64,000 nt of DNA from Stygiobacter sp. RIFOXYC2_FULL_38_25 (GTDB lineage: Bacteria > Bacteroidota > Ignavibacteria > Ignavibacteriales > Melioribacteraceae). Location of the stretch: assembly GCA_001803165.1 (NCBI GenBank), contig MHAZ01000012.1, positions 1-64,000 on the forward strand, in the 5' to 3' direction. This document shows, in pieces, positions 1-64,000 of the stretch. The position numbers were made by a program, and so were the translations under genes. The stretch's first letter is position 1. The number at the start of each line of letters is the position of its first letter. The notes below the pieces were generated by a model. That model was not told the DNA's origin. It made no database searches and was given only the letters and a program-made list of their open reading frames with translations.

Positions 1-71
1 TAACCAGTATATTGACTTATTACCTTACGACTCTTAATTTTATTTCACCCTTCCTTTGGTATCATTTGATA

Positions 72-1934
72 CTATTTTATCAGCAACATTTTTTTCGTTG
101 CATGAAAGTTCTGCTTGCCATCCAACGAGAATGCTTTGATGTTATAAAGATAAACACCGGAGGCAAGTCTTTCGCCATTGAATCTTATAGAATAAGAGCC
201 GGCATTTTTATTACCCTCGTTATATGTTTTCACCACTTGTCCAATTGAATTGAAAATCGTTACGTTCACCTTGCTTTCAAAAGGAACTGCATACTGAATT
301 ACAGTACTTGGATTAAACGGATTCGGGTAATTCTGGCTGAGTGTAAAACGCGAGGGCAGTTCTTGCGAATCTGTAGCTTCTATACCGGAAGCAATTTCAG
401 TAGAATTAATTACTTGTCCGCGAATTTCACCGCCGGGATTTGTTAAGGTGTGAACATTCATGTATAATTTTCCTTTAACCAACTCTCTCAACAGTAAATC
501 GGTTAGCGGTTGAGTAACATCTACACTTGACCAAATTCCCAAAGCCGTATTGTTAGTTAGAGTAATTGATTTAACAACTCCGCCGCTTATTCCGGCAGCA
601 GCATTATGAAAATGTGCAGACGTTGGTGTTAATCCACCTGCTGTCAAATCATAACTCACTGTGCCGTCGGTGTTCAATCTGACCGACCCTGTTCCGGAGG
701 CAGTTGTAGTTATTGCTGGAGTTTCTTGGCTTCCTTCCAGTTTAGCTGTAAATCCCATTCCGGTACTCAACAATACTTGTCCGCGAATTTCACCGCCAGC
801 ATTTGCAGACGTGTGAACATTCACGTACAGTTTTCCCTTCAACAACTCACTAAGCAGCAAGTCGGTCAAAGGTTGATTTGCGTCTGCACTTGTCCAAATA
901 CCGGAAGCGGTATTTCCGTTGAAAGTAAATGTTTTAACAACTCCGCCGCCAGTTCCGGCAGCAGCATTATGAAAATGTGAACCGGTGATCGCTCCGCTCA
1001 AACCATTAACTGTGATGTTATATGTTAATTGTGTTCCGTTAGAACTTAAGACGAATGACCCGGTACCGGTTGCAGTTGTTGTTACTGCCGGAACTTCCTG
1101 GCTGCCATCCATTTTTGCCGTGAAGCTCGCACCGGAGTTCAACAATACTTGCCCGCGAATTTCTCCGCCGGCATTAGCAGCAGTGTGAACGTTCATGTAT
1201 AGTCTTCCTTTAACCAATTCTCTAAGCAATAAATCAGTTAATGGTTGAGAAGCATCTCCGCTTGCCCAAACTCCCGCACTGGTATTGTTGGTAAGTGTGA
1301 TTGATTTAGCAACCCCACCGGCTGTTCCGGCAGCCGCGTTGTGAAAGTGTGCCGCTGTTGGTGTTAATCCACCGGCAGTAATATCAAAGTTTACGGTTCC
1401 GTCGGTGTTCAATCTGACCGACCCTGTACCGGAAGCGGTTGTAGTAACAGCTGGAACTTCCTGGCTTCCCTCCAGTTTAGCCGAAAATCCTACTCCAGTG
1501 CTTAACAATACTTGTCCGCGGATTTCTCCGCCAGGATTAGCTGCAGTGTGAATGTTTACGTACAACTTTCCTTTCAACAATTCGCTAAGCAGCAGATCGG
1601 TTAAAGGTTGATTTGCGTCCGCGCTTGTCCAAGTTCCTGAAGCAGTATTACCGGAAAAAGAAAAAGCTTTAACAACACCACCGCCGGTTCCGGCAGCCGC
1701 ATTGTGAAAGTGTGAACCTGTAATCGCCCCGCTTAAACCGTTAACAGTTATATGGTATGTCAATTGTGTTCCGTTAGCACTTAAGACAAAAGTACCGGTA
1801 CCGGTTGCGGTTGTAGTAACTGCCGGAACTTCCTGGCTTCCATCTATTTTGGCTGTGAACATAATTGAATTTTGCGAAAATGTATATTGGGTAAAAAGAA
1901 GAAGCGTAATTAAGGTAAAGATGGATCTTTTCAT
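72..1934 (-). CDS. Secreted protein with four CHRD domains and T9SS type A sorting domain
   Basis: 620 aa. A signal peptide (residues 1-20, ending FTQYTFSQ) is followed by four CHRD domains of about 122 residues (near 25-147, 148-269, 270-392, 393-514). Each carries HFHNAAAG and a GEIRGQV end. Domains 1 and 3 are nearly alike, and so are 2 and 4 (ABAB order). The C-terminus (about 540-620) has QNYPNPFNPST and a beta-rich Por-type sorting domain, so export by the type IX system and surface attachment or release are inferred. CHRD domains were named from chordin; their bacterial function is unknown. No catalytic motif is visible. It stands alone on its strand; no clear partner is seen. Confidence 0.9.
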   Translation of the reverse strand: MKRSIFTLITLLLFTQYTFSQNSIMFTAKIDGSQEVPAVTTTATGTGTFVLSANGTQLTYHITVNGLSGAITGSHFHNAAAGTGGGVVKAFSFSGNTASGTWTSADANQPLTDLLLSELLKGKLYVNIHTAANPGGEIRGQVLLSTGVGFSAKLEGSQEVPAVTTTASGTGSVRLNTDGTVNFDITAGGLTPTAAHFHNAAAGTAGGVAKSITLTNNTSAGVWASGDASQPLTDLLLRELVKGRLYMNVHTAANAGGEIRGQVLLNSGASFTAKMDGSQEVPAVTTTATGTGSFVLSSNGTQLTYNITVNGLSGAITGSHFHNAAAGTGGGVVKTFTFNGNTASGIWTSADANQPLTDLLLSELLKGKLYVNVHTSANAGGEIRGQVLLSTGMGFTAKLEGSQETPAITTTASGTGSVRLNTDGTVSYDLTAGGLTPTSAHFHNAAAGISGGVVKSITLTNNTALGIWSSVDVTQPLTDLLLRELVKGKLYMNVHTLTNPGGEIRGQVINSTEIASGIEATDSQELPSRFTLSQNYPNPFNPSTVIQYAVPFESKVNVTIFNSIGQVVKTYNEGNKNAGSYSIRFNGERLASGVYLYNIKAFSLDGKQNFHATKKMLLIK

Positions 1935-2065
1935 AAAAATCCCCTTTCGAGATATTTATTTTTTGGTATGCTCTATAAAAACAAATTTGAATAACTCTGA
2001 GTTCCTTTAGTTCAAATTATTGTTGATTGATATTGAAGATTTGTAAAAGAAAGGGTTTTTAAAAT

Positions 2066-2096
2066 AAAAAGAGCGGCATTAAAACCGCTCTTCTTT
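2066..2096 (-). terminator. Rho-independent terminator of the aldolase gene
   Basis: Inverted repeat agagcgg / ccgctct (2070-2076 and 2085-2091) with an 8-nt loop. Read on the minus strand the stem is followed by a T-rich run. It lies about 40 nt past the aldolase stop codon, so it most likely ends that transcript. Confidence 0.75.
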
Positions 2097-2098
2097 AT

Positions 2099-2128
2099 CT
2101 AACTACTAATTACTCAATACTAGATACT
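2099..2128. repeat. Short AT-rich interspersed repeat (CTAACTACTAA type)
   Basis: The stretch beginning ctaactactaattactcaa resembles 50571-50600 (same strand) and, as its reverse complement, 50446-50472. All lie at gene ends. It has no coding potential; function unknown. Confidence 0.35.
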
Positions 2129-2132
2129 GCTT

Positions 2133-3137
2133 TTACGCTTTTCCTACGCTGCCGAGAACGTTTACAATTTTGTGTTTGTAAAGTTCTTTTAATGAATCGC
2201 GGGCTGGTCCTAAATATTTGCGCGGATCAAATTCTGCTGGATTATCGTTGAACGCTTTGCGAACAGCTGCTGTCATTGCAAGACGACCATCGGAATCAAT
2301 GTTAACTTTGCAAACTGCAGATGCAGCTGCGCGGCGTAATTGTTCTTCCGGAATTCCAACAGCATCTTTAAGCTTTCCGCCATTGCCGTTAATTATTTTT
2401 ACCAAATCAGCCGGAACAGAAGATGCACCGTGAAGAACAATAGGGAAGCCGGGAATTCTCTTTTCGCACTCTTCAAGAATATCAAAACGGAGCGGCGGCG
2501 GAACAAGAATGCCGTCTGCATTACGTGTGCATTGTGCCGGAGTAAATTTATTTGCGCCGTGTGATGTTCCAATCGAAATTGCTAAAGAATCAACGCCGGT
2601 TTTCTTAACAAAATCTTCAACTTCTTCCGGCTTTGTGTAGTGAGTAACTTCACTGCTGACTTCATCTTCAATACCGGCAAGAACGCCAAGTTCGCCTTCA
2701 ACACTAACATCATATTTATGAGCGTATTCTACAACTTGAGCGGTTAATTCAACATTCTTTTCGTAAGGATGATGTGAGCCGTCAATCATAACGGAAGAGA
2801 AACCGCTTTCGATGCAAGATTTGCAGAGTTCAAGTGTATCTCCATGATCTAAGTGAAGTACGATTGGAATATCGAATCCCAACTCGTGTGCGTAATCAAC
2901 CGCACCTTTAGCTAAGTGTTTCAGCAAAGTTTGGTTTGCGTATTTACGGGCACCGCTGGAAACCTGGAGGATAACTGGGGATTTGGTTTCAACGCACGCA
3001 CCGATAATTGCTTGTAATTGTTCAAGATTGTTAAAGTTGAAAGCCGGAATTGCATATCCGCCTTTTACAGCCTTTGCAAAAAGGTCTTTAGAATTAACTA
3101 ATCCTAATTCTTTGTAAGTAATCATATCTCTCGCCAT
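2133..3137 (-). CDS. fba: Class II fructose-bisphosphate aldolase
   Basis: 334 aa. Cleaves fructose-1,6-bisphosphate to dihydroxyacetone phosphate and glyceraldehyde-3-phosphate in glycolysis and gluconeogenesis. Class II (Zn-dependent) signatures are visible: AIPAFNFNNLEQ near residue 29, VLHLDHGD near 93 (Zn-binding His and catalytic Asp), SVMIDGSHHPYEKN near 115, GELGVLAGIEDEV near 148, and the ISIGTSHG and VLHGASSVP phosphate-binding segments. Length fits the long class II type. The ATG at 3137 is used; an in-frame ATG four codons later is possible. A hairpin terminator follows. Pyruvate kinase and GpmA in the window belong to the same pathway but are not linked to it. Confidence 0.95.
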   Translation of the reverse strand: MARDMITYKELGLVNSKDLFAKAVKGGYAIPAFNFNNLEQLQAIIGACVETKSPVILQVSSGARKYANQTLLKHLAKGAVDYAHELGFDIPIVLHLDHGDTLELCKSCIESGFSSVMIDGSHHPYEKNVELTAQVVEYAHKYDVSVEGELGVLAGIEDEVSSEVTHYTKPEEVEDFVKKTGVDSLAISIGTSHGANKFTPAQCTRNADGILVPPPLRFDILEECEKRIPGFPIVLHGASSVPADLVKIINGNGGKLKDAVGIPEEQLRRAAASAVCKVNIDSDGRLAMTAAVRKAFNDNPAEFDPRKYLGPARDSLKELYKHKIVNVLGSVGKA

Positions 3138-3210
3138 TTGTTAATTAAAAAAACTCATAATTATCGCCGGAAGTATAAAAAATTATCTTAACCTATGAAA
3201 GACCGCACCG

Positions 3211-3897
3211 TTAAAGGTTGAAATATGCAACTACACCAATTTGAAATGTAAAGAAATCGGTTTTTGATTTTTTGGGCTGAAATATTGTCTTGCCGAGTGA
3301 GTTTACAAAAACACTTTCTTCAGTAAGATATTCAGCTTCCGTTCCAAACAAATATTGTCCTTTAACATCAAGATAGAGTGCGCTAATATTTTCCAAGTTG
3401 TCGGCTATCTTAAAAAGAATTCCTACCGAACCTCCGTAGCTCCAGGTGAAATCATCAAAATTGGTTGAAGACGCAACTTCTTGATTTCCGTTTTCGTTGC
3501 GTACTGTAGAAGTTGTGAAAATATAATTTCCGCCAAACAATCCTTCCGCGTAAGGACGGACAGTCCCGAAGAAAGGACTCACCTTTAGCATTACATGTAA
3601 GTTAGCCATGCTGTTTGTTCTGTTTAGATTAAGATATATGCCTGGGAAATCCGACCAAGCTCTACGTTCGCTAACTTCACCGTAAACAAGATAACCAGCA
3701 TGAAGTCCAATTGTGAATGGTCTTTCTTTAGATGGCGCCCAAAGAGTTCCTTCCAAACTTACGCCGTAACCCATTTGGTTAACGTTTGATCTAAATTCTC
3801 CTTGCGGGTAACCAAGCATAAAACTGCCGCCAAATGTTTGCGCATAATTAACAGTTGTCATAGCAATTAAGAAAATAAATAGTAGCTGTTTTTTCAT
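3211..3897 (-). CDS. Outer-membrane beta-barrel protein, unknown function
   Basis: 228 aa. Signal peptide MKKQLLFIFLIAMTTVNYAQ, then alternating hydrophobic/aromatic strands (GVSLEGTLWA, IGLHAGYLVYG, PYAEGLFGGNYIF, FQIGVVAYFNL) ending in an aromatic/hydrophobic residue pair, as in small outer-membrane barrels. The ATG at 3897 is preferred over one at 3909 because ggag lies about 7 nt before it. No specific family is recognised. The downstream aldolase gene is 73 bp away and probably a separate unit. Confidence 0.75.
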   Translation of the reverse strand: MKKQLLFIFLIAMTTVNYAQTFGGSFMLGYPQGEFRSNVNQMGYGVSLEGTLWAPSKERPFTIGLHAGYLVYGEVSERRAWSDFPGIYLNLNRTNSMANLHVMLKVSPFFGTVRPYAEGLFGGNYIFTTSTVRNENGNQEVASSTNFDDFTWSYGGSVGILFKIADNLENISALYLDVKGQYLFGTEAEYLTEESVFVNSLGKTIFQPKKSKTDFFTFQIGVVAYFNL

Positions 3898-3984
3898 TTT
3901 GTTCTCCATTAATGATTGTTTGTGCGGGTTAATTCAATATCTATACCACAAAGTAAATACCGTTTACAACTTAAATTACGGCTT

Positions 3985-4584
3985 TCAGAAAGTAGTGTCC
4001 ACAGAATTAGATTGTAACAGTCTATTTTGGAAGTCATCAAAATCAATTTCAACAGCGCCGAACATTTTTAAGTGATCAGTCTGGTATTGAACGTCAAGCA
4101 GAACGAAGCTTTTCGAGCGCAAGTGCTCTATCAGTTTTATTAATGCACATTTTGAGGCTTGAGATACTTTCGAAAACATTGACTCGCCGAAGAAAGCTCC
4201 TTTATAAGAAACGCCGTACAATCCGCCGACAAGTTTTTCAGTTAGGTAAACTTCCACCGAATGAAGATGCCCGAGGTTTTGCAAACCCTTGTACGCTTCT
4301 ATTAGCTCTTCCGAAATCCATGTGGTTTCTCTATCAGCACAATTTCGAATCACTTCAATTGTAGCGGAATCAATTTTGTAAGTAAAGCCGGAATCATAGT
4401 AATATTTTTTTAGTGAACGGGGAAAGTTAAAATGACCGAGTGGAATTATTGTTCGTATTTCCGGTAGATGCCAATTGATCTTTTTGTTTTCATCAGCCAT
4501 AGGAAAAGCGCCGTGAGCATACATTAAAATCATATACTCCGGCTTTAGTAAATCTTCTTCAGTAGGCCGATGGTTTCTACTCAT
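3985..4584 (-). CDS. aat: Leucyl/phenylalanyl-tRNA--protein transferase
   Basis: 199 aa. Transfers Leu or Phe from aminoacyl-tRNA to N-terminal Arg/Lys of proteins, making them N-degron substrates for ClpAP. Family motifs include YAHGAFPMAD near residue 22, RETTWISEELIEAY near 88, GHLHSVEVY, GGLYGVSYKGAFFGESMFS near 120 and LLDVQYQTDHLKMFGA near 158. Length is normal for the short (Bacteroidota-type) enzyme. Its start overlaps the end of the upstream DUF2721 gene by 8 bp, so the two are co-transcribed. Confidence 0.95.
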   Translation of the reverse strand: MSRNHRPTEEDLLKPEYMILMYAHGAFPMADENKKINWHLPEIRTIIPLGHFNFPRSLKKYYYDSGFTYKIDSATIEVIRNCADRETTWISEELIEAYKGLQNLGHLHSVEVYLTEKLVGGLYGVSYKGAFFGESMFSKVSQASKCALIKLIEHLRSKSFVLLDVQYQTDHLKMFGAVEIDFDDFQNRLLQSNSVDTTF

Positions 4585-5068
4585 GCGCCTTTACTTCATA
4601 AGAAATAATGTCGTAACCTTTTTTTGTTTCAAGTCCGGCAAACACAATTCCAATAAAGACAAAAGTCATTCCAAGAAGAAAAGTTGTGATTATTAAGAAG
4701 TTTAGTTTGCCAAGCGAAAGCACGGAAGAAACTCCCAGTATTAGTGAGGTTGTTACAAACAGTGCAACAGAGGTTGTATAGCAAAGAACCGTATTACGAA
4801 CAAGCCTTGCGCGGTAAGTAAGTGCTCTAATTTGATGTGCGATACTTTCGAGCCGCACATTATCGTCGGTTGTTGGAGCTTTTTCTCCAATCTTTGTCAT
4901 CAAACGGCGTTTCTCTTCGTTTAACAATCTTATTCTGTTTACAACCAGAGAATATTTATTATTGATTCCAAGAAGCAGTAAGCCGCATGCACTTATCATA
5001 ACTGCCGGCGCAAGCATAAGCTGAATAATTTGCACAGCGTTAAGTGTCATATTTCCAAATAAGTCCAT
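4577..5068 (-). CDS. DUF2721 family membrane protein
   Basis: 163 aa. Three hydrophobic segments: residues about 12-34 (IQLMLAPAVMISACGLLLLG), 95-115 and 125-150. A charged segment with NRIRLLNEEKRRL lies between the first and second. The pattern and the NRIR..NEE motif match DUF2721, integral membrane proteins of unknown function. It overlaps aat by 8 bp and follows the peptidase gene by 14 bp, making a probable three-gene unit; no functional link is evident. Confidence 0.8.
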   Translation of the reverse strand: MDLFGNMTLNAVQIIQLMLAPAVMISACGLLLLGINNKYSLVVNRIRLLNEEKRRLMTKIGEKAPTTDDNVRLESIAHQIRALTYRARLVRNTVLCYTTSVALFVTTSLILGVSSVLSLGKLNFLIITTFLLGMTFVFIGIVFAGLETKKGYDIISYEVKAHE

Positions 5069-5082
5069 TATGTACTCCGTCG

Positions 5083-6378
5083 TTATCTTTTAATTTTTAG
5101 ATCAAGCCACTTTTCTAATGTAGAGTAAATTAGCTCTTTGTTTTCCGGATCAAAACTTCTAATACTCGTTCCATGATGACCACCTTTGCAAACCATCTTA
5201 AGAGCATTAGTCTTGTCGCTAAGAACAACAGAAGTAGCAGACCAAGTATCAAGTTCGCCGTAAATGAAAATCATATTGTTGCTTTTGGTTTTAAGCCACT
5301 CGCTAACATCTGTTAATAAAGTACCGTCGAACTTTGGCCTGAGTTCTTTGGGAATCCAGAAAATGCTTGAGCCGTCTTTTACTTCTGTGAGCAAATCTTT
5401 GAATGGCTCAAGGTCATAATCATAATAACCAATTTCTTTATAGAATTGAATATAAGAAGGAAGAAACTGCTGAACCCCTTGCTCTGTGTACCAGCTATAA
5501 CCATTTACTTTTTTCATGTGCTCAAACATAACTTTTGCATCAGCATTTGGAAGCGGAACATCTTCACATTTTGCTGCGCCATATTGCCAAAAAGTAAATG
5601 AATATTCGAGAACCCAAATTTCGTAAAGGAAGTCCCAATCAAACGCTAACTGCAAATTCATTGTTTCAACATCTTTCATCAGAAATGGCATTATTTCATC
5701 GCGCCTCTGCAAAAAGGCTCTCTGATAATCTAAAATTTTCTTACGGCATTCATAGCTTCCAACTGCTTTCAGAAATTGAGTTATGCGCGGATCTTCCATT
5801 GAATAATTAACCGGTGCAACATAAGGTACGGCTACATCAACGTCGTTTGGATAAAAGCGTTTGAAGAAAATAGTTGTTTGACCGCCTTTACTAACCCCAG
5901 TACTAACCCACTTGCTGCTGTAAATTTTTTTGAATAATTGAACGATTGCATGATGATCGGCGGCTGATTGCTTTACAGTTAAGTAATTCCAATCAATTTT
6001 TTCCGGAACTGAAGCACCAAAATAACGGTGCTCAACCAGAACCTGGTTTCCTTGCAATATTTTTGTCAATTCATAAGGTCTATTGAAGTCTGCTGAATAT
6101 CCTTCTAATGCAAGAACGGTAGGAAGTTTTTCGTTTCTATGAAGCAAGTAAATTTTTTGTTTGAATGATTCGCTCTTAGGGTTATTGTGATCAATCGGCT
6201 GCGAAATCAAAATTTGATAGCCTTCAGTGAAAGTGGTATCCGTCTTAATCGGAGTTACGCTTACAATTTCTTTGAATGATTTTAATTTTTTGTAAAGTTC
6301 GGTTTCTTGTTGCGGTAAAACAGATGAAGAAATAAATAAGAAAGCGATTAGCAGCAGAAGATACTTTTGTGGTTTCAT
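5083..6378 (-). CDS. Secreted S28/S37-type serine peptidase (alpha/beta-hydrolase, clan SC)
   Basis: 431 aa from the ATG at 6378; a TTG two codons upstream is less likely. The signal peptide ends near SSSVLPQ. The VEHRYFGASVP segment and the nucleophile elbow GVSKGG (about residue 172) are typical of bacterial prolyl-type tripeptidyl aminopeptidases annotated as S28 or S37 (PS-10). Asp in YGELDTWSA and His in KGGHHGTS complete a plausible triad. Likely removes N-terminal peptides or cleaves after proline outside the cytoplasm. S28 versus S37 cannot be settled by eye. Such an enzyme would suit an organism that also degrades proline-rich peptides (see 19-31 kb). Confidence 0.8.
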   Translation of the reverse strand: MKPQKYLLLLIAFLFISSSVLPQQETELYKKLKSFKEIVSVTPIKTDTTFTEGYQILISQPIDHNNPKSESFKQKIYLLHRNEKLPTVLALEGYSADFNRPYELTKILQGNQVLVEHRYFGASVPEKIDWNYLTVKQSAADHHAIVQLFKKIYSSKWVSTGVSKGGQTTIFFKRFYPNDVDVAVPYVAPVNYSMEDPRITQFLKAVGSYECRKKILDYQRAFLQRRDEIMPFLMKDVETMNLQLAFDWDFLYEIWVLEYSFTFWQYGAAKCEDVPLPNADAKVMFEHMKKVNGYSWYTEQGVQQFLPSYIQFYKEIGYYDYDLEPFKDLLTEVKDGSSIFWIPKELRPKFDGTLLTDVSEWLKTKSNNMIFIYGELDTWSATSVVLSDKTNALKMVCKGGHHGTSIRSFDPENKELIYSTLEKWLDLKIKR

Positions 6379-6470
6379 ATTCAATTCCGGTATTTGCTAA
6401 CCCAAATTTATAAAGATGAAGTCTGAAATCATTAAAGAAATTTGGCTATTTTTAAAAAGAGGAATTCATT

Positions 6471-7058
6471 ATGAAGTTTTCTGAAATAAAATCATCTCTG
6501 AAAAATAAGACTGTTGGAATAGCCGGCTGTGGCGGGCTTGGCTCTAATTGCGCAGTCTCCCTAGCTCGTGTTGGTATTGGAAAACTAGTTATTGCCGATT
6601 TTGATGTGATTGAAGAAAGTAATCTCAACCGGCAATATTTTTTCTTTGATCAGATTGGTAAATATAAGGCGCCAACTCTAAAAGAAAATCTTTTACGGAT
6701 TAATCCAGCTGTATCAGTTGAAGATTATGTAATTAAGCTAACGCCAAAAGATATAGTTGAACTATACAAAGATTGCGATGTAATTGTTGAGGCATTTGAT
6801 AAAGCAGAAATGAAAGAGATGATTGTTGAAACAGTTCTCTCGGAATTTCCCCAAAAACAAATTGTATGCGGAGTTGGGCTGGCTGGCTGGGGCGGCAATA
6901 ATTTACTCAGAACTGAACAGTACCGAAATCTCTTTATAGTAGGCGACCGTTCTAACGAAACCAGCGAAGACAATCCTCCTCTTGCGCCTCGTGTTGGTGC
7001 AGTATCAAACATGATGGCAAATGTAGTTTTGGAAATTTTACTTGGTAAGGACAAATGA
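6471..7058 (+). CDS. thiF: ThiF-family sulfur-carrier adenylyltransferase
   Basis: 195 aa, the short form of the E1-like/MoeB/ThiF family. The nucleotide-binding glycine motif GIAGCGGLGSN lies near residue 16, followed by DFDVIEESNLNRQYF (Asp and Arg contacts for ATP) and PRVGAVSNMMA near the C-terminus. It lacks the C-terminal rhodanese domain and the CxxC zinc pairs of longer MoeB/ThiF proteins. It should adenylate the C-terminal Gly of the ThiS encoded immediately downstream (4-bp ATGA overlap). No thiG, thiC or thiH is visible here, so the acceptor pathway (thiazole, or even molybdopterin, given the block at 9-19 kb) is open. Confidence 0.88.
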   Translation: MKFSEIKSSLKNKTVGIAGCGGLGSNCAVSLARVGIGKLVIADFDVIEESNLNRQYFFFDQIGKYKAPTLKENLLRINPAVSVEDYVIKLTPKDIVELYKDCDVIVEAFDKAEMKEMIVETVLSEFPQKQIVCGVGLAGWGGNNLLRTEQYRNLFIVGDRSNETSEDNPPLAPRVGAVSNMMANVVLEILLGKDK

Positions 7059-7264
7059 AAATTACGTTGAATAACAACATAGAAGTAATCGAAACCTCTG
7101 AAGATAGGTTAACGATAAATCAGCTGCTGCAAATCAAGAAATACTCTTTTAAAAACTTGGTTGTAAAAATTAACGGTGAGCTGGTTAAACGAGATAGCTA
7201 CGACCAAGCCAAATTTAAAGAGGGCGATAAGGTTGATGTTATTCATATGATTAGCGGTGGATAA
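7055..7264 (+). CDS. thiS: ThiS-type sulfur carrier protein
   Basis: 69 aa beta-grasp protein ending in Gly-Gly (HMISGG), the residue adenylated and then thiocarboxylated. The internal sequence LVVKINGELVKRDSY and the GDKVDVIHMISGG end fit ThiS rather than MoaD. It overlaps thiF by 4 bp, so the pair is translationally coupled. The rhodanese-like gene 71 bp downstream may belong to the same sulfur-relay unit. Confidence 0.88.
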   Translation: MKITLNNNIEVIETSEDRLTINQLLQIKKYSFKNLVVKINGELVKRDSYDQAKFKEGDKVDVIHMISGG

Positions 7265-7266
7265 AT

Positions 7267-7324
7267 TGCCCATCCCTCCGAAGGAGTCCTTCGGACAACC
7301 CTTCCCAAAGGGAAGGGCTTTTTG
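7267..7324. repeat. Palindromic intergenic repeat (acccttcccaaagggaagg type)
   Basis: Two nested hairpins: ctccgaaggag...ccttcgg, and cccttcccaaagggaaggg followed by T residues. The reverse-complement version, with the same flanking words (gcccatcc / ggatgggc), is at 45898-45936, so this is a dispersed family. Here it may also act as a terminator or attenuator between thiS and the rhodanese gene. Confidence 0.6.
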
Positions 7325-7335
7325 GAGTAATTAAT

Positions 7336-7740
7336 ATGGAAACGAAAGTTGGTTTCTACACCTCAGAAGGAATTCATAATCTAACATCCAGAGAAGCTTT
7401 TGCTATGTGTGAAAAGGGTGCTGTTCTACTTGATATACGCGAAGATTACATGAATCTCTACAAGCGTTTTGGTGTGAAAAACGAAATTCAAATTCCGAAA
7501 AGTCATCTTGAACAAGAACTTCACAAATTACCCAAGGATAAAACAATTATTGTTGCTGATGCCTCGGGCATCTTTAGCAAAGAAGCTTGTTTACTTCTAA
7601 TCAAAAACGGATTTCAGAAAGTAGAAAATCTTGCCGCTGGAATTGTTGAGTGGGAACAAGACGGAATGCCGTTGATCTTTGATAACAAAGAAAAACTTTC
7701 CGGTTCATGTATGTGTCAATTGAAACCAAGGAATGCCTAA
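7336..7740 (+). CDS. Rhodanese-like protein without the catalytic cysteine, with C-terminal CxC
   Basis: 134 aa. A single rhodanese domain: LLDIREDYMNLYKRFGV at about 32-48, then IIVADASGIFSKEACLLL near 73-90, then GFQKVENLAAGIVEWEQDGMP. In active enzymes the loop reads C-R-x-G-x-R; here D-A-S-G-I-F occupies it, so thiosulfate sulfurtransferase activity at the usual site is unlikely. The tail GSCMCQLKPR has a CxC pair that could carry sulfur or metal instead. Position after thiF-thiS suggests a role in sulfur transfer to ThiS (inference). Confidence 0.75.
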   Translation: METKVGFYTSEGIHNLTSREAFAMCEKGAVLLDIREDYMNLYKRFGVKNEIQIPKSHLEQELHKLPKDKTIIVADASGIFSKEACLLLIKNGFQKVENLAAGIVEWEQDGMPLIFDNKEKLSGSCMCQLKPRNA

Positions 7741-7777
7741 AAAGAAATAGAACTCGCCCAATAAGATGGCGAGCATG

Positions 7778-7830
7778 CGCGGATAACACGTTTGTCTCGC
7801 TTCGCGGTCGAAGCGGGAATTAAGGCGGAT
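7778..7830. repeat. Interspersed repeat, GGATAACACG type
   Basis: Shares ggataacacg, cttcg, gttcga-like and gcgg..att words in the same order with 25258-25304. It includes the imperfect hairpin ctcgcttcgcggtcgaagcg. Non-coding, between the convergent rhodanese and fic genes; it may serve as a bidirectional terminator. Confidence 0.5.
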
Positions 7831-7840
7831 GTAAAAACAA

Positions 7841-8977
7841 TTACTTTTTGAATAGCTCAACATATTCTTCGAACAAGTACATTCTGTTTTTCTTTAGACC
7901 TGTAACTTCTTTAAGAATACCTAAGCGGACAAAGTCGTTTATTATTGTGTTGGCTGTTTGTTTTGAAATTTTTAATTCGTCCACTACATAACTTACTTGT
8001 ATTAACGGATTTTTGTAAAGATAGTTTATTACATTTTTTGCCATAGGTAATTTTCTTCCCAGAGTAACAATTCTTTTGTCCTCAATTTCATTTCTCAGCT
8101 TGAGAATTTTCTGAAAAGTGTCTATGCCGTTTTGAGCAGTTTCTATCACCGCACTTAAAAAGAATTTTATCCATTGAGTTAAATCATTTTTCGTTCTAAC
8201 AACAGTGAGATTGTCATAATAGAGTTGGCGATGCTTTTCAAGAAAGTCGGATAAATATAACGTTGGTTTTGCTAAAAGCTTGTTTGCAACCAAGTAGAGT
8301 GTGATTAATAATCTACCTACTCTTCCGTTACCATCTAAAAACGGATGAATAGTTTCGAACTGGTAATGAGTGATAGCAATTTTAATCAGATGCGGAACAT
8401 AAATATTGTTGTTGTTCGTAAAGTTTTCCAAATCGCTTAAAAGTTCTGGCACATCTTGATAATGTGGTGGAATAAAAGTAGCGTCCTTTATTGTTGCTCC
8501 ACCAATCCAGTTTTGGCTGGTACGGTACTCTCCAGGAAGTTTATTTTTACCACGAACGCTTTGCAAAAGAATTTTATGAATTTGAGTTATTAAGCGAGAA
8601 GAAAGAGGCAAGTTAGAAAGGTTTTCTATCGCATCGTTCAATGCAGCAATATAATTTTGAACCTCACGCCAATCATCTTTTTTTTCCGTAGTAACATCTT
8701 TTTCTTTTAGTACGGCTTCTTCTATATGGGTTTGTGTTCCTTCAATTCTGCTCGATGTAGTAGCTTCTTTTACAATGTGCATCTTAATAAAAAGATCTAC
8801 ATCGGGGACTATTAATGAAAAAGCATTTAATTCGCCGAGTTTTAAATTGGCTTCTTCCAGGAGTTTATTTATTTGCGGATCACTTACCACCCATTCCTGA
8901 TTAATCTTTGTAGGTAGAAAACTTTTGTATTGAAATTGAGGAACGTAAGTACCCGCTTTAAAGTCTTTTATATCCAT
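7841..8977 (-). CDS. Fic family protein (class II, with C-terminal winged helix)
   Basis: 378 aa. The N-terminal part carries the autoinhibitory alpha-inh motif SSRIEGT (residues 75-81; S/T-x-x-x-E-G). The Fic core motif HPFLDGNGRVGR lies at 211-222, and a winged helix-turn-helix is at about 305-378 (VSYVVDELKISKQTANTIIND). Fic enzymes move AMP or other phosphate-containing groups from nucleotides to hydroxyl side chains; the Glu of the inhibitory motif blocks ATP gamma-phosphate. All key residues are intact. Target unknown. The C-terminal DNA-binding domain plus two dyads just upstream of the start (9012-9032, 9046-9080) suggest autoregulation. Monocistronic. Confidence 0.9.
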   Translation of the reverse strand: MDIKDFKAGTYVPQFQYKSFLPTKINQEWVVSDPQINKLLEEANLKLGELNAFSLIVPDVDLFIKMHIVKEATTSSRIEGTQTHIEEAVLKEKDVTTEKKDDWREVQNYIAALNDAIENLSNLPLSSRLITQIHKILLQSVRGKNKLPGEYRTSQNWIGGATIKDATFIPPHYQDVPELLSDLENFTNNNNIYVPHLIKIAITHYQFETIHPFLDGNGRVGRLLITLYLVANKLLAKPTLYLSDFLEKHRQLYYDNLTVVRTKNDLTQWIKFFLSAVIETAQNGIDTFQKILKLRNEIEDKRIVTLGRKLPMAKNVINYLYKNPLIQVSYVVDELKISKQTANTIINDFVRLGILKEVTGLKKNRMYLFEEYVELFKK

Positions 8978-9011
8978 CTTACTTCAATCCGGTATTTCTT
9001 GCAGAAAATTA

Positions 9012-9032
9012 GACTAAAGATATTGCATAGTC
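9012..9032. promoter_or_regulatory. Operator-like dyad 1 upstream of fic
   Basis: 21-nt sequence with 5-bp perfect outer arms gacta / tagtc. It matches the core of dyad 2 (9053-9073) at 16 of 21 positions and is 35 nt upstream of the fic start. Centres are 41 bp apart, about four helical turns, fitting cooperative binding on one DNA face. The binding protein is inferred, not shown. Confidence 0.5.
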
Positions 9033-9045
9033 AAGGATTTCGCTA

Positions 9046-9080
9046 AAACTTGGACTAAGACAATTGTATAGTCCAAGTTT
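9046..9080. promoter_or_regulatory. Operator-like dyad 2 upstream of fic
   Basis: Perfect 12-bp inverted repeat aaacttggacta (9046-9057) / tagtccaagttt (9069-9080) with an 11-nt spacer. It contains the same 21-nt core as dyad 1. Unlike a terminator it is not followed by a T run on either strand, and it lies upstream of fic, so an operator is the better reading. Confidence 0.55.
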
Positions 9081-9136
9081 GGTGCATAATCTATTCGAGG
9101 ATAGACGTGTTTTGGAAGGAAATGGCTGAAAGCAAA

Positions 9137-9157
9137 AAGTCTCTACAATTGCAGAGG
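9137..9157 (-). terminator. Likely terminator of the AOR gene
   Basis: On the minus strand the stem ctctgc-aatt-gtagag is followed by acttttt. It sits about 75 nt past the AOR stop codon. A second hairpin (ctcccc/ggggag, 9177-9193) lies between them and resembles the dispersed palindromic repeats. Confidence 0.5.
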
Positions 9158-9232
9158 CTTTTAAATATCTGGAGTTCTCCCCCTTTTGGGGAGAAAAAGA
9201 CTTGTCCGCCATCTGTTTGGTGGAGGGGGCTT

Positions 9233-11410
9233 TTATTTCAATCTCCACTCACCCTTATCATATTTCGTGCGGAGCTCAACTAACTCCGGCAAGTCCATTC
9301 CAATCTCCTTTAAGAATTCTAGTTTTGGAACTCCGTTCTCATCCCAGCCGCGTCTTTTGTAAACCGCATCTTTCAATTGCTCGTAGCGGTTCTCTCTATA
9401 CTGCCTCAACACTTTTTGTTTTTCTTCGGTTGTTTTTCCTTCCGGATCAAAACCGATAATTTCTTTCAACTGTTTATCATAACGTTCTTGGCGTGATTCG
9501 TATTCTTCTTTTGTAACGGGACCGGCAGCGCGGAAAGGCTGTGCATCCCATTTTCTTGTTCCAAATCCTCTACGCAAATTGAACATTCTTTGATAGTTAT
9601 AAACTCTTTCTGAATCGCGGATGAGCTGGTGCTTATCAAATTCTTTTCCGGTTACAGCTTTATAGATCGTCACATAATTATCAACATGTTCCGGAACTTT
9701 TGCCGGTTCATTTGTCTGCGCGTTGTTTTCCGGTTCAACATCATTCCACGGAAGTTTACACAAGCCAACCAATCCGAACCAAGTTCTAAACATCGGAAAG
9801 TAGTGAAGTGCCTCAGCTTTGTTTTCAAAAGTAGGAATCTGATTGTTAACCATATCCATGAAGATCAGCCAAGCTTCATCATGCTGCGGCCCTTTATTTG
9901 TAAGCGCAAAACCACCTTGCTGAGCGAGCGATTCTTTTGAAACATATTCGGAATACTCAAGTCCTTTGTTTTCCATTCCAATATCTTGAAGGAATTGGGG
10001 ATCGCCCCAGCCGTTAGCACCGAACATTTCTTTCATTTTGCGAACGCCGAGTCCGGCAACTTTGCCAAAACCTTCTCCGCGAGCTAACTGGTGTAGTAAT
10101 TCCATCGCATTATCAGCGTTCCCAAAATTCAATTTTAATCCGCCAGTTCTATCTTCGTTCAAAATTCCGTTCTCAAAACATTCCATTACAAACGCAAGTA
10201 ATGTTGCCCATGTGATTGTACAGATTCCGTAAGTATCGCAATAGAAGTTTGCTTCGACGATATAATCCGGATTAAAGATGCCGCAGTTGGAACCAAGTCC
10301 GCCTGCATTTTCATATTCGGGTCCGTCAACAATAACACATTGTCCTTTGTAAGGGCCGGTGCGCAGAACATAATTGTTAACGCCTTTAGCGCAGCTCATG
10401 TGGCAGCCAAGCCAGCAACCGTCCGGTGTTCCTTGCGCAAACATTGCTTTCCAAACTTCGGAATGAATTTTACCAGCTTCTTTGTGGCTTCCAAATTTAT
10501 AATTATGTGTCGGAAGCAAATCGTAGTCGTTCATAATCTCAACTAAGTGAGCAGTTCCCTTAGTTCTCATTTCGCATTGCTTATCATCAAGCTCTTTAAT
10601 TTCTTTGTTGAAGCGCTGACCACGTTCCATGATTGCCTTCATATCAACCACTTTGTTCATGTCCCCTTCAACTTTTGGGACGAGAGCAACCAGAGCTTTA
10701 ATATTTTTCTTGCGGAATACCGTTCCGATTCCGCCGCGTCCAGCTTGTTTTAATCTTACGCGTTGCTTTTTCTTATCATAAAAACTGAAGTTTAGCATTC
10801 CTATTAAAGAATGATCTGCCGCAGTTCCGGATGAAACAACAGCGATCTTCATTTTGTCTGATTCGTTAGGGCAATACATTTCAGTAAGTAACTCGGATAG
10901 TTCGTGGCTATCTATTGGATCTGCCGGCGCTTCTTCAATACGAATTGTTCCGCCGTTGCGTCCATCTATTATTACAATTACTTCTTTCTCGGCAATTCCT
11001 TGAAGTTCGATTGCATCGAAGCCGCAGATTTTTAGGAAAGGCCCAAACCAGCCGCCAACGTTGCTGTCCATTGCTGAATCTGTTTGTGGAGAAATTGTAA
11101 CAACTAAAGATTTTCCAGTTCCGGAATATTGAGTAATGCCGCAAATTGGTCCGCCGGAAATAATTATCTCATTTTCCGGATCGTTCCATTTGGTATCCGG
11201 TGTGGTAGCATCCCATAAGAATTTCAAACCATAACCTTTGCCGCCGATAAATTTTTCTTTTACTAAAGCTGGAATATCTCTGATAGTTATCTCTTTTGAG
11301 CCGACATCTATGTGAAGCGATTTATCCGTATAACCTCTTTCCAGGGGGGTGATTTCATACTGAAATTCTTTTAACGTCTTGTGTGCTTCTAATACTTCTG
11401 CAACGTTCAT
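9233..11410 (-). CDS. aor: Tungsten-containing aldehyde:ferredoxin oxidoreductase family protein
   Basis: 725 aa. The AOR N-terminal domain includes FIGGKGYGLKFLWD near 54 and ISGGPICG near 84. The tungstopterin/cluster region has the Fe-S ligand set C332-x3-C336-x3-C340 (GCWLGCHMSC) and C551 in VGLCKLPW. This family oxidises aldehydes or reduces acids/CoA esters with ferredoxin, using a bis-pterin tungsten site and one [4Fe-4S]. It is longer than the classical ~605-aa enzyme because of an N-terminal extension and a charged C-terminal tail (about 630-725), like the long subgroup in anaerobic bacteria; the substrate is unknown. No ferredoxin or electron-transfer subunit is adjacent. It is divergent from the Rrf2 regulator and tungstate/Moco genes, which should supply its cofactor. 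Confidence 0.9.
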   Translation of the reverse strand: MNVAEVLEAHKTLKEFQYEITPLERGYTDKSLHIDVGSKEITIRDIPALVKEKFIGGKGYGLKFLWDATTPDTKWNDPENEIIISGGPICGITQYSGTGKSLVVTISPQTDSAMDSNVGGWFGPFLKICGFDAIELQGIAEKEVIVIIDGRNGGTIRIEEAPADPIDSHELSELLTEMYCPNESDKMKIAVVSSGTAADHSLIGMLNFSFYDKKKQRVRLKQAGRGGIGTVFRKKNIKALVALVPKVEGDMNKVVDMKAIMERGQRFNKEIKELDDKQCEMRTKGTAHLVEIMNDYDLLPTHNYKFGSHKEAGKIHSEVWKAMFAQGTPDGCWLGCHMSCAKGVNNYVLRTGPYKGQCVIVDGPEYENAGGLGSNCGIFNPDYIVEANFYCDTYGICTITWATLLAFVMECFENGILNEDRTGGLKLNFGNADNAMELLHQLARGEGFGKVAGLGVRKMKEMFGANGWGDPQFLQDIGMENKGLEYSEYVSKESLAQQGGFALTNKGPQHDEAWLIFMDMVNNQIPTFENKAEALHYFPMFRTWFGLVGLCKLPWNDVEPENNAQTNEPAKVPEHVDNYVTIYKAVTGKEFDKHQLIRDSERVYNYQRMFNLRRGFGTRKWDAQPFRAAGPVTKEEYESRQERYDKQLKEIIGFDPEGKTTEEKQKVLRQYRENRYEQLKDAVYKRRGWDENGVPKLEFLKEIGMDLPELVELRTKYDKGEWRLK

Positions 11411-11439
11411 ACAAAGTCTCCGATAGTCTTTTTCGTTTT

Positions 11440-11460
11440 ACAATTTCGACAAAAAATTGT
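11440..11460. promoter_or_regulatory. Operator-like dyad upstream of AOR
   Basis: Arms acaattt (11440-11446) and aaattgt (11454-11460) with a 7-nt spacer, 30 nt upstream of the AOR start. The architecture (7-7-7) equals that of the dyad next to the rrf2 start. Confidence 0.35.
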
Positions 11461-11552
11461 GTGAAAATATAGCAATCAATAAAATCAAACCAAAAGGTAC
11501 TTTTTATTCAAAGTGAAATTTATAATTCAGAGATTGCGTCGAAAAGGCTTAA

Positions 11553-11573
11553 TTGTTACACTTACTGTAACAA
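11553..11573. promoter_or_regulatory. Operator-like dyad upstream of the Rrf2 regulator
   Basis: Arms ttgttac (11553-11559) and gtaacaa (11567-11573) with a 7-nt spacer, ending 12 nt before the rrf2 ATG. It is a candidate autoregulatory site. An mRNA hairpin near the start codon is the alternative. Confidence 0.4.
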
Positions 11574-11585
11574 AAAAAGAGTTCT

Positions 11586-12014
11586 ATGTCATCTTCTGTA
11601 AAACTATCAACGGCAGTGAAGGCACTTTGTCATTTGGCAAAAGTTTTTCCCGATCCGAAGAACAGCAATGAGATTGCAGAAGCAATTGGCGTGAATGCTT
11701 CTAAGCTAAGACAAATAATGTCTTCGCTGTTGAAAGCAGAGATTGTTGGCAGCAGTAAAGGCGCTGGCGGCGGGTTCTATCTTCTTCAGGATTTTACCGA
11801 GCTGAGTTTGTTTGAAATTTACTCTGCTCTTGAAGATAGAAAGATTATGGATTTTGACGTTGCCGACGCAAGCAAAGCTAAAGACGCAGAGATGAATTGC
11901 TATAATAATTACTTCTATGATTTCTATGCTAAGATACAAAACCAGATTGAAGAAGAAATGAAGAACACAAAACTGAAAAGCATTAAAGGTGTTTATGATG
12001 AAGCAAATAAATAG
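11586..12014 (+). CDS. Rrf2 family transcriptional regulator
   Basis: 142 aa. An N-terminal winged helix (KLSTAVKALCHLA, NSNEIAEAIGVNASKLRQIMSSL, IVGSSKGAGGGFYL) is typical of Rrf2. The C-terminal cysteine triad of IscR/NsrR is absent; only Cys15 and Cys111 are seen, so sensing by a standard [Fe-S] cluster is doubtful. It is divergent from aor and first in a probable operon with the tungstate importer and Moco genes (17-bp overlap with wtpA), so it probably controls them in response to metal, cofactor or redox state (inference). Confidence 0.85.
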   Translation: MSSSVKLSTAVKALCHLAKVFPDPKNSNEIAEAIGVNASKLRQIMSSLLKAEIVGSSKGAGGGFYLLQDFTELSLFEIYSALEDRKIMDFDVADASKAKDAEMNCYNNYFYDFYAKIQNQIEEEMKNTKLKSIKGVYDEANK

Positions 12015-12954
12015 AATTACACTTTTGGTGTTGATGCTTGGTTTAACCTTCTCGATTAAACTAAGTGCGCAAACAAGTAATCAGGTAATAATCTTTCATG
12101 CCGGAAGTCTTACTGTTCCATTCGAAAAAATTATTGATGGATTTAAAAAAGAAAATCCGGGCGTAGAGGTGTTAAGAGAAATTGCCGGAAGCCGTGAGTG
12201 CGCGAGGAAAATTTCCGAACTCAACAAACCGTGTGATGTTTTTGCCTCTGCTGATTATTTGGTGATTGATCAAATGTTAATTCCGGATTACGCAAGTTGG
12301 AATTTGAAGTTCGCTACAAACGAAATGACGATTACTTACGCGACTAAGTCCAGAAGGTCGAAAGAGATTAACTCGAAAAACTGGTTTGAAATTTTGCTGG
12401 ACAAAAAAGTTAATATCGGCAGAGCCGATCCAAACGCTGATCCGTGTGGATATAGAACAGTTCTTTCACTTAAGCTGGCAGATATCTATTACAAGAAAGA
12501 TTTATCGCAGAAAATATTAAGCAAGAACAACGAATACATTCGTCCGAAAGAAGTTGATCTGCTTGCACTATTAGAAGCCAGAGAAGTGGATTACATATTC
12601 CTCTATCGTTCAGTAGCAGAACAGCATGGGCTGAAATATTTAACTCTCCCGGATCAAGTAAATCTGAAGAAGGCAGAGCTCGAAGAACATTACAAACAAG
12701 TTAGCACAGAACTAAGCGGAAAAAAACCGGGAGAAAAGATAACGCAAGCCGGCGCTTCAATGGTTTACGGAGTTACAATTCCTAAGAGTCCTCCAAATCC
12801 GGAGTTGGCAAAAAAGTTTGTACAGTATTTAATGAACAAGAAAAAAGGATTGAAAGTAATGGAGGAAATGGGGCAGCCGGTGGTTGTGCCATCTGTTTGC
12901 AATAATTACAATAAACTCCCGAAAGAACTAAAACAGTTTGCAAAGAAGAAATGA
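11998..12954 (+). CDS. wtpA: Tungstate/molybdate ABC transporter, substrate-binding protein
   Basis: About 318 aa from the ATG at 11998, which has aaaggtg 6 nt upstream; other in-frame starts are GTG 11989 and ATG 11995. Signal peptide to LSAQ. IIFHAGSLTVPFEKI at the mature N-terminus and REIAGSRECARKI are hallmarks of WtpA/ModA-like oxyanion binders of the archaeal type. The later segment ADPNADPCGYRTVLSL contributes ligands. It lacks a lipobox Cys at the signal-peptide end, so it is a free periplasmic protein. It overlaps rrf2 upstream and wtpB downstream (ATGA). Confidence 0.9.
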   Translation: MKQINRITLLVLMLGLTFSIKLSAQTSNQVIIFHAGSLTVPFEKIIDGFKKENPGVEVLREIAGSRECARKISELNKPCDVFASADYLVIDQMLIPDYASWNLKFATNEMTITYATKSRRSKEINSKNWFEILLDKKVNIGRADPNADPCGYRTVLSLKLADIYYKKDLSQKILSKNNEYIRPKEVDLLALLEAREVDYIFLYRSVAEQHGLKYLTLPDQVNLKKAELEEHYKQVSTELSGKKPGEKITQAGASMVYGVTIPKSPPNPELAKKFVQYLMNKKKGLKVMEEMGQPVVVPSVCNNYNKLPKELKQFAKKK

Positions 12955-13736
12955 TTAGTTCGTTCAAAAATATTTCGTGGATGAGATTAACGTTCACCTT
13001 TCTTGGCGGAATTGTTTTGCTGTTTATCTTGGCTCCAATAGCTGGAATGTATTTAAATACATCTATTGGTTCAATAACAAATGCGATTGGTGATGAAGAA
13101 GTGCGGGACAGTGTCTGGTTAAGCTTGTGGACATCAATGGCTGGGACAATTTTGTTTTCCTTCTTTGCGATTCCACTTGCTTACATACTAGCGCGCAAAA
13201 ACTTCCCACTGAAAAGTTTAGTAAACGGAATAATTGATTTGCCGATTATCATTCCACACTCTGCTGCGGGAATTGCTGTCCTTGGAATATTAACGCGTGA
13301 TAGCTGGTTTGGGAGAAGCGCGGAAGTATTTGGAGTTAAGTTCATCGGCAATCCGGCTGGAATTATAATGGCAATGGCGTTCGTGAGCATTCCGTTTTTA
13401 ATTAATGCCGCGCGAGATGGATTCGCAGCTGTTCCGGAAAGATTAGAAAAAGTAGCACTCACATTAGGCGCTTCTCCGATTAGAGTTTTCTTCACAATTT
13501 CACTTCCGCTCGCGTGGCGTTCGGTTTTGTCCGGTTTTATTCTAATGTGGGCGCGCGGATTAAGTGAGTTTGGTGCGGTAATTATTGTTGCTTATAATCC
13601 CAAAACAGCTCCGGTTTTAATCTTTGAAAGATTCACTTCTTACGGACTAAAATATTCACTGCCGGTTGCGGCTCTATTTGTGGCGGTGTGTCTTGCAATT
13701 TTTATAGTACTAAGATTAATCAAAAAGAAAAGTTGA
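12951..13736 (+). CDS. wtpB: Tungstate/molybdate ABC transporter permease
   Basis: 261 aa with about six membrane segments (ILAPIAGMYL, LFSFFAIPLAYILA, AGIIMAMAFVSIPF, LPVAALFVAVCLAIFIVLRL). The EAA loop is near residue 160-185 (ERLEKVALTLGASPIRVFF), where the ATPase docks. It overlaps wtpA by 4 bp and the ATPase gene by 1 bp, so the three are translationally coupled. Confidence 0.9.
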   Translation: MISSFKNISWMRLTFTFLGGIVLLFILAPIAGMYLNTSIGSITNAIGDEEVRDSVWLSLWTSMAGTILFSFFAIPLAYILARKNFPLKSLVNGIIDLPIIIPHSAAGIAVLGILTRDSWFGRSAEVFGVKFIGNPAGIIMAMAFVSIPFLINAARDGFAAVPERLEKVALTLGASPIRVFFTISLPLAWRSVLSGFILMWARGLSEFGAVIIVAYNPKTAPVLIFERFTSYGLKYSLPVAALFVAVCLAIFIVLRLIKKKS

Positions 13737-14782
13737 TGCTGAAGTTGGAAAACATATCGTTGAAAGTTGGCGAGTTTGAATTAAAGAATATCAGCTTCGA
13801 AGTTGAGAGGTGCGATTACTTTGTAATTCTTGGCTTATCAGGTGTCGGAAAAAGTTTATTGCTAGAATCAATTGCCGGGCTGATTAACCCTACTAGCGGT
13901 AAAATATTTTTACGCGGTGAAGAAATTACTTCAAAGAAAATTCAACAAAGAAGAGTAAGCATTGTTTATCAAGATGCAGACTTATTCCCACACTTAACAG
14001 TTTTTGAAAACATTGCTTATCCGTTAAAGTGCAACGGTGAAAAAAATATTGAAGAAAAAGTTCTTTCTTGTGCTGAAATGGTTGGTGCTGTTGAATTTCT
14101 TCAGCGTAAACCGGGGACGCTTTCCGGCGGTGAATACCAGCGTGTTTCTCTAGCGAGAAGTTTAGCTGCCGATAATGATATTTTTCTTCTTGATGAACCG
14201 CTTGCCTCGCTCGATTCCAAATCCAAAAGTGAATTGAGAATGCTGCTGCGAAAGTTAAACCGTAATGGAATTACAATTATCCACGTTACTCACGATTACG
14301 AAGAGGCTATTTCGCTTGCAACAAAAATTGGAGTAATGGAAAAAGGTGCGCTTGTTCATATCGCTCCGCCGGAAGAGGTGTTTCGTCATCCCAAATCGGA
14401 ATTTGTTGCTCACTTTATCGGTACAAAGAATTTCTTCAAAGGAAATTTGAAAACTATACCTCAAAGCGATCTTAAAGAATTCGCTGCTGCCGGGATAAAT
14501 ATCTTTTGTTTAACCGATGTTGAAGATGGAGAAGTGTTTCTCACACTTCAGCCGGAAGAAATTAGTATTTCAACCGAAACAGAAAAAGGAAGCAGCAGAA
14601 ACCACTTCAAGGGAAAGATTATTGATATAGCTCCGGCGAAAGTTGGATTTGAAATCACAGTGAGTATTGGTGCTGAGTTGATTGCGCTTGTTTCCGGCGA
14701 TTCGAAGGGTGAGTTGAAGTTAGAAATAGGAAAAGAAGTTTGGGTAAACTTCAAAGCGTCATCTTGTAAAATTTATAAATGA
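13736..14782 (+). CDS. wtpC: Tungstate/molybdate ABC transporter ATP-binding protein
   Basis: 348 aa, starting at the ATG in the TGATG overlap with wtpB. Walker A GLSGVGKS near 36, Q-loop VYQDADLFPHL, signature LSGGEYQRVSLARSL near 127, Walker B FLLDEPLASLDS, and H-loop HVTHDYEEA. The C-terminal ~110 residues form a TOBE/MOP-like domain (LQPEEISIS, GKIIDIAPAKVGFEI, GKEVWVNFKAS) of the kind that binds molybdate/tungstate in ModC/WtpC and may inhibit transport when metal is plentiful. Confidence 0.92.
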   Translation: MLKLENISLKVGEFELKNISFEVERCDYFVILGLSGVGKSLLLESIAGLINPTSGKIFLRGEEITSKKIQQRRVSIVYQDADLFPHLTVFENIAYPLKCNGEKNIEEKVLSCAEMVGAVEFLQRKPGTLSGGEYQRVSLARSLAADNDIFLLDEPLASLDSKSKSELRMLLRKLNRNGITIIHVTHDYEEAISLATKIGVMEKGALVHIAPPEEVFRHPKSEFVAHFIGTKNFFKGNLKTIPQSDLKEFAAAGINIFCLTDVEDGEVFLTLQPEEISISTETEKGSSRNHFKGKIIDIAPAKVGFEITVSIGAELIALVSGDSKGELKLEIGKEVWVNFKASSCKIYK

Positions 14783-14788
14783 GGAAAA

Positions 14789-15796
14789 ATGAAAAGAGTA
14801 TTACTTGTACTAGTGTTATTCTCTCTGCCAATCTTTTCACAAGATAAAAGCGAATCTTCGCCAAGTTTTTTTGATGATTCTGAATTAAAAGGATACTCGC
14901 TGAAAAGTATTCAAGTAGAAGGTGAAGTAGAGAACCCCGGAGCGGTTGATTTTGCTCTTCTTCCAATAAATAATTTTCCGGCAAAAGATGTTTCTTATGG
15001 AAAGGACAAGAATAAATTTATCGGCTCCTATTTCTTCAGCGGCTATTCATTGTTCGATATCATAAATCAGAAAAAGGTTAAGAAAGCTAACGAAGCGGAA
15101 TTTAAACCGGCAGTTGATTTATATGTTGTTGTTGAAAACGATAAAGGCGATAAAGCGGTTTTCAGCTGGGGAGAATTGTTCTTTGCAAAGGATAATTTTC
15201 GAACAGTAATCACAAAGTCAGTACGTGCTATCAATCCGTCAAAAATGAAAATGAAATGGTCTTTACCGAATACACCGATTCTTATCTGCGGTAATGATGC
15301 GTTTAACTTTCGCTTTGTCTCCGATCCAACTAAAATTACCGTTAAATCTTTCGCCGGGGCATATTCTAAAGAAAGAATTAAAGAAATTTTCACACCGGAA
15401 TTTTCGATAATCAAGAATGATGGAGATGTTTTAGTAAAAGATATTTCCGGAATAGAAAAAAGAAAATTTCGCGGTCTTGGCTACGGACACGGAATGGGCT
15501 GGAAAGGTGTTGATGAAGCTGAAGGATTTGTTTTCAAGGATGTGCTGAAAAATTATATTACGCTTGATGAAAAACAAATAGCATCAACCGTGATTTGTGT
15601 TTCGGCAAAAGATGGGTACCGGGTAACATACAGTTTGAGCGAAATTATAAATAGGAACGACATGAATGATTTTTTGTTAGTTGAGAAAAATGGTTCGCTC
15701 GAAGAGGGAAAGTATAACTTGTTTGCTACGCCCGATTTCTTTGTTGATAGGAACGTTCGCTCTGTAGAGAAAATTGAAATGCTAAACGTTAAGTGA
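14789..15796 (+). CDS. Secreted protein with two sulfite-oxidase-like halves, unknown function
   Basis: 335 aa with a signal peptide (MKRVLLVLVLFSLPIFSQ). Two segments resemble the molybdopterin oxidoreductase (SUOX-type) fold: about 35-195 (VEGEVENPGAVDF, YFFSGYSLFDII, VVENDKGDKAVFSW, PILICGNDAFNFRFVSD) and about 225-335 (GMGWKGVDEAEGFVFKDVL, VICVSAKDGYRVTYSL, then an FATPDFFVDRNVRSVEKI end). I cannot see a conserved pterin-ligating Cys in context, so cofactor binding is uncertain. It lies between wtpC (6 bp) and moeA (11 bp), tightly inside the Mo/W operon. It may be a structural relative that senses or handles the metal, or an oxidoreductase maturing in the periplasm. No Tat motif is evident. 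Confidence 0.55.
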   Translation: MKRVLLVLVLFSLPIFSQDKSESSPSFFDDSELKGYSLKSIQVEGEVENPGAVDFALLPINNFPAKDVSYGKDKNKFIGSYFFSGYSLFDIINQKKVKKANEAEFKPAVDLYVVVENDKGDKAVFSWGELFFAKDNFRTVITKSVRAINPSKMKMKWSLPNTPILICGNDAFNFRFVSDPTKITVKSFAGAYSKERIKEIFTPEFSIIKNDGDVLVKDISGIEKRKFRGLGYGHGMGWKGVDEAEGFVFKDVLKNYITLDEKQIASTVICVSAKDGYRVTYSLSEIINRNDMNDFLLVEKNGSLEEGKYNLFATPDFFVDRNVRSVEKIEMLNVK

Positions 15797-15807
15797 AAGG
15801 TTATTAA

Positions 15808-16983
15808 ATGATTACATACGAAGAAGCCTTAGAAATAGTAAAAGAAAAAATCCGCCTACTCGGAACTGAGAAAACAGAAATGATGAAAAGCCTAAACCGG
15901 GTTTTACGGCAAGATGTTTTTTCGGATATGAACATGCCGCCGTTTGATAAATCGGCAATGGATGGCTACGCTTGCAGAAGAGAAGACATTGCAAATGAAC
16001 TTGAAGTTGTAGAAACGATTCAAGCCGGCTATCTGCCGAAATTTGAAATTGGAAAAAATCAATGCGCTAAAATTATGACCGGGGCAGCGATTCCAAAAGG
16101 CGCAGATTGTGTAATCATTGTTGAGGAAGTGAATGAACTTTCTGGCAGCAGAATAAAATACCGTAAAGAAAAAACGTCAGCTAATATTTGTTATAAAGCT
16201 GAGGATGTTGTTATTGGGCAAAAATTATTGGAAGCCGGAACAAGAATTACTGAAAAGGAAATAGCCTCACTTGCCTTGACCGGTTGTGTAGAACCAATTG
16301 TAAGTATTAAGCCAAGAGTTGGAATTATTACTACAGGCGATGAAATTGTTGAGCCGGTAAATATTCCTATAGAATCGCAGATAAGAAATACTAATGCTTA
16401 TCAGTTGCTTGCGCAATGTGAAAACTTCGGTTGCGAAACAAAGTATTACGGAATTGTTAAAGACACCAAAGTTGAAATAGCGGCTTCCATAGTTAAGGCA
16501 AAGCAAGAATGCGATTTGATATTGTTAACCGGCGGTGTTTCGATGGGCGAGTACGATTTAGTACCGGCGATATTAAAGAAAACCGGCTTTGAACTACTAT
16601 TCGAGAAAGTTGCAGTTCAGCCGGGTAAACCAACTGTGTTTGGGAAATGTGAAAACACTTTTGCATTCGGAATGCCCGGCAATCCGGTTTCATCATTCAT
16701 CGTATTTGAATTTTTTGTAAAAGAATTTTTAGCCGGATTAATGGGTTTGAAAAACTATTCAAAAACTCTCTCTCTTGAAATGGGATTTGATTTCAGACGT
16801 AAACGAAATGAACGTTTAGCACGCATTCCGGTTAAAATAAATGCAGATGGAAAACTTGATGCCATTGAGTATCACGGCTCGGCGCATATTAGCGCTTTTG
16901 CTTTTGCGGATGGAATAATTTCAATTCCTATTGGTGTAAGTGAAATAAAGAAAGGAACAATTGTAAGTGTTAGACAAATTTGA
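15808..16983 (+). CDS. moeA: Molybdopterin molybdenumtransferase
   Basis: 391 aa. Inserts Mo (or W) into adenylylated molybdopterin. MoeA signatures: MPPFDKSAMDGYACR near 49, KIMTGAAIPKGAD near 88, VGIITTGDEIVEP near 170, LLTGGVSMGEYD near 233, VQPGKPTVFGK near 266 and FGMPGNPVSSF near 287. The C-terminal domain IV is present. It is followed by moaA, whose GTG start overlaps by 17 bp. Confidence 0.95.
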   Translation: MITYEEALEIVKEKIRLLGTEKTEMMKSLNRVLRQDVFSDMNMPPFDKSAMDGYACRREDIANELEVVETIQAGYLPKFEIGKNQCAKIMTGAAIPKGADCVIIVEEVNELSGSRIKYRKEKTSANICYKAEDVVIGQKLLEAGTRITEKEIASLALTGCVEPIVSIKPRVGIITTGDEIVEPVNIPIESQIRNTNAYQLLAQCENFGCETKYYGIVKDTKVEIAASIVKAKQECDLILLTGGVSMGEYDLVPAILKKTGFELLFEKVAVQPGKPTVFGKCENTFAFGMPGNPVSSFIVFEFFVKEFLAGLMGLKNYSKTLSLEMGFDFRRKRNERLARIPVKINADGKLDAIEYHGSAHISAFAFADGIISIPIGVSEIKKGTIVSVRQI

Positions 16984-17767
16984 ACGAACTATAAATTATT
17001 TGCGCATCAGCGTTACGGACCGGTGCAACTTGCGGTGTGTTTACTGCATGCCGGAAGAAGGAATCAAATTGATTGATCACTCTTCCGTTCTTTCGTTTGA
17101 AGAAATAGCAGAGTTTACAAAAGTTGCCGTTGAAATGGGAATTTCGAAAGTTAGAATTACCGGCGGCGAACCGCTGGTGCGAAAAGGAATTGTTAATCTC
17201 ATCGGCATGATTTCAAAGATTAATGGAATTGTAGATTTATCTATGACAACAAACGGTTTGCTGCTTGAGAAATATGCGCAGCAATTGAAAGATGCCGGCT
17301 TGCAACGAGTAAATATTAGTCTTGATACGATTGATGAGCAAAAGTTTTCAGCAATCACCCGTGGCGGAAATATTGATGAAGTTAAGAAAGGAATTGCAGC
17401 GGCAAAAAGCGCTGGATTACACCCAATAAAAATTAACTGCGTTATAAAGAAAAGTATTGATGAGCCGGATGCGCTTGACGTAAAAAAATATTGTGAAGAA
17501 AACGGATTGGAAGCGCGCTTCATTTACGAAATGGATATTGAGAAAGGTGAATTCGGTGTTGTTCATGGCGGTAGCGGCGGAGATTGCGCAAATTGCAACC
17601 GTCTGCGCTTGACGAGCGATGGCTTCTTAAAACCATGCTTGTTCAGTGATATTTCCGTTAATATTAGAAAAGTTGATTATAAGGAAGCGCTTCGCTTTGC
17701 GGTTGAGCAAAAACCGGCTTGCGGAAATTCAAGCACTTCGCACAAATTTTATAATATAGGAGGATGA
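16967..17767 (+). CDS. moaA: GTP 3',8-cyclase, short form
   Basis: 266 aa from GTG. A radical-SAM enzyme for the first step of molybdopterin synthesis. N-terminal cluster DRCNLRCVYCMPEEG (CxxxCxxC), SAM-binding RITGGEPLVRKG, and C-terminal [4Fe-4S] motif CANCNRLRLTSDG...C (Cx2Cx13C). It keeps the C-terminal Gly-Gly needed for cyclase activity in characterised MoaA. It is about 60 residues shorter than usual: the segment between RFIYEMD and the C-terminal cluster is condensed to about 20 residues. The codons for Gly-Gly (17759-17764) overlap the AGGAGG ribosome-binding site of moaC, and the tga abuts the moaC ATG. Confidence 0.88.
   Translation: MLDKFERTINYLRISVTDRCNLRCVYCMPEEGIKLIDHSSVLSFEEIAEFTKVAVEMGISKVRITGGEPLVRKGIVNLIGMISKINGIVDLSMTTNGLLLEKYAQQLKDAGLQRVNISLDTIDEQKFSAITRGGNIDEVKKGIAAAKSAGLHPIKINCVIKKSIDEPDALDVKKYCEENGLEARFIYEMDIEKGEFGVVHGGSGGDCANCNRLRLTSDGFLKPCLFSDISVNIRKVDYKEALRFAVEQKPACGNSSTSHKFYNIGG
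17758..17763 (+). promoter_or_regulatory. moaC ribosome-binding site inside the moaA end
   Basis: A perfect AGGAGG lies 4 nt before the moaC ATG at 17768. It overlaps the two terminal glycine codons of moaA, so a protein motif and a translation signal share the same bases. Confidence 0.7.
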
Positions 17768-18226
17768 ATGGAAAAGTTATCGCATGTTGATGAAGAAGGA
17801 CGCGCGAACATGGTTGATGTGAGTGGAAAGAAAATCCAGTTTCGTACTGCAAGAGCAGAAGGATTTATCCGACTTCAGTCTGAAACTGTAGCACTTATCA
17901 AAGAAAGCAAAATGAAGAAGGGTGATGTTCTAACAGTTGCTGAGATTGCCGGCATCCAGGCAGGAAAAAAAACAAGTGAGTTGATCCCCCTTTGTCATCC
18001 TTTACAAATTACAAAGCTCGATGTTAAAGCAGAGCTGAAAGAAAACGGTGTACTTATTTCAAGCTATGCAAAGTGTGTTGGTCAAACCGGAATTGAAATG
18101 GAAGCGCTGACGGCTGTTTCAACGGCACTGCTGACTGTTTACGATATGTGCAAAGCTGTTGATAAGCAAATGATTATCGGCGAAATTAAATTGATTGAAA
18201 AAACAAAAAGTGACTTAGCAGATTAA
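17768..18226 (+). CDS. moaC: Cyclic pyranopterin monophosphate synthase
   Basis: 152 aa. Converts 3',8-cyclo-dihydro-GTP to cyclic pyranopterin monophosphate. Motifs: SHVDEEGRANMVDVSGK at the N-terminus, AGIQAGKKTSELIPLCHPL near 65 (active-site Lys/His region), GIEMEALTAVSTALLTVYDMCKA near 110 and the GEIKLIEKTKSD end. Full length for the family. It starts directly at the moaA stop. Confidence 0.96.
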   Translation: MEKLSHVDEEGRANMVDVSGKKIQFRTARAEGFIRLQSETVALIKESKMKKGDVLTVAEIAGIQAGKKTSELIPLCHPLQITKLDVKAELKENGVLISSYAKCVGQTGIEMEALTAVSTALLTVYDMCKAVDKQMIIGEIKLIEKTKSDLAD

Positions 18227-18230
18227 ACTT

Positions 18231-18289
18231 TTGCGCCTCCGCGTCTTTGCGAGATGTTTTTTTTCTCGCCAAGCCGCAAAGTCGCTAAA
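18231..18289. repeat. Palindromic repeat of the TCTTTGCG / CGCAAAG type
   Basis: Imperfect inverted repeat (cgcgtctttgcgaga ... tctcgccaagccgcaaagtcgc) around a T8 run, between moaC and the MOSC-MogA gene. The same words recur at 34774-34834 and, in part, at 53509-53540. A mobile or extragenic palindromic repeat family is likely. Confidence 0.55.
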
Positions 18290-18304
18290 CAAAAAGGAAT
18301 AAAC

Positions 18305-19237
18305 ATGAACAGCTATATAGTTTCCCTAAATATTTCCGAAGAAAAGGGAACAATAAAAACCCCGAGAGAACAAGTTGAGATTAACAATTTAGGTGTTGTC
18401 GGCGATGCACACTCAGGCAGCTGGCACAGACAGGTAAGTATGCTTGCACAGGAAGACATTGATAATTTTTCTCTTCTTGATGCCGACAATAGAAAATTTT
18501 TGCCCGGCGAATTTGCAGAGAATATCACAACCAGCGGAATTGATTTTAAGAAGGTTGCTATTTTAGATCGCTTCAAAATTGGCGAAGTAGAATTGGAGTT
18601 AACTCAAATTGGTAAAAAATGCCACGGTGATGGCTGCGCAATTTATGTTGAAGTTGGTAAATGCGTAATGCCTAAGTCCGGTATTTTTACCCGTGTAATT
18701 AGTGGCGGAGTAATTAACAAGAATGATAAGATTGAATATTCGCCACGACCGTTGAAAATAAAAATAATAACCCTTAGTGATCGCGCGTTTAGTGGTGAGT
18801 ACAAAGATTTAAGCGGTCCGGCAATTAAAGAAATGCTGACAGATCATTTTGCAAACAAGCGCTGGCATGTTGAATATCTCTACTCACTTATTCCTGATGA
18901 TAGCGAAAAACTTATTGCCGAACTTCAAAAAAGTATTGATGAAAAAGTTGATGTCATTTTCACAACAGGTGGAACTGGAATCGGTCCGCGCGATATTACA
19001 CCCGAAGTAGTAGAAAAGTTTTCGGATAAGTTAATTCCCGGAATTATGGATCAAATAAGACTAAAGTTTTATGATGAGATACCATCATCAATATTGAGTA
19101 GATCAGTCGCTGCGGTAAAAAACGAAACATTAATTTTTTCTTTGCCGGGAAGTGTAAAGGCTGTTGAAGATTATGTAGGTGAAATATTAAAAGTATTGGA
19201 ACATGCAATTCTGATGGTTCACGGTTTGGGACACTAA
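18305..19237 (+). CDS. MOSC domain-MogA/MoaB fusion protein
   Basis: 310 aa from the ATG at 18305, preceded by aaaaagga. Residues about 1-145 form a MOSC domain (GVVGDAHSGSWHRQVSML, GEFAENITTSGI, LTQIGKKCHGDGC with the conserved Cys). Residues about 155-310 form a MogA/MoaB domain (IITLSDRAFSGEYKDLSGP, FTTGGTGIGPRDITPE, IFSLPGSVKAVEDY). MogA-type domains adenylylate molybdopterin before metal insertion by MoeA; MOSC domains are thought to handle sulfur for Moco. Last gene of the Mo/W operon. No moaD or moaE is present nearby. Confidence 0.9.
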   Translation: MNSYIVSLNISEEKGTIKTPREQVEINNLGVVGDAHSGSWHRQVSMLAQEDIDNFSLLDADNRKFLPGEFAENITTSGIDFKKVAILDRFKIGEVELELTQIGKKCHGDGCAIYVEVGKCVMPKSGIFTRVISGGVINKNDKIEYSPRPLKIKIITLSDRAFSGEYKDLSGPAIKEMLTDHFANKRWHVEYLYSLIPDDSEKLIAELQKSIDEKVDVIFTTGGTGIGPRDITPEVVEKFSDKLIPGIMDQIRLKFYDEIPSSILSRSVAAVKNETLIFSLPGSVKAVEDYVGEILKVLEHAILMVHGLGH

Positions 19238-19239
19238 TA

Positions 19240-19271
19240 AAAAAAGCCTTTGCAGTAAACACTACAAAGGC
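19240..19271 (-). terminator. Rho-independent terminator of the P5CDH gene
   Basis: Stem gcctttgcagt / actacaaaggc (one mismatch) with loop aaac. On the minus strand it is followed by T7, giving a strong terminator about 50 nt past the P5CDH stop. On the plus strand the T run is missing, so it serves the MOSC-MogA operon less well. Confidence 0.75.
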
Positions 19272-19288
19272 ACTCGTTATAATTAATT

Positions 19289-19314
19289 TAGCCCACGGAT
19301 TAATCCGTGGGCTA
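19289..19314. repeat. 26-bp perfect palindrome (agcccacggatt arms)
   Basis: Perfect inverted repeat with no spacer, centred at 19301/19302, between convergent operons. It may form a hairpin in either transcript or be a dispersed palindromic unit; there is no second copy in this window. Confidence 0.6.
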
Positions 19315-19321
19315 ATGAAAT

Positions 19322-20959
19322 TTATTTTTCACTCATGAATGGATAGCGGAAATCGCTTCTTGGTACAAAGCTTTCTTTAATTGTTCTTGGAGAAACCCAA
19401 CGGACAATATTTAAGAAACTTCCCGCCTTATCATTTGTACCGCTTGCGCGTGCGCCGCCGAAAGGCTGTTGCCCAACAACCGCACCCGTTGGTTTATCAT
19501 TAATATAAAAATTACCGGCAGCGTGCTTTAGAATTCTATCTGCAGTAACAATTGCTTGTCTATCTTCCGCAAAGATTGCACCGGTTAACGCGTATGGAGA
19601 AGTCTGATCGCAAATCTTTAATGTCTCTTCAAACTTTTCATCTTCGTAAACATAAATCGTTAGCACCGGACCAAAGATTTCTTCTTCAATCGTTTTGAAT
19701 TTTGGATTTGTTGTTACAATAATTGTTGGATTGATGAAATAACCAACTTTATCGTTGTATCTGCCGCCGACAATTATCTCAGCGTCTTTCGCTTTCTTAG
19801 CATATTCAATGTAGCTCACAATTGAATCGAAAGCGGCTTTATCAATTACAGCATTATTGTAGTTTGTAAAATCTGTAACCGGACCGGTTTTCAATCCTTT
19901 CAAATCTGAAACAAGAATTTTTTTCAATTCCGACCAGATAGACTTAGGAATGTAAGCGCGTGAAGCTGCAGAGCATTTCTGTCCTTGATATTCAAAGGAA
20001 CCTTGAATCAATGCAGTAGCTAATCCGCGCACATTTGCGCTTGAATGTGCAAACACAAAATCTTTGCCGCCAGTCTCTCCAACTATTCTTGGATAAGTTT
20101 TGTACTTATTAATGTTGTTACCAATAATTTTCCACATTGATTGAAATACTTGAGTGCTTCCGGTAAAATGTAAGCCCGCAAAATTAGGATCGTTAAAAAC
20201 CACATCGCCGATTTTTTGTCCCGAACCCGGAATGAAGTTAATTACTCCCGGAGGAAGTCCGGCAGCTTCTAAAAGTTTTATCATATAGTAAGCAGAAAGA
20301 ACGCTTGTTGCCGCCGGTTTCAGAAGTGCAACGTTTCCCATAATTGCCGGAGCGCCGGGTAAGTTTGCGTTGAACGTTGTAAAGTTAAATGGAGCTACTG
20401 CAAAAATAAATCCTTCAAGTGGGCGGTATTCCATTCTGTTCCACATTCCGTGTGGTGAATGAGGCGGCTGTTCTTGATAAAGTTTGTAAGCATAGTGAAC
20501 ATTGAAGCGGAAGAAATCTGCTGTCTCGCAAGCTGAATCAATTTCTGCTTGATGAGCGTTTTTACTTTGTCCCAACATTGTTGATGCAAGAATTGTGTAG
20601 CGCCAATCTGTTAACGTAATCATGTCGGCGGCACGCATGAAAATAGCTGCACGGTCCTGCCATTCCATAGAAGACCAGGTTTTCCATGCTTCCATTGCGG
20701 AATCAATTGCCATCTGAACTTCTTTTGTACCTGCTTTATGATATTTGCCAAGAACATGTTTATGATTGTGCGGCATTACAATATTAGCTGTATCACCGGT
20801 TCTAATTTCTTTACCGCCGATTATGAGAGGAATATCAACAACTTGATTTTGCATTTCTGCAAGTTTTGCTTTGAGTAGAGCGCGTTCCGGCGAGCCGGGC
20901 GCAAATGTTTTTACCGGTTCGTTTTCCGGCATTGGATGATGAAAAACTGCATTAGCCAT
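19322..20959 (-). CDS. pruA: L-glutamate gamma-semialdehyde (P5C) dehydrogenase
   Basis: 545 aa, ALDH superfamily, the long type resembling mitochondrial ALDH4A1. Oxidises glutamate semialdehyde (P5C) to glutamate with NAD+, and in that family also 3-hydroxy-P5C to 4-hydroxyglutamate. Features: APFNFTTFNANLPGAPA, HFTGSTQVF, VGETGGKDF (Glu base), GQKCSAASRAY with catalytic Cys329, EEEIFGPVLTIYVY and QQPFGGARASGTNDKAG. It lacks the proline dehydrogenase domain of PutA; that enzyme is encoded separately at 28421. Transcribed away from the HypD operon with a kinase gene between them. Confidence 0.94.
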   Translation of the reverse strand: MANAVFHHPMPENEPVKTFAPGSPERALLKAKLAEMQNQVVDIPLIIGGKEIRTGDTANIVMPHNHKHVLGKYHKAGTKEVQMAIDSAMEAWKTWSSMEWQDRAAIFMRAADMITLTDWRYTILASTMLGQSKNAHQAEIDSACETADFFRFNVHYAYKLYQEQPPHSPHGMWNRMEYRPLEGFIFAVAPFNFTTFNANLPGAPAIMGNVALLKPAATSVLSAYYMIKLLEAAGLPPGVINFIPGSGQKIGDVVFNDPNFAGLHFTGSTQVFQSMWKIIGNNINKYKTYPRIVGETGGKDFVFAHSSANVRGLATALIQGSFEYQGQKCSAASRAYIPKSIWSELKKILVSDLKGLKTGPVTDFTNYNNAVIDKAAFDSIVSYIEYAKKAKDAEIIVGGRYNDKVGYFINPTIIVTTNPKFKTIEEEIFGPVLTIYVYEDEKFEETLKICDQTSPYALTGAIFAEDRQAIVTADRILKHAAGNFYINDKPTGAVVGQQPFGGARASGTNDKAGSFLNIVRWVSPRTIKESFVPRSDFRYPFMSEK

Positions 20960-21012
20960 GCTATTTCCTTGATAATTAAATTCAAAAATCTTTATTGGTA
21001 TAACGAAGAACT

Positions 21013-21873
21013 TTAGTCGGAAAGTTCACTCTTGTTAGGAAGTGTAAAAATGAATTTACTGCCTTTGTTTATCTCGCTTTCCACCCAAATTTTTCCCTCA
21101 TGCTTCTCAACAATCTCTTTGCAGAGAACCAGTCCCAATCCATTGCCGCTTTCTTTGTTGGTTCCGTGAGTGGTGAATTGAATGTCTATTCTAAACAACT
21201 TGGGAATATTTTCTTGTTTGATTCCAACTCCGCTATCCGCAACAACTACCAAGACCATATCGTCCTCTTCAAAGGCGGTTATTTCAACAGTTCCGCCGGA
21301 GTGAGTAAACTTAATTGCGTTCGAAATTAAATTACGCAAAAGCAATGAGAGCATATCATCATCTGCAAATATCTTTTGCTTTGGGTTGATGTTTATGGCG
21401 AGATTAATTTTTTTGTTTTTAATATTCGATTCAAACAGGCGCAAGACTTTTTGCAGCTCGCCGGTCAAATTCAAATTTGCCGGTTCCATAATCATTCTGC
21501 CGGATTGAATGCGCGACCAGTTTAATAAATCATCTAAAAATTTGTATTGAGTGTGAAGAGCTTCGTTAAGTGAAAAAACAAGTTCTTTGAAGTCGGCTTT
21601 ATCAAGCGTTTCATATTCTTCCACCAAATATTTTGAAATGCTAAGTAAACCTTGAAATGGTGAGCGGAGATCATGAGCGATTATTGAGAAGAACTTATCC
21701 TTAGAAGCATTAATTTCGTTAAGCTCTTCGTTTTTCTTTTTGATTTCTTCTTCACGCGCTTTTAGGTTCAGAATCAGAAGTTGATTGCTTTCGGAAACAT
21801 CTTTTAGTTCTTCTACTTCCTGATGAAATTTTTCAAACGCTTGAGAAGAATCACCCTTAAGAATATCATGCAT
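21013..21873 (-). CDS. Cytosolic sensor histidine kinase
   Basis: 286 aa. No membrane segment or recognised input domain. Residues about 10-60 form a coiled coil (QEVEELKDVSESNQLLILNLKAREEEIKKKNEELNEI in pieces). HisKA has IIAHDLRSPFQG (His67). HATPase boxes: N (LLRNLISNAIKFT), G1 (VVADSGVGIKQENI) and G2 (NKESGNGLGLVLCKEI). No response regulator is adjacent. It sits between P5CDH (53 bp upstream of that start) and the divergent HypD operon, so a role in controlling imino-acid use is possible but unproven. Confidence 0.88.
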   Translation of the reverse strand: MHDILKGDSSQAFEKFHQEVEELKDVSESNQLLILNLKAREEEIKKKNEELNEINASKDKFFSIIAHDLRSPFQGLLSISKYLVEEYETLDKADFKELVFSLNEALHTQYKFLDDLLNWSRIQSGRMIMEPANLNLTGELQKVLRLFESNIKNKKINLAININPKQKIFADDDMLSLLLRNLISNAIKFTHSGGTVEITAFEEDDMVLVVVADSGVGIKQENIPKLFRIDIQFTTHGTNKESGNGLGLVLCKEIVEKHEGKIWVESEINKGSKFIFTLPNKSELSD

Positions 21874-22023
21874 TAAATTTCAGAATCCCTCGAAAAAGTG
21901 GTAGCAATTTAACACAATAATTTGAACAGCTAAAATTATTCTTTATAAAATTCCGACCGGAAGTTCGCTATGAATTTGGATATTCTTATTTTCACAGAGC
22001 AAATAGAAGTGTTGAATTTCCAA

Positions 22024-22830
22024 ATGGCGTGTAGCGGTTACATATTCGACATAAAGAAATATTCTGTTAATGACGGTCCCGGAATTAGAACAACTGTTTT
22101 TCTTAAGGGCTGTCCGTTAGTTTGTACATGGTGCCACAATCCCGAAAGCCAACGCAACGAGCCGGAAGAAATTGAGAACTGTTCCTTTCGCTGGAATCTT
22201 CACGCTGATCATTCAAAGAAAAATACTGTCGGCGCAAAAATATACGTAGATGAAGTTATTCGTGAAATTGAGAAAGACAGAATGTTCTACGAGGAATCAA
22301 AAGGAGGCGTTACTTTCTCAGGCGGAGAGCCAATGCTGCAATTGGAATTTCTTAGCTCGGTATTAACAGAATGCAGAACCCGCGATATTCATACTGCGAT
22401 TGATACAACCGGTTACGCACCTTTCGCTGACTTTGAAAGGATTTACGACTCAACAAACATTTTCCTTTACGATTTGAAATTGATGGATGAGGAACTTCAT
22501 TTTGAGTTTTGTGGAGTTCCCAACAAACTCATACATGAGAATTTAAGAAAGCTTGCGGAACTCGGCGGAAAAGTTATACTCAGAATTCCCGTCATTCCTA
22601 CAATTACGGCTACAGAAAAAAATATCAATTCGATGATAGAATTTATTTCTTCACTTAAAAATATTCGCGAAATTGACTTGCTGCCTTTTCACAACACTGC
22701 GAAATCGAAGTATGAAAGAATGAAAAGGCTAAACAAGGTTGCCGAGCTTATTCCGCCAACTGATGATTACATGAATGAATTAAAAAACAGATTCAGCTTA
22801 CTTAACATTCCGGTGAAAATCGGAGGATAA
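22024..22830 (+). CDS. hypE: Glycyl-radical enzyme activating enzyme for HypD
   Basis: 268 aa from the ATG at 22024; an in-frame ATG at 21970 would add 18 non-conserved residues. Radical-SAM cluster C30-x3-C34-x2-C37 in KGCPLVCTWCHNPES, with GPGIRTTVFLKGC before it, as in PflA-type activases. GGVTFSGGEPMLQ is the SAM-binding GGE motif. It lacks the extra two-cluster ferredoxin insert of some activases. It should place the glycyl radical on the enzyme encoded 2 bp downstream; the product ends Gly-Gly and its ggagga codons form the next gene's ribosome-binding site. O2-sensitive by family. Confidence 0.88.
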   Translation: MACSGYIFDIKKYSVNDGPGIRTTVFLKGCPLVCTWCHNPESQRNEPEEIENCSFRWNLHADHSKKNTVGAKIYVDEVIREIEKDRMFYEESKGGVTFSGGEPMLQLEFLSSVLTECRTRDIHTAIDTTGYAPFADFERIYDSTNIFLYDLKLMDEELHFEFCGVPNKLIHENLRKLAELGGKVILRIPVIPTITATEKNINSMIEFISSLKNIREIDLLPFHNTAKSKYERMKRLNKVAELIPPTDDYMNELKNRFSLLNIPVKIGG

Positions 22831-22832
22831 AA

Positions 22833-25196
22833 ATGACAGAAAGGATAAATAAACTTAGAAGGCAATCGTTAGACGCAATTCCAACAATGTCTTACGAACG
22901 AGCTCAACTGTTAACTGAGTTTTACAAAAGTGGCGAGCCTGGCAAGCATTCAGTTCCGGTTGTTCGCGCAATGGCTTTTAAATACATCTTGGAACACAAA
23001 GAACTTTGCATAAATGATGGAGAATTATTTGTTGGAGAAAAAGGACCGGAACCGAAAGCCACGCCAACTTATCCGGAACTTTGCATTCACTCAAAAGATG
23101 ATTTGGAAATTCTGCATAACAGAGAAAAAGTTTGGTTCAAATCATCCGATGAAACCCGCAATGTAATTCTAAATGAAGTAGCGCCATTTTGGAATGGAAA
23201 AAGTATTAGAGAAAAAATTCTTGCCGAAGTGGATGAAGAATGGCGTGACGCTTACAAAGCCGGAATCTTTACCGAGTTTATGGAACAACGCGCACCGGGG
23301 CATACTGTCGGCGATGATAAAATTTTTCGTAAAGGTATGCTCGATTTTAAAAAAGAAATTGAAGAAGAACTTGGTAAGTTAGATTTCTATAACGATAAAG
23401 AAGCATTTGCAAAGCGGGAAGAACTCCGCGCAATGAATATTGCTGCGGATGCAATTATGCTATTTGCAAAACGTTACAGCGCAAAACTATTTGATCTTGC
23501 TGCAAAAGAAAAAGATACTCAGCGTAAGAATGAACTCGAAACTATGGCTGGAATTTGCCAGCGAGTTCCGGCAAACGCACCTCGAACAATGTGGGAAGCG
23601 CTTCAATATTACTGGTTTATTCATCTTGGTATTACAACAGAACTAAACACTTGGGATTCATTCAATCCGGGAAGATTGGATCAGCATCTGCAGCCTTTCT
23701 ATAAAAGAGATTTGGAAAGCGGATTGGTTACGGAAGAATTCGCGAAAGAATTGCTTCATTCGTTTTGGATAAAGTTTAATAATCAGCCGGCGCCGCCAAA
23801 AGTTGGCGTTACCGCGCAAGAGAGCAACACTTACACAGATTTTTGTTTGATCAATGTAGGCGGTGTAACGGAAAAAGGTGAAGACGCTACAAACGAGATG
23901 ACCTATATTCTTCTTGATGTTATTGAAGAGATGCGCTTGCTGCAGCCGAGCTCGATGGTGCAGGTGAGCAAGAAAAATCCCGATAGACTTTTAAAGCGCG
24001 CGTTAAAGATTATTAGAACCGGATACGGTCAGCCTTCAATTTTTAATACCGACGCAATCATTCAAGAACTTACGCGGCAGGGCAAATCAATTATTGATGC
24101 ACGATGCGGCGGCGCGAGCGGTTGTGTTGAAGCTGGTGCGTTCGGAAAAGAGAGTTACATTCTTACCGGCTATTTCAATATTCCAAAAGTTTTTGAAATT
24201 ACTCTTAACAACGGATTTGATCCGCGCACGCAAAAACAAATTGGTTTACAAACCGGCGATCCGACTACATTCAAAACTTACGATGAATTTTATTCCGCGT
24301 TTGAAAAACAGCTAAATCATTTTGTTGATATAAAGATTAAAGGCAACATCATAATCGAAAGAATTTACGCGCAGTATATGCCTGCGCCGTTTATGTCCAT
24401 TTTAATTGATGACTGCATAAAGAAAGGAAAAGATTACAACGCCGGCGGTGCGCGCTACAATTCATCTTACATTCAAGGTGTTGGTTTAGGAACTATTACA
24501 GATTCGCTTTCTTCAATTAAATACAATGTTTATGAGAAGAAAAATTTAACAATGAGCGAAATGCTTGAGCTTTTGAAATCGAATTTTGAAAACAAGAAAG
24601 ATTTGCGCGATAAATTATTCTTTGAAACGCCGAGATACGGCAACGATGATGATGCAGCTGATAATCTTACAAGACAAGTTTTTGAATCTTACTTTGCAGC
24701 AATTGACGGAAGACCAAATACAAAAGGCGGTCACTTCCGCGTCGATCTTCTTCCAACCACTTGTCATGTTTATTTCGGAAGTGTACTCGGCGCAACACCA
24801 GACGGACGTTACGCTAAAGAACCGGTTAGCGAGGGCATTTCTCCTGTTCAAGGTGCAGATGTTCATGGTCCAACTGCTGTAATTAAATCTGCTTCAAAGA
24901 TTGATCACTTACGTACCGGTGGAACATTGCTGAATCAAAAATTCACGCCAAACTTTCTATCTACCGATGATGGGATTGAAAAAGTTGTTAATCTTATTCG
25001 TACTTATTTTCGCTTGGATGGACATCATATTCAGTTCAATGTTGTTAATGCCGAGCTGTTGAAAGAAGCTCAAAAGCATCCGGAAAAATACCGCGATTTA
25101 ATTGTGCGGGTTGCCGGTTATAGCGATTACTTTGTTGATCTCGGAATTGATTTGCAGAACGAAATTATAAACCGTACCGAACACATGAGTTTTTAA
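22833..25196 (+). CDS. hypD: trans-4-hydroxy-L-proline dehydratase (glycyl radical enzyme)
   Basis: 787 aa. Radical removal of water from trans-4-hydroxy-L-proline, giving P5C. The GRE active site has GGASGCVEAG with thiyl Cys431 and Glu433, and the glycyl loop RVAGYSDYF has Gly762. FMEQRAPGHTVG (about 149-160), ELNTWDSFNPGRLDQHL and NQPAPPKVGVT agree with remembered clostridial HypD (C434/E436/G765), whose length is nearly equal. Pyruvate formate-lyase would have adjacent Cys-Cys, and glycerol dehydratase a different pocket. Neighbours for P5C oxidation, proline oxidation and Xaa-Pro cleavage support the call. HypD is usually paired with a P5C reductase; here P5C dehydrogenase is the visible outlet. 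Confidence 0.88.
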   Translation: MTERINKLRRQSLDAIPTMSYERAQLLTEFYKSGEPGKHSVPVVRAMAFKYILEHKELCINDGELFVGEKGPEPKATPTYPELCIHSKDDLEILHNREKVWFKSSDETRNVILNEVAPFWNGKSIREKILAEVDEEWRDAYKAGIFTEFMEQRAPGHTVGDDKIFRKGMLDFKKEIEEELGKLDFYNDKEAFAKREELRAMNIAADAIMLFAKRYSAKLFDLAAKEKDTQRKNELETMAGICQRVPANAPRTMWEALQYYWFIHLGITTELNTWDSFNPGRLDQHLQPFYKRDLESGLVTEEFAKELLHSFWIKFNNQPAPPKVGVTAQESNTYTDFCLINVGGVTEKGEDATNEMTYILLDVIEEMRLLQPSSMVQVSKKNPDRLLKRALKIIRTGYGQPSIFNTDAIIQELTRQGKSIIDARCGGASGCVEAGAFGKESYILTGYFNIPKVFEITLNNGFDPRTQKQIGLQTGDPTTFKTYDEFYSAFEKQLNHFVDIKIKGNIIIERIYAQYMPAPFMSILIDDCIKKGKDYNAGGARYNSSYIQGVGLGTITDSLSSIKYNVYEKKNLTMSEMLELLKSNFENKKDLRDKLFFETPRYGNDDDAADNLTRQVFESYFAAIDGRPNTKGGHFRVDLLPTTCHVYFGSVLGATPDGRYAKEPVSEGISPVQGADVHGPTAVIKSASKIDHLRTGGTLLNQKFTPNFLSTDDGIEKVVNLIRTYFRLDGHHIQFNVVNAELLKEAQKHPEKYRDLIVRVAGYSDYFVDLGIDLQNEIINRTEHMSF

Positions 25197-25313
25197 ATCC
25201 GCGTTCATCCGTGCAGTCCGCTTCATCAGCGTTCCATTCTTCTTGCTGATAGAACACGGATAACACGCCTGCCCGACTTCGTTGTTCGAGGCGGGGATTC
25301 AGCGGATCAACGC
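25197..25313. repeat. Interspersed repeat (GGATAACACG / GCGTTC type)
   Basis: Begins right after the hypD stop. It contains ccgcgttcatccgtgcagtc and acggataacacg...gcggatcaacgc words that recur at 7778-7830, and more loosely at 31378-31455 and 34697-34736. It lies inside the operon, so it may act as an intercistronic hairpin. Confidence 0.5.
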
Positions 25314-25334
25314 ATATAAAAGAAAGGTGAAACT

Positions 25335-26729
25335 ATGTTCAACTCAAAAATTTATGTTAACCGCAGAGCAGAACTTAAAAAGAAATTAAAATCGGGATTG
25401 ATTCTCTTTCTCGGCAACAACGAAGCGCCAATGAACTATACCGATAACACTTACTCATTCCGGCAAGACTCAACATTTCTTTACTACTTTGGATTAGACC
25501 AAGCAGAACTTGCCGCAGTAATTGATCTTGATGAAAACAAAGAAACTGTTTACGGAAACGATTTTACTATTGATGATATTGTTTGGATGGGACCACAGCC
25601 TACAATTAAACAACGCGCAGTAAAATGCGGCGTTAAGTTTACGGCACCGTCAAGCGAATTAGAAACAGTCTGCTCAAACGCCATTAAGCAAGGGAGAAAA
25701 ATTCATTTCGTTCCTCAGTACAGACACGATAATATTTTGAAACTGCACAAGCTGCTCGGCATCGCACCAAAATATGTGAATGAATATGCTTCGATGCTGC
25801 TTATTAAAGCTGTTGCCGAACAAAGACAAGTTAAGGCTCCGGAAGAAATTGCCGAGCTGGAAAAGGCAATTGAGATTTCATATCAGATGCAAACAACTGC
25901 GATGCGTTTTGCGAAGCCGGGAATGTATGAACGGGATGTCATGGGCTTTATTGCCGGATTAGCAATGTCTCTTGGCAGCGGACTTGGTTTTCCGGTGATA
26001 TTCTCTCGTCACGCGGAAACTTTGCACAATCATTATTACGGCAATAAACTTAAAGCCGGTGATTTGGTCGTAAATGATTCCGGCGCGGAATCTTTGCTTC
26101 ATTACGCCAGCGATATCACCCGTACATTTCCTGTAAGCGGAAAGTTTACTCAAAGACAAAAAGACGTTTACGAAATTGTTTTGATTTCCCAGCTTGTTTC
26201 TATTTCGGAAATCAAGCCAAAGGTCACCTTCAAATCTGTTCACTTAAAATGTGCTGAAGTGATGGTTGATGGTTTGAAAGCGCTTGGATTAATGAAAGGA
26301 AACACAAAGTTCGCAGTTGAAGCCGGCGCTCACGCATTGTTCTTTCCGCACGGACTTGGACATTTGCTTGGTCTTGATGTTCACGATATGGAAAACTATG
26401 GAGAAAATAATTTTGGCTATGATGAAAAACTAAAACGCAGCACTCAATTTGGTCTTAAGTCTTTGCGTTACGCAAAACCTCTTGTGCCGGGAGTTGTGTT
26501 AACTGTTGAACCGGGCTTGTATTTCATTCCTACTTTAATTGATAAATGGCAGGGCGAAAAGAAACACGCAGACTTTATTAATTACGATAAAGTAAATGAA
26601 TACAGAGGATTCGGTGGAATTAGAATTGAAGACGATGTTGTTGTTATGAAAAACGGCAGCCGTGTACTTGGCAAGCCAATTCCAAAAGCTGTTGAAGATG
26701 TTGAGGATTTTGCTTCAAACAAAATTTGA
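25335..26729 (+). CDS. pepP: Xaa-Pro aminopeptidase (M24B, PepP-type)
   Basis: 464 aa. The N-terminal AMP_N domain (residues ~1-130, with YTDNTYSFRQDSTFLYYFG) is followed by a pita-bread M24 domain. Metal ligands: Asp in VNDSGAE, Asp in YASDITRTFP, His in FFPHGLGHLLGLDVHD, Glu in LTVEPGLYF and Glu in GGIRIEDDVVV. Removes an N-terminal residue preceding proline (possibly hydroxyproline). Position right behind hypD suggests it feeds free imino acids or peptides to the pathway. Cytoplasmic, with no signal peptide. Confidence 0.92.
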   Translation: MFNSKIYVNRRAELKKKLKSGLILFLGNNEAPMNYTDNTYSFRQDSTFLYYFGLDQAELAAVIDLDENKETVYGNDFTIDDIVWMGPQPTIKQRAVKCGVKFTAPSSELETVCSNAIKQGRKIHFVPQYRHDNILKLHKLLGIAPKYVNEYASMLLIKAVAEQRQVKAPEEIAELEKAIEISYQMQTTAMRFAKPGMYERDVMGFIAGLAMSLGSGLGFPVIFSRHAETLHNHYYGNKLKAGDLVVNDSGAESLLHYASDITRTFPVSGKFTQRQKDVYEIVLISQLVSISEIKPKVTFKSVHLKCAEVMVDGLKALGLMKGNTKFAVEAGAHALFFPHGLGHLLGLDVHDMENYGENNFGYDEKLKRSTQFGLKSLRYAKPLVPGVVLTVEPGLYFIPTLIDKWQGEKKHADFINYDKVNEYRGFGGIRIEDDVVVMKNGSRVLGKPIPKAVEDVEDFASNKI

Positions 26730-26916
26730 TTTCATTTTATTTAAAGGATGAGTTAAAGTTAGAGTTGGGTTTGTAAGTTTTTTTGTTTTGGCTGTTAGTA
26801 AGAACAAGCAATAATTACGTTGACTCTAAGTCAGTCTTCTGATAAATTTCATTGCGGTATCTCTTTTACAGTAACAATTTTTGCCGTAAAGATTGTAAAG
26901 TGTAAGGAGGCGCAAA

Positions 26917-27210
26917 ATGAAAGCTGGTATTTATTTCACCGGTTCGGGTCCAATCGTAATTCTTACTACTTATGATTCTCTAACAAATCCTTATCTCATT
27001 AACAGATTGCATTCGAAAGGAATTAAAAAATTTATCGCTTTCGAAATCCCGGAATATCTTGCAAAACAAAAGTATGGGCATCACTATGATGCTGTTATGG
27101 AAGATGTTAAACAAGAAGACTATTTGCGCGTGATTGACTTCGATGGTCATCACATTCTTGCGAAATTCTCATTTAAGGAACTTGGTGAGCCAATTTATTA
27201 CGAATCATAG
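26917..27210 (+). CDS. Small conserved-looking protein of unknown function
   Basis: 97 aa, with a strong ribosome-binding site (aaggagg, 26903-26909). Compact and apparently cytosolic, with mixed alpha/beta predicted (GIYFTGSGPIVILTTYD, KKFIAFEIPEYLAKQKYG, LRVIDFDGHHILAKFSF). No family or catalytic motif is recognised. It lies inside the imino-acid island with 187 bp upstream and 114 bp downstream of non-coding DNA, so it may have its own promoter. Confidence 0.65.
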   Translation: MKAGIYFTGSGPIVILTTYDSLTNPYLINRLHSKGIKKFIAFEIPEYLAKQKYGHHYDAVMEDVKQEDYLRVIDFDGHHILAKFSFKELGEPIYYES

Positions 27211-27324
27211 TTGGATTATCCGGCGCACCTAAGTTTTGATTTCGCTATGCAAGCGCCATTGAATTAAAATTCTGCTGGTATTCAGAAATTATTGAATTGA
27301 AAAATCCGGAGAGTGGATTATTTA

Positions 27325-28377
27325 ATGTCCTTTACTAATCATTTCAAAAAAATAGCAGATTGGAATCATCCGGATGATTGGCTGGAAATTGAAACTATTG
27401 ATGCTCATGCAGCGGGCGAACCTCTTAGAATAATTTTGAGCGGTTTACCGGAAATTAGAGGCGCTACTGTTTTGGAGAAGCGCCGCTACATGAAGGATAA
27501 TCTTGATCATTATAGAACCGCTTTGATGCTTGAACCGCGCGGTCACGCCGATATGTATGGCTGCATTATCACTCCTCCGGTTTCCGGTGAAGCAGATTTT
27601 GGTGTAATCTTCATGCACAACGAAGGTTACAGCACAATGTGCGGACATGGAATAATCGCTGTTACAACCGTTGTTTTGGAAACCGGAATGTTTGAAATGA
27701 TTGAGCCGGTTACGCAAATAAAAATTGATTCACCTGCCGGACTGATTACTTCTTACGCAAAAATTAAGAATGGAAAAGTTGAATCCGTTTATTTTCACAA
27801 TGTACCTTCGTTTGTTTTAATGCAAGATCAAATTGTTGATGTTCCTTCTCTCGGTATAATTAATTTTGATGTTGCATTCGGCGGGGCTTTCTATGCTTTC
27901 GTGAAAGCAGATCAGCTTGGTTTAACAATGCACGAGAAAGAATTTAGGAAGCTCATTGAAGAAGGAATGAAGATCAAACGCGCTGTAATGCAAAAGTTTG
28001 AAATCAAACATCCGTTTGATGACGATTTAAGTTTTCTTTATGGAACAATTTTTTACGGTTCACCGTTATCTAACAAGGCAGACAGCCGCAACGTTTGCAT
28101 TTTTGCCGATGGTGAAGTTGACCGCAGTCCAACCGGAACCGGTGTAAGCGCACGAGCGGCTTTGCATTTCGCAAAGAATGAGTTGGAATTGAATAAGCCA
28201 ATGGTAATCGAAAGTATTATCGGAACTAAGTTCTCAACCAAAGTAATTTCTGAAACGAAATTTGGTGAACATGAAGCAGTTATTCCGGAAGTTGAAGGCA
28301 ATGCTTTCATCACAGGCAAAAATACTTTTTATGTTAATCCGGAAGACCCGTTGAGCAAAGGTTTTATTCTACGATAA
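27325..28377 (+). CDS. trans-3-hydroxy-L-proline dehydratase (proline racemase superfamily)
   Basis: 350 aa from ATG 27325 (ggagag upstream); a GTG at 27313 would add 4 residues. Proline racemase fold: IDAHAAGEPLRI, EPRGHADMYG, HNEGYSTMCGHG with Cys106, and DRSPTGTGVSARAAL with Thr270. Racemases and 4-Hyp epimerases have Cys at the second position. Cys plus Thr is the signature of trans-3-hydroxy-L-proline dehydratase (human L3HYPDH, Cys104/Thr273, 354 aa), and the whole sequence resembles that enzyme closely as I remember it. The product is pyrroline-2-carboxylate, whose reductase is not in the window. trans-3-Hyp occurs in collagen, notably type IV. Confidence 0.82.
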   Translation: MSFTNHFKKIADWNHPDDWLEIETIDAHAAGEPLRIILSGLPEIRGATVLEKRRYMKDNLDHYRTALMLEPRGHADMYGCIITPPVSGEADFGVIFMHNEGYSTMCGHGIIAVTTVVLETGMFEMIEPVTQIKIDSPAGLITSYAKIKNGKVESVYFHNVPSFVLMQDQIVDVPSLGIINFDVAFGGAFYAFVKADQLGLTMHEKEFRKLIEEGMKIKRAVMQKFEIKHPFDDDLSFLYGTIFYGSPLSNKADSRNVCIFADGEVDRSPTGTGVSARAALHFAKNELELNKPMVIESIIGTKFSTKVISETKFGEHEAVIPEVEGNAFITGKNTFYVNPEDPLSKGFILR

Positions 28378-28420
28378 AAGTCCTCAGTAAGAATTCATTA
28401 AATAAAATGAAAGGAACCGG

Positions 28421-29350
28421 ATGAGTTTCTCACGTACTGTTCTTTTGTGGATGTCGGAAAATAAACGAATGAGGGAGAAAGTACCCTCGTGGAAGTTTGT
28501 AAAGAAAGCGGTTAAAAAATTTATGCCCGGCGAAAAACCGGATGATGCTCTCACAGCAGCTACTCGTTTTGATTTACTCGGAATTCCAACCGTTTTTACA
28601 CACCTTGGCGAAAATATCACCAACATTAAGGAAGGCTGCGAAGTATGCGAGAATTATTTGGTACTGGTAGAAAACATTGCTGAAAAAAAACTAAATATTG
28701 AAATATCATTAAAGCTAACCCAACTTGGTTTTGATTTATCCGAAGAAGAAACCTATGACCGCTTTAAGCAGATTGCTTATAAAGCAAAAGAGAAACTTGG
28801 TAATGTAGTCTGGATTGACATGGAGGGAAGCGCTTACACTCAAAAGACAATTGAGTTCTACAAAAAAATTAAAAGTGAAATTGATAATGTTGGTCTATGC
28901 TTGCAAGCCTATCTGTTTCGTACTGAAAAAGATGTTAAAGAATTAATTGAGATTGGCGCTAATATTCGGTTGGTGAAGGGAGCTTACAAGGAATCGCCGG
29001 AAATTGCTTTTGCTAAAAAGAAAGATGTTGATGAAAACTATATCAAGCTGGCAAAAGTGCTGTTGGACGCAGCTGGCGAAGATAAAATTAGAGTAGCGTT
29101 TGGAACGCACGATGAAAATATAATTTACTCTCTAATAAAATGGTCTAAGCAAAATAATTTTCGTAAGGATAAATTAGAATTCCAGATGCTCTATGGAATC
29201 AAAAAAGAAAAACAAAAAGATTTAGCGGGACGCGGCTATATAATGCGCGTGCTAATTAGCTATGGCAAGTTTTGGTATCCATGGTATATGCGCCGTCTTG
29301 CCGAGCGTCCGGCAAATGTTTGGTTTGTATTAAAAAACATGTTTTCTTAA
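28421..29350 (+). CDS. Proline dehydrogenase (monofunctional)
   Basis: 309 aa. An FAD-dependent (beta-alpha)8 barrel that oxidises L-proline to P5C and passes electrons to quinone. Signatures: VWIDMEGSAYT near 137, GLCLQAYLFRTEKDV near 166, RLVKGAYKE near 190, FGTHDEN, FQMLYGI near 268 and RVLISYGKFWYPWYMRRLAERPAN (in part) near the C-terminus. Lacks the DNA-binding and P5CDH domains of PutA. It could also act on hydroxyproline like mammalian PRODH2; this cannot be told by eye. It is 12 bp from the next gene. Confidence 0.93.
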   Translation: MSFSRTVLLWMSENKRMREKVPSWKFVKKAVKKFMPGEKPDDALTAATRFDLLGIPTVFTHLGENITNIKEGCEVCENYLVLVENIAEKKLNIEISLKLTQLGFDLSEEETYDRFKQIAYKAKEKLGNVVWIDMEGSAYTQKTIEFYKKIKSEIDNVGLCLQAYLFRTEKDVKELIEIGANIRLVKGAYKESPEIAFAKKKDVDENYIKLAKVLLDAAGEDKIRVAFGTHDENIIYSLIKWSKQNNFRKDKLEFQMLYGIKKEKQKDLAGRGYIMRVLISYGKFWYPWYMRRLAERPANVWFVLKNMFS

Positions 29351-29362
29351 AGAGGAAATTAG

Positions 29363-30247
29363 ATGAAAAAACTTTATGGCATAATGCCCCCAATTGCCAC
29401 GCCATTTCTAAATGATGAGATAGCATTTGATAAGCTCGCAGAAAATTTATTCAAGTGGAATAAAACCGACTTGAGCGGATACGTTGTGATGGGCTCAAAC
29501 GGAGAAAGCGTTTTTCTTACGCGTGACGAAAAACTAAAATTAGTGGAAGCGGTAAAGAAAAATATTCCGGATGAAAAACTTTTAATTGCCGGAACCGGAA
29601 GCGATTCGGTTAGAGATACAATTTCGCTAACTAATGATTCTGCCGAACGTGGAGCAGATTACGCGCTGATACTTACACCGTCGTTCTATAAGTCCGAAAT
29701 GAAACCAGCTGCGTATGTAAAATATTTTTTCGCTGTGGCTGATAAAACGAACATCCCGGTAATCATTTACAACGTTCCAAAATTTACCGGAGTTGATATA
29801 GAAGCAGAAACTGTAGCGCAATTAGCTAAACATCCTAATATTGTGGGAATAAAAAACAGTGCGGAGAATTTGCGCCAGACCGCCGAACTTGTTTCCATGA
29901 CCGGTAAAAGCTTTTCTACAATTACCGGAACCGGCTCGGTTCTCTATACAAGTTTAACTGTCGGCGCAGTCGGCGGAATCCTTGCCCTTGCAAACATTGC
30001 CCCAAACGAATGTGTTAAAATTCAGAAACTTGTTGAAGAGGGAAATCATTCCGATGCAGTAAAGCTCCAGCAGAAAATGCTTCCGGTTAACAAAGCAATA
30101 ACTGCTAAGTATGGTGTTGCCGGATTAAAAGCAGCGCTTGATATGCTGGGATATTTTGGCGGTGAACCTCGTTTGCCATTATCGCCATTGCATGATAGTG
30201 ATAAAGAATTATTAAAAAATATTTTAACTGAAGCCGGATTATTATAA
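29363..30247 (+). CDS. 4-hydroxy-2-oxoglutarate aldolase-like (DapA/NAL superfamily)
   Basis: 294 aa class I lyase of the DapA superfamily. Schiff-base Lys164 in HPNIVGIKNSAEN, Tyr in VIIYNVP, and GSNGE near 44 in place of the GTTGE of dihydrodipicolinate synthase. MGSNGESVFLT, the K-x-S arrangement, and GAVGGILALANIAP and GLKAALDMLGYFGG match remembered human HOGA1 (Ser77, Asn78, Lys196, Ser198). Predicted to split 4-hydroxy-2-oxoglutarate into pyruvate and glyoxylate. The next gene, an alanine-glyoxylate aminotransferase homologue, fits. Alternatives are pyrroline-4-hydroxy-2-carboxylate deaminase or another keto-acid lyase. Confidence 0.78.
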   Translation: MKKLYGIMPPIATPFLNDEIAFDKLAENLFKWNKTDLSGYVVMGSNGESVFLTRDEKLKLVEAVKKNIPDEKLLIAGTGSDSVRDTISLTNDSAERGADYALILTPSFYKSEMKPAAYVKYFFAVADKTNIPVIIYNVPKFTGVDIEAETVAQLAKHPNIVGIKNSAENLRQTAELVSMTGKSFSTITGTGSVLYTSLTVGAVGGILALANIAPNECVKIQKLVEEGNHSDAVKLQQKMLPVNKAITAKYGVAGLKAALDMLGYFGGEPRLPLSPLHDSDKELLKNILTEAGLL

Positions 30248-30256
30248 GGAAACAGC

Positions 30257-31378
30257 ATGAGCAATTCTTTCAAACCCATAAATAGAATTCTGTTGGGACC
30301 CGGTCCCGCAAATGTTCATCCAAAAGTTTTGGAAGCACTATCCAAACCAACACTCGGTCATCTCGATCCGCAGTTTATAGAGTTGATGGAGGAAATTAAA
30401 TCGCTTCTTAGATACACATTCAAAACTGAAAGCGGGCATACGTTTGTTCTTTCAGGTCCGGGTTCTTTAGGAATGGAAGCGTGTTTAGTAAATATGATTG
30501 AGCCCGGCGACAAAGTTGTTGTTTGCGTTGGCGGTTACTTTGCAAACCGAATGGTTCAAATAGTTGAGAAGATTGGAGGAGTGGCAATTGTTGTTAAAGA
30601 AACTTGGGGCAGAGCAACCGATCCGCAAAAATTAGAAGATGCACTAAACGCAAACCCGGATACAAAAGTTGCAGCGTTTGTTCATGCTGAAACTTCTACC
30701 GGCGCTTTATCAAACGTAAAAGTTCTCTCCGAGATTGCACATAAACACAACGCTCTTGTAGTCGCCGATGTTGTTACTTCTCTCGGAGCTACAGAAGTTC
30801 TTGTTGATGAATGGCAGCTCGACGCAGTTTATTCTTGTTCGCAAAAAGGATTGGCTTGCGTTGCCGGAATGTCTCCGGTTAGTTTTAGTGAAAGAGCTTT
30901 TGCTCATATAAAGAACCGAAAAACTCCAATCAGAAGCTGGTTTAACGATTTTAATTTGTTGGAAAGTTATTGGCAGGGTTCCGGCAAACGGGCATATCAT
31001 CACACGGCTCCGGCAAATCAATATTACGGATTGCATGAAGCGTTGCGTATTCTAAAAGAAGAAGGAATTGAAAACGCGTGGCGCAGACACAAAGAGAACA
31101 GCGCAAAATTAATTAAACGATTAAAAGATGAATTGAATCTTGAACCGATTGTTCCGGCGGGAGAAAGAATTCCTCATTTGTTAGCTATTACAGTACCGGA
31201 AGGAATTGATGAGGCAAAAGTTAGAGTTGAGCTTCTTACAAAACACAACTTAGAAATTGGCGCCGGTCTGGGCGAACTTGCCGGCAAAGTCTGGCGCATT
31301 GGTTTGATGGGTTACAACTCGAATGATAAGCTGGTGGATTATTGTGTAAGTTCGTTTAAGGATGTTTTAAAGAAATAG
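30257..31378 (+). CDS. Alanine-glyoxylate (serine-pyruvate) aminotransferase family protein
   Basis: 373 aa class V PLP aminotransferase. LLGPGPANVHPKVLEAL at the N-terminus, SGPGSLGMEACLVN (phosphate cup), VADVVTSLGATEV with the PLP-ring Asp, PLP Lys197 in SCSQKGLACVAG, YHHTAPANQYYGLHEAL, and GAGLGELAGKVWRIGLMG with the carboxylate-binding Arg near the end. This pattern is that of AGXT/SPT. It starts 9 bp behind the HOGA-like gene, so it likely turns the glyoxylate produced there into glycine, with alanine or serine as donor. Last gene of the operon, followed by a palindromic repeat. Confidence 0.88.
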   Translation: MSNSFKPINRILLGPGPANVHPKVLEALSKPTLGHLDPQFIELMEEIKSLLRYTFKTESGHTFVLSGPGSLGMEACLVNMIEPGDKVVVCVGGYFANRMVQIVEKIGGVAIVVKETWGRATDPQKLEDALNANPDTKVAAFVHAETSTGALSNVKVLSEIAHKHNALVVADVVTSLGATEVLVDEWQLDAVYSCSQKGLACVAGMSPVSFSERAFAHIKNRKTPIRSWFNDFNLLESYWQGSGKRAYHHTAPANQYYGLHEALRILKEEGIENAWRRHKENSAKLIKRLKDELNLEPIVPAGERIPHLLAITVPEGIDEAKVRVELLTKHNLEIGAGLGELAGKVWRIGLMGYNSNDKLVDYCVSSFKDVLKK

Positions 31379-31455
31379 AACGCAGATTAAACTGATCTAA
31401 CGGATTAACACTGATAAATCTGTCTTTATCTGTTTAATCCGTTCGATCTGCGTTC
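31378..31455. repeat. Long imperfect palindrome, GAACGCAGAT ends
   Basis: Ends gaacgcagat (31378-31387) and atctgcgttc (31446-31455) are perfect inverted copies; the interior is also largely self-complementary (cggattaacactgataaa / tttatctgtttaatccg). A full second copy is at 43069-43146 and a half copy at 34697-34736. Here it lies between convergent genes and may also terminate both. Confidence 0.7.
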
Positions 31456-31457
31456 CA

Positions 31458-32399
31458 TTAAGAAATCAGTGTAAAAGTTTGCCCAATTTCTTCGAGACCG
31501 ATTTGCATGTTGTGGTTTGATGCATCACGTTTCATCCAATCGATTGCTTCTGCGAACGGCTCGTTGCTTTGCTTAAAAGTTTTCGTATGAATCGGAATGA
31601 AATATTTTGCGCCGATTTCCGAAGACATCTTCAATGCTTCTTCCGGATTGCAATGATTTCTAACCCAAGGATTGTAAGCACCAATCGGCATTATCGCCAC
31701 ATCAATGTTTTCGCTTTTCAAGTTCTGAAATTTGTTTGTCATAGCGGTATCGCCGCCAAACAAAATTTTCTTGCCGTTATAATCAATTACATACGAGTTA
31801 AAACTTCTGCCATCTTTCACATAGCCGCGTGAGCGGTCGCGTTCCCATGGAAAGCGCCAGCCGAAATGTTTTACTTCGTTAGCCCGGAATCTTATTCCTT
31901 GCAAAGTTAATTCATCGTTCCAATCCATTACGTTAATGGATTTCCAATCGAGGTCTTCAATAACATCTTTGGTTAAGTAAGCTGTAATAACATCAATCTG
32001 GTTCGGATATTTCTCTGTAAAGAATTTTAGAGAAGGATAATCCATGTGGTCCATGTGGGCGTGAGATAGAAGAATAATATCCGGCTTGGGAAATTCATGC
32101 GATAGCAAAGCGGGTGGAGTTAAGCGTGCCGGACCAAAACTCCCGCCGAAAAAGTAAACGCCAATCCGCTCAAACATAACTGGGTCGGTAATAATCCATT
32201 TACCAAAAATGTTGATAAGAATTGTAGAGTGACCAATCCATGCCAAAGTTAAATTTTCGTTGCTCCAGCCTAGCGGCTCGGGCTTGTAGTTCAGCTTAAC
32301 AAGCGTTTTTGCTTCGCTGTCGCTGTTTACAAACAATGGCGCTAGAAAAGTAGCGCCGGCGGCAAGTGCAGTTTTTTTTAAGAAGTCTTTTCGTTTCAT
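31458..32399 (-). CDS. Exported metallo-beta-lactamase-fold hydrolase
   Basis: 313 aa. The N-terminus MKRKDFLKKTALAAGATFLAP resembles a Tat signal with Lys-Arg in place of twin Arg, so Tat export is likely but not certain. MBL metal motifs: LLSHAHMDHMD near 117-127, KHFGWRFPW, ILFGGDTAMT and FIPIHTKTF. The layout resembles the UlaG/NAPE-PLD-like branch (L-ascorbate lactonase or N-acyl-phospholipid phosphodiesterase relatives). Substrate unknown. Convergent with the aminotransferase gene across the palindrome at 31378. Confidence 0.82.
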   Translation of the reverse strand: MKRKDFLKKTALAAGATFLAPLFVNSDSEAKTLVKLNYKPEPLGWSNENLTLAWIGHSTILINIFGKWIITDPVMFERIGVYFFGGSFGPARLTPPALLSHEFPKPDIILLSHAHMDHMDYPSLKFFTEKYPNQIDVITAYLTKDVIEDLDWKSINVMDWNDELTLQGIRFRANEVKHFGWRFPWERDRSRGYVKDGRSFNSYVIDYNGKKILFGGDTAMTNKFQNLKSENIDVAIMPIGAYNPWVRNHCNPEEALKMSSEIGAKYFIPIHTKTFKQSNEPFAEAIDWMKRDASNHNMQIGLEEIGQTFTLIS

Positions 32400-32441
32400 A
32401 GATTATAAACAACAGAAGTGAGAAGAAAATTCCCGAAATAG

Positions 32442-32669
32442 TTATGCGACTTTAATTAAGCGTACGTGCGGGATTTCATCGTTTGCAACCGGTCTAATTT
32501 GCGAGTTGTTAAGAGTTTCAACTGAAATGGTTTCGCCATTGAATTTCACAAATTCTACTTCATAGGCAGTATTGTTTTTATGACACATAACAATAGTCCC
32601 GATGTCTCCGCTTTTGAGCCCGCTTTGAGGTAAATCAACAGCAAGAACAACAATTTCATTTTCTTTCAT
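32442..32669 (-). CDS. DUF4926 protein
   Basis: 75 aa. A small beta-rich protein: IVVLAVDLPQSGLKSGDIGTIV, then YEVEFVKFNGETISVETL. This is the pattern of DUF4926, often found beside DUF6883 or restriction/toxin-like genes. It follows the DUF6883 gene by 1 bp, so the two act as a pair. A toxin-antitoxin-like role has been suspected for such pairs but is not established here. Confidence 0.72.
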   Translation of the reverse strand: MKENEIVVLAVDLPQSGLKSGDIGTIVMCHKNNTAYEVEFVKFNGETISVETLNNSQIRPVANDEIPHVRLIKVA

Positions 32670-32670
32670 T

Positions 32671-33009
32671 TCATTTCCTTTTGGGATATGCAGTCACAAA
32701 ATAAGGCATGTCTTCGCCTTTTTCAACAAACCAAACTGTTACCAGCTCGATTTCATTGCCTGTAGGCGAATTAACAAAGCCAGTAATAACGTATTTGGTT
32801 CCGAAATTATTTTCGAGCTTTTCAACGAAATCGTTGTCGCTGATCAAACTCTTTAATTGATCTATCATAAATTCTACCGAACTAGAATCGAAACCATACT
32901 TGAGAAAAAAAGATGCTTTATGTCTTCCAATTGGATGCGAAAGGGAAAAAAGATAATCCGAAATTTTATTCTTGCTAATGAATGCGCTATCCGAGTTTGG
33001 GATTCGCAT
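32671..33009 (-). CDS. DUF6883 protein
   Basis: 112 aa. MRIPNSDSAFISKNKISDYLFSLSHPIGRHKASFF followed by F...W and AYP ends fits DUF6883, a compact domain that resembles small RNase-like/toxin folds in general shape only; no catalytic residues can be assigned. It precedes DUF4926 and follows the TPM-domain gene by 5 bp, so all three form one short operon. Confidence 0.68.
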   Translation of the reverse strand: MRIPNSDSAFISKNKISDYLFSLSHPIGRHKASFFLKYGFDSSSVEFMIDQLKSLISDNDFVEKLENNFGTKYVITGFVNSPTGNEIELVTVWFVEKGEDMPYFVTAYPKRK

Positions 33010-33014
33010 TAGAT

Positions 33015-33473
33015 TTATCTTTCCATCACTATCTTATTCGAAAGCTCATTTGTATCATCGGTTTTAACCGGGAAATGCTCGCTTAAGATTTTCCCAACCT
33101 TCTCAATCCCGGCAATCATACCGTCGCAAAAATTTCCTTCGTGAAATTTAACTTGGATTTCGTCGCGGACAGAATCCCAAGTTCCTTGAGTTACTTTTTC
33201 GTTTATGCCTTGATCGGCAAGTATATAAAACTGGCGTTCGTGTAGAAGCAGGTAAAGTAGAATTCCGGTCTTGTCTCTTGTAGCGTGCATGTTCAGTTTG
33301 TAAAACTCTTTTTCGGCAAGCTGGCGTATCGTTTTACTTCTATCGGCAAACTGGCGCTTTTCCTTCATCGAGATTCTGATTTCTCCGGAAGTTGTTTTTT
33401 CCGCTTTCTTAATCTGATTGGAGATTCTCAAAAAGTCGTCATCACTAAAGAATTGATATATAAGTCGTTCCAT
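33015..33473 (-). CDS. TPM domain (TLP18.3/Psb32/MOLO-1) protein, soluble form
   Basis: 152 aa. KAEKTTSGEIRISMKEK near 24, the HATRDKTGILLYLLLHERQFYILADQGINEKV block and W..V......F.EG.F.DGM.AGIE near 110-126 are typical of the TPM_phosphatase domain. There is no signal peptide or membrane anchor, as in the cytosolic subgroup that often sits next to a longer TPM/LemA pair; none is nearby. Function unknown; TPM domains have been linked to acid phosphatase activity or membrane-protein repair. Confidence 0.82.
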   Translation of the reverse strand: MERLIYQFFSDDDFLRISNQIKKAEKTTSGEIRISMKEKRQFADRSKTIRQLAEKEFYKLNMHATRDKTGILLYLLLHERQFYILADQGINEKVTQGTWDSVRDEIQVKFHEGNFCDGMIAGIEKVGKILSEHFPVKTDDTNELSNKIVMER

Positions 33474-33906
33474 TTTTCACCAGCTTTTGTACAAAGATAA
33501 ATCTTGTGGTAATCAAATGAAACAAGTCGCCGCAACTTATGATTATCATTCTCAAAACCGATATAGCAATGAGTATGGAGGTCACTTGTATCGTCCCTAA
33601 AGGGACTTTGGTTTATTTAGGGGTTCTTTACTTATAGATATTTTATCCCTACGGGATTTTTAGCTCCGTTAGTCCAAAGGACTCCCTCGGAGGAGCGATA
33701 TATCTATAGAATAATGGAAACAATATTTGTTGAGTCCCTTTTGGGACGGTATAAAACAATTCACCAATTGTGTGGATTTTATTTCGCATTAAATCCATTA
33801 TCATCTTAATATTTTTCTACCATTGTATTTACTATATCGGTTTTTGAGGATTCTCGTTCCAAACAATTATATTTGCCAATGCATTTTTAACATTAATGAG
33901 GAAAAC
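33474..33906. other. 433-bp intergenic region carrying a nested palindrome
   Basis: No gene is seen. It contains the 157-bp element at 33592-33748. The 158 bp after it lead into gpmA; in-frame codons upstream of the gpmA ATG exist but lack GpmA similarity. Confidence 0.6.
33592..33748. repeat. MITE-like nested palindromic element
   Basis: Terminal inverted repeats cgtccctaaagggact (33592-33607) and agtcccttttgggacg (33733-33748) have one mismatch. Inner inverted pair: tatagatat (33633-33641) / atatctata (33700-33708). Internal hairpins: atccc-tac-gggat (33645-33657), agtcc-aaa-ggact (33671-33683) and ctcc-ctc-ggag (33683-33693). Non-coding and symmetric, so a non-autonomous mobile unit or an extragenic palindromic element is likely. 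No transposase is in the window. Confidence 0.65.
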
Positions 33907-34653
33907 ATGTACAAAGTGGTTTTATTGCGCCATGGCGAAAGCGAATGGAATAAGTTGAATCTGTTTACCGGCTGGACGGATGTGGATTTATCCGAAAAGG
34001 GAATTGAAGAAGCAAAGCAAGCCGGTGTTGTTCTTAAACAAGAAGGTTACCAGTTTGATATCGCGTTTACTTCTGTTTTGAAGAGAGCAATCAAGACTTT
34101 GAATTTTGCGTTGGAAGGTTTGGACTTGATGTGGATTCCGGTTGTTAAATCTTGGCGATTGAACGAAAGACATTACGGCGCGCTTCAAGGTTTGAACAAA
34201 GCTGAAACCGCAGAAAAATATGGAAACGAAAAAGTAAAGATTTGGAGAAGAAGCTACGACGTTCCACCGCCAGTATTGGAAGAAACCGATGATCGCTATC
34301 CGGGCAAAGACAGGCGTTATGCCGATATGGATAAGAAGGATATTCCATTGACCGAAAGTTTGAAGCTTACTGTTGATAGATTTTTGCCATACTGGTTCGA
34401 TACAATCGCTCCAACTATTAAGAGCGGAAAGAGAGTTATCATTGCAGCTCACGGAAACAGCTTGCGCGCACTTGTTAAATATCTCGATAACATTTCTGAA
34501 GCTGACATTACAGAATTAAATATTCCAACCGGCGTTCCGCTTGTTTACGAACTGGATGCTGACTTGAAACCAATTAAACATTATTATCTTGGTGATCAAG
34601 AAGCAATAAACGCGGCTATAAATGCTGTGGCAAAACAAACAGAAAAGAAATAA
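33907..34653 (+). CDS. gpmA: 2,3-bisphosphoglycerate-dependent phosphoglycerate mutase
   Basis: 248 aa from the ATG at 33907 (aatgaggaaaac upstream). Interconverts 3- and 2-phosphoglycerate. Catalytic [10 protein letters not shown] (His9), [44 protein letters not shown] (Glu/Arg), [11 protein letters not shown], and [12 protein letters not shown] with the second catalytic His. Full length for the dPGM family. Probably monocistronic, followed by two interspersed repeats. Confidence 0.96.
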
Positions 34654-34696
34654 GTATTTAGGAAACTGTTTTATTTGTAATATTATTTTGAAAATA

Positions 34697-34736
34697 GAAC
34701 GCGGATTAAGCTGCTTAAACTGATACACGCGGATCT
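34697..34736. repeat. Half copy of the GAACGCAGAT palindrome family
   Basis: gaacgcggattaagctgctt followed by aaactgatacacgcggatc. It matches the left half of the elements at 31378-31455 and 43069-43146. Confidence 0.5.
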
Positions 34737-34773
34737 TAATAATAGGGTATCTCTAAAAACTCAAAAGGAATTA

Positions 34774-34834
34774 TCTCGCAAAGCCGCAAAGTTCGCAAAA
34801 CAGAAAAACTTGGTAGTCTTTGCGTCTTAGCGTG
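34774..34834. repeat. Palindromic repeat, TCTCGCAAAG / CTTTGCG type
   Basis: Left arm tctcgcaaagccgcaaag and right arm ctttgcgtcttagcgtga pair imperfectly around a ~25-nt loop. Same family as 18231-18289. Confidence 0.6.
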
Positions 34835-34991
34835 AAAAAAAGTTGGTTTTTAGATGTCTCCAATAGTTACAATTAAAACAGTTTCCATTTTATTCCATTG
34901 ATATCTTTGAAAAGAAGATTTATAATTGCACCCAACAAGGAGAAAGAACATAGACTTTTCTACGGTCTTAATCAGTAAAGGAAAATCAGAA

Positions 34992-36023
34992 ATGAAGAAA
35001 TCATTGTTTGCAGTGTTCTTTCTTGGCTTGTTGCTTACCACAAGTTATTCCCAAACAGTAATCGGCAAATATGGGGGCGAGTTTTTGTCAATCGGTGCCG
35101 GCGGACGCGCATCTGCAATGGGCGGCGCTAACGTTGCAATTGTAAATGATGTAACCGCCGGATACTGGAACCCAGCCGGATTGGCGAGAATGAATTATCC
35201 CCAAATTTCGTTGATGCACGAAGAGCACTTCGGCAACTTAGTTAATTATAATTATGGCGCTGTCGCTATTCCTTACGGAAGCGATATGAGCTTTGGCTTG
35301 AGTGTAATTCGGCTCAGTGTGGATGGAATTCCCGATACACGCAATGCGCTTTACGATGCAAACGGCGACGGTATTTTAGATATTCACACAGACCGTTTAG
35401 ATTATTCAAAGATTACAGAATTCAACAATACTGATTGGGCTTTCTACTTAACTTTTGCAAAGCGTCACTCGGAAGATTTTTACTGGGGCGCTAACGTAAA
35501 AATTATAAAAAGAGATATAGCCGAAGCCAGCGCGTTTGGAATTGGTTTTGATATTGGCGCTTATTATATGGCATCGGAGAATTTGCATCTTGGCGCAACA
35601 ATTCAAGATGTAACAACAACATTAGAAGCCTGGAGTACCGGCAGAAATGAATTGATTTCGCCAACTGCAAAAATCGGCGCTGCTTATGCAATCTCAGCAT
35701 TAGGCGGCACAATTCTTCCGGCTCTTGATTTAGATATGCGCTTCGAAAACCGTAAAACAGCCTCCATGTTTAATGTTGGTCCGGTTAGCTTTGATGCTCA
35801 CGCCGGCTTGGAATATAAATTCAAAAATCTTTTTGCTATCCGTGCCGGGTACAGCGATGTAAAACAGTTTACAGTTGGTGCCGGATTGTTCTTACCAAAA
35901 CTTCAAATAGATTATTCTTTTGCCCAGTTCAGCCAATCTGAAACAGAAAGATTGCCTGATACACACCGCATATCAATTATGCTTACGCTTGAAGAACCAA
36001 AGTTTTTGAGGGAAGGATTATAA
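34992..36023 (+). CDS. PorV/PorQ family outer-membrane protein
   Basis: 343 aa from the ATG at 34992 (signal peptide MKKSLFAVFFLGLLLTTSYS). FLSIGAGGRASAMGGANVA and TAGYWNPAGLARM near the mature N-terminus are the hallmark of the PorV/PorQ (UPF0164) family, FadL-like barrels. The rest alternates strands (YPQISLMHEEHFGNLVNYNY, FGIGFDIGAYYM, FAIRAGYSDVKQFTVGAGLFLP). Members serve type IX secretion, PorV shuttling cargo to the attachment complex, but many paralogues exist, so the exact role is open. The next gene starts 24 bp downstream. Confidence 0.85.
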   Translation: MKKSLFAVFFLGLLLTTSYSQTVIGKYGGEFLSIGAGGRASAMGGANVAIVNDVTAGYWNPAGLARMNYPQISLMHEEHFGNLVNYNYGAVAIPYGSDMSFGLSVIRLSVDGIPDTRNALYDANGDGILDIHTDRLDYSKITEFNNTDWAFYLTFAKRHSEDFYWGANVKIIKRDIAEASAFGIGFDIGAYYMASENLHLGATIQDVTTTLEAWSTGRNELISPTAKIGAAYAISALGGTILPALDLDMRFENRKTASMFNVGPVSFDAHAGLEYKFKNLFAIRAGYSDVKQFTVGAGLFLPKLQIDYSFAQFSQSETERLPDTHRISIMLTLEEPKFLREGL

Positions 36024-36046
36024 AATCCAAATAAAGGGAGGAAAGT

Positions 36047-36928
36047 GTGTTCAGATCTATCTTCTTAGCATTTCTAATTGCTATAACGGTTAGTGCACAA
36101 ACTGTAAGACAATTAAATGAACTGGCAACCAAAGAATACAAAGCGAAAAATTATTCAAAAGGTATTGAATACCTAATGAGAATAATTCCCAAAGAAGGGA
36201 ACAACTATAACTTGTATTATACGATAGCTTGTTATTATGCTCTAATGGGTGAAAAAGAAAATGCAGTCAAGTATTTGGAAAAGTCAGCAGATATGGGATA
36301 TAGGTATGCCGAAAGCACGATGAAGGATTCTGATCTCGAATCACTTAAAGCTGATGAACAGTGGAAAGATATAATCGGGAAAATGGGAAGAAATAAAGAG
36401 AAGTACGAAAAACTTGTTAACAAGGAATTGAAAAGACTATATGATGAAGATCAGACAGATAGAAAAAGTAAGCTTGAATGGAAAGAAATTGTTAAACGAG
36501 ACAGTACCAGAAAAACCTCTGTGCTGAATGAGATAAAGGAAAACCGATTAAATGTATCGGAAGATTATTTGAACGCTGCTATGATTTTACATCACGGATC
36601 GTCTCTTGAAGATATTCAACTTGTATACAAACTTTCCCAAAGATCATTTGAATTAAACAACGGAAACGTAACAGCAAAATGGATGCTTGCCGGTGTATTT
36701 GATAGAATGCAGCTAAAGTCGCATAAACCGCAGTGGTATGGAACTCAGCAAATTCTTAAGGACAACGTGCTTTACTTGGATACTATAGATTCGACAAAAG
36801 TAAGCGATGAAGAGCGTTATGATTACTATTGTAAAACAATGGCAGAAAACAGAAAATATATTGTAGGTTATAATAAAACTGATAAATATCCGCTAATAGT
36901 TCCGGACTCAATTAAATCAAAAAAATAG
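36047..36928 (+). CDS. Secreted TPR-like protein with DUF6624-like C-terminal part
   Basis: 293 aa from GTG (agggaggaaag upstream). Signal peptide to VSAQ. Residues about 20-110 hold TPR-like helices (LATKEYKAKNYSKGIEYLMR, YYTIACYYALMGEKENAVKYLEKSADMGY). The C-terminal half has DRKSKLEWKEIVKRDSTRK, AAMILHHGSSLEDI, and AKWMLAGVFDRMQLKSHKPQWYGTQ, the last like DUF6624. Unknown function; likely co-transcribed with the PorV/PorQ-like gene. Confidence 0.7.
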   Translation: MFRSIFLAFLIAITVSAQTVRQLNELATKEYKAKNYSKGIEYLMRIIPKEGNNYNLYYTIACYYALMGEKENAVKYLEKSADMGYRYAESTMKDSDLESLKADEQWKDIIGKMGRNKEKYEKLVNKELKRLYDEDQTDRKSKLEWKEIVKRDSTRKTSVLNEIKENRLNVSEDYLNAAMILHHGSSLEDIQLVYKLSQRSFELNNGNVTAKWMLAGVFDRMQLKSHKPQWYGTQQILKDNVLYLDTIDSTKVSDEERYDYYCKTMAENRKYIVGYNKTDKYPLIVPDSIKSKK

Positions 36929-36962
36929 TTTACATGCCGATAACTGAAAGCCAAAATGTTTT

Positions 36963-37445
36963 GTGAATACGTTCAAAGCTACGATTGATATTATCGGAAT
37001 AAATCCGTTTGTATTTCTTCCCGCATCGGTTTTGACAAGTATTCAAAAGCAAGCTAATAAAACGAAAGGTCCAATCCGGGTAAAGGGAACAATAGATGGA
37101 CACGATTTCACCCGGACGCTTGTAAAGTACAGCGGAGACTGGCGGCTATACATAAATGGTCCAATGCTGAAAGCAGCAAACAAAAAAGTTGGGGATACGA
37201 TAGTTGTAAAGATAGAGTTCAATACGAGTGAGAAAAAAGTTTTAATGAATCCGAAACTTGAAGCTGCTTTAGATCAGAACGAAAAGGCTAAACAAGTTTT
37301 CAACAGCTTAAGCCCATCAAGACAAAACGAGATAGTTAGATACATAGCTAATTTAAAGAGTGAAGCTGCAATAGAAAAAAATGTAAGAAGGGCTGTTCAG
37401 TTTTTATTAGGCAAGGATAGGTTTATAGGACGGGACCATCCTTAA
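36963..37445 (+). CDS. DUF1905 / YdeI-OmpD-associated family protein
   Basis: 160 aa from GTG. The N-terminal DUF1905 beta-barrel (FKATIDIIGINPFVFLP, GPIRVKGTIDGHDFTRTLVKYSGDWRLYINGPMLKAA, GDTIVVKIEF) is followed by a helical YdeI-type tail (ALDQNEKAKQVFNSLSPSRQNEIVRYI, RRAVQFLLG). Cytosolic; function unknown. Confidence 0.82.
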   Translation: MNTFKATIDIIGINPFVFLPASVLTSIQKQANKTKGPIRVKGTIDGHDFTRTLVKYSGDWRLYINGPMLKAANKKVGDTIVVKIEFNTSEKKVLMNPKLEAALDQNEKAKQVFNSLSPSRQNEIVRYIANLKSEAAIEKNVRRAVQFLLGKDRFIGRDHP

Positions 37446-37526
37446 ACGGCTACATAAACTTGAAATCTTTTCTTATTTTACCGCATCAAATTTCACATCC
37501 ATTAAACAAATCACAGGAGAAAATAT

Positions 37527-38090
37527 ATGCTCAAAATAGGCGAACAAGTGCCCAACATGTCGTTCGATGCTTATCACGATAACCAATTCAAAACAATGAG
37601 TTTTGATGAGTTCAAAGGAAAATGGCTTGTGCTTTTATTCTACCCGGCAGATTTTACTTTTGTTTGTCCAACAGAATTGGAAGAAGCTGCAAATTTTTAT
37701 CCAGAATTCCAGAAAATTGGCGCTGAGTTATTAAGCTTCAGCACAGACACAAAATACACCCATCTCGCTTGGCATGAATCATCCAAGGCGATTAAGAAAA
37801 TTAAATATCCTATGGGTGCTGACCCAACTGCAAACATCTGCAAGACTTTTGGTACTTACATTGATGCAGATGGTCTTTCTCTTCGCGGAACATTTATCAT
37901 TAGTCCGGACGGTGTTTTGAAGACGATTGACATTCATGATAACAGCATTGGAAGAAGCTCAAAAGAAATTTTGCGCAGAGTTAAAGCCGCAAAATATGTT
38001 AGCGAGCATCCGAATGAAGTTTGTCCGGCAAGCTGGGAACCAGGCGCAGATACATTAACGCCGGGTGAAGACCTTGTAGGCAAAATCTAA
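37527..38090 (+). CDS. 2-Cys peroxiredoxin (AhpC/Prx1 type)
   Basis: 187 aa. Reduces peroxides. Peroxidatic Cys47 in DFTFVCPTE, resolving Cys166 in EVCPASW, and Arg in the SLRGTFIIS segment. An additional Cys105 is present. The extension after EVCPASW (about 20 residues) is typical. No AhpF or thioredoxin reductase is adjacent. Preceded by tcacaggag. Relevant to protecting O2-sensitive GRE and AOR enzymes, but not linked to them. Confidence 0.94.
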   Translation: MLKIGEQVPNMSFDAYHDNQFKTMSFDEFKGKWLVLLFYPADFTFVCPTELEEAANFYPEFQKIGAELLSFSTDTKYTHLAWHESSKAIKKIKYPMGADPTANICKTFGTYIDADGLSLRGTFIISPDGVLKTIDIHDNSIGRSSKEILRRVKAAKYVSEHPNEVCPASWEPGADTLTPGEDLVGKI

Positions 38091-38128
38091 TTACTTTTGC
38101 TGAAAAACTGTTAGTAAAAATATACTTA

Positions 38129-38200
38129 GTCATTTCGAGCGAAGTCGAGAAATGGCGAGTTTTAGAAAAAGTCACACTTCGACTCCGCTCAGTGTGACTT
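38129..38200. repeat. Interspersed repeat, TCATTTCGAGCGAAG type
   Basis: Contains catttcgagcgaagtcgaga(aatg), an inverted repeat of the catttc/gaaatg kind, and a second hairpin gtcacac-...-gtgtgac (38171-38198). Related elements are at 43937-44006 and 46096-46187. Confidence 0.6.
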
Positions 38201-38235
38201 TTGTTTTATAATCTCGAATAAAAACAAAATCAAAT

Positions 38236-38805
38236 ATGAAGATCATTATTCGCTCAGTATATACTTTTTTCGTTTTGGTTCCACTACTAATAGTGCTTTC
38301 TTCATGTTCCAGCGGGCTTTCCTCTGTTTACGATTTCGATTACCCGCTAACTACTAAAACTGCAAAATCAAATTCTACTCGACTGCAAATTCAAATTCCG
38401 CAAGGCTGGTTTGTAGCAGAGGACAATGAATTTATGTTAACGGACATTTGGCTTGTTAAGGAAGATTACTTAGCGACCATAAAATTTGTAGCCGTTACCC
38501 TTGATGATGAAACCGCCGAGAGTTTTGCTTCTGACGAGCTTGGAAAAGTTGTTGAGCTGAATAAAGTTCTGCTTAAAGCTAAACTTGGTAAGAATTTCAA
38601 AGGCTTTACAAATGAGGAAACATTCAACAGCAACTCTACGGTTTTTTCGGCTTATCAGTATTTAGATGAAAAAGATGAGCCGGTTAGAACCGTAGTTTTT
38701 AAAAATGATTCCAAATTCTACGAAGTAACCGCATTTGCCCTAAAATCCGCAAATCCCACAGAAATCTTCAAAGCGCAAAATTCTGTGCTTGCATCTCTAA
38801 AATAA
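38236..38805 (+). CDS. Predicted lipoprotein of unknown function
   Basis: 189 aa. Lipoprotein signal with lipobox LSSC (Cys24). The mature part has an amphipathic beta pattern (LQIQIPQGWFVAEDN, FKNDSKFYEVTAFALKS), like PsbP/DUF-type small lipoproteins, but no family can be named. It lies 85 bp before the ECF sigma gene on the same strand. Confidence 0.75.
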   Translation: MKIIIRSVYTFFVLVPLLIVLSSCSSGLSSVYDFDYPLTTKTAKSNSTRLQIQIPQGWFVAEDNEFMLTDIWLVKEDYLATIKFVAVTLDDETAESFASDELGKVVELNKVLLKAKLGKNFKGFTNEETFNSNSTVFSAYQYLDEKDEPVRTVVFKNDSKFYEVTAFALKSANPTEIFKAQNSVLASLK

Positions 38806-38889
38806 ATCCGGAATTTTGCATTCCATTCGGCAACATTTTTGCCGCTCAGCCATCTATTTATATGAAAGCCATTTCTTACCAGGAAGAAA

Positions 38890-39414
38890 GTGCAGAATTC
38901 TTCGCAAAAGATAATTGAGTTTACGCTGGTTTATAATCAGCACAAGAAAAAACTCTATAACTACGCATTCAAAATGCTGTGGGATCAGCCGGCGTGCGAA
39001 GACATTATTCAGAACACTTTTATGAAGTTGTTTGAAAATCTGGAAAAGATTAGAAATTCTGAACGCATTGAGTTTTGGCTCTTTACTACTGTAAGGAACC
39101 AAATTTATACGCTCTTCAGAAATAAGAGAATTCATGTTGATCAATATGGCGTTGCTGACGCAGATGAACTTGAAATTGATTCCAACTACAAACTCGCTGA
39201 AGAATATGAAGACGTTGAACTGAAAGAAATTGTGCTGGCGGAACTGAATAAAATGCCTATAGAACAGAGGGAAGTTTTTCTGCTTAAAGAATATGGCGGT
39301 TTCAGTTATAAAGAAATTTCCGGAATGATGAATATTGATGAAGAGCTTGTAAAAAGCCGGCTTCATAAAACTAGACAGAAACTAATCAAACAAATCTCAA
39401 AAGTGCTGATATGA
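38890..39414 (+). CDS. ECF-type RNA polymerase sigma factor
   Basis: 174 aa from GTG (ccaggaagaaa upstream). Sigma region 2 (LYNYAFKMLWDQPACEDIIQNTFMKLFENLEKI) and region 4 (LNKMPIEQREVFLLKEYGGFSYKEISGMMNIDEELVKSRLHKTRQKL, in pieces) are clear. It starts a tight operon: 4-bp overlap with a TPR gene, then a putative anti-sigma factor and TonB-domain proteins, so it probably controls envelope functions. Confidence 0.93.
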   Translation: MQNSSQKIIEFTLVYNQHKKKLYNYAFKMLWDQPACEDIIQNTFMKLFENLEKIRNSERIEFWLFTTVRNQIYTLFRNKRIHVDQYGVADADELEIDSNYKLAEEYEDVELKEIVLAELNKMPIEQREVFLLKEYGGFSYKEISGMMNIDEELVKSRLHKTRQKLIKQISKVLI

Positions 39415-40676
39415 AAAATAGCGTCACCATCTTGTTGGTTGTTGTAAGTCTGACTACTCTTACGTTTGGACAGGCGAATCCCTCCGATTCGTACAAAAAA
39501 TTTTATAACGAAGGCAGTTTCAAGGAAGCAATCACTTTCATTTCTAAAATTGATACGAGCAAACGAACTGCTGAAGATTGGTTTTACTTAGCACAAAGTT
39601 ACAATTCCAACAAAGAAATGCTTACGGCAGTACAAGCCTATCAAAAAGCTGTACAGCTAAATCCGGTTCACAATGGATTTCGTATTAGCTTTGCGCGCGC
39701 GCTTAATCTTAGCGGTAATACAACCGATGCAATAGAAAACCTTAACACTATTATTAAAACCGATTCAACAAACATAGCCGCGCTTTCCGATCTCGGTTCA
39801 ATTTATCTTACAACTAAAAAGTACCAGCTTGCACGCTCTACTTTTGAAAAATTGCTTGAGCTTAACTATACTGATTATCTAAGTCACTATTACCTGGCGC
39901 TTTCAGTTTATAATATGAACACGGCTCAGCCGGATACCGACGCGGTTCCAAATCACTTAATACATTGCTTGATAAACAATCCGCGCTTTACTCCTGCTCG
40001 CGATCTGCTTGGCAATTACTACTTTACCAAGCAGCAATACAAAAGGGCGCTAACGGAATATGAAGTTTCATCATATAATAAAAATTCCGATCCGGAAGCG
40101 CATTTCAAAATCGGTTTGTGCTTAGAAAAGTTGAAAAATTTTGGCACGGCAATCCCAAGTTACGAGAAAGCAATAAAGCTGGATTCAACGGTTGCCAATT
40201 ACCATTCACATCTCGGTTATTGCTATTACATGGAAGAAAAAATGGATTCTGCCGTAGGCGCTTACAGCCGCGCTGCTATTCTTGATAAAGACAATCCTAC
40301 GGTTTTTCAGAATCTTGGTATGGCTTACTTAAAATTGGATTCGCTTGATGCAGCTAAGCATTCTTTTGAAGCAGCTTTGCAAAACTTTGGCTTGATGCAG
40401 ATGACTTTTATTATCAATCAGATTGGCTTTATCAACCTAAAACAAAACAAGTTTGAAGAAGCCAGAGAAGCTTGTGAGAAAGTTTTGGCTTTAGAGCCGG
40501 AAAATATTTATGCGTCGTTTAATATTGCAAGAGTTTACGACGAACAGAAAAAATATTCTACGGCAATTAAGTTCTATAAAAAAGCTTTGCCGTTAATTAA
40601 AGATGTGCAATCAATGCAAAGCGAATACAAATACACGCTTGACCGGATAAAAGATTTGGAGAAGCAGAGAGGTTAA
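39411..40676 (+). CDS. Secreted tetratricopeptide repeat protein
   Basis: 421 aa with signal peptide MKNSVTILLVVVSLTTLTFG. About ten TPRs, e.g. AEDWFYLAQSYNSNKEMLTAVQAYQKAVQLNP, AALSDLGSIYLTTKKYQLARSTFEKLLEL, AHFKIGLCLEKLKNFGTAIPSYEKAIKLD, ASFNIARVYDEQKKYSTAIKFYKKALPL (each quoted in part). Likely a periplasmic scaffold. It is coupled to the sigma gene by ATGA and is 1 bp from the next gene. Confidence 0.88.
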   Translation: MKNSVTILLVVVSLTTLTFGQANPSDSYKKFYNEGSFKEAITFISKIDTSKRTAEDWFYLAQSYNSNKEMLTAVQAYQKAVQLNPVHNGFRISFARALNLSGNTTDAIENLNTIIKTDSTNIAALSDLGSIYLTTKKYQLARSTFEKLLELNYTDYLSHYYLALSVYNMNTAQPDTDAVPNHLIHCLINNPRFTPARDLLGNYYFTKQQYKRALTEYEVSSYNKNSDPEAHFKIGLCLEKLKNFGTAIPSYEKAIKLDSTVANYHSHLGYCYYMEEKMDSAVGAYSRAAILDKDNPTVFQNLGMAYLKLDSLDAAKHSFEAALQNFGLMQMTFIINQIGFINLKQNKFEEAREACEKVLALEPENIYASFNIARVYDEQKKYSTAIKFYKKALPLIKDVQSMQSEYKYTLDRIKDLEKQRG

Positions 40677-40677
40677 T

Positions 40678-41151
40678 ATGAACAACGAAGATTTGATAAA
40701 ACTGATAGATCTCTATTTCGATAATGAATTAGAGAAAGGTAAAGAAGCGTTTCTGTTTACATCGCTGGGCGGCAACGAAGAAGCACGCGAGCATTTTAAG
40801 AAAATGAACAGTTTGAATGCCGCTGTTGCCGCAACAATGCAAGAATTTCCGCAAGCGTTGGAAGAAAAAATTCTCGGTGGTATTTCTATACATAATTCTA
40901 ATTCAGAAAAAAGTTTCACTTCACAGAAAGTCTTTACCGCAATTGCTTACTCATTCTCTATAGTGCTTCTGGCGCTCTCAATCTTTTTCTACTCTAAGTC
41001 GGAAGAATACAAAGTTCAGTTCATTGACTTAACGCGCGAAGTTAAAGAGCAGAACCAAAAAATCAATATGCTAATAAACGCCTTGCCCCAAGTTGATGTG
41101 CAAGGACAATACGTACAAGTTAAAGAGGTGTTGGTAACACCACAAAGCTGA
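40678..41151 (+). CDS. Putative anti-sigma factor (single-pass membrane protein)
   Basis: 157 aa. The N-terminal cytosolic helical part (NNEDLIKLIDLYFDNELEKGKEAFLF) recalls the anti-sigma DxxxLYxDGEL-type start but has no HxxxCxxC zinc motif. One membrane helix lies at about 83-103 (FTAIAYSFSIVLLALSIFF), then a short coiled coil (VKEQNQKINMLINAL) outside. Position two genes after an ECF sigma factor supports an anti-sigma role; this is inference. Confidence 0.62.
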   Translation: MNNEDLIKLIDLYFDNELEKGKEAFLFTSLGGNEEAREHFKKMNSLNAAVAATMQEFPQALEEKILGGISIHNSNSEKSFTSQKVFTAIAYSFSIVLLALSIFFYSKSEEYKVQFIDLTREVKEQNQKINMLINALPQVDVQGQYVQVKEVLVTPQS

Positions 41152-41159
41152 GGTATAAA

Positions 41160-42593
41160 ATGAAACTAAAAATCGCGCTACTCGTTCTGCTTTGCTTTTC
41201 TGTTGGAATGGCTCAGCAAAAAGATAAAAAGCAAAGTGCTGATAAAGGTAAATGGGAAGAGCTAAAAGAATATCCGAAACCAATTTCACCAATACAACCG
41301 GAATATCCGCAATTAGCAAAGCTTGCTGGAATTGAAGGTAAAGTTTATGTAGAAGCGCTAATTAGTGAAACCGGGAATGTTGTAGAAATAAAAAGTCTGA
41401 AAAGCGACCACGAGACTTTGATGATAGATGCCATTGAAGCAGTTCGCAGAACAAAATTCTCGCCCGGCATTTCTAAAGATGGCAAAAAAGTTAAAGCTTG
41501 GGTTGTTATACCGATTGTTTTTAAGCTCGAAGGAGATAAGAAAGAATTAAAAGATATAACTCCGATTGATAATTCAAAGGCAGACAATGAAGTTGAACTG
41601 GAGCCGGATATAAATACTTTTCAAGAAGTTGAAAAGTTACCTGAAATGATTGAGGCTGATAAACCAGTGTATCCGGAAGAAGCAAAAAGGAATAAGATAA
41701 CCGGAAAGACCTTTGTAAAAGTCCTTATTGATAAAAATGGAAATACCAAGAAGGCTGTTGTTATAAAAAGTGAGCACGAGCTATTTAACCAACCGGCAAT
41801 TGATGCGGCTATGAAATCTAAATTTACTCCGGCTATGCAAGGGGGAAATCCTATTGCTGTTTGGATTGTTTTACCGTACAGGTTTACTCTTGAAGGTGAA
41901 AAGAATAATGATGATGTCAGGTTTTCCGTGAAGGAACTTAACTCCGATAAGGAAGCAAAGAAGTTTTTCAAAGCTAACAGTAATATGAAGAGTGCGGTTG
42001 AAACTTTAGGAAATAAGAAAGCTAAATATGAGATAGAAAATGTAAAGACTTCTGTTATTTTTGGCGACGAATCCGCTTTAATTAAAATTAAAATGAAACA
42101 AGGTGAGTGGTATGTTTTTGCAGCCCGAAAGGGAAATAAGATATACGATTTTCAAAGCGATCAACTTGAGAAACTGCTAAAGTATGTCACAGATTATAAA
42201 AGCAAAGAAAAACAGTACAATGACTTTATAACTATTTCAATCAATTCAGATGATCCAACTTATCCGAAAGAAGCAATTGAAAAAGAATTAAGAGGCTCAG
42301 TTCTAGTAAAAGTTTACTTTGAAAAAGATAAGTTGGAGAAGGTCGAAACGTATGTAAGCAATAATCCAATTCTTGATAAAGCTGCTGAAGAAATAGTATG
42401 TAAAAACTTTTTGCCTATCTACGATGGAATAATTAAAGGAGATAGGATGGAAGGACTTAAGACTTTAGTAAAACAATCAGAAAAAGATCCTTCGAGCAGA
42501 GTTTCCTCAATAAGTTATCCGGATGGATTCACTTTAGTAACAGGACAGATTGTAAGAGTGAGTTTCATTCTCAATAAAACTCCCAAAGATTAA
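41160..42593 (+). CDS. Secreted protein with three TonB C-terminal-like domains
   Basis: 477 aa with signal peptide MKLKIALLVLLCFSVGMAQ. TonB_C modules at about 38-118 (PEYPQLAKLAGIEGKVYVEALI, ..AIEAVRRTKFSPGI), 150-235 (KPVYPEEAKRNKITGKTFVKVLI, ..AIDAAMKSKFTPAM) and a degenerate one at 355-425 (DPTYPKEAIEKELRGSVLVKVYF). No N-terminal membrane anchor or proline-rich linker, so it cannot be a standard energy transducer; it may bind receptors in the periplasm. Part of the sigma operon, with a terminator following. Confidence 0.82.
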   Translation: MKLKIALLVLLCFSVGMAQQKDKKQSADKGKWEELKEYPKPISPIQPEYPQLAKLAGIEGKVYVEALISETGNVVEIKSLKSDHETLMIDAIEAVRRTKFSPGISKDGKKVKAWVVIPIVFKLEGDKKELKDITPIDNSKADNEVELEPDINTFQEVEKLPEMIEADKPVYPEEAKRNKITGKTFVKVLIDKNGNTKKAVVIKSEHELFNQPAIDAAMKSKFTPAMQGGNPIAVWIVLPYRFTLEGEKNNDDVRFSVKELNSDKEAKKFFKANSNMKSAVETLGNKKAKYEIENVKTSVIFGDESALIKIKMKQGEWYVFAARKGNKIYDFQSDQLEKLLKYVTDYKSKEKQYNDFITISINSDDPTYPKEAIEKELRGSVLVKVYFEKDKLEKVETYVSNNPILDKAAEEIVCKNFLPIYDGIIKGDRMEGLKTLVKQSEKDPSSRVSSISYPDGFTLVTGQIVRVSFILNKTPKD

Positions 42594-42599
42594 TTTTCC

Positions 42600-42625
42600 A
42601 AGCGGACTCCGGTCCGCTTTTTTTA
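42600..42625 (+). terminator. Rho-independent terminator of the sigma/TonB operon
   Basis: Stem aagcggac / gtccgctt with loop tccg, followed by T7. It lies 7 nt past the stop of the three-module TonB-domain gene. Confidence 0.85.
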
Positions 42626-42703
42626 TGTGTTTTTGGATTGCTTCCTATCAATATGATAAATATGTTTGCCCACAGTTTTCTAAAACATAAAAACGAGGTA
42701 CAC

Positions 42704-43060
42704 ATGAAGCTAACAAAAAACATTTTCCTATTTGCGCTTGCGGTTCTAATTGGGGTTAGCAGTTTAAGTTTTGCACAGAAGAAAGGTGATAAATCACCAA
42801 TGCCGGTAGGTGGAATGGCGGCTGTAGCAAAAAAAGTAGTTTATCCGGATGAAATAAAGGGGAAAAATATAAAAGGTGATGTACAAGTAATGGTTACTGT
42901 AGATTCAACCGGAACCATTTTAGCAACAAGCATTTTCAAAGCATTACACCCGGCTTGCGATTCCGCGGCAATTAAAGCAGTACGCTCTGTAAAATTTAAA
43001 CCGGGCGAAAAAGCCGGTGTTAAAGCAAAGAAAAAAGTAATCATTCCTATTACGTTTTGA
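42704..43060 (+). CDS. Small secreted TonB C-terminal domain protein
   Basis: 118 aa from the ATG at 42704 (aacgaggtacac upstream). Signal peptide MKLTKNIFLFALAVLIGVSSLSFAQ (in part). One TonB_C module: VVYPDEIKGKNIKGDVQVMV, STGTILATSIFK, CDSAAIKAVRSVKFKPG. No anchor or linker. Similar single-domain proteins occur beside TonB genes in this phylum; role unknown. Confidence 0.82.
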   Translation: MKLTKNIFLFALAVLIGVSSLSFAQKKGDKSPMPVGGMAAVAKKVVYPDEIKGKNIKGDVQVMVTVDSTGTILATSIFKALHPACDSAAIKAVRSVKFKPGEKAGVKAKKKVIIPITF

Positions 43061-43068
43061 AACAAATG

Positions 43069-43146
43069 GAACGCAGATTGAACTGATAAAACTGATTACC
43101 ACTGATAAATCAGTTTTGATCCGTTTAATCTGTTTGATCTGCGTTC
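43069..43146. repeat. Long imperfect palindrome, GAACGCAGAT ends
   Basis: Ends gaacgcagat (43069-43078) and atctgcgttc (43137-43146); the interior (aactgataaaactgattacc / ttgatccgtttaatctg) is self-complementary. Same family and nearly the same length as 31378-31455. Confidence 0.7.
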
Positions 43147-43207
43147 TATTAGGTTGCCACTTGCATCCATCATGTCTAACTTTGCCTCTACTTAATTTCT
43201 TAACCAT

Positions 43208-43903
43208 GTGAATCAAAATACAAACCAAAATAACACCTACGGCGTATTTGAGCTAAAGCGGATTTACTCAAAGAATTATCTTATTGGAATAGTCGGCGCA
43301 ATAGTGCTTCATCTGTTTTTGATAGTTGCTTATCTAATCATTTCACCGCCCGAAGAAAAATCAAGAGATGCTGAGAAACTGCAAATTGTAACTTATGTAG
43401 AGCTTGGTCCGCCGCCATCTATAATTCCAAATGAACCGCCGCCTGGAGTTGTTGCAAGTAAACCGACTTTCGGGAATTTGAAAGCGGCTAAGAAAGGTGA
43501 AGAGACAAGTGAATTTGAAGTGCCGAAAAATTCTGCACCGGTTGGAGATGTAAAAGTTGTAGCGCCAAAGCCAGTTGAGAAAAAACCGGAACCGGTTGAT
43601 GAAACCTATTACGTTGCGGTTGATATGATGCCCGAACCGTTTGGCGGAATTGAAAAGATGCAGCAAAATGTAAATTATCCGGCTGAAGCAAAGAAAGAAG
43701 GAATAGTCGGAAAAGTATTGGTGAAAGCGTTTATAAATGAAAATGGGGAAGTAACGCGCGCTGAGATTGTTAAAGGACTCGGCTACGGCTGCGACGAAGA
43801 AGCACTCTGGGTAGTTAAGAGCACTCGCTTCCGCCCCGGAAAGAAAAACGGAAAGCCGATTAAAGTTCAGCTAACAATTCCGGTTTCATTCAAATCAAAT
43901 TAA
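43208..43903 (+). CDS. tonB: TonB family energy transducer
   Basis: 231 aa from GTG; an ATG 2 nt upstream is out of frame and stops at once. N-terminal membrane helix (LIGIVGAIVLHLFLIVAYLII, residues ~20-40), periplasmic linker rich in Pro/Lys/Glu (PPPGVVASKP, APKPVEKKPEPVDE), and a C-terminal TonB domain (VNYPAEAKKEGIVGKVLVKAFI, ..CDEEALWVVKSTRFRPGKKNG). Complete TonB layout. The next gene on the opposite strand is a TonB-dependent receptor that it could energise. ExbB/ExbD are not in the window. Confidence 0.9.
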   Translation: MNQNTNQNNTYGVFELKRIYSKNYLIGIVGAIVLHLFLIVAYLIISPPEEKSRDAEKLQIVTYVELGPPPSIIPNEPPPGVVASKPTFGNLKAAKKGEETSEFEVPKNSAPVGDVKVVAPKPVEKKPEPVDETYYVAVDMMPEPFGGIEKMQQNVNYPAEAKKEGIVGKVLVKAFINENGEVTRAEIVKGLGYGCDEEALWVVKSTRFRPGKKNGKPIKVQLTIPVSFKSN

Positions 43904-43936
43904 ACCGTACTTGCGAGTGAAGACTTATTAGTCACT

Positions 43937-44006
43937 GTCATATTGAGCGAAGCGAAATATCTTAACGCTCATAAGTTCGAGATTCTTCACTTCGTTCAGA
44001 ATGACA
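43937..44006. repeat. Interspersed repeat, TGTCATATTGAGCGAAG type
   Basis: gtcatattgagcgaagcgaa at the left and cttcgttcagaatgac at the right are inverted copies (about 14 matched positions). Between convergent tonB and the receptor gene; it may terminate both. Confidence 0.6.
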
Positions 44007-44017
44007 AAAGCAATTTA

Positions 44018-45838
44018 TTAGTCAGTTACAATTTTAAATTTTACTCCCGCGCTAATCCATCTTCCGGGAAGCGGCACTCCGGGAATATCAAAATAAGAAG
44101 TGTTAAAAAGATTTGTGGCGCGAAGAAACAAATCAAACATTTCTATTCGTGCCGAAATTTGCGAATCCACAATTAAATGTGAAGTAATGTTTTCCCTCTC
44201 TTCGTAACGAATCATCCAGTTCTGAGTTAATCCAAACGGAAGAACGTTTGTTAAACCAATAATCAATTGATGGCGCAAATGATCAAGCAAATATTTGGAT
44301 TCGTAGTTTCCCGTCTTTCTATCGGAAGAAAGATATGTATAGCTAAGGTTTATGCTCGTTATCGGGAATGATTCAATTATTCTGCTTAGTTGAAAATCAA
44401 AACTAACTTCGGCGCCGAGTGTTGATAAGTTAGAAACATTTTCCACACGCCAAGGATTGGTCGGTTTTGCGCGAACCCAATCAATCAAATCTTTTCCTTC
44501 TTTTAGAAAAATGCTTCCGCTTGTTCGTAAGAAATTTTGAGTGTGAGCAAATCCAAGTTCGTAGTTTGTAGTTTGTTCATACAACAGATTTGGATTGCCC
44601 ATATTTGCCGGACTTGCATAATAAAGTTCTGTAAATGTAGGAAGGCGAAACGCTTTGCCGACGGAGGCGAAAAGTTTTAGCTCGTCTGTAGCACTATAAC
44701 TAATATCAAAGCCGGGCCATACTTTCCAGCCGATGGAAGAATAGTTGTAAGCAAAAAGTCCCGCTGAAATTGAAAAATCTTTCACGGGATGAATCAACTG
44801 TTCAGCATAGAAACCATTTTTAGTCCTCACATGAATTCCAAGGTTAGAACTTCTTATTTCGTCTTTGCCAAATTCTCCACCAAAATATGTCGTTCCAAAT
44901 TGTGTGTTGAAAGAGGCTTGCAGCTCGGCACCGAATGATTCTGTCCTGTGTGTATTGTGATTCCAATCTTGACGGAGATAATCAAGATGGTAATCATCAA
45001 AATTATTGCGGTAATAAATTTTTGGAGAAAGCTGGAACTGACCAACCGGAATTTCCGCGGTTGCATTTGCAAATCGGGTAATAGTTCTTTCGAATTGGTT
45101 TGGAAAAAGATTAGAATAAAAACTATTAGCGCCAAAGTTTTTATCTATATATCCAAAAAAGAGATGAAATTGATTTTCGCCTAAAGAAAAATTTTGTCCC
45201 AGAGAAAAACTATTGGTTTCAAAATTAGTATTGTGCCGGTAGCCATCCGATTTCTTTTTCGCGTATGAAAAATTGTTGCCTAAAAAGCCAGTTTGAGCAG
45301 AACCGCTGAGGCTGATTTCGTATAATCTATTTTGTCCTCCCAAAGTGGAGAGTGCGAGTGAATTTCTCTTCTCTTTTTTTGTAATGATATTAACTGCGCC
45401 GCTGAAGGCATTTGCACCGAAGACGCGTGCGCCTTGCCCTTTTAAGACTTCAATGCGCTCAATGTTTTCTAGAGCAACCGGCAAGTTTAGATTATGATGC
45501 CCGGTTTGCGGGTCGCTTAATCTTACACCGTCTATCAAAACTAATGTTTGTTCAAACGAGCCGCCGCGAATTGAAATATCAACTTGAGCTCCTTCGGTTC
45601 CGCGCGCGCGTAAATCCACACCGCTTACAAACTTTAGCAAGTCTTGAATATTGTTTGCCGGAATATTCTTTATCTCATTGGCTGTTAAAACAGTGACGCT
45701 TCTAGAAAGGTCCGAAAATGAAATTGGAATTCTTCCCGAAGAGATAACAATTTCGTTCAGCTTATAAGTTTTTTCTTGAGCAACTAAAAATGGAGTGGTG
45801 AATAACAAAGTAAATAATGCAATAGAAAGAAATTTCAT
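44018..45838 (-). CDS. TonB-dependent receptor, BtuB-like
   Basis: 606 aa with signal peptide to FLVAQ. The TonB-box region is near ITVxx-like KLNEIVISSGR. The plug domain spans ~30-150 (SVTVLTANEIKNIPANNIQDLL, VDISIRGGSFEQTLVLIDGVRLSD, IERIEVLKGQGARVFGANAFSGAVNI), then a 22-strand barrel ending GVKFKIVTD. Resembles vitamin B12/siderophore receptors (BtuB/CirA group). The substrate is unknown and no cobalamin riboswitch is recognised upstream. An unusual structured element (45949-46084) lies 110 nt before its start. Confidence 0.9.
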   Translation of the reverse strand: MKFLSIALFTLLFTTPFLVAQEKTYKLNEIVISSGRIPISFSDLSRSVTVLTANEIKNIPANNIQDLLKFVSGVDLRARGTEGAQVDISIRGGSFEQTLVLIDGVRLSDPQTGHHNLNLPVALENIERIEVLKGQGARVFGANAFSGAVNIITKKEKRNSLALSTLGGQNRLYEISLSGSAQTGFLGNNFSYAKKKSDGYRHNTNFETNSFSLGQNFSLGENQFHLFFGYIDKNFGANSFYSNLFPNQFERTITRFANATAEIPVGQFQLSPKIYYRNNFDDYHLDYLRQDWNHNTHRTESFGAELQASFNTQFGTTYFGGEFGKDEIRSSNLGIHVRTKNGFYAEQLIHPVKDFSISAGLFAYNYSSIGWKVWPGFDISYSATDELKLFASVGKAFRLPTFTELYYASPANMGNPNLLYEQTTNYELGFAHTQNFLRTSGSIFLKEGKDLIDWVRAKPTNPWRVENVSNLSTLGAEVSFDFQLSRIIESFPITSINLSYTYLSSDRKTGNYESKYLLDHLRHQLIIGLTNVLPFGLTQNWMIRYEERENITSHLIVDSQISARIEMFDLFLRATNLFNTSYFDIPGVPLPGRWISAGVKFKIVTD

Positions 45839-45897
45839 TTTGAATCCTTTTTAGATGAACCGCAAAATTAATTGCTAATTCTCCCGACTGAATTTCG

Positions 45898-45936
45898 AAA
45901 GCCCTTCCCTTTGGGAAGGGTTGGGATGGGCTTTTA
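45898..45936. repeat. Palindromic repeat (cccttccctttgggaaggg)
   Basis: Perfect 19-nt hairpin cccttccctttgggaaggg plus flanking agcc / ggatgggct. It is the reverse complement of the unit at 7267-7324. On the minus strand (toward the receptor) it could work as an attenuator after the structured element. Confidence 0.6.
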
Positions 45937-45948
45937 TTTTAAAATGAA

Positions 45949-46084
45949 AAACTCTCTCAGCAGCTGATTATATAGAGTAACTTTGTGCGTGTTTCGAATT
46001 TAACCCGAAACGAGAGCGGCTGTTTAATCGCACAATGGCGATTGCCGCAACACAAAGCAACTCAAAGAGCTATTGAGAGAGTTT
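45949..46084. ncRNA. Candidate structured RNA (three-way junction), unassigned
   Basis: The sequence folds into a closed three-way junction. P1: 45949-45959 with 46074-46084 (11 bp). P1b: 45962-45965 with 46068-46071. P2: 45975-45978 with 46060-46063 and 45981-45987 with 46051-46057, around a 2x2 internal loop. Hairpin P3: 45991-45996/46006-46011 (9-nt loop). Hairpin P4: 46016-46020/46044-46048 and 46026-46031/46038-46043 with a 5-nt bulge and 6-nt loop. That is about 43 bp in 136 nt. Strand is unknown; the minus strand has a T5 run after P1 and faces the receptor gene. No TPP, cobalamin, purine, hammerhead, SRP or tmRNA consensus is seen. Confidence 0.45.
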
Positions 46085-46095
46085 CTAAATAATAG

Positions 46096-46187
46096 TTGTC
46101 ATATTGAGTCCCGATTTATGGGACGAAATATCTCTATGTAATTATATAGAGATTCTTTACCCACCGTTGGCGGGATCGGAATGACAA
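46096..46187. repeat. Interspersed repeat, TTGTCATATTGAGTC / GGAATGACAA ends
   Basis: Left ttgtcatattgagtcccg, right cgggatcggaatgacaa, with an inner inverted pair (atctctatgtaattatatagagat). Related to 43937-44006 and 38129-38200. It begins 4 nt past the rseP stop. Confidence 0.6.
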
Positions 46188-46190
46188 ATT

Positions 46191-47546
46191 TTACAGACTG
46201 ATTATATCCGAGTAAATTATAAATGCCATAAGCATAAGCAGTAAAACAAAACCTGTGTTCTGAATTGCAACTTTAATCTTTATTGGAATTTCCCGCTTGA
46301 TCAATCCTTCGATTAGAATTATCACAAAGTGTCCGCCATCCAAAACCGGGAATGGTAAAATGTTGATTATAGCCAAACTTAAACTTAGCATTGCGAGGAA
46401 ATACAAGAATGTAGATATGCCGGTATCGGCAGACTTTGCCGCATATTGAGCAATCTTAACCGGACCGCCAAATGCCTGGTTGAAAGCGAGCTTTCCGACT
46501 ACAACATTCTTTAGTGTGGATAAAGTTAGAACCGTGTACTGTCCAACGTTTACAATTGCTTGAGTGATCGAACCAAAAAATCCGTAAGTGCGTTGTTCTT
46601 TTATTCCGGTAAAAATTGTTCCATGTTTAATTCCAATCATTCCTTCTAGACTTGGTTTTACGGAAACGCGCACAGTATCGTTGCCGCGCAAAACTATTAC
46701 CGGAATGTGCTTGCTTTTATTTGTTTTAACAATTTCCTGAACTTCTTCCGCACTATGAACAAAAGAATTGTTCATGTAAATAATTTCATCACCCGGTTTA
46801 ATACCGGCATCTTGCGCCGGAGAATTTTTTAAGACTTCGCCAACTATTGTCTTTGCCGGATATGGATATAGAAAAAATTCTTTTTGCAATCCTTGATTGA
46901 TAATCTTGCGCGGTATTTTAATAGACAGCTTTTCGCCGGCACGTTCAAGCTCAACTTTAGCGTCTGCGGAAGAATTCCGGAACATCAAATTATCAACAAG
47001 TTCGTCCCAATCAGTAACTTTCTTTCCGTTCACAGAAAGTATTTTGTCTCGAGTTTGGAATCCCGCATCAGCGGCAATGCTTCCTTTTTCAACATTAGAA
47101 ATAGTTGTTGTTCTATAGACTTGCTTTCCCTGAAAGAAATTAATTCCCCAGAAAATTAGAACGGCGAGAGTAAGATTCATCATAACGCCGGCGGTAATAA
47201 CAAAAAGCTTTGCCGGTGTAGATTTAGCGCGGAACTCGTATGGCTTTGGTTCTTCGGCAGCAAACTTTGTATCAAAACTTTCGTCTACCATTCCGGCAAT
47301 TTTTACATAACCTCCAAGTGGTAAAAGACACAAACGGTAATCAGTGTGTCCTTGTCCATCCCAATCTTTAGCTAAATCGCCAAAAGTAAATCCATTTAAT
47401 TTATTCCAGCCAAGGAGGCGCTTGCCGAAACCGATAGCAAACACATCCACTCTCATTTTAGAAAGTTTGGCGGCGGCAAAATGTCCAAACTCATGAACGA
47501 AAACCAGAATGCCGATTGTTATTACGAAATAAACGATATAATCCAT
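46191..47546 (-). CDS. rseP: RIP metalloprotease RseP (site-2 protease)
   Basis: 451 aa. An intramembrane zinc protease that cleaves anti-sigma factors. HExxH motif in VFVHEFGHF (His18, Glu19, His22) in the first helix, a PDZ pair in the middle (NVEKGSIAADAGFQTRDKILSVNG near 150 and VLKNSPAQDAGIKPGDEIIYMN near 238, quoted in part), and NILPFPVLDGGHF with the third ligand near 400. It follows ispC by 15 bp, a frequent order. It could act on the putative anti-sigma factor encoded at 40678 (inference). Confidence 0.95.
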   Translation of the reverse strand: MDYIVYFVITIGILVFVHEFGHFAAAKLSKMRVDVFAIGFGKRLLGWNKLNGFTFGDLAKDWDGQGHTDYRLCLLPLGGYVKIAGMVDESFDTKFAAEEPKPYEFRAKSTPAKLFVITAGVMMNLTLAVLIFWGINFFQGKQVYRTTTISNVEKGSIAADAGFQTRDKILSVNGKKVTDWDELVDNLMFRNSSADAKVELERAGEKLSIKIPRKIINQGLQKEFFLYPYPAKTIVGEVLKNSPAQDAGIKPGDEIIYMNNSFVHSAEEVQEIVKTNKSKHIPVIVLRGNDTVRVSVKPSLEGMIGIKHGTIFTGIKEQRTYGFFGSITQAIVNVGQYTVLTLSTLKNVVVGKLAFNQAFGGPVKIAQYAAKSADTGISTFLYFLAMLSLSLAIINILPFPVLDGGHFVIILIEGLIKREIPIKIKVAIQNTGFVLLLMLMAFIIYSDIISL

Positions 47547-47561
47547 ATAGCCTACTTTTAA

Positions 47562-48704
47562 TTAAACTTTTTTATTTAGAAATTCACGAGTCTTCAAGTC
47601 AGTCTCAAAAACTTTTTCCAAGTTAATTGCTTTGTCGGCGGGAATTGAATCCAGTGCCGATTGAATTAAATCGGGTATTTGCGTGAACTTAATTTTTCCT
47701 TTCAAAAAACTATCTACAGCAATTTCGTTTGAAGCGTTAAGAATGCACGGCGCCGTTCCGCCCGCTTCAATTGCCTCGTATGCAATTTTAAGGCAAACAA
47801 ATTTATCAAAATCGGGCTCAAAAAATGTGAGATTTGCCATTTTTTTAAAGTCCGTATGAACCCCGTCATAACCTATCCTTTCAGGGTAAGTTAACGCATA
47901 AAGAATCGGGAGTTTCATATCCGGCGTGCTAAGTTGGGCTTTTATCGAGCCGTCGGTAAATTCAACCATGGAATGGACTATTGATTGGGGGTGAATAATA
48001 ACTTCAATCTTTTCTTTTGGAAGATGAAAAAGCCAGAACGCCTCAATTACTTCCAAGCCTTTGTTCATCATGGTCGCCGAATCAATTGTAATCTTGTTTC
48101 CCATTTTCCAGTTTGGATGATTGAGCGCTTCATCAATTGTAACAGAGCTAAGTTCCTCTTTGTTCTTGTTGAGAAATGGTCCGCCGGAAGCGGTAAGTAT
48201 AATTTTGTTAACATACTTTTTCTGTTCGCCAACCATGCATTGAAAAATCGCGCTGTGTTCGGAATCTATTGGAATTAGCTCGGCGCCATGTTCTTCGCAA
48301 AGTTTTATAATCAACTCACCGGCAACAACAAGTGTTTCTTTGTTGGCAAGCGCAATCCGCTTTTTCAGCTTGATTGCTTCTATCGTTGGAGCTAAACCGG
48401 CGAAACCAACAAGAGCCGTAACAAGAACATCGTAATTATCACGCTTTGTAATTTCGAGCAAGCCTTCATCGCCGGAAAGAACTTCGCACCTGCCGGCAAT
48501 TCTTTGTTTTAATTGTGCGGATTTTTCTTTGTCTTTAACTACAACTGCTTTCGGGTTAAATTCTAAAATCTGTTTCTCAAGTTCATCAATGCTGCAATTT
48601 GAACTAAGACCAATAATTTCAAATTGGTCTTTAAATGCTCTTGCTAAATCTAAAGTGTTTTTGCCGATTGACCCTGTTGAACCGAGAACCAGAAGTTTTT
48701 TCAT
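47562..48704 (-). CDS. ispC: 1-deoxy-D-xylulose 5-phosphate reductoisomerase
   Basis: 380 aa. Second step of the MEP isoprenoid pathway. NADPH-binding GSTGSIGKNTLDL at the N-terminus, ALANKETLVVAGELI, PIDSEHSAIFQCM, LTASGGPFL, NKITIDSATMMNKGLEVIEAFWLF and HPQSIVHSMVEFTDGS. Full length. It abuts the upstream membrane-protein gene: that gene's stop lies directly against this ATG. Confidence 0.96.
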   Translation of the reverse strand: MKKLLVLGSTGSIGKNTLDLARAFKDQFEIIGLSSNCSIDELEKQILEFNPKAVVVKDKEKSAQLKQRIAGRCEVLSGDEGLLEITKRDNYDVLVTALVGFAGLAPTIEAIKLKKRIALANKETLVVAGELIIKLCEEHGAELIPIDSEHSAIFQCMVGEQKKYVNKIILTASGGPFLNKNKEELSSVTIDEALNHPNWKMGNKITIDSATMMNKGLEVIEAFWLFHLPKEKIEVIIHPQSIVHSMVEFTDGSIKAQLSTPDMKLPILYALTYPERIGYDGVHTDFKKMANLTFFEPDFDKFVCLKIAYEAIEAGGTAPCILNASNEIAVDSFLKGKIKFTQIPDLIQSALDSIPADKAINLEKVFETDLKTREFLNKKV

Positions 48705-49193
48705 CTATGAACCGAAATACCTGTGAGTAATTGCAAACAAGAAATTAATCAATACAATAGTGTTGATGACTTTATTCAAAGTAAAAATTTTACCGAGTGT
48801 TTTATATCCTTCATCGGAGATTGGAGTTCCACTTTCCAGATCATTACCTAACGCGGACCTAAGTTTTTTGGCAGCCGGAACAAGAACAGCACCAATAATT
48901 ATCAGTAGAACAATCATTAAAATCTGTTTCGTTGCAAGCCAGTGGTTGTCGGTCATGCGGAAAAATCCGTATCCACTGTTTAGAACAAGTGTAATTCCGG
49001 TAGTAAGAATGCCAATCGCTCCAATCATGCCTAATAAATTTGCAAAAGTTAAATACAAACTAATGAACTTTCTTTCGCCGGATTTGTTCTTATTGGTAAG
49101 AATTTGCCAGCGTAAAACCGGTTCGGTTGCAAAGTTGATTAACCAGATTCCCGCAAAAACGATGTGCAATGTTAAGATTGTGTAATAATACAT
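48705..49193 (-). CDS. Predicted four-helix membrane protein (DUF2269-like)
   Basis: 162 aa with four hydrophobic segments (TILTLHIVFAGIWLINFAT, FANLLGMIGAIGILTTGITL, QILMIVLLIIIGAVLVPAA, INTIVLINFLFAITH). His10 in the first and Trp/His in the loop NHWLATKQ resemble DUF2269/CopD-like integral membrane proteins. Function unknown. First gene of a membrane protein-ispC-rseP run. Confidence 0.65.
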   Translation of the reverse strand: MYYYTILTLHIVFAGIWLINFATEPVLRWQILTNKNKSGERKFISLYLTFANLLGMIGAIGILTTGITLVLNSGYGFFRMTDNHWLATKQILMIVLLIIIGAVLVPAAKKLRSALGNDLESGTPISDEGYKTLGKIFTLNKVINTIVLINFLFAITHRYFGS

Positions 49194-49243
49194 TTTTACC
49201 TATCCTCTTTTCAAAGTTATGAATAATAAAATGAGTTAGCCAA

Positions 49244-49274
49244 CACTTGGCTCAATCAAACGCCCCGCCAAGTG
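49244..49274. promoter_or_regulatory. Inverted repeat between divergent genes
   Basis: Arms cacttggc (49244-49251) and gccaagtg (49267-49274), 15-nt spacer, in the 138-bp gap between the divergent membrane-protein and one-heme porin genes. An operator or a weak hairpin; no T run follows. Confidence 0.3.
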
Positions 49275-49331
49275 ATTAACTTAATTAAGCGCTTTTTAGT
49301 TCAGAAATTCTAAATAAACGAAAGGAATACA

Positions 49332-50438
49332 ATGAAACGAACCCTGTTGGTCATCGGATTACTCTCCATCTTTTTTTCGTTAGACTCTTTTGCTTTGCCC
49401 CGTTTTGCTTTGGGACAAAAGGACAAATGCGCGAGCTGCCATGTTAATCCAACGGGTGGAATTGTGCGTAATGAGAATGGATTTTTCTTCGGCAAGAATG
49501 TGGTTAGCATGATTTCTCCGCGAGATGAAGATTTTAAACTCTCTCCTAAACTTTCCGAAAGTGTGCTTTTCGGTTTTGATTACAGATCGCAATTCATGTA
49601 CAACGCAGAAATTAAGAAATCAGATTATATGGATATGACCGGCTCGCTTTACTTTTCTGCCGGAATATCACCGACAATAGATGTAATTGCCCGCTACGAT
49701 TTCATTCAGCGGATTTGGGAAGGATACGGCGTTGCAAGAATTTTACCTAACAACAGCTACATTAAAGCTGGCTCATTCGTTCCTTACTTCGGGTTGCGGC
49801 TTGATGACCACACGGCATACACTCGCGGCGGCGATTACGGCTTACTTTTCTCCAAAGGAATTGCACAAGGGCTAATTTACAATCCTCTTTATAATGAAGC
49901 CGGGCTTGAAGTAGGCGCAAATCTAAGTGATGATCTTTTTCTAACAGCAAGCGTAGGAAAACCAAAGAATCATGCAGTGTTTTCATTCGATCCAACTTAC
50001 ACAGCAAGATTGGAATTCTCACCGGTGGTAGAAAATGTACAACTCACTTTTGGCGGCTCGTACGCGTCAGTAAAAACGAATTTGTTTACGGAAGTATTGA
50101 AAACAAATCTCTACGGCGGCTTTGCCGGATTTGGCTACAAGCGATTCACTTTGATGGGTGAGTATGACATTGCTGAAGATTATCTTGCCGGTGGAACAAA
50201 AACTAAAGCTATGATGATTGAAGCAACTTATAATTTAACTGTCGGATTAGATGCCGTTGTTCGTTATGATAAATTAGAAACCGGTCAGTTAACCGGAGAT
50301 ACAAAGTTTGCTCACCTAATTCTTGGTGTAGAATTTTTCCCTTATAGTTTTGTTGAAGTTCGTCCCCAATATAGAATTAACTATGCCGGCGACAGCAACG
50401 AAGGATCGTTTATTCTGCAATTCCATTTTTGGTATTGA
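49332..50438 (+). CDS. Outer-membrane barrel with one N-terminal c-type heme site
   Basis: 368 aa. The signal peptide ends near DSFA. One CxxCH heme motif (C33-A-S-C36-H37, KDKCASCHVNPTGG) lies just after it. The rest looks like a porin barrel (MDMTGSLYFSAGISPTIDVIARYDF, YGGFAGFGYKRFTLMGEYDI, LILGVEFFPYSFVEVRPQYRI, ending FILQFHFWY; quoted in part). A periplasm-facing single heme joined to a barrel suggests electron transfer across or at the outer membrane, but one heme alone cannot span it. Monocistronic, with a terminator downstream. Confidence 0.78.
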   Translation: MKRTLLVIGLLSIFFSLDSFALPRFALGQKDKCASCHVNPTGGIVRNENGFFFGKNVVSMISPRDEDFKLSPKLSESVLFGFDYRSQFMYNAEIKKSDYMDMTGSLYFSAGISPTIDVIARYDFIQRIWEGYGVARILPNNSYIKAGSFVPYFGLRLDDHTAYTRGGDYGLLFSKGIAQGLIYNPLYNEAGLEVGANLSDDLFLTASVGKPKNHAVFSFDPTYTARLEFSPVVENVQLTFGGSYASVKTNLFTEVLKTNLYGGFAGFGYKRFTLMGEYDIAEDYLAGGTKTKAMMIEATYNLTVGLDAVVRYDKLETGQLTGDTKFAHLILGVEFFPYSFVEVRPQYRINYAGDSNEGSFILQFHFWY

Positions 50439-50532
50439 GAAGCGGTATTTAGCAGTTAGTATTGAGCCGTTAGACAAAAGCGATGATTACAAGCTGAGGT
50501 TATATCTAAGTAAAATATTTTGTTTTTTGCGA

Positions 50533-50554
50533 GACGCCCGGTTGGGCGTCTTTA
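50533..50554 (+). terminator. Terminator after the one-heme porin gene
   Basis: Stem gacgccc / gggcgtc with loop ggtt, followed by ttta. It lies about 95 nt past the porin stop, upstream of the convergent gene at 50596. Confidence 0.65.
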
Positions 50555-50570
50555 CTGATCTTGTTGTAGT

Positions 50571-50600
50571 CTAACTACTAAGTACACAGTACTAACTACT
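50571..50600. repeat. Short AT-rich interspersed repeat (CTAACTACTAAG type)
   Basis: ctaactactaagtacacagt resembles 2099-2128 on the same strand and the reverse complement of 50446-50472. It just overlaps the stop of the gene at 50596. Confidence 0.35.
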
Positions 50601-51300
50601 CTTTCTCCAGCCAACTCCCGAATAGCTTTTCAAATTTTGAGAAGTCTTGATCTTCCAAAGAAAAAGTTACGGAATGAGCAAAGTTGTTTAAGAGTATTAC
50701 CGCATTTATACCTGCATCTAGTTTTTCAAGATCAGCAATTCTCTTTGCAAAGTTTTGATTTATCTTCATAATATCTTCGTAAAGTTTGCCAAGAGAAGTC
50801 ATTTGCCAATCCGGTGTTAAGCCGTTCTTCTGCAGCAAGAACTGTGCAAACAAAAACATAGAAAATATTCTGTATTCGGTTTCTTCTATAGTGGCAAAAG
50901 GAAGATGAAAGTGAACCATCGGTCTAAGCTTATCTAGAACATAACAACCGCTTGTAGTCATAAGAATACCAATTAAACTCCCGGCTCCGTCCTGCACTGA
51001 AGTATGCTTGGAGTACGTTCTTGACTTAGTTTCAACGCGAACGGTTGCTGCTTCGTAAGAAGGAATACCATCGAAAAGTTTAATTACTTTATCTAGATGA
51101 AAAGCTATCGGGCAGAAATGTTTTGCAGTACAGTTTGTCATTGGGCAAGAAATTTTCTCGAGTGTTGTCCACTCGGGCACAACTATATCATTGGGGAAAA
51201 TAATCTGAAATGAATCTGAATCAATCTCTATCGGAAAAACCTTTTCGCTTCCATCTTCAAACACAAACCGGAAAGTAATATTCTCTTTCTCCGTTTTCAT
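50596..51300 (-). CDS. Hypothetical protein with a clustered Cys motif (DUF6901-like)
   Basis: 234 aa. The N-terminal ~45 residues are beta-rich (FRFVFEDGSEKVFPIEID). Then LEKISCPMTNCTAKHFCPIAFHLDKVI (in part) holds three Cys (near 52, 57, 63) that may bind metal. The rest is helical. It recalls proteins annotated DUF6901 as I remember that family; this is uncertain. No export signal, no operon partner. Confidence 0.6.
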   Translation of the reverse strand: MKTEKENITFRFVFEDGSEKVFPIEIDSDSFQIIFPNDIVVPEWTTLEKISCPMTNCTAKHFCPIAFHLDKVIKLFDGIPSYEAATVRVETKSRTYSKHTSVQDGAGSLIGILMTTSGCYVLDKLRPMVHFHLPFATIEETEYRIFSMFLFAQFLLQKNGLTPDWQMTSLGKLYEDIMKINQNFAKRIADLEKLDAGINAVILLNNFAHSVTFSLEDQDFSKFEKLFGSWLEKE

Positions 51301-51449
51301 TAATTATGCCTTTCCGTTCTAATTATTAAACTAATTTCTATAACTGAACTTCTATTTCACAATTTTTGATGAAAACCTTTCAACATTACAAAGAAGTGAG
51401 CTTTTCGCCAATCCCTATTACAATTTATGAAATTAATGAATAAATGCAA

Positions 51450-52907
51450 TTACTTAGTCAAAAGCATTACCCTTGATGAAAAATACCCATTTACACGCAA
51501 CGAATAAATATATAGTCCGCTTGCAAACTTACCGGCATTAAAGACAACACTATGCTTTCCTCTATCTTTTCTCTCATTAACTAATTCTGCAACCTCACTT
51601 CCTAAAACATCATACACCTTAAGTACAACATTTCCCGGTTCGGCTATATTGTAATTTATAGTCGTTGCAGGGTTAAATGGATTAGGATAATTCTGCTCCA
51701 ACGAGAATTTATTTGGTATGTCATCAGTTGCAATGTCTGTGGGAGTTTTTACGTCAATAGTCCATTTCTTAGAACTTTGCATGAGACCGTAAGGATCGTT
51801 TTTTACGAGAGATGAAGAATGTTTTACTACTGCGGTTAATTTATGCAATCCAACAGAAAGTAGAGCCCCATCTATTTGCACTGTATTTACGTTGGAAACA
51901 AGCAGTTTATCATCGAGCTGCCATTCGGAGGACATACCGTTTAAACCTAATTGAAGCGGATGAATGCTGAAATCCATTTTTTCGTTAGTTAGCAAATCTA
52001 CTGTGCTAATCAACGGCGCGTACTTTTCTATTAATTCTAACCGTTCAAAAATTGATTTAACATGTTGCTCTATGCATATTTCACAAAAGGGAACGCCGAT
52101 GTCCCTCATCTTACAACTCATTTTGGGTCTGTACATTCCTTTGCTGGAATAATAAGCACCTTCAAAAAGACCGATAGTAGATACATATTCTCCACTCACA
52201 GGAGTCGGAATTGGCGTAAAGGGATCAATCCATAATTTCCACGGTATGGAATCGCGGTTAGTTCTGAATGTTACATTAATTCCATCGTAACGCGCCGGCT
52301 GCGGGTAACCGTAATCATATTCATCAGCCAATCTTGCAAAGCTGTGCCCGGTTTCATGAATAGCGACTTCCGAGCTGACGCTGTTGGCAGAAAAAACTGC
52401 AATAGAGCCACCGGAGCCGCCGTACCAATTGTGATTAACCACCATTAGCACAATATCATATTCAGGTAAATTATCTTGCAATACTTGCAGCATGTGGTTG
52501 TAATCTTTTGAAATAAGAAGCCTGTGAATACTTCCGGCATCGAACGAAGTATCAAAATAAGTATCTCTTGTAAAGACCGAATCTTTATAGGAATTGCAGT
52601 CGGCAGCTGTCCCGGGATGATCGGTTCCGGATTCGTTGGAGGGAACTTCAATTGCGAAGACATTAAATAGTGATTTGTATTCCTTGTAAGGACTCTCTTG
52701 AAAAATTTTGTCAACTGTTAGCTGAACATCCTTCTGATATTTTTGCATCTCGGTTATTTGATAGCCATCGCCCAGAAAAACAATGTTAATCCGTTTATCG
52801 CGCGGACCGTTATCTATTATAGCTTTAACCGGGAATGTTTGTCCAAACAAAATATTTGATATAAATAAGAAAAGAAGTCCCAAAAGTTTATTTGATAATT
52901 TTAGCAT
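51450..52907 (-). CDS. M64 (IgA peptidase-type) metallopeptidase with T9SS sorting domain
   Basis: 485 aa. Signal peptide to ILFGQ. An M64 domain at about 28-300: INIVFLGDGYQITEMQKY near 40, and zinc site HETGHSFARLADEYD (His184, Glu185, His188). Then a beta-sandwich region (~310-390) and a C-terminal type IX sorting domain with LEQNYPNPFNPATTI (~402) ending in MLLTK. An extracellular protease of the IgA-Pep family; real substrates are probably environmental proteins. The small secreted-protein gene lies 2 bp upstream. Confidence 0.92.
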   Translation of the reverse strand: MLKLSNKLLGLLFLFISNILFGQTFPVKAIIDNGPRDKRINIVFLGDGYQITEMQKYQKDVQLTVDKIFQESPYKEYKSLFNVFAIEVPSNESGTDHPGTAADCNSYKDSVFTRDTYFDTSFDAGSIHRLLISKDYNHMLQVLQDNLPEYDIVLMVVNHNWYGGSGGSIAVFSANSVSSEVAIHETGHSFARLADEYDYGYPQPARYDGINVTFRTNRDSIPWKLWIDPFTPIPTPVSGEYVSTIGLFEGAYYSSKGMYRPKMSCKMRDIGVPFCEICIEQHVKSIFERLELIEKYAPLISTVDLLTNEKMDFSIHPLQLGLNGMSSEWQLDDKLLVSNVNTVQIDGALLSVGLHKLTAVVKHSSSLVKNDPYGLMQSSKKWTIDVKTPTDIATDDIPNKFSLEQNYPNPFNPATTINYNIAEPGNVVLKVYDVLGSEVAELVNERKDRGKHSVVFNAGKFASGLYIYSLRVNGYFSSRVMLLTK

Positions 52908-52909
52908 GA

Positions 52910-53389
52910 TTACTTTCTGACGGAAATTTTATTGTGGTCAATTGTGAATTCGTAACTACTCCGGTTTGATGAGCCGGATGTTTTTCTTAGTGAATGTGTT
53001 TTGTCAATCAGATTCAACCGTATTTTTTCTATTGCAGATGAATATGGAACGCGAAGTGTTAAACTGACTGTATCCTGCTTAATTGTTGTTCTGCCAATCT
53101 TACCTTCACCGGCTGGATATTCATAGACACACTCTGCCGGATTTTCAGCAATATTTTGATAAAGAATCTTGTTACCGGCAGAAAGTAGGGTAAACTCAAT
53201 ACAATTATTTGATGGCTGTATCTTCTTGTGAATCTTTAACTTTCCATCAACTGCTTTCATTCCAACCAATACCGGGTTCCCGCTCACCAACTTGAAATCC
53301 AGAAAAAGAATTTTATTATCTGTGCTTTGCGAAAACATTTTTCCGCAAAAAAGCAAAATGATAATCGCCGAGATATATTTTCTTTTCAC
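52910..53389 (-). CDS. Small secreted protein of unknown function, paired with the M64 peptidase
   Basis: 159 aa from GTG. Signal peptide MKRKYISAIIILLFCGKMFSQ (in part). The mature part is beta-rich (FLDFKLVSGNPVLVGMKAV, DTVSLTLRVPYSSAIEKIRLNLIDK). No known family. Being 2 bp before the peptidase gene and co-exported, it could be its inhibitor, chaperone or co-factor (inference). Confidence 0.68.
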   Translation of the reverse strand: MKRKYISAIIILLFCGKMFSQSTDNKILFLDFKLVSGNPVLVGMKAVDGKLKIHKKIQPSNNCIEFTLLSAGNKILYQNIAENPAECVYEYPAGEGKIGRTTIKQDTVSLTLRVPYSSAIEKIRLNLIDKTHSLRKTSGSSNRSSYEFTIDHNKISVRK

Positions 53390-53508
53390 GCTATGTTCCT
53401 ATAATTACTGTGTGAAATTAATGGAAGTTTAGACGCACTAAAAGGCAATTAGTAAGTGTTGCGCACAATGCCATCGGTTAAAACAATATTTACGTCTTAC
53501 TTAGTGAA

Positions 53509-53540
53509 AACTTTGTGTCTTAGAGTCTTAGCGGCAGATT
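53509..53540. repeat. Partial CTTTGTGTCTTAG-type repeat
   Basis: aaactttgtgtcttagagtc followed by ttagcggcaga and T8. It resembles one arm of the palindromes at 18231 and 34774 (ctttgcgtcttagcg). A degraded copy. Confidence 0.4.
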
Positions 53541-53561
53541 TTTTTTATTGTGTAAGGTGAA

Positions 53562-54506
53562 TTACAGCTTCAATTTCGCTATTGTGTCATCATATTGCGC
53601 GGTTAAATTTTTCATCAACTCCTCTACAGAAAGAATTTCATTTATTAAACCTGAGCTTTGTCCCGCTTCCATCATTCCATGTTCTGCATTCCCTTCAAAG
53701 ATTCCAAGACGCTCACGCTTTTCGCCAAGAAGGTTTTTCAAATCAGCTTCATCGGCACCGTCTGCCTCAGCTTTTTGAACAATCTTACTCCACTCATTTT
53801 TGATTAAACGGGCCATACCAATTTTCTTAAGTACTAAAGTTGTTCCGGTATCTTTCGAGGCTATAACGTTTTGCTTATAAACTTCATGAGCGGAAGATTC
53901 AATACTCGCAGCGAATCTTGTTCCAATTTGAACACCCTCTGCGCCGAGTGCCAGAGCTGCTGCAATTCCTCTTCCGTCTGCAATTCCACCAGCGGCAATC
54001 ACCGGAATGTTGACCGCATCAACTAATTGAGGTATCAAAGAAAAAGTGGTAAGTTCATCAGTACCATTGTGTCCGCCGGCTTCAACACCTTCTCCAACAA
54101 TTGAATCGCAGCCAACGCTTTCAGCTTTCAATGCTTGCTTAACATTGGAAACAACGTGAATTACAACTGCGTCGTGTTTTTTCAGTAATTCTATATGTCT
54201 GCCCGGATGACCGGCAGAAGTGAAAATAATTTTTATGTTTTCTTCAATAGTTGTCTTTAGAAGTTCGACAGCATCTCTACGCAAGAGAGGAATGTTAACG
54301 CCGAAGGACTTATCAGTTGCTTCTTTGCATTTCCGAATATGCTCGCGCAGCAAATCCGGCTTCATGGAACCCGAACCAATTAATCCGAGTCCGCCATTAT
54401 TAGATACTGCCGAAGCAAGCTTCCATCCGCTAACCCAAACCATTCCAGCTTGAATAATTGGATGCTGAATGTTTAAAAGTCTTGTAACTCTGTTTTCGAT
54501 TTTCAT
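53562..54506 (-). CDS. FabK / nitronate monooxygenase family flavoprotein
   Basis: 314 aa FMN TIM barrel. HPIIQAGMVWVSGWKLASAVSNNGGLGLIG at the N-terminus (in part), SFGVNIPLL, GEGVEAGGHNGTDELTTFSLIPQLV near 138, VIAAGGIADGRGIAAALALGAEGVQIGTRF near 168 (in part) and the AGQSSGLI end. This set fits enoyl-ACP reductase II (FabK) closely, including GVEAGGH. Nitronate monooxygenase is the main alternative and cannot be excluded by eye. Monocistronic. Confidence 0.85.
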   Translation of the reverse strand: MKIENRVTRLLNIQHPIIQAGMVWVSGWKLASAVSNNGGLGLIGSGSMKPDLLREHIRKCKEATDKSFGVNIPLLRRDAVELLKTTIEENIKIIFTSAGHPGRHIELLKKHDAVVIHVVSNVKQALKAESVGCDSIVGEGVEAGGHNGTDELTTFSLIPQLVDAVNIPVIAAGGIADGRGIAAALALGAEGVQIGTRFAASIESSAHEVYKQNVIASKDTGTTLVLKKIGMARLIKNEWSKIVQKAEADGADEADLKNLLGEKRERLGIFEGNAEHGMMEAGQSSGLINEILSVEELMKNLTAQYDDTIAKLKL

Positions 54507-54720
54507 TTTAGCTCATTTTAAAAAGACAATCCAAACTCGTAAATCTAAATCCACTCGCCTCGCTTTCGCCGAAGCATAGGTAAACTTAGGTTCCAAAATC
54601 TAAAAACATAGCTATACTTCCAAATTTTCTTCATTATGAGGCGGAGCGGGAAGTCCAATTGTTTGTTTAGCGTAAACCTATTAATTAAATTCGCATTGTT
54701 AAAAAAGGAAAGCATATTTC

Positions 54721-55698
54721 TTGAGGGCAATAATACCTGCAGCCGGATTCGGTACACGACTAAAGCCACACACATTTTCTCTTCCTAAAGTATTGTTAAA
54801 TGTTGGCGGCAAACCAATACTTGGTCACATCATAGATAAGCTTTTATCCGAGCAGATTACCAAAGCAACTTTTGTGGTTGGTTATCTCGGCGAAAAAATT
54901 GTTGAGTATGTGAACAATGAATATCCGGAACTTGAAGCGAGCTTTGTTACACAAGAGATTGCGCTCGGTCTCGGGCACGCAATTCATATGGCAGTACCGA
55001 CTTTCGATCATGATGAAATATTTATCATTCTCGGCGATACAATCTTTGATGTTAACATTCACTCGGTCTTTGAAAAGAAGATTAGCTCACTTGGCGTTAA
55101 AACCGTTGATGATCCATCCCGTTTTGGCGTTGCTGTTTGCGAAAATGATAAAATTGTTAAGCTGATTGAAAAGCCTCAAGAACCGATTTCAAAACTGGCT
55201 TTGGTCGGATTGTATTACATCCGCAACTCAAAGCTGTTGGTAGAATCACTTAATGAATTGTTTGAGAAAGAAATTAAAACGCGCGGCGAATATCAGCTTA
55301 CCGACGCATTACAATTAATGATAGATAAAGGAGAAGAGTTCTCTACTTTCCAAGTAGATGGCTGGTATGATTGCGGTAAAAGCGAAACACTTCTTTCTAC
55401 GAACAAATATATTCTTCAGACAAAAGGAACAAACAGGAATGTTAAAGGGAGTACAATTATAGACCCTGTTTATATTTCCGATTCAGCCGTTGTGCTTGAT
55501 TCTGTTATTGGACCATTTACCACAATTTCAGAACATTGTGTTGTGAAGGAATCTATAATTAAAAATTCAATTTTGAGTCCGAGCTCTCAAGTAGAAAAAT
55601 CAATGCTCGATAATTCAATAATAGGAATGAATGCAATAATCAAAGGCAATTACAAAAAGTTAAATGCCGGCGATTCATCTGAAATAGAATTTTACTAA
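54721..55698 (+). CDS. Sugar-phosphate nucleotidyltransferase
   Basis: 325 aa from TTG (aaaaaggaaagc upstream). NTP-transferase signature [27 protein letters not shown] at the N-terminus (in part), [20 protein letters not shown] (metal-binding Asp) and [19 protein letters not shown]-terminal left-handed beta-helix ([21 protein letters not shown]) follows. Likely a glucose-1-phosphate thymidylyl- or uridylyl-transferase of RmlA/GlmU type; the nucleotide and sugar cannot be fixed. It is 17 bp before metK. Confidence 0.85.
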
Positions 55699-55715
55699 AA
55701 CTAATAGAGGTATTA

Positions 55716-56858
55716 ATGTCATACTTATTCACATCCGAGTCGGTTTCCGAAGGGCATCCGGATAAAGTCTGCGATGCGATTTCTGATGGAGTACTCGACG
55801 CTATTTTCAAACAAGATCCAAATGCGCGTGTTGCTTGCGAAACTATGGTTACAACCGGATTGGTTGTAGTTGGCGGCGAAGTTACTACTACGGCTTATGT
55901 AGATGTTCACGATGTTATCCGTAAAACAATAAAAGAAATAGGCTATACAAAAGCAGAATATAAATTTGATGCTGACTCATGCGGTATCTTAAACGCAATT
56001 CATTCACAGTCGCCGGATATTGCTATGGGAGTTGATAAAGGGGGCGCCGGAGATCAAGGAATTATGTTTGGTTACGCTTGCGATCAAACACCTGAGCTTA
56101 TGCCGATGCCGATTGTTTACGCACACAAACTTGTTAAGAAACTTGCAGACATTCGCAAGAAGAATTTGAAACTTATGCCTTACTTACGCCCGGATGCAAA
56201 ATCTCAAGTTACAATTGAATATGATAATAACAATACTCCGCTTCGTGTTGATGCTGTTGTTATTTCAACACAGCATGATGGCGATGTAAGCCAAAAGAAA
56301 ATTAAAGAAGATGTAATTGAACATGTTATTAAGAAAGTGATTCCAGCAAAATATCTTGATAAGAAAACTAAGTATTACGTAAATCCAACCGGGCGTTTTG
56401 AAATAGGCGGACCACACGGAGACAGCGGTTTAACAGGAAGAAAAATTATTGTTGATACATACGGCGGATGGGCTCCTCATGGCGGCGGCGCTTTCTCCGG
56501 CAAAGATCCAAGCAAGGTTGATAGAAGCGCAACCTATGCAGCTCGTCATATCGCTAAGAATGTTGTGGCTGCTAAACTTGCTAAAGAATGTTTAGTTCAA
56601 GTAGCTTATGCAATTGGTGTAGCGCAGCCGGTTTCTGTTTATGTTAATACAAGAGGCACCGGAGTTATTCCAGACGGTTTGCTAGGTGAATACATCAATC
56701 AAGAAGTTGATTTAACTCCTCGCGGAATTATTGAGAGATTAAAACTCCGCAGACCGATTTATCAGAAAACTTCTTCTTACGGTCATTTCGGGCGCAATGA
56801 TAAAGATTTCACTTGGGAACAGTTAGACCTGATTCCATTGTTTAAAAAATTATTATAA
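55716..56858 (+). CDS. metK: S-adenosylmethionine synthase
   Basis: 380 aa. Makes SAM from methionine and [22 protein letters not shown] at the N-terminus (His16, Asp18), GCGDQG-like [13 protein letters not shown] near 110, [28 protein letters not shown] near 225 (in part) and [17 protein letters not shown] near 258. Standard length. It is followed by ahcY after 15 bp; together they make and recycle SAM. SAM is also the cofactor of the radical enzymes in this window. Confidence 0.97.
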
Positions 56859-56873
56859 CGAATAGGAAATAAA

Positions 56874-58193
56874 ATGAGTCAAGTAGCAGAAACAAAAACT
56901 CTAGATTATAAAGTAAAAGATATTTCCCTTGCTGAGTGGGGAAGAAAAGAAATAGGATTAGCCGAAGCAGAAATGCCCGGCTTGATGTCTCTCCGCAAAG
57001 AATTTGGCAAAACCAAACCACTTAAAGATGCACGCATTGCCGGATGTCTCCACATGACGATTCAAACAGCCGTTTTGATTGAAACGCTTGTTGAATTGGG
57101 CGCCGAAGTGAGATGGTCTTCATGCAATATTTTTTCAACTCAAGACCATGCTGCTGCTGCAATTGCTGCAGCCGGAACTCCGGTCTTCGCCTGGAAAGGG
57201 ATGGGCTTGGAAGAATTCGATTGGTGTATCGAGCAAACACTTTTCTTTGGCGATGATAAAAAACCTTTAAACATGATTCTTGATGACGGCGGCGATTTAA
57301 CAAACATGGTTCTTGATAAATTCCCGGAATTAGTAAAAGGCATCAGAGGAATTTCCGAAGAGACTACAACAGGTGTTCACCGTTTGTATGAAAGAGTTGA
57401 AAAGGGAACTCTGCCAATTCCGGCAATTAATGTTAATGATTCTGTCACTAAATCTAAATTTGATAATAAATATGGCTGCCGCGAATCTTTAGTAGATGCA
57501 ATCCGCCGCGCAACAGATTTGATGATGGCTGGAAAAGTTGCTGTGGTTGCCGGTTACGGCGATGTTGGCAAAGGCTCTGCTCAATCATTAAGAAGCGCCG
57601 GCGTTAGAGTTATCGTTACCGAAATTGATCCTATCTGTGCACTTCAAGCGGCTATGGATGGATATGAAGTTAAGAAAATGATTGATGCTGTCCCTCGTGC
57701 AGATATAATTGTAACTGCAACCGGAAACGTTGATATTATTTCCGAACAGCACTTCCGCAAAATGAAAGACAAAACTGTTGTTTGTAACATCGGGCATTTC
57801 GATAATGAAATTGATATGGCTTGGCTTAATGATAACTATGGTAACACGAAAGACACTGTTAAACCTCAAGTTGATAAATACAATGTAGAAGGCAAAGACA
57901 TCATTGTTTTAGCCGAAGGCAGATTAGTTAATCTTGGCTGCGCAACCGGTCATCCGTCATTTGTAATGTCAAACTCATTCACTAATCAAACACTTGCACA
58001 GCTTGAACTTTGGCAGCACTCGGATAAATATGAGAACAAAGTTTATATGCTTCCTAAGCATTTGGATGAGCAAGTTGCAAGACTACACTTAAGTAAAATT
58101 GGCGTTGAGCTTGAAACGTTAAACGAGAAACAAGCTAAATATATTGGTGTTACCGTTGAAGGTCCGTTTAAGCCGGATTACTACAGATATTGA
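56874..58193 (+). CDS. ahcY: Adenosylhomocysteinase
   Basis: 439 aa. Splits S-adenosylhomocysteine to adenosine and homocysteine. [65 protein letters not shown] with the Lys/Asp pair, NAD site [23 protein letters not shown], and the C-terminal KPDYYRY typical of the family. Operon with metK; a strong terminator follows. Confidence 0.97.
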
Positions 58194-58221
58194 TTTTTAT
58201 CAAGAAGTAAAGTTGAAATGG

Positions 58222-58249
58222 AAAGTCCCGCAACCGCGGGACTTTTTTT
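58222..58249 (+). terminator. Rho-independent terminator of metK-ahcY
   Basis: 10-bp perfect stem aaagtcccgc (58222-58231) / gcgggacttt (58236-58245), loop aacc, then T7 on the plus strand. The A-run on the left makes it usable for the convergent response-regulator operon too. Confidence 0.9.
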
Positions 58250-58682
58250 ATGCTGCAGCAAAACCAGGATTAAAAGTTTCTTTAGGAAACCGCGGGGGTT
58301 TATTTTCTACATGCTGTAAAAGAGTTTGCAATAAAGAATAAATATTAGATGGTTTGCTGATATACTCATTACAGCCGGCTTCGAGAGCGTTTATTCTATC
58401 TTGGTAGTATGCATGAGCTGTGTAACAAACCACTGGAATAGCAGCAATAGACGGATTAAGCCTAATTTCCTTTGTAAGCTCGAGTCCATCTTTTTGTCCT
58501 TTAATGGAAATATCCATCAAGAATAAATCGTACTTATTCTTGTTTAGTAAGTCGTAAAATGTATCGGATGAATCGCATGAATCAACTTCGAAATATCTCC
58601 CCAAAAAGAGGGTGAGGAATTTCTGGTTCTCATAATCGTCTTCAACGATTAAGAGTTTTGGTTTATCTTTGGGTTGCCCCAT
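58248..58682 (-). CDS. Single-domain response regulator
   Basis: 144 aa receiver domain: LLIVEDDYENQ (acidic pair), phospho-acceptor Asp57 in LFLMDISIKGQKDGLE, VVCYTAHAY (Thr switch) and ISKPSNIYSL (Lys). No output domain, so it likely signals through protein contact. It overlaps the upstream kinase gene by 34 bp, so the two are a pair. Confidence 0.92.
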   Translation of the reverse strand: MGQPKDKPKLLIVEDDYENQKFLTLFLGRYFEVDSCDSSDTFYDLLNKNKYDLFLMDISIKGQKDGLELTKEIRLNPSIAAIPVVCYTAHAYYQDRINALEAGCNEYISKPSNIYSLLQTLLQHVENKPPRFPKETFNPGFAAA

Positions 58683-59884
58683 GTTTTATCTCCGTTTAAA
58701 ATTACTGTGAATGTTGTTCCTACTTCTTGTTCGCTTGTTACTCGAATTTTAGCATTGTTAAGGGCAGTAAAACTATTGGCAATTGCCAAACCGAGTCCGG
58801 TTCCATCAAAGCGTCTCGTATAACCCATCTCTTCTTGAGTAAATGGAATAAATAGGTTATCAACAAACTCTTTAGACATTCCCTTTCCGGTATCAATGAT
58901 ATCTACATTTATGTTTGTGTTCTCTTTGTAAATTTTTATTTCAACGCTACCTCGTTTAGTATATTTTATTGCGTTATCTATTAGGTTGACAAAGACATGA
59001 GCAATTGAATAATGATCGCAATAAACTATAACTGCATTTTCAAGCGTATTGTTTAAGATTAGATGCAATCCTTTTTCTTCTGCTAGTGATTTATATTCGG
59101 CATGAATTGTATTTAACAATGCATAAATATCAACTTTCTCAAAGCGGGCATCGTAGCGCCCGGTCTGAATTTGCGACATATTCAGCAATAAATCGAAAGT
59201 GCGGTATAAACGTTTACTATTGTTCTTTACGGATTTTAAAATTGCAACTAAATCAGCACGCTCAGTGTCTTTTAACTCATCACTGAGCAAATCCGCGTAA
59301 CCAACAATAACATTTAACGGCGAGCGAATTTCGTGAGAAATTTGAGCTAAGAAAAATTCTTTCATTTTTTTGGATTCTTCGGCTTTTACCAATGCTTCTT
59401 TAAGGTCTTGCTCTGTCAGTTTGAGTTCGGTTATATCTCTACCGTAAACCTGGCACATTTTGAATCTGGGACTTCCAACAATTAAAAATTGATAATAACT
59501 CTTTTCAAACGGGAATGTATTCATTAGTGTTTTGCCGGAATCAATTACATCGAGCAAATCATAATCTTGAGTAAAGGGAAGGATAGCTTGAACTTGCTCG
59601 CCAAGTAAAATCTTATGAGGAAAAATTTTGTGAGCAGAATTGTTAGCAAGAATAATTTTACCCGTTTCATCAAATCTAAAAATTGGATCTGGCGAAAGAG
59701 AAGCGAACAAAGCCATTAACTCTGCTTGCTGTAGCTTTAGGTTTTCTTCCTCGGCTAGATGCTTCCTCTTCAATGGAATAATAATGAAGCGGTTGTAAAC
59801 GAGGATGACCATAATCATCACCGTCATTAGAAAGAGACCAAATAATAAAGGGTTCTCTACACTAATGAGCGATTCCGGATTCAC
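58649..59884 (-). CDS. Membrane-anchored PAS histidine kinase
   Basis: About 411 aa from the GTG at 59884. An ATG at 59971 is in frame but would overlap the previous gene by 110 bp, so it is less likely. One membrane helix near the start (LLFGLFLMTVMIMVILVYN), a PAS domain (~65-170: LFASLSPDPIFRFDETGKI in part), a short coiled coil, HisKA (FFLAQISHEIRSPLNVIVG), and HATPase (FVNLIDNAIKYTKRG, IIDTGKGMSKEF, GTGLGLAIANSF). It should phosphorylate the response regulator encoded next. Confidence 0.9.
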   Translation of the reverse strand: MNPESLISVENPLLFGLFLMTVMIMVILVYNRFIIIPLKRKHLAEEENLKLQQAELMALFASLSPDPIFRFDETGKIILANNSAHKIFPHKILLGEQVQAILPFTQDYDLLDVIDSGKTLMNTFPFEKSYYQFLIVGSPRFKMCQVYGRDITELKLTEQDLKEALVKAEESKKMKEFFLAQISHEIRSPLNVIVGYADLLSDELKDTERADLVAILKSVKNNSKRLYRTFDLLLNMSQIQTGRYDARFEKVDIYALLNTIHAEYKSLAEEKGLHLILNNTLENAVIVYCDHYSIAHVFVNLIDNAIKYTKRGSVEIKIYKENTNINVDIIDTGKGMSKEFVDNLFIPFTQEEMGYTRRFDGTGLGLAIANSFTALNNAKIRVTSEQEVGTTFTVILNGDKTWGNPKINQNS

Positions 59885-60434
59885 CTTCTCTAACGAACGA
59901 AAAGAAGAGTCCAAAGATGATTTGGGCGAAAGTTGTAGTAAAAAAGAATGTAGATGCATCAGCAAAGCCAATTAGCAAGTTGAAAAATTTTAATATTACT
60001 GTTAGCATGTAGAAAACAAGCATTAAATAAAAAACATTGAGCTTCTTTGTTGCCACATAAGCAGTAATAAACCATTTTAAAAAAACAAAGAGCAAAATAG
60101 CGTCCATACTAATGAAAACGATGTGGTAATACATTGTAGACATATAAGGGATAAAAAGAACAAACAACAACGGGAGAGAAATAAAGATATATCTGAATCT
60201 TTTAAGCAACTCTTCAGTAGTAACGCTAATGATAAGTAAGTATATAAATAAAGTAACTAGCCATAAAGGCAAATTAGTTCTTGTCAAAAAACCATATAGT
60301 AAGCTTGCCGGATCGATAATTGCTAAGACTAAAAAAAAGTCGAACATATAACCTTTATATTGCCTGATTGGCGGCAAAATCCAGACTATTACGCCGGCAA
60401 AATATAAATATGTGAGAATTTCAGCGGTTTTCAT
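59862..60434 (-). CDS. Polytopic membrane protein of unknown function
   Basis: 190 aa from the ATG at 60434, which overlaps the preceding stop by 1 bp (TGATG). About six hydrophobic segments (EILTYLYFAGVIVWILPPI, YMFDFFLVLAIIDPASLLYGF, LWLVTLFIYLLIISV, YIFISLPLLFVLFIPYM, HIVFISMDAILLFVFLKWFI, VFYLMLVFYMLTVILKFFNLL; some quoted in part). It may be the sensor input for the kinase encoded after it. Confidence 0.75.
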   Translation of the reverse strand: MKTAEILTYLYFAGVIVWILPPIRQYKGYMFDFFLVLAIIDPASLLYGFLTRTNLPLWLVTLFIYLLIISVTTEELLKRFRYIFISLPLLFVLFIPYMSTMYYHIVFISMDAILLFVFLKWFITAYVATKKLNVFYLMLVFYMLTVILKFFNLLIGFADASTFFFTTTFAQIIFGLFFSFVREGESGIAH

Positions 60435-60883
60435 CAGTCTAAACAAACAGGTGGACAAATCGTCGCAAACTCCAATGTGTAATCAGCGGCTGTCAATGTT
60501 ATAGTACCGCTTCTTTGCTCTACTTGAATTGCTGAACTTCCAATCAGCGAAATAAATTCAGCTACTTTATCCTTACCAAAAATATAAACAGTTTCAGTGG
60601 TGCTGATGGGTTGTAAATCACCAGCAAGAACTTGTTTCTTTTCGTTAGCCAAAGAAATACGACCGTTTCTAACTGCAATCAATACATAATCCTTTGCACT
60701 GAGTAAAGCTTGCTTAAGTACGTTTGGCTTAAGTTCTGTTGAACTTTTAACATCACCAAATAAAATGTTTGCTTCTTTCTTATCGAAGATTTTCCCCACA
60801 AACCCCAATTTGCCTTGGGCATTTGCAGTAACTGATATTAAGGCAATTAAGATCAAAATAGTTACAGTAAATCGTTTTAACAT
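60434..60883 (-). CDS. Small secreted protein heading the kinase operon
   Basis: 149 aa. Signal peptide MLKRFTVTILILIALISVTANA (in part). The mature part has alternating strands (ADYTLEFATICPPVCLD end, with a Cys pair near the C-terminus). No known family. Overlaps the next gene by 1 bp, so it belongs to the four-gene signalling operon and may be a periplasmic ligand-binding partner (inference). Confidence 0.7.
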   Translation of the reverse strand: MLKRFTVTILILIALISVTANAQGKLGFVGKIFDKKEANILFGDVKSSTELKPNVLKQALLSAKDYVLIAVRNGRISLANEKKQVLAGDLQPISTTETVYIFGKDKVAEFISLIGSSAIQVEQRSGTITLTAADYTLEFATICPPVCLD

Positions 60884-60976
60884 AACTTCTCCTGGCTGGT
60901 TAGAATTATATTAATAAAGTTGACTAAAAGTCGTTTAAAAGATATTCAGTTTAAAGTATATATGCGAGCATATTCT

Positions 60977-62008
60977 TTAGTAAAATTTCCCCGGTAAGAT
61001 TGCCCCACAGTAACTACACAAGCCATTTGTTAAGTTGTTTGAAGTAACCGAATGCCAATCTCGCTTTAGTAGAGCCTTTTTACATTGAGGGCAGTATGTT
61101 GTTTGGCTTTCGTGGTGATGGACATTTCCTAGATAACAGAATTTTATTCCCATCTGTACAGCGATTTGCCATGCCGCTATTAACGTGGATAGCGGGGTTG
61201 CCGGTTTATCCGTTAATTTGAAATCCGGATGAAACGCTGTAAAATGAAGGGGAACTTCGTTACCAAGGTTTATGAGAATCCAATCGCACATACGCTTAAT
61301 TTCTTCTTGGGAATCATTTTCGTTCGGAATTAACAGTGTAGTGATTTCAAACCAAATATTGGTTTCGTTTTTCAACCAAAGTAAAGTATCTAAAACCGGG
61401 GCGAGATGAGAAAAGGTAAGTTTGTGATAAAACATTTCTGAAAAAGCCTTTAGATCTACATTTGCCGCATCAATGAATTGAAAAACTTCTGTACGGGCGT
61501 TTTTATCTATATAGCCGGCGGTTACCATAACGGAATTAATCTTCACTTCGCGGGCAAGTCTGGAAATATCAATTACATACTCACCAAAGATTACCGGATC
61601 GTTATATGTGAAAGCTATTGATGGAGTTTTGTGTTTGATTGCAAGTGCGACTACTTCTTCCGGCGAAGCGTATTCTGAGCGGACAGAATTTAATTTTGCT
61701 TTACTGATTGACCAGTTCTGACAAAACTTGCATCCGAGATTGCATCCGGCTGTTCCAAAGCTAAGAATTGATGAGCCAGGCAAAAAATGGTTAAGTGGTT
61801 TTTTCTCGATTGGATCTATTGCAAATCCGGTTGGTCTGCCGTAGCCAATTGAATATAATTTCCCGTCTATGTTTTGTCTTATGAAGCAGAATCCGATTTG
61901 ACCCTCTCCAATTGTACAGTAACGAGGACAAAGCGTGCAGAGTAATTTGCCGCTGTTGTGCGGCTCCCACCATTTTGCAAGCTTTAATTCTTCTTGATGG
62001 GATTTCAT
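60977..62008 (-). CDS. amrS: AmmeMemoRadiSam system radical SAM enzyme
   Basis: 343 aa. N-terminal Cys set KLLCTLCPRYCTIGEGQIGFC, radical SAM motif C89-x3-C93-x2-C96 in GTAGCNLGCKFCQNW, and a C-terminal zinc-ribbon-like pair (YCPQCK near 313 and LCSYCG near 334). This is the AmrS layout, found with AmmeMemo (AMMECR1, MEMO1) genes, which are not in the window. The target is unknown. Monocistronic between pyruvate kinase and the signalling operon. Confidence 0.88.
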   Translation of the reverse strand: MKSHQEELKLAKWWEPHNSGKLLCTLCPRYCTIGEGQIGFCFIRQNIDGKLYSIGYGRPTGFAIDPIEKKPLNHFLPGSSILSFGTAGCNLGCKFCQNWSISKAKLNSVRSEYASPEEVVALAIKHKTPSIAFTYNDPVIFGEYVIDISRLAREVKINSVMVTAGYIDKNARTEVFQFIDAANVDLKAFSEMFYHKLTFSHLAPVLDTLLWLKNETNIWFEITTLLIPNENDSQEEIKRMCDWILINLGNEVPLHFTAFHPDFKLTDKPATPLSTLIAAWQIAVQMGIKFCYLGNVHHHESQTTYCPQCKKALLKRDWHSVTSNNLTNGLCSYCGAILPGKFY

Positions 62009-62064
62009 TTTACACCTAAAATAAAATCCGGATTTAACTTATTAAACCCGGATGCGTTTAATAA

Positions 62065-63492
62065 TTAAACAACTTCAAAGCGAATCCAATTTTCGCGGGC
62101 ATTTTTAATTTTTAATCCGCCTTCTGTAAAAATAACTAAATCACCTTTGTTAACTATCTCTTGATCCAAAAGCATTTGGTGAACAATCTTCGATGCATTG
62201 TGCCTATCGCTAATATCTTTGCAATGAAGCGAAATTACGCCCCACTTAAGCGAAAGTTTGTTCATCGTTTCAAAACTATCTGAAACGGCTACAATTAAAC
62301 CCTGCGGTCTAAATTTTGAAAGACTGTTGGGCGTATTTCCTTTTGCAGTGAAGGCAACAATTGCCTTTGCGTTAATTTGTTTGCTGATTGAGCAGATGCC
62401 TTTGTTCATTGAATCAAATAAATTCTCATCAATGAATTCCGGCTTAGCAAAATTGATTTCTCTTTCAAACTCGTACGCGCGTTCCGCATTCAAAATTATT
62501 TCATTCATTAGCTTAACTGCTTGCGCAGGATATTTCCCGACGGATGTTTCCGCGCTTAACATTACAACATCGGTTCCGTCCCATACTGCATTGGCAACAT
62601 CGGAAGCTTCTGCACGTGTTGGAACCGGATTGCTTACCATTGACTCCAACATTTGTGTAGCTGTAATTACAAGCTTGCCAAGTTCGTTGCACCGTTTAAT
62701 AATTCTTTTTTGAATAATCGGTACTTCGTAAGATTTAAGCTCAACGCCTAAATCTCCGCGGGCAACCATTATTCCGTCTGCCGCATGCAGAATGCTTTCA
62801 AAGTTCGAGACAGCTTCCGGCTTTTCAATTTTAGCGATGATTGGAATTTCAAAGCCCCGCTCTGCAAGCCATTTCCTTAATAGTAATATATCATCGGCGT
62901 TACGGACAAACGATAGCGCAACAAAATCAACGCGGTGTTTAAGTGCGAATTCTAAATTTTCCAAATCTTTATCCGTCACCGATGGAGTGCTCAATTTCAT
63001 TCCGGGAAGATTCATTCCCTTTTTCGGTTTCAGCTTGCCGCCTTCAATAACTTCACACGTAATAGAGTTCTTTTGTTTGCTGATGACACTAAGATGAATT
63101 AATCCGTCGTCAATCAAAATTTTGTTTCCTACTTCTGCATCCGAGGCGAGAAGTGAATAGGAAGTGGAAATTTTTGATGCTGTGCCTACTACTTTTTTCG
63201 TGGTGATTTCAATTTGCCGACCTTTAATCAATTCTATTTCCGGCTGCGCCAATTCACCTATTCTTATTTTCGGTCCTTGAAGATCAATTAAGATTGGGAT
63301 TGGAAGCGATTTAGACACGCATAGATCATTTATGGAATGAAACACTTTTTCAAAGTATTCAAAATCGCCATGCGAAAAATTTAATCGAAACGCATTGCAT
63401 CCTGCATCAATTAACGCTTCAAGGTTTTCTCTGGAATCAACAGCTGGTCCAATTGTAGCCAGTATCTTTGTCTTTGCAAAAACTTTACTCAC
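62065..63492 (-). CDS. pyk: Pyruvate kinase
   Basis: 475 aa from GTG. Last step of glycolysis. KILATIGPAVDSRENLEALIDAGCNAFRLNFSHG at the N-terminus (in part), ILIDLQGPKIRIGEL, FVALSFVRNADDI, IIAKIEKPEAVSNFESILHAADGIMVARGDLGVE near 218 (in part; catalytic Lys/Glu/Asp) and ATQMLESMVSNPVPTRAEASDVANAV (in part). The C-terminal domain is present. Its GTG overlaps the Lon-like gene's stop by 4 bp. Confidence 0.96.
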   Translation of the reverse strand: MSKVFAKTKILATIGPAVDSRENLEALIDAGCNAFRLNFSHGDFEYFEKVFHSINDLCVSKSLPIPILIDLQGPKIRIGELAQPEIELIKGRQIEITTKKVVGTASKISTSYSLLASDAEVGNKILIDDGLIHLSVISKQKNSITCEVIEGGKLKPKKGMNLPGMKLSTPSVTDKDLENLEFALKHRVDFVALSFVRNADDILLLRKWLAERGFEIPIIAKIEKPEAVSNFESILHAADGIMVARGDLGVELKSYEVPIIQKRIIKRCNELGKLVITATQMLESMVSNPVPTRAEASDVANAVWDGTDVVMLSAETSVGKYPAQAVKLMNEIILNAERAYEFEREINFAKPEFIDENLFDSMNKGICSISKQINAKAIVAFTAKGNTPNSLSKFRPQGLIVAVSDSFETMNKLSLKWGVISLHCKDISDRHNASKIVHQMLLDQEIVNKGDLVIFTEGGLKIKNARENWIRFEVV

Positions 63493-64000
63493 TTTTTCCT
63501 TCCTTTGTTAGATTTTACTTTTGAAACTGTTTTCTTCTTGTTTTTATTTTTGGTTTGAGAAGCCGGTCGTATTCGTTTTCTCATAGCTTTCAGTTCTTTT
63601 TCAACTTCGCCAAAAACTGTACGCGGTTCCCAGTTTCCATTTTTAAGTTTGCTTCCTGCTTTCACTCCGGTTAAGATTTCTATCGCTTCTTCAACTTTAG
63701 TAACAGAGTAGATGTGAAACTTGCCATTCTTCACCGCGTTAATCACTTCATCTTTCAGCATTAAGTCTTTAATATTTTGCTGGGGAATGATTACACCTTG
63801 TTTACCGGTAAGTTTATTCCCAACACAAGTATCAAAGAATCCTTCAATTTTTTCATTCACTCCGCCGATAGGCTGAATTTCACCTTTCTGGTTTACAGAG
63901 CCCGTAATTGCAAATGACTGCTTGATAGGAATATTTGATAATGCGGAAAGCAGCGCTGCAATTTCAGTAATAGAAGCACTGTCGCCGTCAATCATTCCGT
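63489..64000 (-). CDS. Lon-family protease, C-terminal part (cut by window edge)
   Basis: The last ~169 residues of a longer protein that continues beyond 64000. It shows the S16 proteolytic domain: DGDSASITEIAALLSALSNI with catalytic Ser near the window edge, SFAITGSVNQKGEIQPIGGVNEKIEGFF with catalytic Lys (in part), and GVIIPQQNIKDLML. The GDSAS-GGVNEK pair and the long basic tail (KNKNKKKTVSKVKSNKGRKK) fit LonB/AAA-type ATP-dependent proteases. The ATPase domain is outside the window. Confidence 0.88.
   Translation of the reverse strand, partial: GMIDGDSASITEIAALLSALSNIPIKQSFAITGSVNQKGEIQPIGGVNEKIEGFFDTCVGNKLTGKQGVIIPQQNIKDLMLKDEVINAVKNGKFHIYSVTKVEEAIEILTGVKAGSKLKNGNWEPRTVFGEVEKELKAMRKRIRPASQTKNKNKKKTVSKVKSNKGRKK

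Follow-up and report, generated by a model that had tools for sequence, protein, structure and literature searches.

boxA, the site of NusB/S10, is classically an rRNA signal, and the lambda nut (boxA-boxB), put, EAR and LoaP dlt leaders are processive antitermination RNAs. Demonstrations that Nus factors control ordinary mRNAs are, to our knowledge, few. A survey of gammaproteobacterial genomes (Baniulyte 2017; PMC5725501) considered GYTCTTTAANA motifs within 50 bp of gene starts and describes repression at suhB; boxA of this kind is bound by NusB-S10 (PMC5725501; PMC4807359). Among the papers listed for boxA/NusB, Bacteroidetes antitermination or processive antitermination, no description of a boxA leader ahead of a TonB- or btuB-type receptor was seen.

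In the present work, we describe such a leader in a 64,000-nt stretch of DNA from a Stygiobacter genome (the window), where a structured RNA precedes the gene for a TonB-dependent receptor (TBDR). Its likeness to lambda nut, put, EAR and the LoaP dlt leaders lies in a boxA followed by a stem, or in a structured RNA by which polymerase can read past terminators, antitermination being at this locus a proposal only. With the 5' UTR of E. coli suhB and other Nus-regulated mRNAs (PMC5725501) it has in common a boxA before a protein-coding gene outside rRNA, and Nus factors as the likely trans regulators. It differs from the cases of that survey in belonging to the Ignavibacteria, in its motif (GYTCTTTRA), in a distance of ~80-470 nt from the start codon, in serving a membrane receptor and, in one genus, in having boxA inside a terminator-like three-way junction.

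A structured RNA between rseP and a receptor gene

The element occupies positions 45949..46084 on the minus strand, downstream of rseP (46191..47546, minus strand; a RIP metalloprotease, TIGR00054 above cut-off) and upstream of a BtuB-like TBDR of 606 aa (44018..45838, minus strand; Pfam PF07715 and PF00593, best NCBIfam match TIGR01779, below its cut-off). It sits between rseP and a same-strand TBDR in 6/6 members of the genus (Melioribacteraceae, near Stygiobacter). Elsewhere in the window, at 41160-43903, three consecutive genes encode proteins with TonB C-terminal domains and run convergently with the receptor gene.

The minus strand of 45940-46095 folds with a minimum free energy (MFE) of -59.1 kcal/mol (z -7.7; 200 shuffles gave a mean of -30.2 and none was equally good), and the plus strand of the same stretch at -53.4 kcal/mol (z -6.7). 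A three-way junction of about 43 base pairs ahead of the receptor had been claimed by the first-pass annotation; its place, its 11-bp closing helix and its two hairpins were borne out by the MFE fold, which has 51 pairs, however, and consists of the 11-bp closing helix P1 with a further 5-bp segment, a helix P2 and the hairpins P3 and P4 at the junction. On the minus strand, the 5' strand of P1 (46070..46084; partner 45949-45963; 93% of alignment cells paired) is followed by boxA, GCTCTTTGA (46062..46070), a putative NusB/S10 site that lies partly in the P1-P2 internal loop and is identified by its column conservation and by the boxA of rRNA leaders and of other genera's TBDR leaders. Next come the 5' strand of P2, GAGTT.CTTTGTGT (46050..46063; 9/12 P2 pairs never vary), the hairpins P3 (46016..46048) and P4 (45991..46011), both placed by fold and alignment and both variable and without sequence conservation, and the 3' strand of P2, GCACAAAG..ACTC (45975..45988), which is supported by alignment, pairing and fold. 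The 3' strand of P1 and a U-rich tail (45940..45963) close the element in a terminator-like manner, its 3' end on the minus strand reading GTTTTTCATTTTA. This tail is present in 6/6 sequences of the genus alignment, and P1 with its tail has the layout of an intrinsic terminator (a stem, then a U tract) with ~100 nt enclosed within the stem; P1 is missing from the output of a terminator scan whose loop limit was 8. A sigma-70 scan of 45700-46700 placed no promoter inside the element and returned only four sites, all at 46188-46245, against 2.7 expected.

In its own 4.4-Mb genome the element is single-copy, the other five matches being only 14-19 nt long. A DNA search of 79 genomes of the family found it whole or in part in 6/6 genus members (in the five other than the present genome, two matches are full-length and three are of 40-44 nt) and elsewhere gave one 27-nt match. 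A covariance-model search, which the first-pass annotation had put forward as a check, was run on 164 genomes of the order with a model (R1) that was built from the genus members and recovers the full-length element in all of them. Nine genomes were matched, viz. the six genus members and three others (G031, G148 and G091); the matches of these three were considered as a wider distribution of the three-way junction and rejected, as they are short ordinary terminators. Each genus member additionally has a weak R1 match antisense to the element at this locus.

In the six-species alignment, 95% of the P1 and P2 cells are paired, and sliding the partners lowers this value to 35-60%; RNAalifold returns the same P1 and P2. 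Four pairs of P1 have changes on both sides, but the two species with changed P1 pairs agree with each other, so that this covariation may represent one event. Columns 13-36, which hold boxA and the 5' strand of P2, are invariant at 22/24 positions, compared with 2/53 in the P3/P4 columns, and hence what is conserved in the element is its boxA/P2 core rather than its hairpins. For the same six species, 8/100 fourfold sites of rseP are invariant, and identity at such sites is 28-47% in 14/15 species pairs and 65% in the closest pair. That the element is under selection is well supported. The claim of a conserved, covarying, minus-strand cis-RNA ahead of the receptor is upheld by its presence in 6/6 genus members and by the covariation of P1, and we regard the element as a real, selected, cis-acting RNA.

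The spacers around this RNA contain further repeats. A palindrome, CCAACCCTTCCCAAAGGGAAGGG, occurs in two copies in the window, at 45898-45936 and, with one mismatch, at 7295-7317, and looks like a dispersed repeat; the former copy (minus strand), a second hairpin between element and receptor, lies outside the conserved element and is absent from the spacers of the five relatives. Another palindrome, TTTGTCATTC...ATGACAA, is found between rseP and the element at 46100-46188; it recurs at the corresponding position in G068 and G066 and is absent from G069, G065 and G067. Both look like local inserts. In G068 the gap between element and receptor (L007 ~1660-1980) is filled with CTTTGCG and CGCAGAGACGC-like repeat units.

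boxA in the rRNA and receptor leaders of the family

The best-conserved stretch of the element holds boxA, and its sequence, GCTCTTTGA, differs from the genome's own rRNA boxA, GTTCTTTGA, by a single C/T difference that the published GYTCTTTAANA permits. Its GA, where the gammaproteobacterial consensus has AA, is a mismatch to that consensus and fits the genome's own rRNA. Upstream of the sole 16S gene found in this genome, TGTTCTTTGA occurs at a distance of ~80 nt, and it is seen again ~300 nt past the 16S end. Among 13 rRNA leaders of 12 family genomes (the present genome and 11 of the 30 genomes searched, the other 19 being without a 16S match), GTTCTTTGA is present in 9, GTTCTTT[CT]A in two others and GTTCTTAAA in the remaining two. 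GTTCTTTGA stands ~80-100 nt before GAGTTTGAT of 16S and is followed by ACTAAAG..CTTTAGT-like inverted repeats that were recognized by eye. One genome (G064) has two 16S leaders (L233 and L240) with different boxA sequences, GTTCTTAAAC and GTTCTTTGAA, and may be a mixed assembly. NusB (TIGR01951) scored above its cut-off in 7/7 genomes searched. The rRNA leaders of the family and the present element thus carry the same GTTCTTTGA-type boxA, whereas, among the leaders that were folded (those of TBDRs), its enclosure by P1 was seen in this genus alone.

In the rseP 3' flanks of other genera, boxA is found before the TBDR despite the absence of the three-way junction. The set of junctions that was compared comprises 87 loci, the family genomes contributing no locus where rseP was unmatched (G023 and G043) or represented by an N-terminal fragment only (G042 and G075). 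Strict GYTCTTTRA is present in 17/30 rseP-TBDR junctions of the family (6/6 in the genus and 11/24 in others) and in 1/54 rseP 3' flanks that lack a TBDR (56 flanks less G033 and G022, which are shorter than 300 nt; 11 of the 54 come from other families), and the comparison without the genus gives p 3e-6. In the lone TBDR-less flank with boxA (G159), the motif is flanked by the two arms of an ordinary terminator-like repeat. As the motif was noticed first and then tested, the cleaner figures are those from out-of-sample loci, which were fetched after it had been seen: strict boxA in 7/18 versus 0/38 (p 1.4e-4). Species within one genus are not independent, and counted per genus, with the present genus left out, boxA is found in 8/15 versus 1/29.

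When displaced orthologues of the receptor are included, strict boxA is present in 18/40 TBDR leaders of the family, with none in the antisense or the reversed sequences and a mean of 0.44 (maximum 3) in shuffles; relaxed GYTCTTTNA is present in 23/40, with 1 antisense, 1 reversed and a shuffle mean of 1.0 (maximum 4). A sense-strand boxA ahead of this gene is therefore found beyond chance, both in these leaders and out of sample. Strict boxA is missing from 22/40 of these leaders, and even GYTCTTTNA from 17/40. These counts leave out a 39-nt leader (L197) and that of G162, which belongs outside the family and has no strict boxA in its first 350 nt. Among the displaced orthologues by themselves, strict boxA is present in 1/10 (G073), and four more, all from genus g2, have GYTCTTT[CT]A. 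In other genera, boxA starts at most 25 nt from the rseP stop in 9/11 strict junctions. Strict boxA occurs in 17/23 gaps of at least 130 nt (in actual fact 139 nt or more) and in 0/7 shorter ones (55-121 nt), the cut-off having been chosen after the data were seen.

boxA as a general feature of TBDR genes was considered and rejected. Its strict form was found in 0/29 other TBDRs of the own genome (30 of 34 plug matches were available as loci, one of which is the present receptor; the first ATG in each open frame was assumed to be the start), and strict matches were likewise 0/40 in orthologue leaders outside the family (40 of 41 besides G162, with G317 left out because its gene start is near a contig end). 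GYTCTTTNA is found in 3/40 of the latter, one of them inside the gene, and in 1/40 antisense. Genome-wide, the motif count is 84 against 69 for the reversed control, with no clear enrichment.

Stems commonly follow boxA in these leaders. Over the 110 nt from boxA onward, the fold z is -3 or lower in 17/23 leaders with GYTCTTTNA and in 0/6 with GYTCTTT only. Leaders of g2 and g32 have a conserved internal loop of UCGGCUCGGCAG with CUGYUCAUG (in their alignment, MAFFT misplaces the boxA of G064, and one of the four g2 leaders, G002, was left out), those of g28, g6 and g22 have CTGCCCC behind boxA, and the remaining leaders have other stems, some of which begin 15-30 nt behind boxA. In five leaders from two genera (L191, L193, L195, L196 and L171), a common stem with the asymmetric internal loop UCGGCUCGGCAG/CUGYUCAUG lies behind a boxA-like site; these stems vary in sequence and may be an RNA motif of their own. 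Since the stems differ between genera, what is constant is boxA plus a stem, and the three-way junction with P1 is the version of the present genus. Judged by sequence and distribution, the identification of the element as a boxA leader is well supported.

Proposed control of the receptor and competing explanations

We propose that the TBDR mRNA has the element as its 5' leader and that control is exerted there in response to Nus factors. On leaving rseP, RNA polymerase would make boxA ahead of the remaining leader; an accessible boxA would be bound by NusB-S10 (together with NusA, NusG and partners), and the polymerase, modified by them, would then read through the long untranslated stretch that leads to the TBDR. 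In the present genus, a three-way junction encloses boxA, and its closing helix, P1, is followed by a U-rich tract; if boxA were not captured, P2 and P1 would close, boxA would be buried and P1 would serve as a terminator. As a whole, this proposal of a Nus-factor-responsive antitermination leader is our leading reading, though a tentative one. Nus binding, terminator activity of P1, antitermination in place of repression and the prevention of P1 closure by bound Nus factors are parts of it that we infer, and the controlling signal would be the availability of NusB/S10, i.e. the state of ribosome synthesis. It counts against antitermination that boxA represses in the mRNA cases suhB and C. koseri (PMC5725501). 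Antitermination in rrn operons, moreover, acts mainly against Rho and not against intrinsic terminators.

Predicted folds of growing prefixes keep boxA out of any long helix, with at most a weak 5-bp hairpin (-3.0 to -3.4 kcal/mol; it covers part of boxA in 3/6 species), up to the late closure of P2 and, after it, of P1; only in G069 does an 8-bp helix lie over part of boxA at 80 nt. AACUC and GAGUU can pair in 6/6 species to form a 5-bp hairpin whose loop holds boxA, and at 28 nt this hairpin ties with the weak boxA-pairing one in 3/6. In the full-length RNA, forcing boxA (columns 14-24) to be unpaired costs 12-15 kcal/mol in 6/6 species; with boxA kept open in the same model, P1 still forms its outer 11-13 pairs, and P2 an upper part of 8-9 pairs. 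In this model, the complete fold buries boxA but is by itself not an either-or switch, and because outer P1 forms with boxA open, Nus binding would need to block P1 sterically or by timing. A more specific and less probable form of the proposal, which we consider doubtful as it stands, is that of a conditional terminator sensing the state of ribosome synthesis, in which capture of boxA by NusB-S10 would stop P1 from closing by bulk or timing and receptor expression would follow free NusB/S10, the family keeping a boxA-plus-stem leader for one receptor and re-inventing the stem between genera.

The Nus factors recruited by boxA might instead repress the TBDR as at suhB, where a loop of RNA between boxA and polymerase would block access of ribosomes to the start and the message would be lost to Rho. 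Repression is established for E. coli suhB, and a boxA- and nusB-dependent repression of a Citrobacter koseri gene is also described in PMC5725501, which further discusses the lambda N case with nutL ~200 bp upstream. The distance from boxA to the TBDR start (~120-225 nt in 5/6 genus members and ~465 nt in G068) may be set beside that of nutL. However, the start of boxA close behind the rseP stop (within 25 nt in nine of eleven) and its occurrence in the longer gaps only suit the protection of untranslated RNA better, and, within the genus, the U-rich tract behind P1 speaks for control of transcription. We consider repression unlikely.

A ligand riboswitch (for cobalamin, a metal or another ligand) with the three-way junction as its aptamer would be in keeping with a conserved, structured leader ahead of a BtuB-like receptor and with the conserved internal loop that the leaders of two other genera have in common. 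The element is like the cobalamin riboswitch (Rfam RF00174) in its leader position before such a receptor; unlike it, it has no Rfam match at the cut-off, the entire window having given 0 such matches. In the 501-nt region of the element, Rfam gave nothing at E 1 or better (the best match, at E 1.3, is outside the element), and the loci of 20 relatives gave just two weak matches below the cut-off, to unrelated sRNA families. The structure is moreover limited to the genus while boxA reaches further, and P3 and P4 are not conserved. Among the unpaired bases of the element, those that are conserved belong mainly to boxA. The first-pass annotation had compared the locus to an aptamer with the hairpin at 45898-45936 as its expression platform, a comparison that found no support: no Rfam family reaches its cut-off, the inner hairpins belong to the least conserved parts and the core contains a boxA common to rRNA leaders. 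As an expression platform, that hairpin was rejected, its absence in relatives and its near copy marking it as an insert. A riboswitch is thus improbable, and since the leader carries the same boxA as the ribosomal RNA of the family, the receptor gene probably answers to factors of ribosome synthesis and not to a small-molecule riboswitch.

Still less probable is descent from a mobile or palindromic repeat, by which the palindromic repeats of Bacteroidota that are built of CTTTGTG units would have left a copy here, domesticated or inert, which serves as an ordinary strong terminator of rseP and owes its likeness to boxA to the repeat unit TCTTTGAG. Repeats such as L033 have AACTCT..GCTCTTTGAG..CTTTGTGTT in common with the 5' arm of the element, heptad-like repeats adjoin the element in G068, and R1 scores some CTTTGTG repeats (best E 3e-4), although these loci were preselected by pattern, so that descent from them is only a possibility. 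The pattern scan of genome contigs that supplied them returned 42 stretches, five of which are the genus members, the others including Bacteroidota CTTTGTG palindromes and a Kapaibacterium palindrome. The last of these, at 680-757 of L051 (a Candidatus Kapaibacterium contig), is near-perfect and long, with a fold of -111 kcal/mol. Against a repeat stand the single copy in the own genome, the one locus per genus member, the strong selection and the boxA of other genera without CTTTGTG arms. A mobile repeat of the own genome was rejected on the single copy, and the mobile palindrome that the earlier annotation had named as its main alternative is not borne out by one copy in 4.4 Mb and one locus per genus member; a search for a phage or plasmid origin gave no match at 1e-5. 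Least probable of all is that the element works chiefly as a stable small RNA derived from the 3' end of rseP, e.g. a sponge for NusB-S10, for although its compact, stable fold with a U tail and a boxA that could titrate NusB-S10 would suit such a role, only 9-10 nt separate the rseP stop from P1 in G067 and G065, which leaves no room for a promoter there, and boxA also precedes displaced TBDRs (5/10, strict in G073 and relaxed in four g2 species).

The preferred reading remains that of a Nus-factor-responsive antitermination leader. If it is true, the boxA that many genera of this family of Ignavibacteria retain ahead of one receptor, and that one genus surrounds with a terminator-like fold, would extend the control of mRNAs by Nus factors to another phylum and to functions of the cell envelope. 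It would also offer a compact and testable system for the question of when the Nus complex promotes expression and when it blocks it, which PMC5725501 lists among the open questions.
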